Assembly (NCBI GenBank): GCA_021847345.1
Contig: JAJZTW010000028.1
Location: forward strand, 1 to 45,568
DNA length: 45,568 nt
Source of the DNA: Pseudomonadota bacterium
GTDB lineage: Bacteria; Pseudomonadota; Gammaproteobacteria; Burkholderiales; Burkholderiaceae_C
Direction: 5' to 3'
Both the position numbers and the translations under genes were made by a program. Positions 1-45,568 of the stretch are shown here, one piece after another; position 1 is the first letter of the stretch, and each line of letters opens with the position of its first letter. The notes below the pieces were generated by a model, which had not been told where the DNA came from, ran no database searches, and was given only the letters and a program-made list of their open reading frames with translations.

Positions 1-27
1 ATGCGGGGCTGGTTCGTTTGCGTTCAT
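1..27 (-). CDS. Tyrosine-recombinase-like gene, first nine codons (cut by left edge)
   Basis: The reverse strand reads ATG at 27-25 and encodes MNANEPAPH before leaving the window. These codons and the DNA upstream of them are identical to the start of the truncated integrase gene at 3442-3693, so this is a second copy of that gene's beginning. Whether this copy is full length cannot be seen. The match between the two copies covers 1-47 and 3667-3713 and stops inside a GA tract. By inference this may be the intact gene of which the other copy is a relic. Confidence 0.5.
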
Positions 28-47
28 GGTGATCTCCCGAGAGAGAG
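1..47. repeat. Direct repeat, copy 1 (integrase 5' end and leader)
   Basis: Bases 1-47 are identical to 3667-3713. The repeat contains the first codons of an integrase-like gene on the minus strand, its ribosome-binding region and the start of a GA microsatellite. It may extend further left beyond the window. The right limit of the match lies in the GA tract, which is four units here and nine in the other copy. Confidence 0.9.
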
Positions 48-571
48 CCGCCGGCTACATGCAGGCGGCACGACCGATCACGTGGTCGCGCGCGAACTTT
101 GCGCTCAAACTCTCACGACTACCGTCTGCGGAGCCACCGGCTTCGTCACGGCGGCGCGCTGATCGAGTGACCGTCGAGCCCTGAACGCAGCCCAGGGGCA
201 AAGGCGCGCTGTTCGGCCGAAGCAGACACAGCGCATATCCTGAAGCGGCGATCGCAATGCTGGCGCCACCGTCGACTCCGTAAAGATCGATGCGAATCGC
301 TCTGCGCTCCAGCCTCCGAGGCGCCCGGCGCGTCGCACCGGCTCCGGGCGGGCGGATCGCACCGAGCATCGTGTCAGGCTTCGTGCGCTGATGGCAGTGC
401 CAAGGGCGAGCTCGCACCATGGAACGCGGAACACGGGTTGGCCGTTGCGGGCGCGCGGATGCGGGATTGCCTGGCGCTCGTGCCAACGCAACAATACAAG
501 CGGGTGAGCCCTGTTTCACATCGCCTCGCAACGCCGCACGCGGCGGGGACGCGCCCCAAGGAGTCGACGCC
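48..571. other. Region without a confident gene
   Basis: About 520 bases between the duplicated integrase leader and the GST gene. Both strands carry open frames, but none has a recognisable domain, a good start site or a convincing composition. The stretch must contain the promoter of the GST gene. A ribosome-binding site (AAGGAG, 558-563) is visible just before the GST start. No repeat or RNA gene was seen. Confidence 0.4.
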
Positions 572-1270
572 ATGATCCGGCTGCACCAGTTCGCCCCTGC
601 CTTTGGCCTGCCGAACGCAAGCCCCTTTTGTATGAAGCTGGAGGTCTACCTCCGGCTTGCCGGGCTACCTTACGAGGCCGTCAACATCGGCGACGTGCTC
701 AAGGCTCCCAAGCGCAAGCTTCCCTACATCGAGGACGACGGGGAGATCGTCGCCGACAGCGGGCTCATCATTGACTACCTCAAATCGAGGTACGGCGATC
801 CGCTCGACGGCGCGCTATCGAACGAGGAGAAGGCGGTCGCGCTGGCATTCCAGCGTCTGATGGAGGAGCATCTTTACTGGGCCGCGGTGCATACGCGCTG
901 GGTTCCGAACACGGCATGGCGCGCAACGCGCGCGGCCTTTTTCGGTCGCTATCCCGCGCCCTTGCGCTGGATCCTGCCGTACGTCGGACGGCGCGGCCTA
1001 CTGTCCCAGTTGCAAGGCCATGGCATGGGCCGTCACAGTGCGCAGGAGATCCACGCCCTCGGTTGCCGCGACATCAGCGCGATTGCTGACTTCCTGGGCG
1101 ACAAGCCGTTCATGCTCGGCGCGCAGCCGACCTCGCTCGACGCAACGACCTACGCCTTTCTTGCCAACCTACTGTGGGCACCGATTGATTCCCCGCTGCG
1201 TGAGCACGCGCGCGCACTTCCGCTGCTCGACGCCTATTGCCAGCGTCTCAAGGAGCGCTGCGGTATCTAG
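572..1270 (+). CDS. Metaxin/Fax-like glutathione S-transferase family protein
   Basis: Predicted 232-residue soluble GST-fold protein. The N-terminal thioredoxin-like half begins MIRLHQFAPAFGLPNASPFC, where the Ser-Pro-Phe-Cys stretch sits at the usual GST active-site loop. An IxDDGE(I)VADSGLI segment near residues 60-70 is the glutathione gamma-glutamyl binding region, and the C-terminal half is all-helical. This pattern resembles the Tom37/metaxin or 'failed axon connections' GST branch, whose bacterial substrates are unknown. ATG 572 was chosen over the upstream in-frame ATG 419 because AAGGAG lies 8 bases before it and the homologous fold starts here. It stands alone in a decayed region and appears intact. 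Confidence 0.85.
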   Translation: MIRLHQFAPAFGLPNASPFCMKLEVYLRLAGLPYEAVNIGDVLKAPKRKLPYIEDDGEIVADSGLIIDYLKSRYGDPLDGALSNEEKAVALAFQRLMEEHLYWAAVHTRWVPNTAWRATRAAFFGRYPAPLRWILPYVGRRGLLSQLQGHGMGRHSAQEIHALGCRDISAIADFLGDKPFMLGAQPTSLDATTYAFLANLLWAPIDSPLREHARALPLLDAYCQRLKERCGI

Positions 1271-1585
1271 GGGTAGTGTTCCAAAATGGGCTCGCGTCTC
1301 TGGCGCCCGTCAGCGCTCCGGGTGCCGATGCTGCGAGTGTCGGCTTGCCCTGGCGCAGCGGTCATCGCGACAAGCCGTGCCCAATGGCCGCTTCGGCCGA
1401 CCTCCGGCCGCAGAGCTGGCGTCGGCACCCCGGCCGAATCCGGCATCAGGGCGCGCCGCTGACAACGACTGCAGCGGTGTACAAACCGGCCATTGAAATC
1501 AGTGAGACGGCAAGCTGACTTCCGGTACCAAGGTATTGTGGAGTTGGTGCGGATCTGGTTCTGCTCCAAGGTATGTCGGCAATCG
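1271..1585. other. Intergenic region between the GST gene and the RND remnant
   Basis: About 315 bases between the plus-strand GST stop and the 3' end of the minus-strand RND permease remnant. No reading frame here looks like a gene, and no clear terminator hairpin with a T run was found. Confidence 0.4.
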
Positions 1586-2607
1586 TCACGGCATCGACGA
1601 CTGTGCCGCGGCAGTACCCCCCGGCTCCACCGCCACGAACCGCGCGAAGCGAAGCGCCAGGGTCGGCAGCACCAGCAGGGTCAGCGCGGTCGAACTGAAC
1701 AATCCACCGAGAATCACGATGGCCATCGGCCCTTCGATCTCCTGACCCGGAAGGTGTGCGCCGATCGCCAGCGGCAGCAAGCCGAGCGCCGTGACCGAGG
1801 CCGTCATCAGGATGGGCGCAAGGCGATTCATCGCTCCGAGGCGCGCCGTCTCCCAGGACCAGGGCAGACCCTCCTCGATCACCAGGGTCCGGTAATGCGA
1901 CAGCAGCATGATCGAGTTGCGCAGAGTAATCTCGAACACCGTCAAGAAGCCGACTGCCGCGCCCAGCGAGATGGGCAAGCGGGCGATCCAGATGGCTGCA
2001 ATCCCACCCACCAGCGCGAAGGGAAGGTTCACGACCAGCAGCGCCACCGGTCGCCCGTCGCGCAGCGCTATGAACAGCAAGGCCAGGATCGCGGCCAAGG
2101 CCAAGGCCAGCGCGAAATCCAGCGCCAATTGAAGTCTGGCTTGGCCCGACGCTGCCGCCGTGCCGCCGATGCGCAGGTAGTCGCCCGACGTCAAGGGGAG
2201 ATGCGCAAGCCGCTGGCGGGCCAAGGTCACGAAGTGGCTGGCACTACCGCTGACGTTGGCGGTGACAAGCTGCACGCGCTGCGCGCTGCGGTGAAGCGTG
2301 ATCGAGAGTTCCGGAGTACCGGCGGCAGGAAGCTGGTGCGCAGCAACGGCACGCTGGCCAGGCCGGCGACCACGATCATCCCTACCAGTGCCCACACTGG
2401 GCCAGGACGTCGGTGCACGCCGGCCAGTAGCCGGCCGTAGCCCCGCTTGGCGCCGGCAACCAGGGGCGGATCCTTGGGATCGAGATGGCTATGCCCAAGC
2501 AGCAGCATCGCCAACGCGGGGGTCACCGTGAGCGCAACCGCCAGCGAGCAAAGGATGGCAAAGATGTAGGCCAGCGCCAGCGGGCTGAACATGCGCCCGG
2601 CTACGCC
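1586..2607 (-). pseudogene. Heavy-metal/cation RND efflux permease (CusA/CzcA-like), decayed
   Basis: Two out-of-frame pieces of one RND inner-membrane pump. The first (about 2607-2310, minus) reads GVAGRMFSPLALAYIFAILC and carries the transmembrane block that precedes the second periplasmic domain. The second (about 2320-1586) begins near TPELSITLHR, covers the last transmembrane bundle with a LRNSIMLLSHY helix, and ends at a natural C-terminus. The N-terminal roughly 450 residues and a large part of the second periplasmic domain are missing, and the reading frame changes near 2310-2320. Intact family members run to about 1,030 residues, so this cannot be a working pump. Its 5' boundary is fused to a truncated response regulator. 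Confidence 0.85.
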
Positions 2608-3101
2608 CGCATCAACACCTCCAGCAGGCGGCGAGTCGCCGGCCGCAGGGCGATGGGCCGCGCGCCGCGCGTTACCTTCGCCGTGCTCAGGTCCATGACC
2701 AGATCACAAATCTGCAGCCGAGCATCGGTCACCCGGCCGCTGGCGCGGCGAATCTGCGCAAGCAGCCGCGCCTCCAACTCGGCAAGGTCGAACGGCTTGA
2801 CCAGGTAGTCGTCGGCACCGATGCGCAGCGCCTCGATCTTGTCGGCTGTTTCTCCCTTGGCTGTGAGCATCAGCACGGGGACGTCCTTGCGCACGCTTTG
2901 GCGCAATTCCTGCAGGACTTGTACCCCGTCCATGCGTGGCAGCGTCCAGTCGAGAACAATCGCGTCATAGTGGTTGTCGGAAGCGAGACGCAGGCCGGTG
3001 GCGCCGTCGGGCGCTGCGTCCAGAATATGGCCGCGTGCCTCGAAGTAGGCGAACAGGTTGGCCACCAAGGCTCGGTTGTCTTCGACGATGAGCAGCTTCA
3101 T
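2601..3101 (-). pseudogene. OmpR-family response regulator, truncated in its DNA-binding domain
   Basis: A complete receiver domain is visible: acidic pair Glu7/Asp8, phospho-acceptor Asp51 (in VLDWTLPRMDG), Thr80 and Lys102 (in YLVKPFD). The winged-helix output domain begins (ICDLVMDLSTAKVTRG...) but stops after LLEVLMRA at 166 residues, whereas full regulators reach about 225. The break coincides with the start of the RND remnant: the DNA passes straight from the RR LLEVLMR codons into RND codons (GVAGRMFSPLAL) in another frame. The truncated product would lack the recognition helix and could at most compete for a sensor kinase. ATG 3101 is the receiver-domain start. Confidence 0.85.
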
Positions 3102-3441
3102 GGGGAGTCGGTGCCGAGGGGCTCGCCCCGTCAGGGCACATTCTCGCTTGGTGCATTTCGACACGCCTCGCGTGGCCGAACCGTGGCCGCGATTGAAGGG
3201 GCTCCGCTCATCATCGTGGAAGCCTCGGATCAGGTTACCGATGGTCTCGGTGATCGCTGACATACTCACTGCGGCCGGCGCGGCGAGCTTGCTCCAATGG
3301 CCGCTCTGGCCGATCCGTTGCGTCAGCACCTGGGTCGCCTTCGGTATCGACGCTCGTTCAATGCGTGCGATCAGGTCTGCGGCGGCTTCGGGCCAGTCCT
3401 GACCGACTCCAGCGGTGGCTGGAGCCGGTTCGGCATTGCAC
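3102..3441. other. Region without a recognisable gene
   Basis: About 340 bases between the response-regulator start and the 3' end of the truncated integrase. A minus-strand frame stays open upstream of the response regulator but matches no family I recognise and lacks a convincing start. Any promoter for the response regulator would lie here; no clear motif was found. Confidence 0.35.
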
Positions 3442-3693
3442 TCAGATTTCGATCTGCTCAACGATGTCGCCCTGGCAGACATCGCGCACGCCCAGAGAGA
3501 CAAGGTCGTGGCCTCGCAGTTTGCTGTCCAGTGCCAGGTTGAACAGAGCAAGTTCACGGGCCCGCTGCTGCATTTGGAGGTGGATCCGAATCGCCCAGAC
3601 ATCCTTGAGCTTTAGCGGCGCCTTCTGCCCTACGACTTTGCCCTTGTTCCATGGGGCGTGGCCGCCATGCGGGGCTGGTTCGTTTGCGTTCAT
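3442..3693 (-). pseudogene. Tyrosine-recombinase/integrase-like gene, 3'-truncated
   Basis: Encodes only 83 residues. The segment WNKGKVVGQKAPLKLKDVWA, followed by LALDSKLRGHDLVSLGVRDV, matches the N-terminal half of the short (about 200-residue) phage-integrase-family proteins common in Proteobacteria. The frame diverges after roughly VRDVCQGD and ends early, so the C-terminal half carrying the usual His-x-x-Arg and Tyr catalytic residues is absent. The start ATG at 3693-3691 follows a GGGAG ribosome-binding site and a (GA)9 tract. The first 27 coding bases and the leader are duplicated at the left edge of the window. Confidence 0.8.
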
Positions 3694-3713
3694 GGTGATC
3701 TCCCGAGAGAGAG
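3667..3713. repeat. Direct repeat, copy 2 (integrase 5' end and leader)
   Basis: Identical to bases 1-47. It includes the integrase start codon (minus strand, 3693-3691) and runs into a GA dinucleotide tract (3705-3722, nine units). After the tract the two copies differ completely. The pair brackets the GST/RND/response-regulator segment, as expected for a duplication or recombination between two integrase copies. Confidence 0.9.
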
Positions 3714-4020
3714 AGAGAGAGAACGCGATGACCGCCAGCGCGACCAGGATTCCCACAATGCCAGCCCAGAGATGAAGTTGCAGAGTTTTGCAACTTTGCG
3801 GCGATGCCCCGTCGGCAAGCGCTGGAACCCGATCGTTGAACTCTCGCCCTCTCCAAGTACCGGGGGCAACCGCGGATTCAGCCGTGCCTGCGCCTCCCTC
3901 GTGTGAAGCACGATCTTGAGCACAGCCCGCCGAAGCGGGTCGAAGCGCAGCCCAGTGTGGATCAGTCCGAGTGCCGTGACAGCGACCCACGCAGCATTCC
4001 CCACATGCAGGAGAGGTGAC
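3694..4020. other. Leader of the integrase remnant and of the GH5-like gene
   Basis: About 330 bases. The left part is the GA microsatellite and integrase leader. Minus-strand frames in 3700-3990 contain a hydrophobic stretch (LWAGIVGILVALAVIAFSLS) and, in another frame, protein-like sequence, which could be debris of a membrane-protein gene, but I cannot name it. The right end carries AGGAGAG (4009-4015) serving the GH5-like gene. No tRNA attachment site was recognised. Confidence 0.35.
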
Positions 4021-5553
4021 ATGGTCAGGCAGGCAGCAGTCGGAGGACCACGCAGGTACTTCACCATGCGCGGCCTGATCTTTTTCATGCTACTCGCCTC
4101 GGCCACGCTAATCAGCGCATGCGGAGGGGGCGGCTCCAGCTCGCCCGAAATGCCAGCCGCGACGCCATCGCAGGCCTTCTCCCTGACGGTCAGCACCAGC
4201 GGAAACGGGAGCGTGACCTCCAGCCCGGGCGGGATCGCCTGCGGCAGTTCCTGCGTGGGTGCGTTCAGCCCGGGCAGTCAGGTCACCCTGCAGGCCATGC
4301 CCGCGGCTGGCTACCTCTTCACGGGCTGGAGCGGTGCATGCAGCGGATCGGCCGCGACCTGCACCGTGACGATGCTCCAGGCGCAGTCCGTCTCGGCAAG
4401 TTTTTCCACGCAACCCGAGGGTGTCGCCGTCGTCGGCGGACAACTCGTGGTCGCCGGCACCAGTACGCCGTTCATTCCCAGGGGCTTTACCACCGACGGC
4501 GTGATCTATCCCACCCAGTACGCAAGCAAACTCTGCACTCAGCCTGACATCGCTCCCGGCTCACAGGCCGCCCAGTATCTGCAGGAGGCGCAGGCCGCTC
4601 TCACGGACGTTCCGCTGCCGGGCCTCGCTTACAACGCATCTTTCCAGGCCATGGTCCAGGATTGGCGTCTCAACAGCGTGCGCATGCAGGTCAGCCAGGG
4701 CGCACTTCAGTACGAAGCTGAGAATGGGCTTTCCGCCTACACGGACATGGTCCGAAGCACTATCGCGCAGGCCCGTGCCGCCGGGCTCATCGTCATCCTC
4801 TCCATGCAGTCCGAGCGCTACAGCTGCGCCCCATACCAGAACGGAAACCTGCAAAGACTCCCCGACGTCAACACCGAGCAGGCCTGGGCTCAACTCCTAA
4901 ACCCGGCCCTGACCAACGACAAGGGCATCATCCTCGAAATCTTCAACGAGCCCGACCCAACCGTTAACTGCAACGCCGGAACCTATCAGCAGCCTGACTG
5001 GACAACATGGGCCAACGGCTGCGCAAGCGAGCCCGACCAGGGCATGCTCACCGTCGGCCAGTACGTGCGCTCGCTAGCTCCAAACAACGTATTGCTCTTC
5101 GACGGCACAGGAATTGATTTCGCATTTGTCGGCTTCACGCCTCCCAGCGGAATGCCTTCCAACTCCGCCTACACATTCCATCCATACGACTATGTCGTCA
5201 ACAGCACCCTGGCCGACAGCAGCGCTGCGTGGGATACCCGTTTCGGCAACTTCGCCAACAGTGGACACGCCGTCTTTGTTACCGAGTGGAATGAAGCCTA
5301 CTCCTGCCCAAGCGATCCCAATCAAACCATAACCAACAGCTTTATCCAGAGCTATCTCCCCGCTCACTCCATCGGGATGATGGGCTACGCATGGGACGCT
5401 CCTGTCAGCTCCAGCGGCTACATGGTCAACAGCTACGACGACCCCGGAAACACCGCTAATTACCAATTGGTCGATCCAAACACCGCCGGCTGCGCGGAAG
5501 ACGGCGGCACAGTCCTGCAAAAACAGTTCCAGGCAGAAGCCACAGCGAACTAA
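4021..5553 (+). CDS. Secreted lipoprotein with InlB-type repeat and GH5-like (cellulase fold) domain
   Basis: Predicted 510-residue exported lipoprotein. A basic N-terminus and hydrophobic segment end in the lipobox Ile-Ser-Ala-Cys34, followed by a Gly/Ser linker. Residues about 50-125 (SGNGSVTSSPGGIACG... GWSGACSGSAATCTV) match the divergent InlB B-repeat fold. The remainder resembles a glycoside hydrolase family 5 barrel: ILEIFNEPDP supplies the acid/base Glu of the NEP motif and VFVTEWNEAY a candidate nucleophile Glu. The likely role is hydrolysis of a beta-linked polysaccharide outside the cytoplasm. ATG 4021 is preferred because of the AGGAGAG site just upstream; ATG 4066 would give a shorter but still usable signal peptide. 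Several cysteines suggest disulfides. Substrate cannot be told. Confidence 0.75.
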   Translation: MVRQAAVGGPRRYFTMRGLIFFMLLASATLISACGGGGSSSPEMPAATPSQAFSLTVSTSGNGSVTSSPGGIACGSSCVGAFSPGSQVTLQAMPAAGYLFTGWSGACSGSAATCTVTMLQAQSVSASFSTQPEGVAVVGGQLVVAGTSTPFIPRGFTTDGVIYPTQYASKLCTQPDIAPGSQAAQYLQEAQAALTDVPLPGLAYNASFQAMVQDWRLNSVRMQVSQGALQYEAENGLSAYTDMVRSTIAQARAAGLIVILSMQSERYSCAPYQNGNLQRLPDVNTEQAWAQLLNPALTNDKGIILEIFNEPDPTVNCNAGTYQQPDWTTWANGCASEPDQGMLTVGQYVRSLAPNNVLLFDGTGIDFAFVGFTPPSGMPSNSAYTFHPYDYVVNSTLADSSAAWDTRFGNFANSGHAVFVTEWNEAYSCPSDPNQTITNSFIQSYLPAHSIGMMGYAWDAPVSSSGYMVNSYDDPGNTANYQLVDPNTAGCAEDGGTVLQKQFQAEATAN

Positions 5554-5630
5554 GCACAGAAAAAATGCAATCTAGATGACGATCAGGGGGGCGCAGAGCC
5601 GCAATGTCACAGCCGCGGAGCTTGCTGTCC

Positions 5631-5664
5631 TAGTGTCGTGAGTTGGAAGTTCGTTTCATGATTG
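5631..5664. repeat. Candidate terminal end of an IS630-type element
   Basis: Starting TAGTGTCGTGAGTTGGAAGT, this sequence abuts the 3' end of the transposase/DUF6429 unit and resembles, from memory, terminal inverted repeats of IS630 elements, which insert at TA. No matching inverted copy was found on the far side of the transposase (6,800-6,920), in line with the element having lost that end. Confidence 0.4.
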
Positions 5665-5901
5665 CTTGCGGGGCCGTGAGCGCTCGAAGTGGTGCCTGAA
5701 GAGGCGCTCGGATTCGCGCAGTCCCTCCTCGGTCAGCACCAACGATTTGGTCTTGTTGACCGGATTGGCGATGAGCCCTCGCGCATGCAGGCGGCCAAGC
5801 GCATCCCAGTCATGGCCCTTCCAGGCCCGGTTTCCGTCATGCAGCTTGAGGTGCAGAAGGGCGAGCACGGCCTCGTCGATGGCGTCGGTGTCGATATCCA
5901 T
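5656..5901 (-). CDS. DUF6429 family protein (IS-associated)
   Basis: An 81-residue protein beginning MDIDTDAIDEAVLALLHLKL and containing HDGNRAWKGHDWDALGRLH and VLTEEGLRESERLF, the pattern of DUF6429 proteins that often accompany IS630-type transposases. Function is unknown; the sequence looks like a small helical, possibly winged-helix, protein. It begins 4 bases after the transposase stop (TGA 5908-5906, ATG 5901), so the two are translated as a pair. ATG 5901 is the conserved family start; longer upstream reading in this frame belongs to the transposase region. Confidence 0.75.
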   Translation of the reverse strand: MDIDTDAIDEAVLALLHLKLHDGNRAWKGHDWDALGRLHARGLIANPVNKTKSLVLTEEGLRESERLFRHHFERSRPRKQS

Positions 5902-5905
5902 GGCC

Positions 5906-6805
5906 TCAGGACTCCACAGGCTGAACACGGTTGCAGAAGCGCTCGATGCTGGCAAGGATCGCGTCGGCGGACTTGGACCAGACGAAGGGCCTGGGCGCGG
6001 CGTTGTGGACATCCAGGTACTCGCGGATGGCCTGTTCGAGTTGCAGTGTCGAGCGATGGGTGGAGCGGCGGATGCAGCGCTCGGTCAGTGTGGCAAACCA
6101 GCGCTCGACCTGGTTGATCCAGGACGCGGAGGTGGGCGTGAAGTGCACCTGAAAGCGCGGCCTGGCCGCCAGCCAGCGCCGAATGGTCGGTGTCTTGTGC
6201 GTGCCGTAGTTGTCCATCACCAGATGAATGTCGAGTTCGGCTGGGACATTGGCCTCGATCGTGCGCAGGAACTTCAGAAACTCACTGCTGCGATGGCGAC
6301 GATGCGTCTCACCGATGACCCGGCCGGTGGCTACGTCCAACGCCGCGAACAGCGTGGTCGTGCCGTGCCGGACATAGTCGTGGGTGCGCCGCTCGGGCAT
6401 CCCAGGCGCCAGCGGCAGCATCGGCTGGGTTCGATCCAGCGCCTGGATCTGGCTCTTCTCGTCCACGCACAGCACCATGGCCCTGCGCGGTGGGTCCAGG
6501 TAAAGGCCGACGATGTCGCGCACCTCGTCGACGAACATCGGATCTGTCGACAGCTTGAACGTCTCCTGGCGATGGGGCTGCAAGCCGAGGGCACGCCAGA
6601 TGCGCGAAATCGCCGTCTGCGACATGCCCATCGCATGGGCCAGCGTGCGCGTGCTCCAGTGCGTGGCCCCGCTGGGCACGCTCTCCAGGGTTCGCGCGAT
6701 CACCGCGTCCACGCGCGCATCATCGATGCTCCGCCGTGCCCCCGAGCGCGGCGCGTCCAGCAGCCCTTCCACGCGTTGCGCCACAAAACGACCGCGCCAT
6801 TTGCA
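5906..6805 (-). pseudogene. IS630-family transposase, N-terminally truncated
   Basis: The DDE catalytic core is complete. In the frame counted from GTG 6784 the acidic residues are Asp108 ([10 protein letters not shown]), Asp191 (VMDNYGTHK) and Glu227 (WINQVERWF). A helix-turn-helix region ([20 protein letters not shown]) is present. The frame is open upstream only to [15 protein letters not shown] and then meets a stop at 6808-6806. Family members carry about 50-100 further residues including the first DNA-binding helix-turn-helix, so the 5' part of the gene and that end of the element have been lost. The product ends [10 protein letters not shown] and is followed by the DUF6429 gene. Transposition of this copy is unlikely without help from an intact relative. 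Confidence 0.85.
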
Positions 6806-6828
6806 TCAACGCGAGCGCCCTGAAGAGA

Positions 6829-6868
6829 TTCCACGGGCTGAACACGGTTGAAGAATCGCTCCATGCCG
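6829..6868 (-). mobile_element. Remnant of a second IS630 transposase 3' end
   Basis: These 40 bases match 5911-5950, the last codons of the IS630 transposase, at 34 positions. The reverse strand reads [12 protein letters not shown] where the main copy reads [12 protein letters not shown]. The two copies are therefore related but diverged, which argues for a separate insertion rather than a recent tandem duplication. Confidence 0.75.
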
Positions 6869-6913
6869 GGCCCTGACCTGCGCATCATCACGGTTGCCGC
6901 GCCCGACCCGGGC

Positions 6914-7480
6914 TCACGATGGCGCGCCGGTCGCGAAGGAGTCGATGAGCTGGCGCTGGGCCTGAAGGTGGGCGCCCGCGCCGTGCACGCGGTCCAGCAG
7001 CAGCGCGCCTTCCAGCCCGGACATCAGCACAGCGGCCAGCCGGCCGGGAGGCAGCGGCGACAGCACTTCGCCCTGGTGCTGTTCCAGGATGCGCGCCAGC
7101 CAGAGTTCCGCCTGCCTGAAAAAGCCGCTCAACAGGCCGCGGCAACGCTCGTCGAGCGACGAGATCTCGGCGGCCAGCATGCCGCACAGGCACAGCTTGT
7201 CGTCCTGCGCGGCCTGTTCGAACAAGTCCACGAAGCCCGACAGCTTGCGTCTCAAGCTTCCCGGCTGCGCGTCGATGGCTGCCAGGCGCTGCGCGAAGGC
7301 TTCGCTGTAGCTGGAGATCAGCACGGCGGTGAGATCGTGCTTTTCCGGGAAGTAATAGTGCACGCTGGACGACTTGACTCCCGTCCGTTCGGCGAGCTGC
7401 CGAAAACTCAGCTCGTGCAGCCCCGATCGCTGCACGATGGCCTGCGCCAGGGTTTGCAATTCGGTACGTTTGTCGGCCAT
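6914..7480 (-). CDS. TetR/AcrR-family transcriptional regulator
   Basis: 188 residues. The N-terminal helix-turn-helix is clear: LAQAIVQRSGLHELSFRQLA, then ERTGVKSSSVHYYFPEKHDL, the standard TetR DNA-binding signature. The C-terminal helical part (about 60-188) would bind a small ligand and form the dimer. It is the last gene of a minus-strand set GST-cupin-tetR, so it probably represses its own operon. A strong candidate operator is the dyad at 8981-8998 upstream of the GST gene. ATG 7480 starts just before the helix-turn-helix as usual for the family. Confidence 0.88.
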   Translation of the reverse strand: MADKRTELQTLAQAIVQRSGLHELSFRQLAERTGVKSSSVHYYFPEKHDLTAVLISSYSEAFAQRLAAIDAQPGSLRRKLSGFVDLFEQAAQDDKLCLCGMLAAEISSLDERCRGLLSGFFRQAELWLARILEQHQGEVLSPLPPGRLAAVLMSGLEGALLLDRVHGAGAHLQAQRQLIDSFATGAPS

Positions 7481-7536
7481 GGGGGCGATTGTCGCAAACC
7501 CACGCGACTTCCCGGCAGGAGGCGGGAGCCTGCTGG

Positions 7537-8217
7537 TCAATCCGACGTCGGTGCCTGCACGAAGCGCAGGTGGCGGGTCTTGACCCAGACGGTGGCGCCT
7601 TGCGCCCCGGCCACGGCCGCGAGTCGGCCCCCACGGGGAACGCGCAGCCAGGACCAGGCGCGCAACTCGTCCGCGCCTTCCCTGAGACCGCCGGACAGCA
7701 CCAGCAGTTCGGCGCCGTCGGGCATCGCGCAGTCGAGCCGTGCGCCGGGCTGCCAGGTCTGCAGGCTCACCGATTCGCGCTCGTCCTCGAACAAGGGCGT
7801 CACCGCCGCGCCGGGGCGGGTGGCGTCCTGCACGCGGCCGATCTTGCGGGTGTCGATCACCACCGACGTGCGATCGGCCGGGTCGAACTGCCACAGCTTG
7901 ACGAAGATCACGCAACCGGTCTTCGAGCCTGGCGTGTGACGGCTGGTGGGCGGATTGCGCACGTAGCTGCCGGCGGGGTAGTCGCCGTGCTCGTCCTGGA
8001 ACACGCCGTCGAGCACCAGGAACTCTTCGCCGCCATGGTGCACGTGCGGGCTGAAATGGCTGCCGGGTGCGTAGCGCACGATGGAGGTGGCGCGAGCCAC
8101 CTCGCCGCCGATGCGGTCGAGCATGCGGCGTTGCACCCCCGCCATCGGCGAGTCCACCCAGGGCATGTCGGCGCCGTGCAAGAGCACCCGTTGGTCGAAC
8201 TGGGCGTTGAGGTCCAT
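7537..8217 (-). CDS. ChrR-like bicupin protein
   Basis: 226 residues with two cupin halves. In the first, PGSHFSPHVHHGGEEFLVLDG gives His58, His60 and Glu64, and His94 follows in TSRHTPG: a full metal-binding cupin set as in ChrR-type cupins. The second half (about 125-220) keeps the fold (PGARLDCAMPDGAELLVLSG) but lacks the His-x-His pair. ChrR cupins bind zinc and sense reactive oxygen or small molecules; some relatives are enzymes. There is no N-terminal anti-sigma domain here, so sigma-factor control is not implied. It lies 49 bases downstream of the GST and upstream of tetR in one apparent operon. Confidence 0.75.
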   Translation of the reverse strand: MDLNAQFDQRVLLHGADMPWVDSPMAGVQRRMLDRIGGEVARATSIVRYAPGSHFSPHVHHGGEEFLVLDGVFQDEHGDYPAGSYVRNPPTSRHTPGSKTGCVIFVKLWQFDPADRTSVVIDTRKIGRVQDATRPGAAVTPLFEDERESVSLQTWQPGARLDCAMPDGAELLVLSGGLREGADELRAWSWLRVPRGGRLAAVAGAQGATVWVKTRHLRFVQAPTSD

Positions 8218-8266
8218 CGATGACTCCGGCTGGGTGGGCAGGTGAGGATGGTGGAGGCCGCTCGGG

Positions 8267-8884
8267 TCAGCCGGCCATGCTGGGACGCTGGGCCATGCGC
8301 GCGCGCCAGGCCGCCAGGTGCTTCAGGTCGGCCGGCACCTCGATCTTGGCGAAGTCGGCGAAGTTCAGCCCCACGAACAAGGTGATGTCGGCGACCGAGA
8401 ACTGCTGGCCGGCGGCGAAGGGCTGCGTGGCCAGTACGCCGTCGAAATAGCGCATGCCGGCGATGGCGCGTTCGCGCTGCTTCAGGCCCCATTCCTGGTT
8501 CTGGTAGAGCTCCAGCGCACCGAGACCGGGCGTGGCATGGTGGAAATAAGTGCCCACGGCGTCCATCACGCCCTGCTCGGCCCGGCACTGCATCATGTGG
8601 ATCACCGCGCGTTCCTTGGCCGTCGTGCCGGTCAGCGAGATGCCTTCGAAGGCATGGTCGATGTACTCGGTGATGGCCGTGCATTCGCTGATGGTGGTGC
8701 CGTCGTCCAGTTCCAGCACCGGCACGGTCGCGTTGGGGTTCATGGCGACGAAGCCGGGAAGGCGGTGCTCGCCCTTGAGCACGTCGACGTGCACGAACTC
8801 GACCTTGTCGGTGGCGCCCTTCTCGGCCAGGGCGATGCGAACGCGAGCGGGGTTGGGAAAGCCTTTGAAGTCGTGGATTTTCAT
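8267..8884 (-). CDS. Glutathione S-transferase
   Basis: 205-residue two-domain GST. The N-terminal thioredoxin fold reads MKIHDFKGFPNPARVRIALA, carries the cis-proline NPNATVPVLEL and the glutathione-binding ISECTAITEYID. The C-terminal helical domain includes the N-capping/hydrophobic-staple region FSVADITLFVGL. Likely conjugates glutathione to an electrophile or isomerises a small substrate. It is the first gene of the GST-cupin-tetR operon and follows a dyad that looks like a TetR operator, so expression is probably induced by the ligand of that regulator. It does not carry the zeta-class SSCX(W/H)RVRIAL signature expected of maleylacetoacetate isomerase. Confidence 0.85.
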   Translation of the reverse strand: MKIHDFKGFPNPARVRIALAEKGATDKVEFVHVDVLKGEHRLPGFVAMNPNATVPVLELDDGTTISECTAITEYIDHAFEGISLTGTTAKERAVIHMMQCRAEQGVMDAVGTYFHHATPGLGALELYQNQEWGLKQRERAIAGMRYFDGVLATQPFAAGQQFSVADITLFVGLNFADFAKIEVPADLKHLAAWRARMAQRPSMAG

Positions 8885-8980
8885 GGAAGAACCCTTGGGC
8901 TGGAGCTATTGGACATGCGCTTGTCGTCGCGTCACCGCCGAAGGTCCAGCCGGCGCCGCGAGGCACGCATCTTAACAAGA

Positions 8981-8998
8981 CTATCTATCAGTAGATAG
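8981..8998. promoter_or_regulatory. Candidate TetR operator
   Basis: A perfect inverted repeat, CTATCTA-TCAG-TAGATAG, lies 97 bases upstream of the GST start. Such AT-rich dyads of about 18 bases are typical operators of TetR repressors, and a tetR gene ends the downstream operon. The surrounding DNA is otherwise GC-rich, which makes the dyad stand out. Promoter elements probably overlap it but cannot be placed with certainty. Confidence 0.65.
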
Positions 8999-9113
8999 AT
9001 GCGGGATGCGACGCATGAACACGCCGGGTTCGATGCAACACCGGCTCCCCGCGTGCGGGCCCGCCACAGGGTGCGCCGCAGACGCCAGGCCTGGCAGCGG
9101 CGGATCGGCAGGG

Positions 9114-9380
9114 TCAGCGCCGCCCGACCAGGTACCGCACGCCCTGTGGGCCGTAGCGCTCGGCATGCTCGACCTCGCGCGCCAGGTGGAATACCTCGCC
9201 GGCGGCGTAGCTCCGGGTCTCGCCAGCGCAGTCGATTTCGATGCTGCCGTGCAGCACCAGCGCCTTCGCCTCGAAGGGATGGCGGTGCAGATCCAGCACG
9301 CCGCCGGGCTCGCGCTCGACCACCACGAACTGCTCGAAACCCTGTTCTCGCAGCCTGGCGGCGAACTCCTGTTCGGTCAT
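9114..9380 (-). CDS. Small single-domain cupin protein
   Basis: 88 residues forming a single cupin barrel: LDLHRHPFEAKALVLHGSIEI gives His32, His34 and Glu37, and His72 (in EVEHAERYG) completes a likely metal site. Small cupins of this type are mostly uncharacterised; possible roles are metal-dependent binding or simple isomerase/dioxygenase chemistry. ATG 9380 is chosen because the residues before it in the longer frame look random and overlap the tatA tail region. It lies just downstream of tatA on the same strand (55 bases apart), probably co-transcribed by chance of position rather than function. Confidence 0.7.
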   Translation of the reverse strand: MTEQEFAARLREQGFEQFVVVEREPGGVLDLHRHPFEAKALVLHGSIEIDCAGETRSYAAGEVFHLAREVEHAERYGPQGVRYLVGRR

Positions 9381-9435
9381 GGCTTTCTGGCTCGCCGCGA
9401 GCCGGCGATCGGTGCCCGGTGGAGCATGCCTGCGC

Positions 9436-9714
9436 TCAGTTCCTGGACTTGAATTCGACATCCTGCACCGACGCATCGGCCGCCGTGCGGGTGTCCGCGA
9501 CCGGCTTGTCGGCCGACGCGATGCGCGCGGCCGCGTCCGCGGACGGGGTCCCCGGCTGCTGCGGCGCGTCGTCCTCCGCCGATTTCATTCCCTGCTTGAA
9601 GCCCTTCACCGCCTCGCCCAGATCGCTGCCGATGTTCTTGAGCTTCTTGGTCCCGAACACCATGACGACGATCGCCAGCACGATCAACCAATGCCAGATG
9701 CTGAATTCACCCAT
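9436..9714 (-). CDS. tatA: Twin-arginine translocase subunit TatA
   Basis: 92 residues with the classic TatA layout: a short periplasmic start MGEFSIWHW, one transmembrane helix ([11 protein letters not shown]), the [10 protein letters not shown] hinge, an amphipathic helix ([14 protein letters not shown]) and a charged, variable cytoplasmic tail. TatA oligomers form the pore-like element through which folded proteins cross the inner membrane after TatBC recognition. In most betaproteobacteria tatA sits in a hisIE-tatABC cluster; here it stands alone, without tatB or tatC nearby, so it may be a second TatA/TatE-type copy. ATG 9714 is the conserved start. Confidence 0.88.
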
Positions 9715-9938
9715 TGCCGCAGTCCCGAAAGCTCCACGTTGCGCAGCCGGCGCGCTCTGGCCGGCCCCAGGCTTCATTGTCCTCCCAGTGCCCGCCCAGG
9801 AGTGCAAGCAAGCGCTACAGGCGGCCGGGGCACTGCCCCGGCGCGCCACGGAGATCGCCGGGGGCCCGAGTCCGCGCTCGGTACCGAGCGGATGGTCCTC
9901 GAGTGCCGCGCAGGCGTCAGGCCTCGGCGGGCCCGGCG

Positions 9939-10163
9939 TCAGGCGGCCTGCAACGCGCCATCCGGAGCGATGGTGAAGCGCGCCCGGCCCTGCGTATCGA
10001 CCACTTCGTAGCGCAGCAGCCAGCCTTCGACACTAGGCCCGCGGCCACGCACGACGCCGATTCCGACACACTTGATGTACAGGCGAACCGAGATCTGGTC
10101 GCTCTGCGTCACCAGCGCCTCGAAGGCCCGCGCCGCATGCGCCGAGGAGCAGGAACAGCGCAC
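9939..10163 (-). CDS. Hypothetical small protein
   Basis: A 74-codon frame starting at GTG 10163. The second half ([18 protein letters not shown]... [21 protein letters not shown]) has protein-like strand alternation, but the start is weak and no family is recognised. It would be upstream of, and in line with, tatA. Treat as a possible gene only. Confidence 0.3.
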
Positions 10164-10587
10164 AGGAAGTGATCAACGGAATGTTTTCATCGTGGATTTT
10201 GAATGAGGAGCGCGCTGCACCACGGCAAAATCGACGAGGCCGTGGTGCGGATGGGTTATTTCAGCAAGCGAAGTTCGAAGGCTCCGCAGCTTTTGTCCTC
10301 GATCCGCCTCACGATTGACGAGCAATCCCTGACTCGCGGGGGGCATGGCCATTCGGAATACGCCTGGCACGAATGGACACTTCATGGAAACAGAATGCAT
10401 CGGGGCGCCCCGCCGGAGGCGTCGGCCTATTTCCAGGCCACGCCCCGTAAATGTCGCCCCCCCTTTTCCGGGGTATCGAGAGGCCTGTTTCATCCACAAT
10501 CTTGGCGTTGACGAATTCCTGCACGAACCTAGGATCGAGTGGCTTTCGCCTGGGCGAAAGCCACTGCTCCTACAAATCCAGAACAAA
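10164..10587. other. Leader region of the secreted lipoprotein
   Basis: About 425 bases of lower GC than the surroundings. No gene is recognised; an in-frame upstream extension of the lipoprotein (from 10345) has no family-like sequence and would bury the signal peptide. The stretch ends with a REP-like hairpin (10538-10573). Confidence 0.4.
10538..10573 (-). repeat. REP-like palindromic element
   Basis: A perfect 13-base inverted repeat with a two-base loop (AGTGGCTTTCGCC, TG, GGCGAAAGCCACT) is followed on the plus strand by GCTCCTAC. Read on the minus strand this is GTAGGAGC followed directly by a hairpin, the layout of GTAG-headed REP elements mobilised by RAYT transposases in gammaproteobacteria. 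No RAYT gene is in the window. The element ends 14 bases before the lipoprotein start codon and could form a stem in its mRNA. Confidence 0.7.
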
Positions 10588-12159
10588 ATGCCAGGAAAAC
10601 TCCGATCTGCTTTACAGACAAGTGCGGCCTCACTCGCTGCCGCGGCCATGCTCAGCGCCTGCGGCGGCGGCTCGGGCTCTTCGCCGGGCGGCAACCTCGC
10701 TTCGGGCGCCGTTGCCTCGGGCATCGTCGCCGCCGGCGCTCCGGTGGCCGGGGCCACGCTGCTCGCCATCGGCCCGAATGGGCAGAACTGCGGCAGCGCC
10801 ACGACGAACAGTCAAGGTGCCTACACGATGAGCCTGACTTGCTCCAGCGCTCCGGTGGTGCTGAGCCTTCTCAACGGCGGCCCCGGAGGAATTCCGCTCG
10901 ACGCCGTGTACCTGCCGGCCGGCGGTGGCCAGGCGCTGCCCGCCAGCTTCACCGTCAATGTCGACCCGCTGACCACGCTGATCACCTATGACGCGCTCGG
11001 CCAGCTCGGTGTGAACGCCAGCTCGAACCTGCAGGTCGTGGCGCTGTCGTCGTCGCTGATGACCGCAAGCGCCTATGCCGCCGCCACGCAGACCGTGCTG
11101 AGTGCGCTCGCGCCGGTATTGGCGAACTTCGGCGTGCAGACCGCCAATTTCGACCCCGTCTCGTCCCCCTACCCGAGCCCGGGCACGGGAGTCGACGCGC
11201 TGTTCGACACCTATCCCGAATCCGCACCCAGCGCTGCCTCGGTCGAACTGGGCAGCGCCTCGAGCCCGCTGCTCCAGGTCGCCCTTCCCGAGACACCTGG
11301 CGCGCAGAGCACGCTGGGCGGCAGCGCCGTGCAGCTCGGCAGTGCCGATTTTCCCTACGCGGGCTACACGGTCTATGCCGTGCAGACCCTGGCGTCCGCC
11401 GCGCCGGGCCAGCCCCAGGCGGGCGCGGGCCAGGTGAACGCCGCCTCGGCCACGCAGGGCTCGCTGAGCCTGGGATCGTCGTTCACGTACCTCGGAACCC
11501 GATCGCTGCCGGCCTTGCCGCTGACGCTGTCCGCGGACCCGGTCACGCAGGCCGCCGCCAGCGACGGCACGGCAGCACCGATGCTCGACCCGGGAACCAA
11601 CGGGGGCGTCGTGCAGATCTGCCAGCCCGCGTTGTTCCCTGGGGCCTTGTTCCCCACGACGACCGCGTTCTACATCGCGGTGGCCAACGGTGGCAGCGGC
11701 ACCGGCGTGTCGTCGCATTTCCTGCCCTTGAGCACGACCGCGCAGATCTACGCCGCGATTGGTGGCAAGCCGCTGTTCGCGATGTTCAACTGCGCCTACA
11801 GCGCGGGCAACTCCGCGGGCACGGCCACGCCGTCGACGTCGACCAACGATTACGCGACCATCACCAGCGGCGGCAACCTGCTCTACAACGCTCTCGGCGC
11901 GAGCGGCAATCCGGTGCTCGACGTACCGGCGGCCAACATCGATCTCGCGCTGACGGCGGCGGGCGCTCCCATCGCGAGCAACGGCTCCTTGACGTTTCCG
12001 GGCAACGCGCAGACCACCGTTTCATCGGGACGCGAGTACTGGCACGCCTGGAGTTTCGTCGACCCCTTGGGCCAATCGCGGGTACTGATCATCAAGCAGT
12101 TGATGTTCAACGGGAGCGTTGCCGGACTCGGCATCGTGGAAGCCTACATCTCGCAGTGA
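10588..12159 (+). CDS. Large secreted lipoprotein of unknown function
   Basis: 523 residues. The N-terminus MPGKLRSALQTSAASLAAAA, then MLSAC, is a signal peptide with lipobox Leu-Ser-Ala-Cys followed by a Gly/Ser linker. Residues about 45-90 (GAPVAGATLLAIGPNGQNCGSAT, split by a turn) resemble a carboxypeptidase-regulatory-like or Ig-like beta domain. The remainder is rich in Ala, Ser, Gly and Thr with few charges, typical of surface or periplasmic proteins. No catalytic motif was found. ATG 10588 is favoured because the signal peptide begins there; its ribosome site is weak. It converges on the metallophosphoesterase gene. Confidence 0.65.
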   Translation: MPGKLRSALQTSAASLAAAAMLSACGGGSGSSPGGNLASGAVASGIVAAGAPVAGATLLAIGPNGQNCGSATTNSQGAYTMSLTCSSAPVVLSLLNGGPGGIPLDAVYLPAGGGQALPASFTVNVDPLTTLITYDALGQLGVNASSNLQVVALSSSLMTASAYAAATQTVLSALAPVLANFGVQTANFDPVSSPYPSPGTGVDALFDTYPESAPSAASVELGSASSPLLQVALPETPGAQSTLGGSAVQLGSADFPYAGYTVYAVQTLASAAPGQPQAGAGQVNAASATQGSLSLGSSFTYLGTRSLPALPLTLSADPVTQAAASDGTAAPMLDPGTNGGVVQICQPALFPGALFPTTTAFYIAVANGGSGTGVSSHFLPLSTTAQIYAAIGGKPLFAMFNCAYSAGNSAGTATPSTSTNDYATITSGGNLLYNALGASGNPVLDVPAANIDLALTAAGAPIASNGSLTFPGNAQTTVSSGREYWHAWSFVDPLGQSRVLIIKQLMFNGSVAGLGIVEAYISQ

Positions 12160-12177
12160 ACCGTGGCGGCGCCGGGC

Positions 12178-13467
12178 TCACGGCCGTGCGCCGCGCGCTG
12201 CCAGACGCACGCGGGTGATCTCCGACGGCGCCCCGAATCTCTTGGGAGGCCCCCAGTAGCCCGTGCCGCGGCTGACATAGACCTGCAGTTGCTCGACACG
12301 GTGCAGTCCCGCCGTGAACGGCTGCTGCAGGCCGACGAAATGGTTCCACGGCCAGAACTGCCCGCCGTGGGTATGCCCGCTGAGCTGCAGGTCGAAGCCT
12401 GCACGCGCGGCCAGCTGCGACGAGCGCGGCTGGTGCGCGAGCAGGATGCGCGGCAGGCCCGGCGGGCTGCCCTCGAGCGCCTGGAAAGGGTCGCTGCGGT
12501 GTCCCGGGTCGAAGGCCTGGCCATGCGGGTCGGTCACTCCCGCCAGCACGAATTCGGCGCCGTCGTGCGAGACCACGACATGGGTGTCGAGCAGACAGCG
12601 CAGGCCGAGGCGTTCGAACTCGGCCAGCCAGGGGCCGGCTCCGGAGTAGTACTCGTGGTTGCCGGTGACCAGCCAGGCCCCGTGACGCGCCCGCAGCTCG
12701 CCCAGCGGGGCCGTGTGCTCGCGCAGCCGCTCCACCGCGCCGTCCACCACATCCCCGGTGATGGCGACGAGGTCGGGCTGCAGGGAGTTCACGCGCTCGA
12801 CGATGGCGCGCACCTTCGGAGCCTTGATGGTCGGTCCGACGTGGATGTCGCTGATCTGGACGATGGTGAAGCCGTCGAGTCCGGGCGGCAGTTCCGGGAT
12901 TTCGACACGCACGTCGACCACCCGCGCCACGCGTCGCGCATTGAACAGCCCGACCAGCGACACGAGCAATGCGGCCGCCGGCACCGCGATGGCGCTGGGA
13001 CGCGCCCAGTGGCCGGTGGCGGGAAGCAGCAGCGCCAGCTCGCGCAGCACGGTCAGCACCAGCGTGGTGGAAAACAGCCCCAGCGCGAAAAAGCCGGCCC
13101 AGGCTGCCTTGTCCCAGGCGTCCCCCGAACGAAGGTGGCTCACGAGAAAACGCAGGGCCGCCCCAAGTTTTCTCGATCCCCGCGGGGGGCGGGCTGGGCG
13201 CAGCCCGGCCCTGGGGGCGCTCTCAAGCAATCGCCGGGCCGCCCCAAGATTGCTTGACCCCCGCGGGGGGCGGGCTGGGCGCAGCCCGGCCCTGGGGGCC
13301 CTCAGGAACCCGAGCGGGATCAGCAGCGCCGAAAGGCCCAGCAGCATTGCGCCGGCGAAGCGGGCGGCCGGCCCGTAGCTCGGCAGCAGCTGCGCACCGA
13401 TGTACACGTGCAGCAGCGCGAGCACCGGCCACACGCGCAGCAGCAGGCGCTTGAGGCGGGCGCGCAT
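12178..13467 (-). CDS. Membrane-anchored calcineurin-like metallophosphoesterase
   Basis: 429 residues. The N-terminal half has several hydrophobic helices (about 10-50 and 120-170). The C-terminal half is a YkuE/YaeI-like phosphoesterase with the metal-binding motifs in order: VQISDIHVG (D-x-H), AITGDVVDG (GDxxD), VTGNHEYY (GNHE) and LSGHTHGGQFWP (GHTH). Substrates in this family include phospholipid pyrophosphates and nucleotides; none is evident here. Between helix groups lie about 55 extra residues (APRAGLRPARPPRGS repeated twice) encoded by two tandem palindromic DNA elements inserted in frame. The gene starts 21 bases after the FAD-linked oxidase stop and is the last gene of the leftward module. 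Confidence 0.88.
   Translation of the reverse strand: MRARLKRLLLRVWPVLALLHVYIGAQLLPSYGPAARFAGAMLLGLSALLIPLGFLRAPRAGLRPARPPRGSSNLGAARRLLESAPRAGLRPARPPRGSRKLGAALRFLVSHLRSGDAWDKAAWAGFFALGLFSTTLVLTVLRELALLLPATGHWARPSAIAVPAAALLVSLVGLFNARRVARVVDVRVEIPELPPGLDGFTIVQISDIHVGPTIKAPKVRAIVERVNSLQPDLVAITGDVVDGAVERLREHTAPLGELRARHGAWLVTGNHEYYSGAGPWLAEFERLGLRCLLDTHVVVSHDGAEFVLAGVTDPHGQAFDPGHRSDPFQALEGSPPGLPRILLAHQPRSSQLAARAGFDLQLSGHTHGGQFWPWNHFVGLQQPFTAGLHRVEQLQVYVSRGTGYWGPPKRFGAPSEITRVRLAARGARP
13143..13303. repeat. Tandem pair of multi-hairpin palindromic elements inside a coding region
   Basis: Two units with an 81-base period. Each has a stem-loop with a 15-base loop (13143-13175 and 13224-13256), then a nearly identical 45-base block containing CCCCGCGGGG and the hairpin CGGGCTG-GGCG-CAGCCCG. 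The first stems are CGAGAAAAC/GTTTTCTCG and CAAGCAATC/GATTGCTTG: three of nine positions differ, yet every change is matched on the opposite arm. The loops differ at one base. The period is a multiple of three, so the host gene stays open. Similar GC-rich palindromes are, to my knowledge, dispersed in Burkholderiales genomes. Confidence 0.85.
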
Positions 13468-13488
13468 GGTCGGCGAGATCGCGCCAGG

Positions 13489-14895
13489 TCAGGCGAAGAT
13501 CTTGCCCGGGTTCAGGATACCCGCCGGGTCGAGCGCCTGCTTGAGCGCACGCATCAGGCCGATGGCGTCGTCGCCGGCCTCCTCGCGCAGGAAACCCTGC
13601 TTGTGCAGGCCCACGCCGTGCTCGCCGGTGCAGGTGCCGCCCAGGCGCAGCGCGCGCCGTACCAGGCGCGCGTTGAGATCCTCGGCGAGCTCGCGCTCGG
13701 CCGGCAGTTGCGGGTCGATCAGGTAGCCGACGTGGAAATTGCCGTCGCCGACATGCCCGACGAGGAAATACGGCAGCCCCGCGGCGTCGGCCTCGGCCAC
13801 GGTTTCGTTGATGCTCTCGGCCAGGCGCGAGATCGGCACGCAGGTGTCGGTGGTCACGCAGCGGCAGCCCGGGCGGGTCTGCAGCGCCGACAGGTAGGCG
13901 TGGTGCCTCGCCTTCCACAGGCGCGTGCGCTCCTCCGGAGTGTCGGCCCAGGCGAAGTCCGAGCCGCCATGCGCGGTGGCCACCTCCTGCGTGGTCTGCG
14001 CCTGCTCGCGCACACTGCCGGGCGTGCCGTGGAATTCCATCAGCAGCAGCGGCTGCTCCGGCAGACCGAGATGGTCGTGCGCGTTGACGGCGCGCACGGC
14101 ATGCGCGTCCATCAGTTCGCAGCGCGCGATCGGCACCGCCGACTGGATGAGCTCGATGGTGCAGTTCACCGCACTGGCCACGTCGGCGAAGGAGCACACC
14201 GCGGCCGCCACGGCCTGCGGCTGCGGGTGCAGGCGCAGCGTGATCTCTGTGACGATGCCCAGCGTGCCCTCGCTGCCGACGAACAGGCGCGTGAGGTCGT
14301 AGCCGGCGCTGCTCTTGCGCGCGCGCGTGCCGGTACGCACCACGCGGCCGTCGGCCAGCACCACGGTCAGCGCCAGCACGTTCTCGCGCATGGTGCCGTA
14401 GCGAACCGCGTTGGTGCCGCTGGCGCGCGTGGCCGTCATGCCGCCCAGGGTCGCGTCGGCCCCCGGATCGATGGGAAAGAACAGTCCGCTGTGGCGCAGT
14501 TCCTCGTTGAGCTGCAGGCGCGTGACCCCGGCCTGCACGGTGGCCAGCATGTCCTCGGCGGCGACGTCGAGAACCTGGTTCATGCGCGTCAGGTCCAGCG
14601 TGATGCCGCCCTGCACGGCCAGCAACTGGCCCTCGAGCGACGATCCGGCGCCGAAGGCGATCACCGGCACGCCGTGTCCGGCGCACAGCCGGACCGCGTC
14701 GGACACGTCGGAGGTACTCGCGCAGAACACCACGCCGGACGGCGGCTCGACGTCGAACGGGGATTCGTCGCGACCATGCTGCTCGCACACCGCCCGCGCG
14801 GTGCTGAAGGACTCGCCGAAGCGTTGCGCCAGGTCTTGCAGCAACTGCGCCGGAGCCTCGCGCCGGAGCCCGGCGGACGGAGTGCGTTGGTTCAT
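13489..14895 (-). CDS. FAD-binding oxidase, D-lactate dehydrogenase (cytochrome)/GlcD type
   Basis: 468 residues. The FAD-binding PCMH domain is clear: VIAFGAGSSLEGQLLAVQGG, then DPGADATLGGMTATRASGTN and YDLTRLFVGSEGTLGI. The C-terminal FAD-oxidase domain contains LVGHVGDGNFHVGYL and CTGEHGVGLHKQGFL, whose His residues line the active site for 2-hydroxyacids. Family members oxidise D-lactate, glycolate or other 2-hydroxyacids and pass electrons to cytochrome c or quinone. It follows the liv transporter in the same direction and may process a 2-hydroxyacid imported by it. ATG 14895 has AGGA seven bases upstream. Confidence 0.88.
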   Translation of the reverse strand: MNQRTPSAGLRREAPAQLLQDLAQRFGESFSTARAVCEQHGRDESPFDVEPPSGVVFCASTSDVSDAVRLCAGHGVPVIAFGAGSSLEGQLLAVQGGITLDLTRMNQVLDVAAEDMLATVQAGVTRLQLNEELRHSGLFFPIDPGADATLGGMTATRASGTNAVRYGTMRENVLALTVVLADGRVVRTGTRARKSSAGYDLTRLFVGSEGTLGIVTEITLRLHPQPQAVAAAVCSFADVASAVNCTIELIQSAVPIARCELMDAHAVRAVNAHDHLGLPEQPLLLMEFHGTPGSVREQAQTTQEVATAHGGSDFAWADTPEERTRLWKARHHAYLSALQTRPGCRCVTTDTCVPISRLAESINETVAEADAAGLPYFLVGHVGDGNFHVGYLIDPQLPAERELAEDLNARLVRRALRLGGTCTGEHGVGLHKQGFLREEAGDDAIGLMRALKQALDPAGILNPGKIFA

Positions 14896-14968
14896 GGTGA
14901 ATTCCTGGTCGAGCCTGAAGCGGCGAAGCGAGCGCCATGGGCCGCCCACCATGGAGCAGCATACATCG

Positions 14969-15010
14969 CGCACGACGCATGCGTGGCGACGCACGACGCA
15001 TGCTTGGCGA
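14969..15010. repeat. Tandem 21-base direct repeat
   Basis: Two adjacent 21-base units (14969-14989 and 14990-15010) starting CGCACGACGCATGC and differing at one position. They lie in the short gap between livF and the FAD-linked oxidase, about 75 bases upstream of the latter's start. This could be a regulator site or simple slippage. Confidence 0.8.
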
Positions 15011-15027
15011 ACCTCGCCACCGCCAGA

Positions 15028-15777
15028 CTACTCTTTCAGCATGCCCAGGTAGGTGGCCTCGACCTTGGGGTCGTGCAGGAGTTCGCGCGCCGGGCCGTGC
15101 ATGGAGACCTCGCCGAGCTCGAGCACATAGGCCTGGTCCGCCACCTGCAGCGCGGCGCGCGCGTTCTGCTCGATGAGCAGCACGCTCATGCCGGCGTCAC
15201 GCAGATTCGCCACCGCATGCAGCACCTCGCGCACGATGCGCGGGGCCAGCCCGAGGCTGGGCTCGTCGAGCATGAGCAGCTGGGGCGCGCCCATCAGCGC
15301 GCGCCCCAGCGCCAGCATCTGGCGCTCTCCGCCCGACAGGGTCTGCGCCTGCTGCGCGCGCCGCTCCTTCAGGCGCGGGAACAGTTCGTACACCCGCTCG
15401 AGTTCGCGCTGGCGTGCCGCGCGTCCGTCGCGGCGCCGGAACGCCCCCAGCAGCAGGTTGTCGTGCACGCTCATGCTGCCGAACAGGTCGCGCTTCTCGG
15501 TGACCAGTCCGATGCCCGCCTCCACGCGCAACTGCGCGTCGGCACGGCTGAGGTCGACCCCGTCGAACATCACCTGCCCGCTGCCGTGCAGCAGGCCCAT
15601 GATGCAACCCAGCAGCGTGGTCTTGCCGGCCCCGTTGGGGCCGATCACCGTGACCATGCTGCCGCGCGCCACCTCCAGCGAAACCTCGCGCAGCGCCTGC
15701 ACCTTGCCGTAGCTCAGGCTCATGCCCGACACACGCAGCAGCGCCGGGGCCTGCGCGTCCTGCCGCAGCGTGTTCAT
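15028..15777 (-). CDS. livF: Branched-chain-amino-acid-type ABC transporter ATPase LivF
   Basis: 249 residues with Walker A (GPNGAGKTTLL), Q-loop region, signature LSGGERQMLALGRAL, Walker B (LLMLDEPSLGLAP) and the H-loop replaced by LLIEQN as normal for LivF. It energises import together with the LivG domain of the upstream fusion protein. Its ATG overlaps the fusion gene's stop (ATGA, 15777-15774), showing translational coupling. Transporters of this HAAT family carry amino acids but also benzoates, urea and short acids; the neighbours point to an aromatic or related organic acid. Confidence 0.93.
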   Translation of the reverse strand: MNTLRQDAQAPALLRVSGMSLSYGKVQALREVSLEVARGSMVTVIGPNGAGKTTLLGCIMGLLHGSGQVMFDGVDLSRADAQLRVEAGIGLVTEKRDLFGSMSVHDNLLLGAFRRRDGRAARQRELERVYELFPRLKERRAQQAQTLSGGERQMLALGRALMGAPQLLMLDEPSLGLAPRIVREVLHAVANLRDAGMSVLLIEQNARAALQVADQAYVLELGEVSMHGPARELLHDPKVEATYLGMLKE

Positions 15778-17588
15778 ACCGCCTTCTCCATGGCCGGGGC
15801 CGCCTGCGCCACCGGCTCGTCCACCCCGCCCAGATAGGCCTCGATCACCGCCGGGTGCTTCTGCACCTCGCGCGGCGAGCCCTCGGCGATCTTCTCGCCG
15901 AAATCCATCGCCACCACACGGTCGGCCAGGCCCATGACGAAGTCCAGGTCGTGCTCGACCAGCAGGATGGCCAGGCCCTGCGCTCGCAACTGCTCCAGCA
16001 GTTGCGCCAGCTTGCGCTTCTCCAGGTAGCGCAGCCCCGCCGCCGGCTCGTCGAGCAGCAGCAGGCAGGGGTCGGTGGCCAGCGCGCGGGCGATCTCCAC
16101 CACCCGCTGCAGGCCCAGCGGCAGGCTGCCCGCCGGCTGCTGCGCGTGCTCGGCCAGCCCGCAGCGCTCGAGCTGGCGCCAGGCCGTGGCCTGGATGCTG
16201 GCCTCCTGCGCGCGGTCCAGGCGCCAGGCCGAGGCCACGAAACTGTGGTGTCCGCGCAGGTGCGCGCCCAGCGCCACGTTGTCCAGCACGCTCATGCGCG
16301 GCAGCAGGCGCACGTGCTGGAAGGTGCGGCTCATGCCCATGGCCGCCACCGCGCGCGAGTCGCTGCGCTCGATGGAGCGCCCCAGGAAGCTGACCTGGCC
16401 GGAGCTGGCGCGGTCCACCGCGGAGATGCAGTTGAACAGCGTGCTCTTGCCCGCCCCATTGGGCCCGATCAGCGCCAGCACCTCGCCGGCACGCACCTCG
16501 AAGCTGATGGCGTTGTTGGCGACGAGCCCGCCGAAGCGCTTGCTCAGCTCGCGCACCTGCAGCACCACCTCGCCGGCCTCGGGCCGCGCCCGCTCGCGCA
16601 GCTGCGGTGCGCGCGGCGCCTCCAGCGGCGCCGCCTCACCCTGCCAGCGCCGGCCCAGCGCGCGCAGATGACTCCACAGGCCCTCGGGGGCGCGCTGCAG
16701 GATCAGGATCATCAGCACCCCGAAGGCCAGGCCCTCGAAACTGCCGCTGCGCCCGAGCAGCTGCGGAAGCAGGTCGGACAGCCACTGGCGCAGCATCGAG
16801 TACAGCGAGGAACCCAGCACCGCGCCCCACAGGTCGCCGATGCCCCCCACCACGCCCATGAACAGGTACTCGATGCCCTGCCCCAGCGAGAACGGCGTGG
16901 GGTTCACGAAACCCTGCATGTGCGCGTACAGCCAGCCCGACACGGCAGCGTACTGGGCCGCCAGCACGAACAGGATGGTCTTGAAGCGCGTGGTGTGGAT
17001 GCCCATGGCCTCGGCCATCAGCGAGCCGCCCTTGAGCGCGCGCATGGCGCGCCCCTCGCGCGAGTCCAGCATGTTGTGCACGGTCCACACGATCAGCAGC
17101 ACCACGCCCCAGATCAGGTAGTGGTACTGGAGGGGCGTGGTCAGCTTCCAGCCCAGCACGCTCAGCGGCTCGATGCCGCTCAGGCCGGTCTGCCCGCCGA
17201 TGGCCTCGACGTTGCCGAACACCAGGTAGATGCTCAGGCCCCACGCCAGGGTCGACAGCGGCAGGTAATGTCCGCTCATGCGCAGCGTGATCCAGCCCAG
17301 CGTCAGCGCGGCCAGGGTCACCAGCAGCAGCGCCGCCAGCAGCCCCCACCACGGGTTCCAGCCCGCCACCGTGGTCAGGTAGGCGGTTGTGTACGCGCCC
17401 ATGCCGACGAACGCGGCCTGGCCGAAGCTGGTCAACCCGCCCACTCCGGTCAGCAGCACCAGGCCCAGCACCACGATGGTGGCCAGCCCGATGTAGTCCA
17501 GCAGCGTCCGCCCGTAGCTGCCGACCAGCCACGGCGCCAGCGCCAGCAGCAGCACCAAGCCGAAGGTGAAAACCCTGCGCGCGGTCAT
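15774..17588 (-). CDS. livM-livG: Fused ABC transporter permease-ATPase (LivM-LivG)
   Basis: 604 residues joining two subunits that are often separate. Residues 1 to about 330 form the LivM permease, with multiple helices and the conserved TSFGQAAFVGMGAYTTAYL, IYLVFGNVEAIGGQTGLSG and EYLFMGVVGGIGDLWGAVLG segments. After a charged linker (RAPQLRERARPEAGEV) comes the LivG ATPase with Walker A (GPNGAGKSTLF), a deviating signature (LPLGLQRVVEIARAL where LSYGQQR is usual) and Walker B (LLLLDEPAAGL). Start ATG overlaps the livH stop (ATGA, 17588-17585) and its own stop overlaps livF. The fusion should fix one permease to one ATPase. Confidence 0.92.
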   Translation of the reverse strand: MTARRVFTFGLVLLLALAPWLVGSYGRTLLDYIGLATIVVLGLVLLTGVGGLTSFGQAAFVGMGAYTTAYLTTVAGWNPWWGLLAALLLVTLAALTLGWITLRMSGHYLPLSTLAWGLSIYLVFGNVEAIGGQTGLSGIEPLSVLGWKLTTPLQYHYLIWGVVLLIVWTVHNMLDSREGRAMRALKGGSLMAEAMGIHTTRFKTILFVLAAQYAAVSGWLYAHMQGFVNPTPFSLGQGIEYLFMGVVGGIGDLWGAVLGSSLYSMLRQWLSDLLPQLLGRSGSFEGLAFGVLMILILQRAPEGLWSHLRALGRRWQGEAAPLEAPRAPQLRERARPEAGEVVLQVRELSKRFGGLVANNAISFEVRAGEVLALIGPNGAGKSTLFNCISAVDRASSGQVSFLGRSIERSDSRAVAAMGMSRTFQHVRLLPRMSVLDNVALGAHLRGHHSFVASAWRLDRAQEASIQATAWRQLERCGLAEHAQQPAGSLPLGLQRVVEIARALATDPCLLLLDEPAAGLRYLEKRKLAQLLEQLRAQGLAILLVEHDLDFVMGLADRVVAMDFGEKIAEGSPREVQKHPAVIEAYLGGVDEPVAQAAPAMEKAV

Positions 17589-18628
17589 TCCTCGTCCTCC
17601 TGGTGCACCCCGGAGCCGTGGGCCAGCGAGCGCCACAGCAGCACCGGAAGGATCAGCGAGAACACGATCACGTCCTTGTAGGCACTGGCCCAGAAGGACG
17701 AGAACGATTCCACCAGCCCGACGAAGATCGACCCGGCCGCCGCCAGCGGGTAGCTGGACAGGCCCCCGATGATCGCCGCCACGAAGCCCTTCAGGCCGAT
17801 GACGAAACCCGAGTCGTAGTAGATGATGGTGGTCGACGCGATGAACATGCCCGACAGCGCGCCGATCAGCGCCGCCAGCGCGAAGGCCGTGCGCCCGGCG
17901 AAAGCCGGCGAGATGCCCATGAGCTGCGCGCCCGTGCGGCTGACCGCCGTCGCCCGCAGGGCCTTGCCCCACAGCGTGTAGTTGAAGAACACGAACAGCG
18001 CCACCACCAGCACCGCCGACAGCGCGATGATCCACAGGGTCTGCTGGTCCACCGGCATGCCGGCGAGCTGGAAGCTGCCGTCGCTGAACGCCGGCAGGCG
18101 CGAGCCCTCGGGGCCGAAGAAGTACAGTCCCAGGCTGGTCAGCGCCAGGTGCAGCGCCACCGACAGCAGCAGCAGCGTGAGCACCGACGCCTGCGCCACC
18201 GGCTGGTACACCAGGCGGTACAGCAGCGGGCCCAGCGGCACCGTCACCAGCAGCGCGACGGCGATCTGCAGCGCATAGTTCAGCTTGCCCAGCGGCAGCG
18301 CGTAGCACGCCGCCAGCGCCAGCAGCGGCACGCCCAGGTGCCCCAGCAGCATGCGCAGCGCATGCGCGGCGCCGCGCCGCCAGGCCTGCGCGGCGTCGGC
18401 CACGCAGGCCAGCACGCCCAGCAGCAGCACCAGCCACACCGCCTGCGGCGCGTGCCCGGCGTGAATCGCCACCAGGGACAGCGCGCCGAAGGTCATGATC
18501 TCGCCCTGCGGGATGAAGATCACCCGCGTGACCGCGAACACCAGCACCAGCGCCAGCGCCAGCAGCGCGTAGATGGCCCCCAGGGTCAGACCACTCTGCC
18601 CGAGGTAGAGAGCTATGCCGAAATCCAT
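17585..18628 (-). CDS. livH: Branched-chain-amino-acid-type ABC transporter permease LivH
   Basis: 347 residues, mostly membrane-spanning. The family landmarks are LTLGAIYALLALALVLVFAV, then PQGEIMTFGAL near the N-terminus, KALRATAVSRTGAQLMGI in the cytoplasmic coupling loop, and YDSGFVIGLKGFVAAIIGGL near the C-terminus. It partners with LivM to form the import channel. Residues about 60-130 are somewhat longer than in typical LivH (about 300 residues), adding an extra helix pair. Tightly coupled to the downstream fusion gene by a 4-base overlap. Confidence 0.92.
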   Translation of the reverse strand: MDFGIALYLGQSGLTLGAIYALLALALVLVFAVTRVIFIPQGEIMTFGALSLVAIHAGHAPQAVWLVLLLGVLACVADAAQAWRRGAAHALRMLLGHLGVPLLALAACYALPLGKLNYALQIAVALLVTVPLGPLLYRLVYQPVAQASVLTLLLLSVALHLALTSLGLYFFGPEGSRLPAFSDGSFQLAGMPVDQQTLWIIALSAVLVVALFVFFNYTLWGKALRATAVSRTGAQLMGISPAFAGRTAFALAALIGALSGMFIASTTIIYYDSGFVIGLKGFVAAIIGGLSSYPLAAAGSIFVGLVESFSSFWASAYKDVIVFSLILPVLLWRSLAHGSGVHQEDEE

Positions 18629-18681
18629 GGTCGACGGGTGGTGATGAAACGCGGTCGCGGGAGGGTCGATGAAGCGACAAA

Positions 18682-18713
18682 CCCCGGGGTACCCGCGCGC
18701 GGGCGCCCCGGGG
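18682..18713. promoter_or_regulatory. GC-rich nested palindrome between livK and livH
   Basis: CCCCGGGG (18682-18689) pairs with CCCCGGGG (18706-18713), enclosing a second palindrome, CCCGCGCGCGGG (18692-18703). It sits in the 94-base gap between the livK stop and the livH start. There is no T run on the transcribed side, so it is not a standard terminator. A stem here could stabilise livK mRNA or reduce read-through, raising binding-protein output relative to the membrane parts. Confidence 0.55.
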
Positions 18714-18722
18714 GATCCGAGC

Positions 18723-19874
18723 TTACTTGAGCAGCTTCCAGGTGCCGTTCTCGATGCGCACCATCGCCACTGCCCGGTCGTCCAGGCCGTTGTGGTCGGT
18801 CTTGCTCATCGAGTAGATGCCGTCGGCGCCGGGGATGTCCTTCAGGCCTTCCAGCGCGTCGCGCAGCGCGGCGCGGAAGCCCGCGGTGTCGCCCGGCTTG
18901 GCGTGCTGCAGGGCCACCGGGATGGCGTGCTCGAGCAGCACGCCGGCATCCCAGGCGTTGGCACTGAACTGCGACAGCGAGTTCTTGCCGTAGGCCGCGG
19001 TGTAGGCCTTGGCGTAGGCCATCGCCGGAGCCTTGTTGGGCGCCGACGCGGGCAGCTGCTCGGCCACCACGCCGGGCGACACCGGCAGGATGGTGCCGTT
19101 GCAGTCGGCCCCGCACACGCGCAGGAAGTCGGGGTTGGCCACGCCGTGGGTCTGGTAGATCTGACCCTTGTAGCCCACCTTCTTGAGCTCACGCTCGGGC
19201 AGCGCCGCCGGCGTGCCCGACGCGGCGATCAGCACGGCCTGCGGATGCGCGCCGAGGATGTGCAGGATCTGCCCGGTCACCGACGTGGCAGTGCGGTTGT
19301 AGCGCTCGCTGGCCACGACCTTGATGCCGTGCGCCTTGGCGTCCTCCGAGAAGTTCTTCCACCAGTCCTCGCCGTAGGCGTCGTTGAACCCGATGAAGGC
19401 CACGCTCTCGACCTTGTCCTGGAGCAGGTTCTTGACGATGGCGCGCGCCATCAGTCCGGTGGTCTGCGGGGTGTTGAACACCCACACGCGGTTGCCTTCC
19501 ACCGGGAACACGATCGGGCGCCCGGCGGCCAGCGAGATGTTCGGGGTCTTGGCGCCGCCGACCACGTCGAGCATGGCCATCGAGTTGGGCGTGATCGACG
19601 AGCCGATGACCACGTCGACCTTGTCGTCGTCGACCAGCTTCTTGGTCGCCTTCACCGCGGCGGTGGGGTCGGAGCCGTCATCCATGAACACGTAGTCGAT
19701 CTTCTGCCCGCCGATCTCCTTGGGGTAGAGCTCGACGGTCTTTTTTTCCGGGATGCCCAGCGAGGCGGCCGGACCGGTCTGGGACAACACCACGCCGACC
19801 TTGATGTCGGCGTGCGCGGTGGCGGCACAAGCCATGCCGACAGCCGCGGCGAGCACGAGATGAACGCTTTTCAT
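18723..19874 (-). CDS. livK: Periplasmic substrate-binding protein (LivK-type)
   Basis: 383 residues. A cleavable signal peptide (MKSVHLVLAAAVGMACAATAHA, split: basic start, hydrophobic core, Ala-x-Ala end) precedes the mature start DIKVGVVLSQTGPAASLG, the signature of the type I periplasmic binding fold (Peripla_BP_6). KKLVDDDKVDVVIGSSITP and FIGFNDAYGEDWWKNF are further family landmarks. It captures the ligand for LivH/LivMG/LivF. Homologues in catabolic clusters bind aromatic acids rather than leucine; the ligand cannot be read from sequence. The paired Cys residues in VCGADCNGT may form a disulfide. Confidence 0.92.
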   Translation of the reverse strand: MKSVHLVLAAAVGMACAATAHADIKVGVVLSQTGPAASLGIPEKKTVELYPKEIGGQKIDYVFMDDGSDPTAAVKATKKLVDDDKVDVVIGSSITPNSMAMLDVVGGAKTPNISLAAGRPIVFPVEGNRVWVFNTPQTTGLMARAIVKNLLQDKVESVAFIGFNDAYGEDWWKNFSEDAKAHGIKVVASERYNRTATSVTGQILHILGAHPQAVLIAASGTPAALPERELKKVGYKGQIYQTHGVANPDFLRVCGADCNGTILPVSPGVVAEQLPASAPNKAPAMAYAKAYTAAYGKNSLSQFSANAWDAGVLLEHAIPVALQHAKPGDTAGFRAALRDALEGLKDIPGADGIYSMSKTDHNGLDDRAVAMVRIENGTWKLLK

Positions 19875-19980
19875 TCCTGGTCTCCTCCTGGGTGAAATCC
19901 CCGGCGCCGGAACACGCGCTCGGGGTGAACGATCGGGGGCATGCCGTCCGGCATGCACGACGTGAATGGTGTTGCCCCGC

Positions 19981-20202
19981 TCAGGCCTCGCGCGCCAGTC
20001 GCAAGGCCTGGCGCAGCACGCGCAGGTCGCCCACGTGGTTGGCGAGCAGGAGCACCAGCCGCGCATCGAGCAGCGCCGAGCCCTGCGCGTCCAGGCCCTC
20101 GTGGGCGGCCAGCAGCTCGGCGTAGAAGGCATCGGCGGCGACGTTGCCGTAGGGGCTGGGCTCGTCGGGGTCGTGGATATGAGGTTCGAGCAGGAGTTCC
20201 AT
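19981..20202 (-). CDS. DUF2783 domain-containing small protein
   Basis: 73 residues: MELLLEPHIHDPDEPSPYGN followed by FYAELLAAHEGLDAQGSALLDARLVLLLANHVGDLRVLRQAL. The central ALLDARLVLLLANHVGD segment is the DUF2783 hallmark. Members are usually encoded next to aromatic FAD monooxygenases, exactly as here (monooxygenase upstream, transporter downstream), and may be an accessory subunit, but no function is established. ATG 20202 gives the family length; a longer frame using TTG 20316 is unlikely. Confidence 0.8.
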   Translation of the reverse strand: MELLLEPHIHDPDEPSPYGNVAADAFYAELLAAHEGLDAQGSALLDARLVLLLANHVGDLRVLRQALRLAREA

Positions 20203-20283
20203 GGCGCAATCAGAAGGTGGGAACGAATCGGCCGTGGCCGAGGGGCCGACCAGGGGCGCTGCCATGAAGGCGCAAACCGCAGT

Positions 20284-20299
20284 CGTAGCACCTGCTACG
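20284..20299. promoter_or_regulatory. Perfect 7-base inverted repeat between monooxygenase and DUF2783 genes
   Basis: CGTAGCA-CC-TGCTACG lies in the 169-base gap downstream of the FAD monooxygenase. The two-base loop makes it a poor RNA hairpin but a plausible dimeric protein site. It suggests that the DUF2783-liv part may have its own control in addition to the promoter ahead of the monooxygenase. Confidence 0.45.
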
Positions 20300-20371
20300 G
20301 AGAGGAGTTGCAACACACAGGGCGGCGTCCAGGGGCGGTCCAGCGGGCATGGGGGATCCGTTCACACCTTC

Positions 20372-22051
20372 TCAGTGTCCGGTGGCCCGGGCCAGCGCCG
20401 CGCGCACCGCGGCGACATCCAGGCGCCGCCAGCGCGCGGCGATGTGCTGGTCCGGGCGGATCAGGTAGGCGGTGCCCTCCTGCGCGTCGCAGCGCTCGGC
20501 CGCCAGGTGCTGCACGTCGTGCAGCACGCGCGCCTGCGCCAGGCTTCCCGGCTGCTCGGCCAGCACCACGATGCGCAGCCCCGGCGAGGCCGCGCCGAGT
20601 TCGCGCAACTCGTCCAGGCTGTCGCGCAGCGACTCGGCGCGATCGGTGAACAGCAGCAGGCTGAAGCCGTGGCCGGTGTGCCGCAGCAACCAGTCGGGGC
20701 GGCCGTCGCACTCCACCGGCGCGTCGTCCAGCGGCGAGCCGGGGCGCAGCACGCAGGCGAAGGCATCGCGGTCCGGGGTGTTCAGGCTCGACGTCCACAG
20801 GTGGGTCGGCGTCGACAGCCGGCCCGAGTTGACCAGGGCCTGGGCGAAGGCGTGGTGCGAGGCCAGTTGCAGCGTGGCCTCGCGGTAGCGCCGCGCGGCA
20901 TCGGTCTTGGGGGTGATGAAATCGGTGGAGCGCGTGGAGTTGCCCAGGTTCTCGTCGGCGGCCGCCCCGCGCTCGGCGTCGTAGCTGTCGAGCAGGGATT
21001 GCGGCGCCCGGCCGTTCATCACCAGCGCCAGTTTCCACACCAGGTTGTCGACGTCCTGCAGCCCGGAGTTGGCGCCGCGCGCGCCGAACGGCGACACCTG
21101 GTGCGCGGCGTCGCCGGCGAACAGCACGTGGCCGTCCCGGAAATGCCGCATGCGCCGGCACTGGAAGGTGTAGACGCTGACCCACTCCAGGTCGAACTCC
21201 ACGTCGCGGTAGCCCTGGTGATCGAGCATGGCGCGAATGCGCGGGATCACGCGCTCGGGCTGGCGCTCGGCCTCGGGGTCGGCACCGGCGCCGAGCTGGA
21301 AATCGATGCGCCACACGTCGTCGGCCTGGCGGTGCAGCAGCACCGACTGGCCCGGGTGGAACGGGGGGTCAAACCAGAACCAGCGCTCGGCCGGGAACTG
21401 CGCGTGCATCGACACGTCGGCGATCAGGAAGCGGTCGTTGAACACCTTGCCCTCGGCGTCCAGCCCGAGCATCTTGCGCAGCGGGCTGCGCGCGCCGTCG
21501 GCCGCGATCACCCAGTCGGCCAGCAGCTCGTAGTCGCCGCCGGGGCCATGCACTCGCAGGCGCGCTCCATCGGCGGTGTGCTCGATGCCCTCGACCTTGT
21601 TCTTCCAGCACAGCTCGATGCCCGGCAGCTGCAGCGCGCGCTCGACCAGGTACTGCTCCAGGTAGTACTGCTGGAGGTTGACCATGCCGGGCATCTCGTG
21701 GCCGGGCTCGGGCAGCAGCTCGAAGCTGTAGACCTCGCGCTCGCGATGAAACACGCGCCCGGTGTTCCACGTCACGCCCTTGCGCAACACCGGCTCGCCG
21801 GCTCCCAGTCGCTCGAGCACCTCCAGGCTGCGCTTGGCGTAGCAAAGCCCGCGCGAGCCCACGCTGACGGTGTCGTCGTCGTCGAGCAGCAGCACCGGCA
21901 GCCCGTGCTGGGCGCAATCGATGGCCGCGGCAAGACCGATGGGGCCGGCTCCCACGATGACCAGCGGAACACGCGCGGGCGTGCCGGACGCGGCGGCGAC
22001 GCGCGAGGGCATGCGGGGGCTGAACTGCGGGTAGCTGTAGGGAATCGCCAT
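20372..22051 (-). CDS. FAD-dependent aromatic monooxygenase (MhpA/PheA-TfdB-like group)
   Basis: 559 residues. Three hallmarks of class A flavin hydroxylases are visible: the dinucleotide-binding GAGPIG (34-39) in LVIVGAGPIGLAAAIDCA, the DG motif (WVIAADGARSPLRKMLG, 180-197) and the GD motif (LFAGDAAHQVSPFGARGANS, 310-329). The C-terminal region (about 400-559) has the thioredoxin-like tail found in MhpA-type enzymes. Such proteins use NAD(P)H and O2 to hydroxylate a phenolic ring. Substrate is unknown; with fumarylacetoacetase nearby, conversion of a hydroxyphenyl acid to a 2,5-dihydroxy product is a reasonable guess. First gene of the leftward module, divergent from an iclR gene. Confidence 0.88.
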   Translation of the reverse strand: MAIPYSYPQFSPRMPSRVAAASGTPARVPLVIVGAGPIGLAAAIDCAQHGLPVLLLDDDDTVSVGSRGLCYAKRSLEVLERLGAGEPVLRKGVTWNTGRVFHREREVYSFELLPEPGHEMPGMVNLQQYYLEQYLVERALQLPGIELCWKNKVEGIEHTADGARLRVHGPGGDYELLADWVIAADGARSPLRKMLGLDAEGKVFNDRFLIADVSMHAQFPAERWFWFDPPFHPGQSVLLHRQADDVWRIDFQLGAGADPEAERQPERVIPRIRAMLDHQGYRDVEFDLEWVSVYTFQCRRMRHFRDGHVLFAGDAAHQVSPFGARGANSGLQDVDNLVWKLALVMNGRAPQSLLDSYDAERGAAADENLGNSTRSTDFITPKTDAARRYREATLQLASHHAFAQALVNSGRLSTPTHLWTSSLNTPDRDAFACVLRPGSPLDDAPVECDGRPDWLLRHTGHGFSLLLFTDRAESLRDSLDELRELGAASPGLRIVVLAEQPGSLAQARVLHDVQHLAAERCDAQEGTAYLIRPDQHIAARWRRLDVAAVRAALARATGH

Positions 22052-22155
22052 GCGAAAGACCTCGAAACCACTGCCGCCTCGCCGGCCGCCGAACCCGGGA
22101 GGCCCTACGGGGCGACGCGGATGGACAAACGCCGAGGATTGCTTTGAAATGCTCC

Positions 22156-22178
22156 TATTGAATGCAGCTTAGCCAATA
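22156..22178. promoter_or_regulatory. Candidate IclR site in the divergent monooxygenase/iclR region
   Basis: TATTG (22156-22160) and CAATA (22174-22178) form a short dyad with a 13-base spacer in an AT-rich stretch just upstream of or overlapping the iclR start. The arrangement resembles the stronger dyad at 25999-26026 ahead of the second iclR paralogue. The arms are short, so the call is tentative. Confidence 0.3.
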
Positions 22179-22977
22179 TCTAATGCATCAGCATAAGCAG
22201 AAACCCGAAGCCGACGAGGACGGCCCGTCGCGCGGCCAACGCGGCATCCAGAGCATCGAGGTCGGAGGGCGCCTGCTGCTGGCGCTGGCCGACCGCGGGC
22301 GCGCACTGGCGCTGAAGGATCTGGCCGCGGAAGCGGGCATGGCTCCGGGCAAGGCGCATCCGTACCTGGTGAGTTTCGGCAAGCTCGGGCTCGTCGAGCA
22401 GGACGCCACCGGACGCTACGGGCTCGGTCCGCTGGCCATGCAGCTGGGTCTGATCAGCCTCCAGCAGTACGACCCGGTGCGCCTGGCCGAACCCGTGCTG
22501 GTCGACCTCGCGCAGGCCACCGGGCACAGCGCGGCGATCGCGCTGTGGGGCAACCACGGACCGACCATCGTGCGCATCGAGGAGGCGCCGAGCGCGGTGC
22601 ACGTGCGCATGCGCCCGGGCACGGTGGCCAGCCTGCGCCATACCGCCACCGGCAAGGCCTTCGCCGCCTTCCACGAGCGCCAGAAGGTACGCGAGGTGAT
22701 GCAGGCACAGGCACCCGACGCCGCGCTGGAGGCCGAACTGGCGGAGATCCGCGCCGGCGGCGTCAGCGTGAGCGTCGATGGCCTGCTGCACGGCATCAGC
22801 GCGATGTCTGCGCCGGTGTTCGACCAGCGCGGGCAGATGGTGCTGGCGCTGACCCTGATCGGGCCGACGCCGAGCTTCGACGCCGACCCGGCGGGAGCGC
22901 TGGCGCAGACCCTGCGCGCCTACGCCCAGTTGCTGTCGCGCCGTCTCGGCGCGTCGCCGGCGCAGGCCACGGGCTGA
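22162..22977 (+). CDS. IclR-family transcriptional regulator, copy 1
   Basis: 271 residues from ATG 22162; ATG 22183 is equally possible and neither has a good ribosome site. The N-terminal winged helix reads IQSIEVGGRLLLALADRGRA, then LALKDLAAEAGMAPGKAHPYL. The C-terminal IclR effector-binding domain contains GHSAAIALWGNHGPTIVRIE and TATGKAFAAF. IclR proteins bind aromatic or organic-acid effectors and commonly control adjacent catabolic operons. This one is divergent from the FAD monooxygenase operon and convergent with fahA. It is clearly a paralogue of the IclR at 26055, sharing AHPYLVSFG and similar blocks. Confidence 0.9.
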   Translation: MQLSQYLMHQHKQKPEADEDGPSRGQRGIQSIEVGGRLLLALADRGRALALKDLAAEAGMAPGKAHPYLVSFGKLGLVEQDATGRYGLGPLAMQLGLISLQQYDPVRLAEPVLVDLAQATGHSAAIALWGNHGPTIVRIEEAPSAVHVRMRPGTVASLRHTATGKAFAAFHERQKVREVMQAQAPDAALEAELAEIRAGGVSVSVDGLLHGISAMSAPVFDQRGQMVLALTLIGPTPSFDADPAGALAQTLRAYAQLLSRRLGASPAQATG

Positions 22978-23003
22978 AGCGCCGCGGCGCCGGCCGCTGC
23001 GCG

Positions 23004-24344
23004 CTACGCCGCCAGCACCGTGCCGCTGCACTCGCCCAGGCCGATGCGCCGGGCGCCCTCGCGCTCGGCCCAGGCCCGCAGGATCACGGTATCGCCATCG
23101 AGCAGGAAGCTGCGCTGTTCGCCGCCGCCCACCGCCAGCGGCTGGCGCCCGCCCTGGCTGAGCTCGAGCAGCGAGCCGGCCTGCTCGGGCAACGGCCCCG
23201 ACAGCGTGCCGGTGCCCAGCAGGTCGCCGGGCCTCAGGTTGCAGCCGCCCACCGTATGGTGGGCCACCAGCTGGGCCAGGGTCCAGTAGGCGGCGTTCGC
23301 CCAGTCCGAGCGCGACAGGCGCACCGGCGGCTCGCCGGCCTCGCGCGCGCGCGCCGTGTGCAGCCAGACCTCGAGCTGCAGGTCGATGGCGCCCGCGGCG
23401 GCATTGGCGGCGCTGTGCAGGTACGGCAGCGGCGCCGGATCGCCGGCCGGGCGCACCAGCGGCGAGCGAAACGGTGCCAGCGCCTCCAGCGTGACCACCC
23501 AGGGCGACACGGTGGTGGCGAAGTTCTTCGCCAGGAACGGCCCCAGGGGCTGGTACTCCCAGGCCTGCACGTCGCGCGCCGACCAGTCGTTGAGCAGGCA
23601 CACGCCGAACAGTTGCTGCTCGGCCTGCGCGATGTCCACCGCCTCGCCCAGCGCGTTGCCCGGGCCGATGTAGGCGCCGATCTCGAGCTCGTAGTCCAGG
23701 CGCTGGCTGGGGGCCAGGCGCGGCTCCTGGTCGGGCGCGCGAAGCTGCCCGTGGGGGCGCCGCACCGGCTCGCCGCTGGGCACGATCGACGAGGCGCGTC
23801 CGTGGTAGCCGATGGGCACCCACTTGTAGTTGGGCATCAGCGGGTTGTCGGGGCGGAACAGCCTGCCCACCGACGTGGCGTGGTGGATGCCGGTGTAGAA
23901 ATCGGTGTAGTCGCCGATGTGGCAGGGCAGCAGCATGCGCGCGTCGCGCTGCGCCAGCAGGCACCCGGCGAGCGCGCCCTGCAGCGCGCTGCCGGCGCGC
24001 AGGCCCTGGCTGAGCGCGGCGCGCACGGCATGCCAGGCGGCGTGGCCCAGCGCCATGAAGGCACCCAGGTCCCCGGCGCCCAGCGGTCGCAGCGCCGCGC
24101 GCAAGGCGTCGTTCGCGCCCTGGCCGAGCAGCGGCGCGGCGCGCGACAGGTCCAGCACCTGGTCGCCGATGGCCACGCCGACCCGCGCATCGGCGCCCTG
24201 CCCGGGCTGCGCGAAGCGCCCGAACGGCAGGTTCTGCACCGGAAAATCGCAGCCATCGACGTTCGCCGACTCGACCCAGCTCGACGCCAGCGGGTCGTGC
24301 GTGGCATCCAGTGCCTGCGCGGTGGAAGCGGCCGTAGCGCTCAT
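23004..24344 (-). CDS. fahA: Fumarylacetoacetase
   Basis: 446 residues, the usual length. It hydrolyses fumarylacetoacetate to fumarate and acetoacetate, the last step of homogentisate breakdown. The N-terminal SH3-like domain starts DPLASSWVESANVDGCDFPV. The catalytic FAH fold shows DYTDFYTGIHHATSVG with metal ligand Asp148 and catalytic His155, Glu219 and Glu221 in LDYELEIGAYIG, and Asp253 in LLNDWSARDVQ; spacing agrees with the mammalian enzyme apart from a two-residue indel. Its ATG overlaps the VOC stop (ATGA, 24344-24341), so VOC and FahA are coupled. No homogentisate dioxygenase or zeta GST is adjacent. Confidence 0.95.
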   Translation of the reverse strand: MSATAASTAQALDATHDPLASSWVESANVDGCDFPVQNLPFGRFAQPGQGADARVGVAIGDQVLDLSRAAPLLGQGANDALRAALRPLGAGDLGAFMALGHAAWHAVRAALSQGLRAGSALQGALAGCLLAQRDARMLLPCHIGDYTDFYTGIHHATSVGRLFRPDNPLMPNYKWVPIGYHGRASSIVPSGEPVRRPHGQLRAPDQEPRLAPSQRLDYELEIGAYIGPGNALGEAVDIAQAEQQLFGVCLLNDWSARDVQAWEYQPLGPFLAKNFATTVSPWVVTLEALAPFRSPLVRPAGDPAPLPYLHSAANAAAGAIDLQLEVWLHTARAREAGEPPVRLSRSDWANAAYWTLAQLVAHHTVGGCNLRPGDLLGTGTLSGPLPEQAGSLLELSQGGRQPLAVGGGEQRSFLLDGDTVILRAWAEREGARRIGLGECSGTVLAA

Positions 24345-24880
24345 TGGGCAAATTCGCGTTGATGCAGGAAGTCGGCGTGATGCGGCGCGCGCTTGGTCTT
24401 GCTCCAGTCCTCCAGCATCTTCCACTTCACCTCGTCCATGCGCTTGAGCATGTTGGCCTCGTCCGGATCGGGACACGCCAGCTCCAGGCGATGCCCGTTG
24501 GGGTCGAAGAAGTAGATGGAGTGGAAGGCCCCGTGGTCGGTCACCCCGAGCACCTTCACGCCGTTGGCCTCCAGGTGGGCCTTGTAGGCCAGCAGGGTGT
24601 CGCGGTCCTTGACCCTGAACGCGATGTGCTGCACCCACTCGGGAGTGTTGGGGTCGCGGCCCATCGGCGCCTTGGTCGGGAGTTCGAAGAACGCCAGCAC
24701 GTTGCCGCCTCCGGCGTCCAGGAAGATGTGCATGTAGGGGTCGGGCTCCTTGGTCGACGGCACCCGGTCCTCGGCGATGGCCAGCACGAAGTCCATGTGC
24801 AGCATCTTGCCGTACCACTCCACGGTTTCCTTGGCGTCCTTGCAGCGGTACGCCACATGGTGAATGCGCTCGATGTTCAT
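24341..24880 (-). CDS. VOC-superfamily (glyoxalase/extradiol-dioxygenase fold) protein
   Basis: 179 residues with two beta-alpha-beta-beta-beta modules. Candidate metal ligands sit in the expected places: His8 (RIHHVAYRC), Glu66 (LAFFELP), His85 (WVQHIAFRV) and Glu133 (HRLELACPD). This four-ligand His/Glu/His/Glu set is that of glyoxalase-I-like metalloenzymes rather than the three-ligand set of extradiol dioxygenases. It lies between an MBL-fold gene and fahA, coupled by a 4-base overlap to fahA. It may handle the ring-cleavage product (isomerase) or the ring itself (dioxygenase); the context does not decide. Confidence 0.85.
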   Translation of the reverse strand: MNIERIHHVAYRCKDAKETVEWYGKMLHMDFVLAIAEDRVPSTKEPDPYMHIFLDAGGGNVLAFFELPTKAPMGRDPNTPEWVQHIAFRVKDRDTLLAYKAHLEANGVKVLGVTDHGAFHSIYFFDPNGHRLELACPDPDEANMLKRMDEVKWKMLEDWSKTKRAPHHADFLHQREFAQ

Positions 24881-24893
24881 CGCGTTCGCTCCT

Positions 24894-25850
24894 TCAGTTC
24901 TCCAGGGTCTGCCACATCTGGCGGTCGCGCTCGGCGGTCCACACGCGCGGGTCGGGGTATCGGGTGGCCTCGTCGTAGCAGCGGGTCACGTCGAAGGGCA
25001 TGCAGTGGTCGAAGATGACCCACTTGCCGTACTTGGGCTGCAGCCTGGCGTACACGTCCTTGTAGACGGCGTTCAGGTCCTTGCCGGCGTCGGCGCCGGC
25101 CTTCACCGCGCTCCACATGTCGGCGATGAACGAGCGCGTGCCGGCCAGCCCGGCGGCCACCTGCTCCGGGGTGGTCAGCGCCGCGCCGCGCCCGGGAACC
25201 AGGGCCACCGGCGCGAGCGCGGCGAGCCGGTCCAGCGTGGCGGGCCAGTCCTGGAAATACGCGTCGCCGGCGTAGGGCGTGGCGTCGAACTCGACCAGGT
25301 CGCCGCTGAACAGGATGCGCTGCGACGGGATCCACGCCACGGTGTCGCCCTTGGTGTGTCCGCGGCCGAGTTGCAGCAGTTGCACCTCGAGCTTGCCCAG
25401 CCAGATGCTCATCGCGCCCTGGAAGGTGATGGTCGGCCAGGTCATGCCGGCCGGCACGGTCTCCACGTTGCGGAACAGGCGCGGGAAGCGCCCGATCTCG
25501 CTGGCCTTGTCCTGCTCGCCGCGCTCGACGATGAGATCGTAGGTATCGCGGCTGGCGATGATGTGATCGGCGCCGTAGGCGCTGGCGCCCAGCACCCGCA
25601 CCGCGTGATAGTGGCTCAGCACCACGTAGCGGATGGGCTTGTCGGTGACCTCGCGGATACGCCGGATCACGTCGGCCGCCATGGCCGGGGTGGCCTGCGT
25701 GTCGATGACCATGACCGAGTCGTCGCCGATGATGATCCCGGTGTTGGGATCGCCCTCGGCGGTGTAGGCATAGGCGTTGTCGCTCAGGCGGGTGAAGCTG
25801 ACGTTCTTGTCTTCGAGATCGGCCTGCGAGGCGAAGGTCTTGGTGCTCAT
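24894..25850 (-). CDS. MBL-fold protein with altered metal-binding motif
   Basis: 318 residues. The metallo-beta-lactamase fold is recognisable (NTGIIIGDDSVMVIDTQATP, then RYVVLSHYHAVRVLG, LGRGHTKGDTVAW, ILFSGDLVEF). The normal HxHxDH motif appears as His80-Tyr-His82-Ala-Val84-Arg85, so the Asp and third His are replaced by Val and Arg, and the usual PGHG near the end is PGRG (219-222). His165 and Asp184 remain. At most one metal site looks possible, so classical dinuclear hydrolase chemistry is doubtful. It is the first gene of the MBL-VOC-fahA operon, 13 bases ahead of the VOC gene, and divergent from iclR copy 2. Confidence 0.87.
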   Translation of the reverse strand: MSTKTFASQADLEDKNVSFTRLSDNAYAYTAEGDPNTGIIIGDDSVMVIDTQATPAMAADVIRRIREVTDKPIRYVVLSHYHAVRVLGASAYGADHIIASRDTYDLIVERGEQDKASEIGRFPRLFRNVETVPAGMTWPTITFQGAMSIWLGKLEVQLLQLGRGHTKGDTVAWIPSQRILFSGDLVEFDATPYAGDAYFQDWPATLDRLAALAPVALVPGRGAALTTPEQVAAGLAGTRSFIADMWSAVKAGADAGKDLNAVYKDVYARLQPKYGKWVIFDHCMPFDVTRCYDEATRYPDPRVWTAERDRQMWQTLEN

Positions 25851-25998
25851 GGAAACTCCGACGGAATGGACGGCGCGGCGAATGCAGCGAATGCGCGGTG
25901 AATCGCCCCGCTCCAGCCTCGCCCCGTCGGGGCGGCACGCTGGATTCGTCGATGGCGAAGACGTTTGCGCAACGGACCAAGCATACGCAGCGTTGTTT

Positions 25999-26026
25999 GC
26001 CTATGTCAAACGCCTTTACCATAGGC
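25999..26026. promoter_or_regulatory. Candidate IclR operator
   Basis: GCCTATG (25999-26005) and CATAGGC (26020-26026) form a perfect 7-base inverted repeat with a 14-base spacer, located between the divergent MBL operon and iclR copy 2 and just ahead of the latter. Long-spaced dyads in a divergent promoter region fit IclR-type autoregulation and control of the catabolic operon. Confidence 0.55.
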
Positions 26027-26054
26027 GATCATGACTCGCGCGCCAGGAATCGAG

Positions 26055-26894
26055 ATGCCCGCAGAAGACAAATCCCCGCAGCGCGCCATCCAGTCGGTCG
26101 AGGTCGGCTCGCGCCTGCTGCTGGCGCTGGCCGACGCCCAGGGGCCGCTGGCTCTCAAGGACCTGGCGGCGCTGGCTCGAATGACCCCGTCGCGCGCGCA
26201 CCCCTACCTGGTCAGCTTCGGGCGCGTCGGCCTGGTCGAGCAGGAACCCGGCAGCGGGCGCTACGCGCTGGGGCCGGCGGCGCTGCACATCGGCCTGGCC
26301 TGCCTGCATCAGCTCGATCCGCTGCGCGCCGCCGAACCGGCGATCCTCGAACTGGCCGCGCGCACCGGTCACGCTGTCGCGCTGGCCGTCTGGGGCAATT
26401 TCGGGCCCACCGTGGTGCGCCTGATCGAGGCACGCCAGGCGCTTCACGTGGCCTTGCGCGTGGGCAGCGTGATGTCGCTGTTCGAGACCGCCACCGGGCG
26501 CGCCTTCGCGTCGGCGCTGCCGCGCGAGCGCCTGGCGCAGGCCGTCGCCGGCCCGCTGGGCGGCGTCGCCGCGCCGCGAGGCGCGGCCGGGCTCGACGCC
26601 GAGCTCGCCCGCATCGACGACGAAATGCATCGCCACGGCGTGTGCCGCGCCGCCGGCAGCCCGATTCCCGGCGTCAACGCATTCAGCGCGGTCGCCTTCG
26701 ACCACGAGGGCAATGCCGCGCTGGTGGTCACGGCGCTGGATCACCAGCAACGACTCGACGCCGCGTGGGACAGCCCGAGCGCGCAGGCCGTACGGGACGC
26801 CGCGGCCCACATCACGCAGCGCCTGGGCGGACGCGCACCAGCGGTGGGTCAGCGGGTCAGCCAGCCGCGCGCGCGCACGGTCAGCGCCGCATAG
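26055..26894 (+). CDS. IclR-family transcriptional regulator, copy 2
   Basis: 279 residues from ATG 26055, chosen because AGGA lies six bases upstream; ATG 26031 in the same frame has no such site. Winged helix: AIQSVEVGSRLLLALADAQG, then LALKDLAALARMTPSRAHPYL. Effector domain: GHAVALAVWGNFGPTVVRLIE and ETATGRAFASALP. It is the paralogue of IclR copy 1 and is divergent from the MBL-VOC-fahA operon, which it probably controls. Its 3' end overlaps the 3' end of the convergent glycosyltransferase gene by about 45 bases. Confidence 0.9.
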   Translation: MPAEDKSPQRAIQSVEVGSRLLLALADAQGPLALKDLAALARMTPSRAHPYLVSFGRVGLVEQEPGSGRYALGPAALHIGLACLHQLDPLRAAEPAILELAARTGHAVALAVWGNFGPTVVRLIEARQALHVALRVGSVMSLFETATGRAFASALPRERLAQAVAGPLGGVAAPRGAAGLDAELARIDDEMHRHGVCRAAGSPIPGVNAFSAVAFDHEGNAALVVTALDHQQRLDAAWDSPSAQAVRDAAAHITQRLGGRAPAVGQRVSQPRARTVSAA

Positions 26895-28171
26895 GGCTTG
26901 ATCCAGAACAGCCCCAGCGCGGCGTAGTAGCCGTAGAGCAACCCGTACAGGCAGTCCAGGGACCGCTCGGTCCGCAGGAAATACAGTGCGCCGGGCGTGC
27001 CGCCGAGCGCCACCCCGAGCGCCAGGTAGCCCAGCACGCGCGGTTCGCCGAACGCGGCGTGCAGGCTCAGGCCGAGCGCCGCCAGCCCGACCGCGTAGCC
27101 GACGTTGGCCGCGAGAAGGTCCAGCGCCGCCACGACGCGCGCGAACCGCGGACGCGAGCCGAGGATGCGAAGCAGTCCGAAATCCTCGCGCACCTGGCTG
27201 CGGCTCCAGCGCAGGAACATCCTGCACAAGGCGCCGTAGGACATCGGCGCCAGCGTGTGCACCACGGCATTGCTCTGGTAGCGCACGTGGTAGCCGAGCG
27301 CGAACATGCGGTTGGTCATCGCGCGGTCCTCGCCGATGGTGCATGGCTGGCCGAGGAAGCGCTGCTCCAGCCACCCCGGCAGCACCCTGCGCACGGCCGA
27401 AGCCCGGTACGCCGACAGCGCGCCCGGGCAGCAATAGACGTTGCCCAGCGTCGACTGCGCGGCACGCAGGAAATCGAAGCTCACCGCGTAGCGAACGTGC
27501 AGCATGCGCGGGATCAGCCCGGCGAAACGGTTGAGCACGGCGACGCGGCCGGCGACGGCGCCCACCGAGGGGTCGCGGAACGGCGCGACCATGGCCAGCA
27601 GGGTGTCGCACTCGATCAGGCTGTCCGAGTCGATGGTGATCAGGATGTCGCCGCGCGCCTGCCGGAAACCCTCGGCGAGTGCCGCGCGCTTGCCGCGGTT
27701 GGCGGGAAGGCGCAGCGTGCGCACCAGGCCCGGATGCCTGGCGGCGGCGCGCTGCATGTGCTCCCAGGTGTCGTCGCGGCTGCCGTCGTCGACGGCCAGG
27801 ATCTGCAGTCGCTCGCGCGGATAGTTCGCGGTGGCCACCGACTCGATCGAGCGCGCCACCATCTCGCCCTCGTTGTAGGCCGGGATCACCACGCTCAGGC
27901 TCGGTGCATCGGCATGCGCGGGCAGCGCCACCGGTCGGTACAGCGCCCACTGCGCCACGCGCAGGGCCGTCAGGCCCAGGCCCAGGTAGCCCAGCGCGAC
28001 AGCCGGGTCGAGGATCAGGCGTCGCCACCCCTGCCCGTGGAGCAGAGTCAGCAGCGGCTGCAGCGCATGGCGCGCCAGGCCCAGATAGAACAGCAGACCG
28101 ACTGCGAGCAGCAGCGCGGCGACCAGCAGCCAGTCGGCGGCATCGCGACCCTGCACGGGGGAGGTGCGCAT
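26849..28171 (-). CDS. Membrane GT2 glycosyltransferase (hyaluronan/PNAG synthase-like)
   Basis: 440 residues with two N-terminal helices (13-35 and 55-78), a cytoplasmic GT2 domain and three or four C-terminal helices. GT2 hallmarks: LSVVIPAYNEGEM, Asp128-Asp129 (AVDDGSRDD), Asp181-Ser-Asp183 (DSDS), Glu281-Asp282 (IGEDR, acceptor-site acid) and RMFLRW (317-322, in the place of QxxRW). These are the marks of a processive polysaccharide synthase that polymerises and exports a sugar chain. No partner export genes are adjacent, so the product is unknown. ATG 28171 has AGGAG upstream. Confidence 0.88.
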   Translation of the reverse strand: MRTSPVQGRDAADWLLVAALLLAVGLLFYLGLARHALQPLLTLLHGQGWRRLILDPAVALGYLGLGLTALRVAQWALYRPVALPAHADAPSLSVVIPAYNEGEMVARSIESVATANYPRERLQILAVDDGSRDDTWEHMQRAAARHPGLVRTLRLPANRGKRAALAEGFRQARGDILITIDSDSLIECDTLLAMVAPFRDPSVGAVAGRVAVLNRFAGLIPRMLHVRYAVSFDFLRAAQSTLGNVYCCPGALSAYRASAVRRVLPGWLEQRFLGQPCTIGEDRAMTNRMFALGYHVRYQSNAVVHTLAPMSYGALCRMFLRWSRSQVREDFGLLRILGSRPRFARVVAALDLLAANVGYAVGLAALGLSLHAAFGEPRVLGYLALGVALGGTPGALYFLRTERSLDCLYGLLYGYYAALGLFWIKPYAALTVRARGWLTR

Positions 28172-28453
28172 GAAGGACTCCTCGGAATCATCGCAACCCC
28201 CCGGGGATGTCTGGAAAACCCAAGCGGCCATGCGTGCCTTCTTGTGCTGCGGGCACTGCATGACCAGGCGCGTGGCGTGTTCTGCGCGCTCGCGCGGCCT
28301 GCGGCCGCTGCCTGCACCCACAGTAACATTTGCACACACCTGGAAATTCTGCCTGATTTTTCGCTGCTTGGCACTGCCTCGTGTCGATTCCCTCGCCGGC
28401 ATGCACAATGCGTCACTCGCCGCCGGCCCGCCGGCGCACGCGCCCCCGACACG

Positions 28454-28903
28454 ATGACTCCCGACCCCCACCCCGCCACTGCCGCCACGCCCGCCACGTC
28501 CTCCGCGGTGGCACCGTCACCGCGCCTGCTGCTGCTCGCCCACGGGTCTCGGCGCCAGGAGTGGGCACGGCCCTTCGAGGCCGTGCTGGACTCGCTGCGG
28601 GAGCTGCGCCCGGCGGCGGACATGCGCCTGTGCTTCCTGGAGGCGATGCCGCCGCTGCTGCCGCAGGCGCTGGACTCCGCCGCGCACGACGGCTGCGCCG
28701 GCGTGATCCTGGTGCCGCTGTTTCTCGGCACCGGCGCGCACCTGCGCGACGACGTGGGCCGCGAAGTGCTGGCCGCACAGGCGCGCAATCCCGGGCTGCG
28801 GGTCAGCGTGGCGGCCGCTGCAGGCGACAGCGAGCTGGTCAGCCGGGCCTTGGCGGCCTATGCGCTGCAGTGCCTGGACAGCGTCGGCATCCACGCAGTT
28901 TGA
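28454..28903 (+). CDS. cbiX: CbiX/SirB-like chelatase
   Basis: 149 residues, a single chelatase half-domain. LLLLAHGSRRQEWARPFEAV gives the metal-binding His30, Glu63 follows in LCFLEAMPP, and His96 in FLGTGAHLRDDV; these are the CbiX(S)/SirB landmarks. Such enzymes insert iron or cobalt into sirohydrochlorin for siroheme or cobalamin. No other siroheme or cobalamin gene is visible in the window. The start ATG 28454 gives a 20-residue unconserved tail before the domain. Confidence 0.85.
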   Translation: MTPDPHPATAATPATSSAVAPSPRLLLLAHGSRRQEWARPFEAVLDSLRELRPAADMRLCFLEAMPPLLPQALDSAAHDGCAGVILVPLFLGTGAHLRDDVGREVLAAQARNPGLRVSVAAAAGDSELVSRALAAYALQCLDSVGIHAV

Positions 28904-29034
28904 CCTCGCGCAGCCCGCGTACGCGGCGGGCGCCGGCGCTGCCCCCGACCGACCGGCCGTGGATGCAGAATCGGGCGTCGGCGATCCGCGCAGTCCCGGG
29001 AGAGGGATCGCCAGCGGGCCATCGCGTCGCCACC

Positions 29035-29886
29035 ATGCACAAAGACCTGCTGTTCTGGCTCGGACTCAACGGCGTTCCGCCGGGAGAGCACGCTCGCGTG
29101 TATGAGCTCGAGCGGCGCCTGCATCCGCTGATGCTGGCCATCGCGCTGCTCGCGGTGCCTTCGTTCTACCTGGAGGACCTGCAGCCCGGCCACCCGCATC
29201 GCCTGCTGGGCGTCGCGATGGACGCACTGATCTTCGGCGCCTTCGCGCTGGAAACCCTGGTCATGGCGGCGCTGTGCCGCCAGCGCATGCGCTACCTGCG
29301 CTACAACTGGCTGAACCTGTTCATCGTGCTGGCGTCGGGGCTGGCGCTGCTAGGCCTGGACAGCGAATGGATTCCGCTGGTGCGCCTGGCGCGGGGCGCC
29401 TATGTCGGTCTCGTGTTCGCCCGCCTGCTGGGGGGACTGCGGCGCATGCTCACCAGCAACGCCGTGGCCTACGCCTTCGCGCTGGGCAGCAGCGCCGTGC
29501 TGGTGGCCGGGCTCGGCTTCTACTGGCTCGAACCCACCGTGCACAGCTTCGACGACGGGTTGTGGCTGGCGTTCAGCACCGCCGCCACCATCGGCTACGG
29601 CGACCTGGTGCCGACCACCACCGCGTCGCGCGTGCTGGCCGTGCTCGTGGTGGTGGTCGGATACGCGGTGTTCTCGCTGATCACCGCGTCGGTGGCGGCG
29701 TTCCTGATCGGGGAAAGCGAAAAAAAGCTGCAGCACGAGATCTACCGCGACATGAAGGCGCTGCGCGTGGAGTTGCAGCACCTGCGCGCGGAACTCGCCA
29801 CGCTGCGCGCGCCTGCGCCCCCAGGCGGCGACGCAACGGCCCCGCAAGGCAGCCGCGAATCGGTGCCGGATCCGGCCTCGCAGTGA
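29035..29886 (+). CDS. Potassium channel family protein (six-helix, single pore)
   Basis: 283 residues. Four hydrophobic segments (about 30-45, 60-80, 90-110, 118-130) precede a pore module with helix (VAYAFALGSSAVLVAGLGFYW), the potassium selectivity filter TIGYGD (185-190), and a final helix (VLAVLVVVVGYAVFSLITAS). A C-terminal coiled coil follows (EKKLQHEIYRDMKALRVELQ onward). The putative S4 (PLVRLARGAYVGLVFARLLG) has few basic residues, so voltage sensing is uncertain. It probably conducts K+ across the inner membrane as a tetramer. ATG 29035 begins at the first family-like residues. Confidence 0.87.
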   Translation: MHKDLLFWLGLNGVPPGEHARVYELERRLHPLMLAIALLAVPSFYLEDLQPGHPHRLLGVAMDALIFGAFALETLVMAALCRQRMRYLRYNWLNLFIVLASGLALLGLDSEWIPLVRLARGAYVGLVFARLLGGLRRMLTSNAVAYAFALGSSAVLVAGLGFYWLEPTVHSFDDGLWLAFSTAATIGYGDLVPTTTASRVLAVLVVVVGYAVFSLITASVAAFLIGESEKKLQHEIYRDMKALRVELQHLRAELATLRAPAPPGGDATAPQGSRESVPDPASQ

Positions 29887-29929
29887 GCCCGGCCGCCGCC
29901 CGCACCGGCTGACGGTGCCGATGGGCGAT

Positions 29930-30244
29930 TCAGGGCTCGAGCCCGGCGCGGCGCAATCGCGCCTGCAGCTCGTCGATGCGCCGCAGCAGTTCCAGCGCCA
30001 GCGCCGCGCCCTCCAGGTTGACACCGAGATCGCGCTGCAGGCGCTGCACGCGGCGCGCGACGAACAGGGCCTCGCCGCCGAAGCGCGCATCGCCCGCGTC
30101 CTGCGACAGCGGCTCGAGGATCGACGCCTGCACCAGTTGCAGAACCCAGTCCTCCGACTGCGCGCAGGCGCGGGCGATGTCGACGGTGCGCAGCACCATG
30201 TCGTGATCCATGGCCCGGCATTCGACGATGGTCGTTTGCATCAT
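29930..30244 (-). CDS. cbpM: Chaperone modulator CbpM
   Basis: 104 residues, MerR-like helical protein. DIARACAQSEDWVLQLVQAS and EALFVARRVQRLQRDLGVNL, then ALELLRRIDELQARL, match CbpM, which binds the J-domain of CbpA and blocks its co-chaperone and DNA-binding activities. ATG 30244 follows AGGGTG at a normal distance; GTG 30250 is also in frame. The gene starts 12 bases after cbpA ends, the usual cbpA-cbpM order. Confidence 0.88.
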   Translation of the reverse strand: MMQTTIVECRAMDHDMVLRTVDIARACAQSEDWVLQLVQASILEPLSQDAGDARFGGEALFVARRVQRLQRDLGVNLEGAALALELLRRIDELQARLRRAGLEP

Positions 30245-30256
30245 GTTCACCCTGGT

Positions 30257-31198
30257 TCAGATCCCGAGATCGGCTCGCGGGTCGAAGGACACCTCGGCCG
30301 CCATGCGGCGCCACAGTTCGGCGGCCTTCGCGTCATCGGCCGGCGGCAGGCGAAGCTGCAGCTCGACGAACAGGTCGCCGGGCGGCTGCCCAGGCAGGCC
30401 GCGCCCCTTCAGGCGCAGCTTGCGCCCGGGCTGCGACCCCGCAGGAACCTGCAGCTCGACGCGCCCGCCGGGCACCGGCAGGCGCACGCTTGCGCCCAGC
30501 GCGGCCTCCCACGGGGCCAGCGGCAGGCTCGTGTACAGGTCGCGCTCGACCACGCGCCACAGCCGGTGCGGGCGAAAACGGATCTCCAGGTACAGGTCGC
30601 CGCGCTCGCCGCCCGGGCCCGTGCCGCCCTGCCCGGCCAGGCGCAGGCGCTGGCCCTCGCGCACGCCGGCCGGGATTCGCACACGCAGGCTGCGCTCACG
30701 CATGCGCACATGCCCCGCGGCATCGAGCTCGGGGCTTTGCAGCGTGATCGAGCGCTCGGCGCCGGCGAAGGCATCGTCGATGTCGATGTCGATCCGGGCG
30801 TGGTGGTCGGCAGGCACGGCATGGGCGCCGGACGCGTGCCCGCCGCGGCGCCGCCCGGCGCCGAACAAGGACTCGAAGAAATCGCTGAACGTATCGCCTG
30901 CCGTATCGCCGTCTGCGCCGGCGCCGCCGAACTCGAAGCCGCTGCCCCAGTCGGGCGGGGGCTGGAACTCCTGCCCGGCCTGCCAGCGGGCGCCGAGGCG
31001 ATCGTAGGCGGCGCGTTTCTCGGGGTCGCGCAGCACTTCGTAGGCCTCGCCGAGCTCCTTGAAGCGCTCCTCGGCCTGCGGCTCCTTGCTGACGTCGGGG
31101 TGGTACTTGCGCGCGAGCTTGCGGTAGGCGCGCTTGATGTCGTCGGCTACCGCATCGCGCGACACTCCCAGAACCTCGTAGTAGTCCTTGAATTGCAT
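30257..31198 (-). CDS. cbpA: DnaJ-like co-chaperone CbpA
   Basis: 313 residues. The J-domain (1-70) carries the HPD motif (His33-Pro-Asp35 in KYHPDVSK) that stimulates DnaK ATPase. A Gly/Phe-rich linker (GSGFEFGGAGADGDTAG) follows and then two C-terminal substrate-binding beta domains (ARIDIDIDDAFAGAERSITL; VRLPVPGGRVELQVPAGSQP). There is no Cys-rich zinc finger, which separates CbpA from DnaJ. It acts in the cytoplasm and nucleoid and is controlled by the downstream CbpM. Confidence 0.93.
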   Translation of the reverse strand: MQFKDYYEVLGVSRDAVADDIKRAYRKLARKYHPDVSKEPQAEERFKELGEAYEVLRDPEKRAAYDRLGARWQAGQEFQPPPDWGSGFEFGGAGADGDTAGDTFSDFFESLFGAGRRRGGHASGAHAVPADHHARIDIDIDDAFAGAERSITLQSPELDAAGHVRMRERSLRVRIPAGVREGQRLRLAGQGGTGPGGERGDLYLEIRFRPHRLWRVVERDLYTSLPLAPWEAALGASVRLPVPGGRVELQVPAGSQPGRKLRLKGRGLPGQPPGDLFVELQLRLPPADDAKAAELWRRMAAEVSFDPRADLGI

Positions 31199-31466
31199 GG
31201 CCAGACGCGGATCCCGAACATGATTGCCAGCATACCCCGGAGCAGGCCCCGAAACAATGACCCAGGACAAGCGGGGGTAATTCGTTGATTTCGGGAAGTC
31301 CTGAAGTCGATTCCACCGTGATGGAAAATACCCCTGCCTCGAGCCCCCCTCTCGAGCACCGACCAGGGGCCGCACGCCCGCCGGGCGTCAACGGCGTCAT
31401 CGGATGGCTTCAAGAGGAGATGGAAGGGGTTGGGTCATTCCGCAACGAAACAAGGATGGCAAAACC

Positions 31467-32354
31467 ATGAAGACGGATCCGCATTTCATGAAAGCGGCCT
31501 TTTACGCTTTATTGTTGTCTTATTCCTGCCACTCCTATGCTGCGGACATCTCATGGACGGCTGTTCCCGGCACAACGGAGCGCGATTCGATCGTCTTTTA
31601 CTGCAATCCGCAACACAGCGGATTTCCTCAGGAAATCAGGGATCGGAATACCATGGAAATACATCCCGGCCCGAATCAGAATGGCGTGTGCCTGTCCGCT
31701 ATCGATGTCGATTACAGATCATGGTGGCCGAGCCAGGTCGACGCACTTCTCAGCAACCCCACCATCAACACCCTCGGCGCGGGAACCGGAACCTGCAGGG
31801 ACGTTCCTCACGAAGGCCATGTCCATTGCGACGTGGAAGTCCAGCTTTATTCGAAATTCATCATATCGATGGATATGAAGGTCGGCCCCTGGGTGCGGGA
31901 AATTAACGATGCCGACATCTATATCGTGAACGGGGACGAGAAGGATTTTCATTATAAACTTGGCTTCGATGTGAAACCAGACAGCCGGATAGAAATGCTT
32001 CCTCAAAGCCCGATCCCAACGGCGTTCATCAACAGGGGGCAAACTCCGGCAAGGATCCAGATCATCAACAAAGGCCCATCCGGAAATGATTCCATCAAGC
32101 TGAAGATTCTCACAAGACCCGGTCTGAAAATGGTCGGAGGTACATGTCTCGCCGTACTGGATCCGTATAATTATGTGATCTGCAGGGTGAGGGACCCCAG
32201 CAGGATGGGGCCTGGTGAAACGCGCACTTTCAATGTATGGCTGTCGGCAACTTCACAAACACCCGTCGGCGTACTGGATCTGCCGACGTCCATCGAGAGC
32301 GAATTGGGCTCCTACGGGGGCATCTATACGGTACAAACCAGGTATCCATACTGA
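31467..32354 (+). CDS. Secreted protein of unknown function, lower GC
   Basis: 295 residues with a likely signal peptide (FMKAAFYALLLSYSCHSYAA) and a mature start at about DISWTAVPG. The mature part has six or more Cys residues and strand-rich sequence, with a possible Ig-like C-terminal domain (FINRGQTPARIQIINKGPSG; GETRTFNVWLSATSQTPVG). I do not recognise a family. Base composition is visibly lower in GC than its neighbours and codon use differs (many AT-ending codons), suggesting recent transfer. ATG 31467 has AAGGA upstream; ATG 31488 would start directly at the signal peptide and is also plausible. Confidence 0.7.
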   Translation: MKTDPHFMKAAFYALLLSYSCHSYAADISWTAVPGTTERDSIVFYCNPQHSGFPQEIRDRNTMEIHPGPNQNGVCLSAIDVDYRSWWPSQVDALLSNPTINTLGAGTGTCRDVPHEGHVHCDVEVQLYSKFIISMDMKVGPWVREINDADIYIVNGDEKDFHYKLGFDVKPDSRIEMLPQSPIPTAFINRGQTPARIQIINKGPSGNDSIKLKILTRPGLKMVGGTCLAVLDPYNYVICRVRDPSRMGPGETRTFNVWLSATSQTPVGVLDLPTSIESELGSYGGIYTVQTRYPY

Positions 32355-32593
32355 ACGACGCGGAGCGAGCACATCCATCACATCCCGTCCAGGCCGGCCC
32401 GCCAGCGCCGACCCGGGTGCCCGCAGGCGTCAGGGCTTTCCGGATCGCGCCGCACCGCGCAGGTCTCCGACGCCGGGGGGTGCCATTTGCCTGACGCAAC
32501 GGACTATCGACCTCTGCCGCCCAGGCTCCTAGGATGCGCGCAGCGCGCACATTCGCGCGCACTCCAGGCCAGGCCGACTGGCCCTTTCCGCTC

Positions 32594-33781
32594 ATGCCCC
32601 AGCTTTCCTTGCGCGTGCTCTCGCCCCTGCGCCTCTGGCTCTCCCCATCGCACATCTCGGCCGGTTTCGTGGCCGTGCTGGTCGGCTACACCAGTTCGGC
32701 GGCCATCGTGTTCGAGGCCGCGCGCGCAGCGGGCGCCGGCCCGGCGCAGATCGCATCGTGGCTGTGGGCCCTGGGACTGGGCATGGCCGTGACCTGCATC
32801 GGGCTGTCCTGGCGCTACCGCGCCCCGGTGCTCACGGCCTGGTCCACGCCCGGCGCGGCCTTGCTGGCCACCGCGCTGCACGGCGTGCCGATGGCGCAGG
32901 CGGTGGGCGTGTTCATGTTCGTCTCGGCGCTGGCCGCGCTGGCCGGCTTCAGCGGCTGGTTCGAGCGCCTGATGCACCGCATCCCGCGCGCGCTCACCTC
33001 GGCGATGCTTGCCGGCGTGCTGCTGGAGTTCGGGCTGGGGGTGTTCCAGGTGCTGGCGCAGCAACGCCTGCTCGTCGGGGCCATGCTGGCGAGCCTGCTG
33101 CTGGCCAGGCGCCTGGCGGCACGCTACGCGGTGGCGCTGAGCTTCGGCACCGGCGTGCTGGTGGCGGTGTTCGTCGGGCACTGGCGCCTGCCGCTGCTGC
33201 CGTGGCAGCTGACCCGGCCGGTGTGGGTGACGCCGCAGTTCCACTGGAGCACCCTGCTGGGCATCGGGCTGCCGCTGTTCGTCGTGTCCATGGCCTCGCA
33301 GAACGTGCCCGGACTGGCGATGCTGCGCACCCACGGCTATCGCACCCCGGCATCCCCGCTGGTCGGCTGGACCGGAGTCACCGGCGTGCTGCTGGCGCCG
33401 TTCGGCGGCTTTTCCTTCAACCTGGCCGCGATCACGGCGGCCATCTGCATGAGCCCCGAAGCCGATCCCGACCCCGCGCAACGCTGGCGCGCTGCGGTGT
33501 GGGCCGGAGGGTTCTACGGCATCACCGGCCTGCTCGGTGCCAGCGTGGCGGCATTGTTCGCCGCGTTCCCGCACGCGTTGGTCGCCGCGATCGCCGGGCT
33601 GGCACTGCTGAGCACCATCGGCAACAGCCTGTCGGCCGCGGTGCAGGATGAAAGCTGGCGCGAAGCCGCGCTGGTGACCTTCCTGGTGACCGCGTCGGGG
33701 TTCAGCCTGGGCGGCATCGGCAGTGCGTTCTGGGGCCTGGCACTGGGATTGCTCACCGCGGCGATCACGCGCCGCGCCTGA
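32594..33781 (+). CDS. benE: BenE-family benzoate/H+ symporter
   Basis: 395 residues with about 12 hydrophobic segments. ISAGFVAVLVGYTSSAAIVF, then APVLTAWSTPGAALLATAL, VSMASQNVPGLAMLRTHGY and LAPFGGFSFNLAAITAAICM are conserved BenE landmarks. Members import benzoate or related compounds with protons, though many are only annotated by similarity. ATG 32594 gives the usual length and start; ATG 32534 would add 20 unconserved residues. No benzoate ring-hydroxylating genes lie next to it. Confidence 0.88.
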   Translation: MPQLSLRVLSPLRLWLSPSHISAGFVAVLVGYTSSAAIVFEAARAAGAGPAQIASWLWALGLGMAVTCIGLSWRYRAPVLTAWSTPGAALLATALHGVPMAQAVGVFMFVSALAALAGFSGWFERLMHRIPRALTSAMLAGVLLEFGLGVFQVLAQQRLLVGAMLASLLLARRLAARYAVALSFGTGVLVAVFVGHWRLPLLPWQLTRPVWVTPQFHWSTLLGIGLPLFVVSMASQNVPGLAMLRTHGYRTPASPLVGWTGVTGVLLAPFGGFSFNLAAITAAICMSPEADPDPAQRWRAAVWAGGFYGITGLLGASVAALFAAFPHALVAAIAGLALLSTIGNSLSAAVQDESWREAALVTFLVTASGFSLGGIGSAFWGLALGLLTAAITRRA

Positions 33782-33798
33782 GGCCCCCGCGCCCGGGA

Positions 33799-34083
33799 TC
33801 AACGATCCCCGTGCCAGCCCTCGTCGTCATCGTGGTGCCGCCAGTGCTCGCGGCGGCGCCAGCCATAGGCAGGAGGCGCGGCGTAGACCGGGCCGTAGGC
33901 AGGGGCGTAATACACCACGGGCGGTGGCGGCGGCGCATAGACCACCGGCGGCGCCAGCATGTTGCCGACATTGGCGGCCAGCCCGGGCGTGCCGACGGAC
34001 AGGGACCAGTACGGCTCATCGGCGTGGGCGCTGACCAACAGCGGCGCTACGAGCAATGCGGAAAGACAGAATTGGCGAAACAT
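33799..34083 (-). CDS. Small exported Pro/Tyr-rich protein
   Basis: 94 residues. A signal peptide (MFRQFCLSALLVAPLLVSAHA, split: short basic start, hydrophobic core, Ala-His-Ala end) is followed by DEPYWSLSVG, a low-complexity PPVVYAPPPPPVVYYAPAYG region and a His/Asp/Arg-rich tail (WRHHDDDEGWHGDR). Similar short proteins are widespread and unnamed in Burkholderiales. The tail could bind metals. It converges on the BenE gene. Confidence 0.7.
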   Translation of the reverse strand: MFRQFCLSALLVAPLLVSAHADEPYWSLSVGTPGLAANVGNMLAPPVVYAPPPPPVVYYAPAYGPVYAAPPAYGWRRREHWRHHDDDEGWHGDR

Positions 34084-34266
34084 GTTGCAGGCGCTCCCTT
34101 GGCAGATGCGGGTTTCATGCGCCCCCCGGATGCCAGCCGGCATGCTGTGTGCCTGGCTGTGAATTTTTCCCACATTGTATCCACCGGGCGCGCGAAATCT
34201 CGCGGGGTCGCCGCCCGGTTTGTTGTCCATAGGCAACGCCGGCGCGAACGGGCGCCCGCGCCCGAT

Positions 34267-35193
34267 TCAGCCACCCAGCAGAAAGGGCAGCGCGGCGTCG
34301 AGCAGTTCGCGCGGCGCCTCCTCCGGCACGTAATGCCCGCAGGGAAGCGTGCCGCCGCGCACGTCGAGCGCGACCTCGCGCCATTCGTCGAGCGGGCGGA
34401 AGCAGCGCTGCACCACTCCGTACTCGCCCCACAGGACCTGCAGCGGCAACTCCAGCTTCAGCCCCCGGGAACGATCCGCCGCATCGTGCTCCAGGTCGAT
34501 GCTGGCAGCGGCGCGGTAATCCTCGCACAGCCCGTGCGCGGCGCCCGGCTGGGCGAGACAGCGCGAATAGGCCTGCAGCGCGCGCGGGTCGAAGCACTCC
34601 AGGCTGCCGTTGCGAGTGCGCATCAGGTCGCGCACGTAGGCGCCTGGATCGGCCTCGATCAGGCGCTCGGGCAACGGCGCCGGCTGGATCAGGAAAAACC
34701 AGTGCCAGTACGCGCGTGCGTAGGCCTCGTCGGTCTTGCGATACATGGCCAGCGTGGGCGCGATGTCCAGCAGGGTCATGCGGGAGACCGCCTGCGGGTG
34801 ATCGGCCGCCAGTCGATGCGCCACGCGAGCCCCGCGGTCGTGGGCCAGCACGGCGAAGCGGCTGTGCCCGAATTCGCGCATCAGCGCCACCAGGTCGGCG
34901 GCCATGCTGCGCCGGCTGTAGTTGGCGTGGTCGCTCGCGCCGCGCGGCTTGGACGAGTCGCCATAGCCGCGCAGGTCGCACAGCACGACGCGGAAATGCC
35001 GCGCCAGTTCCGCGGCCACCCGATGCCAGATCACGTGGGTCTGCGGGTGCCCGTGAAGCAGCAGCAGCGGCGGCCCCTCGCCGCCTTGCAGCGCATGCAG
35101 GTGGATGTCGTCCGCAGTGCGGACACGGCTTGGCTCGAAACCCGGGAAAAACCAGGCGTCGTCGTCGGCGGTGGTGTGGTGGGCAGGGTTCAT
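34267..35193 (-). CDS. Haloacetate (fluoroacetate-type) dehalogenase
   Basis: 308-residue alpha/beta hydrolase. The fluoroacetate dehalogenase residue set is complete by motif and spacing: nucleophile Asp119 with Arg120 and Arg123 (AHDRGARVAHR), acid Asp143 (LLDIAPT), halide-pocket His164-Trp165 (YWHWFFL) and Tyr226 (CEDYRAA), and catalytic His287 (LPCGHYVP). Offsets from the known Rhodopseudomonas enzyme (Asp110, Arg111, Arg114, Asp134, His155, Trp156, Tyr219, His280) are constant: +9 then +7. The enzyme should displace halide from 2-haloacetates, giving glycolate. It is alone, 89 bases from the divergent ybaK-like gene. Activity on fluoride versus chloride cannot be read from sequence. Confidence 0.9.
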   Translation of the reverse strand: MNPAHHTTADDDAWFFPGFEPSRVRTADDIHLHALQGGEGPPLLLLHGHPQTHVIWHRVAAELARHFRVVLCDLRGYGDSSKPRGASDHANYSRRSMAADLVALMREFGHSRFAVLAHDRGARVAHRLAADHPQAVSRMTLLDIAPTLAMYRKTDEAYARAYWHWFFLIQPAPLPERLIEADPGAYVRDLMRTRNGSLECFDPRALQAYSRCLAQPGAAHGLCEDYRAAASIDLEHDAADRSRGLKLELPLQVLWGEYGVVQRCFRPLDEWREVALDVRGGTLPCGHYVPEEAPRELLDAALPFLLGG

Positions 35194-35282
35194 GCCCGGC
35201 AGCATAGGGCCACGGCAGCTCTTGCGCAGCAAGCGCCGCCGCGCTTGAATTCGACGCTCCGGCCCGCGCCGACGCTCCCCTC

Positions 35283-35771
35283 ATGCCGCAACGACACCCG
35301 ACCGAAACCCCCGCCACCGCATGGCTGCGGCGCCGCAACGCGCAATTCACGCTGCACGCCTACGAGTATGTCGAGCATGGCGGCGCGTCCTGGGCCGCCG
35401 AAGCCCTCGGCCTCGACCCGCATGCGGTGATCAAGACCCTGGTGATGCAGGATCAGGCAGCGCGTCCGTTGATCGTGCTGATGCACGGCGACCGCGAAGT
35501 CTCGACCCGGCAACTGGCCCGGGCCATCGGCGCCAGGCAGGTCCAGCCCTGTGCCCCCGCGGTGGCGGAACGCCACAGCGGCTACCGGGTCGGGGGCACG
35601 TCGCCGTTCGCGCTGCGCAAGCCCATGCCGGTGTACCTGGCGAGCAGCGCGTCGCAGCTGCCGCGCCTGTATGTGAACGCGGGGCGTCGCGGACTGCTGC
35701 TGGGCATGGACCCGACCCTGCTGCAGCAACTGCTGCAACCGACCCTGGTCGACTGCGCCCAGCCCGCCTGA
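35283..35771 (+). CDS. ybaK: YbaK/EbsC-type aminoacyl-tRNA deacylase
   Basis: 162 residues. The editing-domain fold shows LGLDPHAVIKTLVMQD with the catalytic-position Lys51, then KHxR-like RQLARAIGARQVQPC and the GYRVGGTSPFALRKPMPVYL loop of the YbaK family. Members hydrolyse mischarged Cys-tRNA(Pro) in the cytoplasm. It starts close to the left end of the frame and is divergent from the dehalogenase. Confidence 0.92.
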   Translation: MPQRHPTETPATAWLRRRNAQFTLHAYEYVEHGGASWAAEALGLDPHAVIKTLVMQDQAARPLIVLMHGDREVSTRQLARAIGARQVQPCAPAVAERHSGYRVGGTSPFALRKPMPVYLASSASQLPRLYVNAGRRGLLLGMDPTLLQQLLQPTLVDCAQPA

Positions 35772-35862
35772 CCCGCGAAGGGCCACGAGCGACCTTGTCC
35801 GCGCGGCGGGCATGCCGCCCGATCCTGGACAAGACGCCGCGGCATGCGTATGCTCGCCTAGA

Positions 35863-35881
35863 AACAATAGTCATTCTCATC
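35863..35881. promoter_or_regulatory. Fur-box-like site upstream of feoABC
   Basis: AACAATAGTCATTCTCATC matches the 19-base Fur consensus at 11 positions, counted by eye, and lies 26-44 bases before the feoA start in an AT-rich patch. Location and content fit iron-dependent repression of the ferrous iron uptake operon. Confidence 0.6.
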
Positions 35882-35906
35882 CGCATTCGCATTCCTGGGC
35901 CCATCC

Positions 35907-36221
35907 ATGTCGCACAGTCTCGATCCCGTCCTCGCCCCCAGCCCCGGGCTGCTCGCGCCCGGCGCCTGCTCCCTCGACCAGCTCCGCGGCGCGCGGCGGC
36001 CCGCTGCCAGCGCCAGGTTTCGCCTCCTCGGCCTCGCCGGATGCGCAACGCCGACCGCCACCGACGATGCGCGGCGATTGGCGCTGCTCGGCCTGCGCCC
36101 CGGCACGGAACTGCGCGTGCTGCAGCCGCCCGGGCCGCGCGGTGCGGTGCTGGGCGTCGGCACCGCGCGCATCGCGTTGGGGCACGATCTCGTGCGCCAG
36201 CTCCAGGTGGTGGCGCTGTGA
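35907..36221 (+). CDS. feoA: Ferrous iron transport accessory protein FeoA
   Basis: 104 residues: a variable N-terminal tail of about 20 residues and then the SH3-like FeoA domain (SLDQLRGARRPAASARFRLL; LALLGLRPGTELRVLQPPGP; VGTARIALGHDLVRQLQV). FeoA binds FeoB and supports Fe2+ import. The stop overlaps the feoB start codon (GTGA), so the two are translationally coupled. Confidence 0.92.
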   Translation: MSHSLDPVLAPSPGLLAPGACSLDQLRGARRPAASARFRLLGLAGCATPTATDDARRLALLGLRPGTELRVLQPPGPRGAVLGVGTARIALGHDLVRQLQVVAL

Positions 36222-38602
36222 GGCCCGCATCCGCCCGCGACGCAGCTGGTGGCGCGCCGCGGACCGCGCCGACCCTCGCACTGGCCGGGGCGCCGAACTG
36301 CGGCAAGACGACCCTGTTCAACCTGCTGACCGGCGCCCGGCAGCACGTGGGCAACTGGCCCGGCGTGACCGTGGAGCGGCGCGCGGGCACGCTGCTGCTG
36401 GGCAGCGGCCGCGCCCAGGTGGTCGACCTGCCGGGCGTGTACAGCCTGCTGGGCGGCGGCGGCGAAGACCAGCGCGTGGCGCGCGACTTCCTGCTCGACC
36501 AGGAGCCCGAGCTGGTGCTGAACATCGTCGACGCGTCGAACCTCGAGCGCCACCTCGCGCTCACCGCCGAGCTGCTGCAGGCCGGCTGCCGCATGCTCGT
36601 GGTGCTCAACATGGTCGACGAAGCCCGCGCCCAGGGCGTCGAGGTGGACGTCCACGCGCTGCAGGTCAGCCTGGGCGTGCCGGTGGTTCCGATGGTGGCA
36701 CGCAAGGGCGTCGGCCGCGAGGCGTTGCTGCGCGCCATCGAACACAGCCTCGAGCGCAAACCCGGCACGCCTGCCGCGGATGGTGTCGCACATGCCGGCG
36801 TCGGTGCACTGCCGCCCGCCTTGCAGCAGGCCTGCATCGAACTGGCCGGCAAGCTGTCCGCGCCGACGCCGGCTCGCCGGCGTCTCGACGCGCTGCGCCT
36901 GCTGGAAGGCCATGCGCCTGCCCCCGGGCCCGACGCGGCGGCCGAACTGCGGCGCCAGACCGCCCTGCTGCGCGAGCGGCTCGGCGAGCACCCGGCCGAC
37001 CTGCTGGCGGCCCACCGCTTCGATTGGGCGCGCCAGCTTGCCGACGGCTCCTTGCGCAGCGGCACAGGCGGCGCGCTGCGCCGGCGCGTGACCGAAACCC
37101 TCGATCGCGTGGCGCTGCACGACTGGCTCGGCGTGCCGCTGTTCCTGGGCGTGCTGTACGCCGTGTTCGTGCTGAGCTTCAACGCCGGCAAGGTGTTCCA
37201 GGAGTTCTTCGACAAGGGCTCGCAGGCCCTGGTCGTCGACGGCTTCGGCCACCTGCTGCTGCAGGCCGGCATGCCGCAGTCGTGGGCAGCGGTGCTCGCG
37301 GGCGGCCTCGGCGGCGGCGTGCACCTGGTGGTGGCCTTCATCCCGCCGATCGCGCTGACCTTCGTGCTGCTGGCCCTGCTGGACGATTCCGGCTACATGG
37401 TGCGCGCAGCCTACGCGATGGACCGCTTCATGCGCCGCGTCGGACTGCCCGGCAATTCGCTGGTGCCGATGGTCATCGGCTTCGGCTGCAACGTGCCGGC
37501 CATCATGGGATCGCGCATCGTCGAGGACCCGCGGGGGCGCCTGCTCACCGCGCTGGTGCAGCCCTTCATGTCCTGCTCCGCGCGCCTGACCATCTACATG
37601 GCCTTCGCTGCCGTGTTCTTCCGCGAGCACGGCGGGCAGGTGGTGTTCGCGCTGTACACGCTGGGAATCGCCAGCGCGCTGCTCACCGCGTGGATCGTCG
37701 GCCACACGGCGCTGCGCGGCGCGCCGACGAGTTTCGCGGTCGAGTTGCCGCCGTACCGCCTGCCCAGCCTGCGCAGCGTCGTGCTGCAGAGCTGGCAGCG
37801 CCTGAAGGTGTTCATCTGGCGCGTCGGCAAGGTGATCACGGCCATCGCCGTGGTGCTGTTCCTGCTGCCTGGCGTGGGCTGGACCGACTCGGGCCTGCGC
37901 GTCACCGACACGCAGCACTCGCTGCTGGCCCAGGGAAGTCGCGCGCTGTTGCCGCTGTTCCAGCCGATGGGCCTGCGCGCCGACGCCTGGCCGGCCGTGT
38001 CGGGCCTGATCGCCGGCGCGGCGGCCAAGGAGATCGTCATCGGCACCCTCAACGGCATCTACCAGCGCGAGGACGCGCAGCAGCAGGCCGAGGCGTTCCG
38101 CGACCCGCGGGTCGGCGAGCGCCTGCTCGACGCATTGCGAACCATTCCGGCGAATGCAAGAAGCTTCGTGGGTTCGCTGCTCGACCCGCTCGGTCTCGGC
38201 GCACTGAGTTCGGCCGGCGGCGCCACCGAGGCCTCGGGCGCGAGCAGCCCGACCCTGGCGCACCTGGCCCGCGACTTCACGCCGCTGTCGGCGTTCTCGT
38301 ACCTGGTCTTCGTGCTGCTGTACGTGCCCTGCGCCAGCACCATGGGCGCACTGCGCCGCGAAGTCGGCTGGGGCTGGATGGCGTTTTCCGTGGTCTACGC
38401 AATGGTGCTCGCGTGGACCTGCGCCACCGCCGTCTACCAGGTCGGCAGTTTCCGTGCGCACCCCGGCGCGTCGGCGATGTGGCTGCTGGCCTGCCTGGGG
38501 ATCCTGGGCTCGGTGGTTGCGGCCCTGCGCTGGTGGGGAGATCGGGGGGCGCCGCGACACGGCGCCGGCGCGCCCGCGGCCTTCGACGCTGGCAGGGCCT
38601 GA
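36218..38602 (+). CDS. feoB: Ferrous iron transporter FeoB
   Basis: 794 residues. The N-terminal G domain carries G1 (GAPNCGKT, 24-31), DLPG (in VVDLPGVYSL) and NMVD (G4). The membrane part shows the two Gate regions with conserved Cys residues (GFGCNVPAIMGSR; PFMSCSARLTIYM) and GAAAKEIVIGTL. It moves Fe2+ across the inner membrane driven by GTP hydrolysis. The start is GTG 36218, overlapping the feoA stop; AGGTGG precedes it. No internal ATG fits the G1 position better. Confidence 0.95.
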   Translation: MRPASARDAAGGAPRTAPTLALAGAPNCGKTTLFNLLTGARQHVGNWPGVTVERRAGTLLLGSGRAQVVDLPGVYSLLGGGGEDQRVARDFLLDQEPELVLNIVDASNLERHLALTAELLQAGCRMLVVLNMVDEARAQGVEVDVHALQVSLGVPVVPMVARKGVGREALLRAIEHSLERKPGTPAADGVAHAGVGALPPALQQACIELAGKLSAPTPARRRLDALRLLEGHAPAPGPDAAAELRRQTALLRERLGEHPADLLAAHRFDWARQLADGSLRSGTGGALRRRVTETLDRVALHDWLGVPLFLGVLYAVFVLSFNAGKVFQEFFDKGSQALVVDGFGHLLLQAGMPQSWAAVLAGGLGGGVHLVVAFIPPIALTFVLLALLDDSGYMVRAAYAMDRFMRRVGLPGNSLVPMVIGFGCNVPAIMGSRIVEDPRGRLLTALVQPFMSCSARLTIYMAFAAVFFREHGGQVVFALYTLGIASALLTAWIVGHTALRGAPTSFAVELPPYRLPSLRSVVLQSWQRLKVFIWRVGKVITAIAVVLFLLPGVGWTDSGLRVTDTQHSLLAQGSRALLPLFQPMGLRADAWPAVSGLIAGAAAKEIVIGTLNGIYQREDAQQQAEAFRDPRVGERLLDALRTIPANARSFVGSLLDPLGLGALSSAGGATEASGASSPTLAHLARDFTPLSAFSYLVFVLLYVPCASTMGALRREVGWGWMAFSVVYAMVLAWTCATAVYQVGSFRAHPGASAMWLLACLGILGSVVAALRWWGDRGAPRHGAGAPAAFDAGRA

Positions 38603-38618
38603 GCGCGGGTCGCCAGCC

Positions 38619-38963
38619 ATGACCCAGGACCACGGCAACGGGCTGTTCGGGCTGCGCGAAGCCCTGCGGCGACACGGCCCGGCAACGGTGACCCAACTCG
38701 CCCGCCAGCTCGGGCATCCGCGAGGCGTGGTGCAGGCGATGCTCGAGCATTGGCAGCGTCGCGGCCGCGTGGCCGAAGTGGCGCCCGCGCCTGCCGGGCG
38801 CAGCCACGCAAGCGCAGGCGCCTGCGGCAGCGGGGCATGCGCGCGCTGCGGTTCCTGCGCGAGCGCGAAGGCCCCCGTGGTCGAGGCCGACGGCGATGAG
38901 AACCTGCGCTACGCCTGGTGCGAGCAGCGGCGCGTGCAACTGCTCGGCCCGCGCTGCGACTGA
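38619..38963 (+). CDS. feoC: FeoC-like transcriptional/stability regulator with Cys cluster
   Basis: 114 residues. A winged-helix N-terminus (GPATVTQLARQLGHPRGVVQ, then AMLEHWQRRGRV) is followed by the cluster Cys69-x4-Cys74-x2-Cys77-x2-Cys80, a probable iron-sulfur site, and a C-terminal tail with two more Cys. FeoC proteins bind FeoB or regulate its stability, probably sensing oxygen or iron. It starts 16 bases after feoB. The Cys spacing is compact compared with the usual x5-8 last gap, and the protein is longer than E. coli FeoC (about 78 residues). Confidence 0.85.
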   Translation: MTQDHGNGLFGLREALRRHGPATVTQLARQLGHPRGVVQAMLEHWQRRGRVAEVAPAPAGRSHASAGACGSGACARCGSCASAKAPVVEADGDENLRYAWCEQRRVQLLGPRCD

Positions 38964-39039
38964 GCGGCCGGGCATCGACGCGCCGCCCCATGGGCGTTAC
39001 GCTGTGTCCGTCCTCGACCCCATACGCCCGACACCCGCC

Positions 39040-39855
39040 ATGAGCGATGAGACGCCGCGATTCGAACGCGGCATGGAGTGCGCGCAGGTCCTGCGCCTGC
39101 ATGGCCCCGACGCCACGCCCACGCAGGACCGGCTTTGCCAGGAAGTGCCGATCGCGCTGGAGTTCAACGGTGTCTCCCATGCGGTGATGCTGGCCACGCC
39201 CTGCGACCTGGAGGATTTCGCGCTGGGCTTCGCGTTGACCGAGGGCATCGTCGAGCGGGCCGACGAGGTCTTCGACACGCTGCAGCGGGAAAGCGGGCAA
39301 GGCATCACGCTGCAACTCGACATCGCGTCGCGTCGCTTCGACAGCCTCAAGTTGCGCCGTCGCACACTCGCCGGGCGCACCGGCTGCGGCCTGTGCGGAA
39401 CCGACTCGCTGGACCAGGCGCTGCGCCCCGTGCCACGGGTGGCGCCGCCGCGCATCGAGGCCGCAGCGCTGTCGCGCGCGGTACGCGAGATGCGCTCGCG
39501 CCAGCCGCTGTTCGACGCCACCGGATCGGTCCACGCCGCGGCCTTTTGCGATGGCCTCGGCCAGGTGCTGCTGGTGCGCGAGGACGTGGGCCGCCACAAC
39601 GCGCTGGACAAGCTGGTCGGCGCGATGGCCCGGCAGGGCCTGCAGGGACGCGACGGACTGCTGGTGGTCAGCAGCCGGGCCAGCGTCGAGATGGTGCAAA
39701 AGGCCGCGGTCTGCGGCTGCGGCCTGCTCGCCGCGGTGTCGGCGCCGACCTCGCTGGCCGTGCGCACCGCGCGCGAGGCCGGAATGACCCTGGTCGGCCG
39801 CCTGCGCGGCGACGACATGGTCGTGTACTGCGGCGAGATCCCGGTGACGTCTTGA
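39040..39855 (+). CDS. fdhD: Formate dehydrogenase accessory sulfurtransferase FdhD
   Basis: 271 residues. VPIALEFNGVSHAVMLATPC and EDFALGFALTEGIV open the FdhD fold; the catalytic GCGLCG motif (Cys116, Cys119) follows in AGRTGCGLCG, and VREDVGRHNALDKLVG and SRASVEMVQKAAVCG complete it. FdhD passes sulfur from IscS to the molybdenum cofactor of formate dehydrogenases. No fdh structural gene is in the window, although an XdhC-family gene at the right edge has a related cofactor role. Confidence 0.94.
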   Translation: MSDETPRFERGMECAQVLRLHGPDATPTQDRLCQEVPIALEFNGVSHAVMLATPCDLEDFALGFALTEGIVERADEVFDTLQRESGQGITLQLDIASRRFDSLKLRRRTLAGRTGCGLCGTDSLDQALRPVPRVAPPRIEAAALSRAVREMRSRQPLFDATGSVHAAAFCDGLGQVLLVREDVGRHNALDKLVGAMARQGLQGRDGLLVVSSRASVEMVQKAAVCGCGLLAAVSAPTSLAVRTAREAGMTLVGRLRGDDMVVYCGEIPVTS

Positions 39856-39874
39856 AATCGGTGCGGCCGGCTCG
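39851..39874 (+). promoter_or_regulatory. Candidate heat-shock (sigma-32-type) promoter overlapping the fdhD stop
   Basis: CTTGAAA (39851-39857) is a perfect match to the sigma-32 -35 element and overlaps the fdhD stop. A weaker partner, CTCGCAGAT, lies 13 bases downstream. It is about 95 bases ahead of the first hsp20 gene, which suits heat-induced transcription of the pair. Confidence 0.5.
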
Positions 39875-39889
39875 CAGATAGGAGGCATG

Positions 39890-39913
39890 GGCGCTCCGGC
39901 ATCGAGGAGCGCC
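39890..39913 (+). promoter_or_regulatory. Hairpin in the hsp20 leader
   Basis: GGCGCTCC (39890-39897) and GGAGCGCC (39906-39913) form a perfect 8-base stem with an 8-base loop, ahead of the hsp20 ribosome site (AAGGAG). It has no following T run at terminator distance. It could protect the mRNA 5' end; a thermosensor role would require pairing with the ribosome site, which is not obvious. Confidence 0.45.
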
Positions 39914-39946
39914 GGACGACACCCTTTTCTGCAAGGAGCACGCATC

Positions 39947-40393
39947 ATGGTCGCAACCATGCTGAGGACCCCGGCGAGCTGGTTCGCCGATCTCGACCGC
40001 CTGCAGCGCGAACTCGACCGCGGCCTGGCCGGCTTCGGCCTGCCGGTGAGCATTCGCGCGGCGAGCGGCGCGAGCTTTCCGGCCGTCAACATCGGCTCCA
40101 CCCCGCAGGCGGTGGAGGTCTATGCCTTCGCCCCCGGCGTCGATCCGGCACAGCTCGAGGTCACGGTGGACCACAACCTGCTGACCATCGCCGGCAAGCG
40201 CGAACTGCCCGCGCAAGGCAAGGAGCAGACCAGCTACACCGAGGAGCGCTTCGGCGGCTCATTCCGCCGCGTGATCAGCCTGCCCGACGACATCGATGCG
40301 TCGCAGGTCGAGGCGCGCTACGTCGACGGGGTGCTGCGCGTTCGCATCGCCCGTCGCCAGGCCGTGCAGCCGCGGCGCATCACCGTGAACTGA
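39947..40393 (+). CDS. Small heat-shock protein Hsp20, copy 1
   Basis: 148 residues. The alpha-crystallin domain runs from about residue 45 (FPAVNIGSTPQAVEVYAFAP) to VLRVRIARR, including GVDPAQLEVTVDHNLLTIAG and a GSFRRVISLPDDIDASQVEA strand block; the N-terminus is a short amphipathic helix. The C-terminal Ile-x-Ile/Val anchor is only partly present (RRITVN). It should form oligomers that hold unfolded proteins. AAGGAG precedes ATG 39947. It is followed 41 bases later by a second hsp20. Confidence 0.92.
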   Translation: MVATMLRTPASWFADLDRLQRELDRGLAGFGLPVSIRAASGASFPAVNIGSTPQAVEVYAFAPGVDPAQLEVTVDHNLLTIAGKRELPAQGKEQTSYTEERFGGSFRRVISLPDDIDASQVEARYVDGVLRVRIARRQAVQPRRITVN

Positions 40394-40434
40394 CGGGGCG
40401 GCCGCGCCGCCCGCAACCCCTTCGGAGTCCCGCC

Positions 40435-40830
40435 ATGAACAGCCAGAACCCAACCGTAGCCCATCCCCGCGAAGCCACCGCGCAGCCCGCGCGCACCGCG
40501 CCGACGCAGGCCCCGCATGTCGACGTTTTCGAGGATGCCGACGGCATCACGCTGCGGGCCGACATGCCCGGCGTTCCGCGCGAACAGCTGCAGGTGCAGA
40601 TCGACGGCGACACGCTGACCCTGCGCGGCGAGATGCGCATCGAACTGCCGCAGGGCATGGAACCCTTCTACGCCGAGATGCGCAGCGGCAGCTGGGAGCG
40701 CAGTTTCACGCTGTCGCGCGAACTCGACGCCAACGCGATCCAGGCGAACATGAAGGACGGCGTGCTGGAACTGCGCATTCCGAAGGCCGAGCATGCCAGG
40801 CCGCGCAGGGTGCAGGTTGAGGTAGGCTGA
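40435..40830 (+). CDS. Small heat-shock protein Hsp20, copy 2
   Basis: 131 residues. HVDVFEDADGITLRADMPGV, then EQLQVQIDGDTLTLRGEMRI and WERSFTLSRELDANAIQANM, then GVLELRIPKAEHARPRRVQV, cover the whole alpha-crystallin domain. It is not a close duplicate of copy 1, so the two probably form mixed or specialised oligomers, a common two-gene arrangement. It likely shares the promoter ahead of copy 1. Confidence 0.92.
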   Translation: MNSQNPTVAHPREATAQPARTAPTQAPHVDVFEDADGITLRADMPGVPREQLQVQIDGDTLTLRGEMRIELPQGMEPFYAEMRSGSWERSFTLSRELDANAIQANMKDGVLELRIPKAEHARPRRVQVEVG

Positions 40831-40912
40831 GCCACGTCGGCGGCGCGCGGCGCGGCACGGGCCTGAGCGGCCGGAGGTCGGCCGCCGCCGGCGCCGCCAC
40901 CCCGCACAGCCG

Positions 40913-42256
40913 ATGCCCGCACCGTTGCCGATCCGCACGCCGCCCCCCGCCGCCGTCCCTCGAGTTCGCCACGCGCTGCCGAGCCTGGCCGTCGGGCTGG
41001 ATTTCGGCACCAGCGGGGCCCGCGTATGCGTGATCGACCGGCGGGGACGCTGCCTTTTCGAAGCGTCGAGCAGTTGGCCGCGGCCCATGCAGCAGGGTTG
41101 CGACGACTGGGAAGCCGCGCTGCTGGACCTGCTGGCGCGTGTTCCCGCCACGCTGCGCGCGAGCCTGGACACGCTGGCGCTGTGCGCGACCTCCGGCAGC
41201 GTGCTGTGGGCCGATCGGCGCCTGCGCCCGGTCGGCCCGGTGCTGATGTATTTCGACCCCCGCGCGCAGGCCGTCGGCGCCGACCTGCAGCGTGCCGATG
41301 CCGCGACTCCCGTCGAGGGTCTGGCCCGGATGGAATGGCTGTGGCGAGAGCTCGGCGCGGCGGCGCTGGCCGGCGCCCGCCCCATGCACCAGGCCGACTG
41401 GCTGGTCGAGCGCCTGCTCGGGCGGCGCCGGGCGGGTGGCGCCACCGACTGGCACAACGCGCTGAAAAGCGGCGCCGACCCTTCCCGCTGTGCCTGGTCG
41501 CCGGTGGCGGCGCAGCGGGCCTACGCGACGCGCCTGCCGCGCATCGTCGCTCCCGGAACCCGGCTCGGGCGAATCGACCCGGCGCTGGCGCTGGCGCTCG
41601 GGATCTCCCCGCGCCTGCGCGTGCTGGCCGGGACCACCGATGCCAACGCGGCGTTCCTGGCCGCCGGCGCCAGTCGTGCGGGCCAGGCACTGAGCACGCT
41701 GGGCAGCACGCTGGTGCTCAAGCTGCTGTCGCGGCGCCGGGTCGACGCTCCCTCCTGCGGGGTCTACAGCCATCGTTTCGGTTCCGCGTGGCTGGTGTCA
41801 GGCGCCAGCAACGCCGGCGCCGCGGTGCTGCGCGAACTGTTCGGCGACCAGCGCCTGCGCCTGCTCAGCGCGTGCATCGACGCCGAGCGCGACAGTCCCC
41901 TCGATCTGTACCCGATGGCGGGGGTCGGCGAGCGCTTCCCGCAACCCGATCCGACACTGACGCCGCGCCTGCTGCCGCGCCCGACCGACGATGCGCAGTA
42001 CCTGCACGGCCTGCTGCAGGGCCTGGCGCGAATCGAGGCCCGAGGCTACGCGCGCCTGGCCGAACTGGGCGCGCCGGCGCCCACGCTGGTACTGGGCAGC
42101 GGAGGCGGAGCGTCGAATCCGGCCTGGACCCGCCTGCGCGAGCGTGCGCTGGGGGTGCCGGTACGTGCCGCGGCGGACACCCGGGCGGCGTTCGGCGCCG
42201 CGCGCCTGGCGCTGCACGGCAGCCGCGTGTTCGACATCGACCCGCAGGCCGGCTGA
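40913..42256 (+). CDS. FGGY-family carbohydrate kinase
   Basis: 447 residues, slightly short for the family. The ATP-binding actin-like fold shows VGLDFGTSGARVCVIDRRGR (phosphate loop), LCATSGSVLWADR, then VLAGTTDANAAFLAAGAS and STLGSTLVLKLLS, and LVLGSGGGASNPAWTRLRER (adenosine-binding). Family members phosphorylate sugars or polyols such as xylulose, ribulose or glycerol; the substrate is not evident. No sugar transporter or isomerase lies nearby. Confidence 0.87.
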   Translation: MPAPLPIRTPPPAAVPRVRHALPSLAVGLDFGTSGARVCVIDRRGRCLFEASSSWPRPMQQGCDDWEAALLDLLARVPATLRASLDTLALCATSGSVLWADRRLRPVGPVLMYFDPRAQAVGADLQRADAATPVEGLARMEWLWRELGAAALAGARPMHQADWLVERLLGRRRAGGATDWHNALKSGADPSRCAWSPVAAQRAYATRLPRIVAPGTRLGRIDPALALALGISPRLRVLAGTTDANAAFLAAGASRAGQALSTLGSTLVLKLLSRRRVDAPSCGVYSHRFGSAWLVSGASNAGAAVLRELFGDQRLRLLSACIDAERDSPLDLYPMAGVGERFPQPDPTLTPRLLPRPTDDAQYLHGLLQGLARIEARGYARLAELGAPAPTLVLGSGGGASNPAWTRLRERALGVPVRAAADTRAAFGAARLALHGSRVFDIDPQAG

Positions 42257-42350
42257 AACCTGTTCAAGAGGCCCCTGGCGCGCCGACGCCGCAACACCGA
42301 AAATACGCAGCACAAGCCGGCCCCCGCTGGCACGGCAGGCCCTTCGGCTC

Positions 42351-43271
42351 ATGGACAGACAGAACATTCCCCCCGGCGTCCTCGAACTCGCGCAAGCCGG
42401 CGACATGGTGGCCCAGGAATGGCTGGGCGACCACCTGCGCAACCAGGGCGATCACGAGCAGGCGGGAGCCTGGTACGAGAAGGCGGCCACCCAGGGCTCG
42501 GCCAGCGCCCAGTACAACCTGGGCTGGATGCATTACCACGGACGCGGCGTGGTCCAGGACTACGCGCGCTGCATGTACTGGTGGAAGAAGGCAGCCGAGC
42601 AGAACATGGTCCGGGCCATCGGTTCCATCGGCATCCTGTTCGAGAACGGCTACGTGGTCACGCGCAATCCGGGCGAGGCGGCGCGCTGGTACCGGGCGGC
42701 GGCCGACCAGGGCGATGCGCCGTCCAGCTGGTTCCTGGGTCGCCTGTACCAGCAGGGCCTGGGGGTGAACCGGGACCGCGAACTGGCCCTGCATTTTTTC
42801 CGGCGTGCCGCCGAGCAGTCGCACCGCTCGGCGCAGTACACGCTGGGGCTGAGCCTGCTTGCCGGCCATGTACGCGAGCGCTGGCCGGAGGCGATGGAAT
42901 GGCTGCGCCGCGCCGCCCAGTCGGGGCATGAGGCGGCCCAGTACATGCTGGGCATCACGCTGCTTCGGGGGCGGCGGGCACCTCGCAATGTGCGCGAGGC
43001 GCTGCACTGGCTGACCCAGGCGGGCGAACGCGGCCATGCCATGGCGCAGTTCGAGCTCGGCCGCATGTACTGGCGCGGCATCGGCGTGCTGCCCGACGTC
43101 GGGCGCGCCAAGCACTGGTGGAAAATGGGTGCGGCGCAGCGCCATGTGCCCAGTCGCGAGGCGCTGCAGCGCCTGCGCCGGCAGATGCAGGGCGCCGGAA
43201 TCGATTTCGAGCAGACCGACTTCGCGCCGACGGTGGTCGGCCAGCCGGCGGGGCGCCGGCGCCGCGGCTGA
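42351..43271 (+). CDS. Sel1-repeat (TPR-like) protein
   Basis: 306 residues built almost entirely of Sel1-like repeats of 36 residues, about seven by eye, each with the pattern AQYxLGxMYxxGxGVxxDxxxAxxWxxKAAEQ (for example SAQYNLGWMHYHGRGVVQDY and MAQFELGRMYWRGIGVLPDV). There is no signal peptide, so it probably acts in the cytoplasm as a protein-protein scaffold. The C-terminal 35 residues are unique and basic. Confidence 0.88.
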   Translation: MDRQNIPPGVLELAQAGDMVAQEWLGDHLRNQGDHEQAGAWYEKAATQGSASAQYNLGWMHYHGRGVVQDYARCMYWWKKAAEQNMVRAIGSIGILFENGYVVTRNPGEAARWYRAAADQGDAPSSWFLGRLYQQGLGVNRDRELALHFFRRAAEQSHRSAQYTLGLSLLAGHVRERWPEAMEWLRRAAQSGHEAAQYMLGITLLRGRRAPRNVREALHWLTQAGERGHAMAQFELGRMYWRGIGVLPDVGRAKHWWKMGAAQRHVPSREALQRLRRQMQGAGIDFEQTDFAPTVVGQPAGRRRRG

Positions 43272-43365
43272 GCGCGGCAGCGAGCGCGGCGCGAAAAAAA
43301 GGCGCGCGCCCGAGGGCAACGCGCCGGACGCAGGGGCGGCAGACCCGCCGCCCTCGCGCTCACCG

Positions 43366-43689
43366 TCACTTCTTGTTGCTCAGGCATTCCTTCATGAACT
43401 TCTTGCGCGCGTCGCCCTTGAGCGCGCGGGTCTTCGCCTGGGCATTGCAATCGACCATCTTCTGCTGCTGCGCGGTGAGCTTGCGCGCCGGCGCCGCGGT
43501 TGCCGCCTTGGCGCTCAGGCACTGCTTCATGAAGTCCTTGCGCGCAGTTCCCTTGAGCCCCTTGGCCGTGGCCTCGGTGTTGCACTGGCTCATTTTCTGG
43601 TTCTGGGCGCTGGCGGCCTGCGCCGGCGAGATTGCCGTGGCGCCCAGCAGCGCGCAGGACATCGCGAAAGCCAAAAGCAGTTTTTTCAT
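43366..43689 (-). CDS. PsiF-repeat periplasmic protein
   Basis: 107 residues. A signal peptide (MKKLLLAFAMSCALLGATAI, ending SPAQA) precedes two PsiF repeats, each with the pattern QxxKMxxCNxxAxxKGLKGxxRKxFMKxCL (QNQKMSQCNTEATAKGLKG; QQKMVDCNAQAKTRALKGD). The paired cysteines of each repeat probably form disulfides. E. coli PsiF is induced by phosphate starvation, but the protein's role is unknown. It converges on the Sel1 gene. Confidence 0.9.
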   Translation of the reverse strand: MKKLLLAFAMSCALLGATAISPAQAASAQNQKMSQCNTEATAKGLKGTARKDFMKQCLSAKAATAAPARKLTAQQQKMVDCNAQAKTRALKGDARKKFMKECLSNKK

Positions 43690-44101
43690 GATCGGATCTC
43701 TCAAGCGGTTCGGATTGTGGTGATTGGAGCCGCGGTGCGACAAGGCCCCGCCGGCGGCCCCTGGCTTGCGACAGGGCGCGCAAAGCATAGCGACGCCCGA
43801 CATGTTGCGAAACGTGTCGAAGCGAAGTGTTGTCGCATCGCCGCACCGCGCGCGCGAAGGTCGCGCCGCGTCAAACATCCGAAGCCGGGCGGCCTCTATG
43901 CTCCGTGGCGTCGCGCGCACCTCGCCGCGACTTTGACGCCAGGCGCAGTTGCCGGATCAGCTGACTCCCGGCGGCAGCCTGCTCGACGCCGGCGAGGTCG
44001 GCGGCATGCTGCAGCAAGGGCTCTCGGCGCTGGCGAAGCGGCTGTTCCAGAGCTGAGGGCCGGGCACGCAGGCTGCCGTCCTGCACCGGCGAGACCCGTT
44101 G
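43690..44101. other. Intergenic region with a possible gene remnant
   Basis: About 410 bases between psiF-like and acyl-CoA dehydrogenase genes. It holds the psiF-like promoter region and, on the plus strand at 43937-44056, a short protein-like frame described separately. Nothing else was seen. Confidence 0.4.
43937..44056 (+). pseudogene. Possible C-terminal remnant of an unidentified gene
   Basis: A 39-codon frame without a start codon, bounded by stops at 43934 and 44054, reads QLPDQLTPGGSLLDAGEVGG, then MLQQGLSALAKRLFQS. The composition is that of a genuine protein tail (helical, few rare residues), but I cannot name the family. It may be the last piece of a gene deleted upstream, or chance. 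Confidence 0.3.
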
Positions 44102-45283
<1,182 letters not shown>

Positions 45284-45365
45284 GGACATCTCCTGAATGG
45301 CGGCGACAGCACCGCGACGTGATCCCGTATTTCAACACCGGGACCGTGGCGGCGCCACCGCCGAC

Positions 45366-45568
45366 TCATGCCAGCAGGCACACGGTGTTCGACGCGCTCC
45401 AGTCGGTCAGCGGCTGGGCGAGGTCGGCGCCGCGCTGCACAGCGGTCATCTCGGCGACGATGCTCATGGCGATCTCCGGCGGCGTCAGGCCTCCCAGGCG
45501 CAGCCCCACGGGCCCGTGCAGGCGCGCCGCCTGCTCGGCGCTGACGTCGAACTCGAGCAGGCGCTCGC
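45366..45568 (-). CDS. XdhC/CoxI-family protein, C-terminal part (cut by right edge)
   Basis: The minus strand from the window edge to TGA 45368-45366 reads RLHGPVGLRLGGLTPPEIAM, then SIVAEMTAVQRG. HGPVGLxxGxxTPxEIAxSIxAE is the hallmark C-terminal segment of the XdhC family, whose members insert or sulfurate molybdenum cofactor for xanthine/CO-type dehydrogenases. The N-terminal part lies beyond the edge. It precedes the acyl-CoA dehydrogenase on the same strand. Confidence 0.75.
   Translation of the reverse strand, partial: ERLLEFDVSAEQAARLHGPVGLRLGGLTPPEIAMSIVAEMTAVQRGADLAQPLTDWSASNTVCLLA

Follow-up and report, generated by a model that had tools for sequence, protein, structure and literature searches.

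Two palindromic units lie side by side, in frame, inside a metallophosphoesterase gene of a Pseudomonadota bacterium assigned to the Burkholderiaceae_C (assembly GCA_021847345.1, contig JAJZTW010000028.1, positions 1 to 45,568; this whole stretch of 45,568 nucleotides is called the window below). Their stems differ in sequence and are both perfectly paired. The locus therefore raises the question of how the units came to lie in this gene, and of what maintains the pairing of stems whose sequences vary. The features concerned are the following.

12178..13467, minus strand: gene of 429 codons for a metallophosphoesterase whose N-terminal part is hydrophobic; the insert contributes 54 codons (open reading frame list, Pfam PF00149, insert-free orthologues)
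13138..13218, plus strand: repeat unit 1, 81 bp (repeat search)
13219..13299, plus strand: repeat unit 2, 81 bp (repeat search)
13143..13175, plus strand: hairpin of unit 1 with arms at 13143-13151 and 13167-13175 around the core GGGCCGCCCCAA of 13155-13166 (sequence, folding)
13223..13257, plus strand: hairpin of unit 2 with a stem of 10 bp, whose arms at 13223-13232 and 13248-13257 surround the core of 13236-13247 (sequence, folding)
13176..13218, plus strand: GC-rich second half of unit 1 (sequence, folding, unit comparison)
13257..13299, plus strand: GC-rich second half of unit 2, beginning with a base that is paired in the stem (sequence, folding, unit comparison)
13139..13142, plus strand: left CTCA, the target tetranucleotide (empty site GGCTCAGG in the related genomes G015, G009 and G014)
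13301..13304, plus strand: right CTCA, repeating the target tetranucleotide (sequence, empty-site comparison)

A repeat search resolved positions 13138-13299 into two tandem units of 81 bp, 89% identical, with a unit GC content of 76.5%. The first-pass annotation of this DNA had described two 81-base units with differing, perfectly paired 9-base stems between 13143 and 13303; the units are real, and only their bounds were a few bases off. The arms are CGAGAAAAC/GTTTTCTCG in unit 1 (13143-13151/13167-13175) and, over nine bases, CAAGCAATC/GATTGCTTG in unit 2 (13224-13232/13248-13256), with three differences per arm, all compensated on the opposite arm. In this layout, a stem of 9 or 10 bp surrounds GC(A/C)-GGGCCGCCCCAA, with 15-17 bases between the arms, and folding indicates that further hairpins are possible in the GC-rich second half. 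Folded as single-stranded DNA and compared with dinucleotide shuffles, units 1 and 2 reach z scores of -3.27 and -3.73 on the plus strand, and of -2.40 and -2.54 on the minus strand. Rfam contains nothing matching positions 12000-14500 of the window at E values up to 1.

The host protein is matched by Pfam Metallophos (PF00149) over residues 201-368 and by two NCBIfam models, both below their cut-offs. The insert begins in phase at gene offset 168 and the reading frame from 13467 to 12178 is uninterrupted, as had been claimed in the first pass; the units sit in frame because 162 bp preserve the frame and because one reading frame of the unit is open, and the gain, put there at about 55 residues, is of 54. 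A protein search matched the host protein in 33 of 60 genomes (source included). In near relatives the matches form two adjacent blocks, residues ~1-56 and ~108-112 onward, and all 16 orthologues that were aligned continue without the repeat; this alignment is badly gapped in the insert columns and the exact junction was taken from the site comparison with relatives. In G015, G009 and G014 the distance from flank to flank is 162 bases shorter than in the source genome and the empty site reads GGCTCAGG, where the source genome has GGCTCA to the left and CCTCAGG to the right of the insert. The part encoding the N-terminus is 97.6% identical in G015, with 2, 0 and 2 mismatches at codon positions 1, 2 and 3, and the part encoding the C-terminus 93.3% identical (10, 6 and 48 mismatches). 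Since these substitutions are mostly at third positions, the gene appears to be conserved at the protein level.

Many open frames among the copies suggested that in-frame insertion is frequent, a possibility rejected by scoring both flanks of each site for coding. Among the copies listed, and after 11 sites close to the edge of a contig or locus had been dropped, both flanks are coding in one open frame at 1 of 60 sites, which is that of the window. Three other copies (L094, L097 and L105) are called inside a gene but have a negative coding score in the upstream flank, and look like overlong open reading frame starts. The copy in the window is an exception, as the element does not usually insert within protein genes; a conserved enzyme extended by 54 residues is thus the rare outcome.

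The repeat is not a chance sequence, because the 12-mer core GGGCCGCCCCAA occurs 118 times in the source genome (58 and 60 by strand), versus 0 and 1 occurrences of a reversed control pattern. From these, 100 of the 118 core places were listed and read, together with three further stretches. Among the copies listed, the family of the window comprises 94 units in 63 arrays, of which 37 are single, 21 double and 5 triple. Several source contigs end near a copy (L016, L030, L074, L084, L117, L118), and the repeat may break the assembly, its copy number being then underestimated. A core match is present in 45 of 60 genomes (source included), and the reversed control gives 0-4 matches per genome, so that low core counts carry little meaning. 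At least 10 core matches were counted in 17 of 27 genomes of the same genus, where the number ranges from 0 to 57 versus 118 in the source genome, in 4 of 8 genomes belonging to other genera of this family, and in 1 of 24 genomes of other families.

When named genomes were scanned with GCHGGGCCGCCCCAAG, at least 119 stretches were obtained, of which 80 loci were read. Their titles are mostly betaproteobacterial, some stating only Proteobacteria or Pseudomonadota, and include Polaromonas, Delftia, Acidovorax, Rhodoferax, Rhodocyclaceae and Achromobacter; Bordetella is absent from the titles of these 80 loci. The DNA of the window is itself probably betaproteobacterial. In a locus titled Gammaproteobacteria (L131), 10 of 12 arm positions are paired. 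In the outsiders Pseudomonas (L135), Planctomycetota (L141) and Chloroflexi (L156), no more than 4 of 12 are, and these look like chance matches. Related sequence was also found in three plasmid records, a Burkholderia arboris replicon and two uncultured-bacterium plasmids, one of which, pAKD16, is typed IncP. Phage records gave no match to the repeat.

Covariation was measured on copies fetched by the core, with the arms read in a fixed register, over the 8 pairs beyond the innermost one and with no pairing filter, against shuffles in which the relatedness between copies is retained. Among the named loci listed, 89 copies with 83 distinct arm pairs are Watson-Crick paired at 69.4% of positions, versus a shuffle mean of 33.4% (maximum 41.4%) and 29-36% for slid arms, and all four Watson-Crick pairs occur at each of the 8 positions. 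The corresponding values are 87.0% versus 56.1% (maximum 69.5%) for 25 distinct arm pairs from both families of the source genome, 85.9% versus 43.9% (maximum 64.1%) for 16 from genome G026, and 66.8% versus 34.3% (maximum 45.1%) for 23 from other genera. The 9 distinct arm pairs of G015, G009 and G014 reach 91.7% versus 69.5%, which barely exceeds the shuffles (maximum 90.3%). Stem covariation is above shuffles in all five sample sets. The first-pass proposal that the stem is selected as a structure agrees with these data, as pairing is retained while the stem sequence varies (69% versus 33% in shuffles), and the shape of the hairpin, rather than the sequence of its stem, seems to be what counts. 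Integron attC sites, in which a variable stem region is free in sequence and paired, provide an analogy for such a stem.

The conservation of the tip was tested apart, on copies fetched by a second-half sequence, CCCCTCGGGGGGCAGCG. It was found at 36 places in a set of 10 genomes, 7 of which contain it. These places gave 30 distinct copies, none of which departs from the 16-base core by more than 3 mismatches (14, 9, 5 and 2 copies with 0, 1, 2 and 3, respectively), and their stems differ. A nearly fixed tip on a stem that is paired but free in sequence suggests recognition by tip and shape, and constitutes a sharp handle for finding a factor that reads the hairpin. The copy of plasmid pAKD16 (L353:1480-1556) has kept a paired stem, CAAGCAAA/TTTGCTTG, and the second half, with a different loop.

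The stems of the source genome were counted in the family of the window only, excluding units with fewer than 5 of 9 pairs and a second family whose arms start with CC or AC. Among the copies listed, the inner 8 pairs are perfect in 80 of 94 units and derive from 7 left-arm alleles, of 27, 21, 19, 5, 4, 3 and 1 units; the top three account for 67. By their inner 8 bases there are 6 alleles, the two commonest differing at the outermost base alone. The 15-mer GTTTTCTCGACCCCC, which represents the commonest arm, occurs 47 times in the source genome versus 5 times in the other genomes of the family, where it is found in 3 of 79. From these few alleles and from the burst of the 15-mer it follows that the stems are inherited alleles that have spread, and the simplest account of the two stems of the window is that both are alleles which already existed. 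Pairing is imperfect in the other 14 units. Four of these (L109, L025, L076, L123) are hybrids with arms from two known alleles, an arrangement expected from recombination inside the 12-base core. The stem is absent in 2 of the 104 distinct core rows read (L018 and L115).

The target was deduced from 14 source sites compared with stretches of G015, G009 and G014 that came from five long source-stretch searches and from the protein search; the sites of L287 and L288 lie outside these. A readable empty site was found in G015 at 7 of the 14, with CTCA at the junction in 5 and TCAG without CTCA in 2. Those with CTCA are the site of the window (GGCTCAGG), L283:6382 (ATCTCAGA), L286:6913 (ATCTCAAT), L286:11776 (GCTCTCAGG) and L284:7800 (GCCTCACC, left side only). 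Those without it read GGTCAG (L283:1824) and TGTCAG (L283:16597), and the source copies there are also degraded. One site of the second family (L285:10611) is occupied in both genomes, and the remaining 6 are unreadable or without a matching stretch. Among the copies listed, the stem is preceded by CTCT at 23 and by CTCA at 17 of 52 sites, that is at 40 of 52, versus 0.28% of positions, and none of these 52 junctions has GTAG. At the right end, CTCA lies within 9 nt in 38 of the 49 arrays listed, where 1.2% is expected by chance per interval searched. This right-end CTCA coincides with the exact TGA stop of a gene on the opposite strand in 25 of the 49 arrays; for comparison, the other noncoding CTCA/TGAG found in 174 kb are exact TGA stops in 33 of 157 cases. 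The stop survives the insertion because the right-end CTCA exactly overlaps it.

The pAKD16 copy ends at the annotated stop of sdpA, which is TAA there, between convergent genes. For the named loci, placements are rough, the gene caller having been trained on source-genome frames with third-position substitutions alone, and 29 of the 80 were left out because the second half was unusable or an edge too near; of the 51 placed, 21 lie between two opposite-strand genes and 11 are called inside a gene. In a comparison with CGTC tags, some copies of G026 have GGGGGCCGTC at their right end, versus CTCT/CTCA in the family of the window. Copies from other genera (L249, L252, L256 and L257, in genomes G034 and G030) have ATGAGC-like or CATG-like strings on both sides, near start codons, so that the choice of target may differ by subfamily.

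The best explanation of this locus, with a probability of about 70%, is a miniature mobile hairpin repeat whose tip and shape are read in trans and which is joined after CTCT or CTCA. That the unit moves is argued by the empty sites, the allele burst and the plasmid copies. With its fixed tip, its paired stem free in sequence and its GC-rich half forming more hairpins, the ~81-bp unit is too short to encode its own mover. A machinery acting in trans would recognise the tip together with the shape of the hairpin, the DNA being probably single-stranded at this step, and would join the copy after CTCT or CTCA in the one orientation observed, the tetranucleotide being then found at both ends. Because CTCA is TGAG on the other strand, many insertions would fall on TGA stops and leave them intact, and the repeat would therefore accumulate at gene ends. 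The clean empty sites supply the target, and the CTCA/TGA overlap is a simple reason for this harmless accumulation. Two units with different stem alleles would have ended up in this way, in frame, in the phosphoesterase gene. Against the mobile repeat stand a mover that was not found, the pAKD16 copy, which keeps the stem and not the tip, the 6 of 14 sites without a readable junction and the one occupied in both genomes, and the 14 imperfectly paired units.

Pairing could also have been produced by the insertion itself. According to the first-pass annotation, insertion copies the flanking bases in inverted form and thereby gives each copy a private stem. The great diversity of stems across genera, with 83 distinct arm pairs in the 89 named copies listed, is compatible with such a process. 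In the source genome, however, the stems are not private but mostly fixed, 7 left-arm alleles accounting for 80 of 94 units, and the empty site of the window in its three relatives holds neither arm, nor any trace of one; the model is rejected for the source genome and is highly improbable. Alternatively, pairing could be kept by mutation, template switching between the arms (quasipalindrome correction) copying each change across. This process is described for imperfect inverted repeats and agrees with the small proportion of single-mismatch stems, imperfect units being a minority of 14 in 94. It leaves unexplained the fixed tip and the large stem differences between genera, and 4 units have remained hybrids of two alleles; as the source of the covariation, it is improbable.

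The same covariation would be expected from selection on RNA, if the repeat were a functional 3'-UTR or intercistronic hairpin protecting or ending transcripts, with mobility as a secondary property. Arrays that start exactly at a gene stop in one orientation (25 of the 49 listed), hairpins that fold better than shuffles and the 21 of 51 roughly placed named copies between opposite-strand genes all point in this direction. Much of the position is nevertheless accounted for by the right-end tetranucleotide, the copy of the window lies within a protein gene, copy number varies from 0 to 57 within the genus besides the 118 found here, and no Rfam family matches; an RNA element is accordingly unlikely. 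As for the mover, a non-palindromic four-base target used in one orientation is typical of the single-strand systems of IS200/IS605-type or RAYT enzymes, and a REP sequence whose mover is a Y1 transposase (RAYT or another), since lost or encoded in the unassembled 7% of the genome, has thus to be considered. A PF01797 (Y1/RAYT) gene is present in 32 of 60 genomes searched. It was not found in the source genome, whose 93% completeness leaves room for a missed mover gene, and it is absent from 7 of the 9 genomes (source included) with at least 25 core matches, G013 and G014 having one each. Moreover, the repeat is absent within ~4 kb of all 12 Y1 loci compared in the family, 5 of which have core-like strings with at most 2 mismatches and, by eye, without paired arms, and the GTAG tag is missing. 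A link with RAYT is therefore unsupported for Pfam-detectable Y1 genes, and a mover of this type is quite unlikely. Within the mobile repeat reading, a tentative possibility is a transposition system blind to the stem, in which a protein or an RNA, other than a Pfam-detectable Y1 enzyme, would read only the GGGCCGCCCCAA tip of a hairpin with a paired stem and join the copy at CTCT/CTCA, gene stops serving as safe harbours.

By size, GC content, layout and hosts, compared by description, the repeat is most probably the Beta-proteobacterial repeat element (BRE), a REP-like miniature element. According to the excerpts of Hot et al. 2011 (PMC3110155), who named it, BRE measures ~90 bp (75-91), has a GC content of 63.7-78.9% and a variable copy number of at most 29, occurs in tandem with no or few bases between copies, is mostly intergenic with some copies in coding sequence, and is hosted by Polaromonas, Delftia, Acidovorax, Rhodoferax and Bordetella. 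The repeat of the window falls within these ranges (81 bp, 76.5% GC), and shares the tandem layout (63 arrays among the copies listed, 26 of them double or triple), the first four host genera (among the loci listed) and the mostly intergenic location (1 of 60 listed sites within a coding frame). It differs by its 118 core copies versus at most 29; a fixed tip with covarying stems and a CTCT/CTCA target are not mentioned in the same excerpts, and no description of them was found in the titles and abstract beginnings of the open-licence literature. The repeat is thus a probable member of BRE, for which the evidence on anatomy and movement is new. BRE-like repeats are present in many betaproteobacterial genera, yet a single paper was found to name them in the open-licence literature searched.

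Other families were compared through excerpts of their descriptions. Bor-1 of Bordetella, with a 93- to 117-nt model (Cozzuto et al. 2008, PMC2267715), is likewise a structured, intergenic stem-loop family of more than 100 copies, and its relation to BRE and to the window repeat is a guess. The CGTC REPs, including the Rickettsia palindromic elements, have a stem of 8-9 bp and a loop of 4-5 bases, and carry at one of their ends a tag reading CGTC (TGTC, CCTC) according to the descriptions (Di Nocera et al. 2013, PMC3733652). They resemble the present repeat in being palindromic, in having no dedicated transposase and in having some copies in frame inside genes, and differ from its stem of 9-10 bp with 15-17 bases between the arms, its 17-base tip in the window and, for the family of the window, its CTCT/CTCA junction. 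GTAG REPs and BIMEs, associated with RAYT (PMC3733652), share with it the location at gene ends, the arrays and element ends that supply stop codons; here the GTAG tag is missing, the junction being CTCT/CTCA at 40 of the 52 sites listed, and no association with Y1/RAYT was found.

The source genome also contains variants of the repeat. At L091 (contig C68 near 24617), adjacent units share the second-half variant GCCCTGCCC and differ in their stems, which hints at local duplication and stem exchange. Exchange between neighbouring units was not significant as a general process, 179 of 1000 nulls reaching the observed value with 4 usable pairs. The second family (L073, L095, L098; contigs C15, C71, C74) shares the core and has other stems, CCTCCTGCC/GGCAGGGGT and ACTCCCACC/GGTGGGGTG, and another second half; it forms BIME-like inverted pairs ~210 bp apart between convergent genes. 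Finally, a longer variant (L087, L107, L113) is extended by ~80 bases (ATGAGGCCGGACCAGCTGCTG...) that separate the first hairpin from the usual second half, the next hairpin being found 160-162 bp further on.
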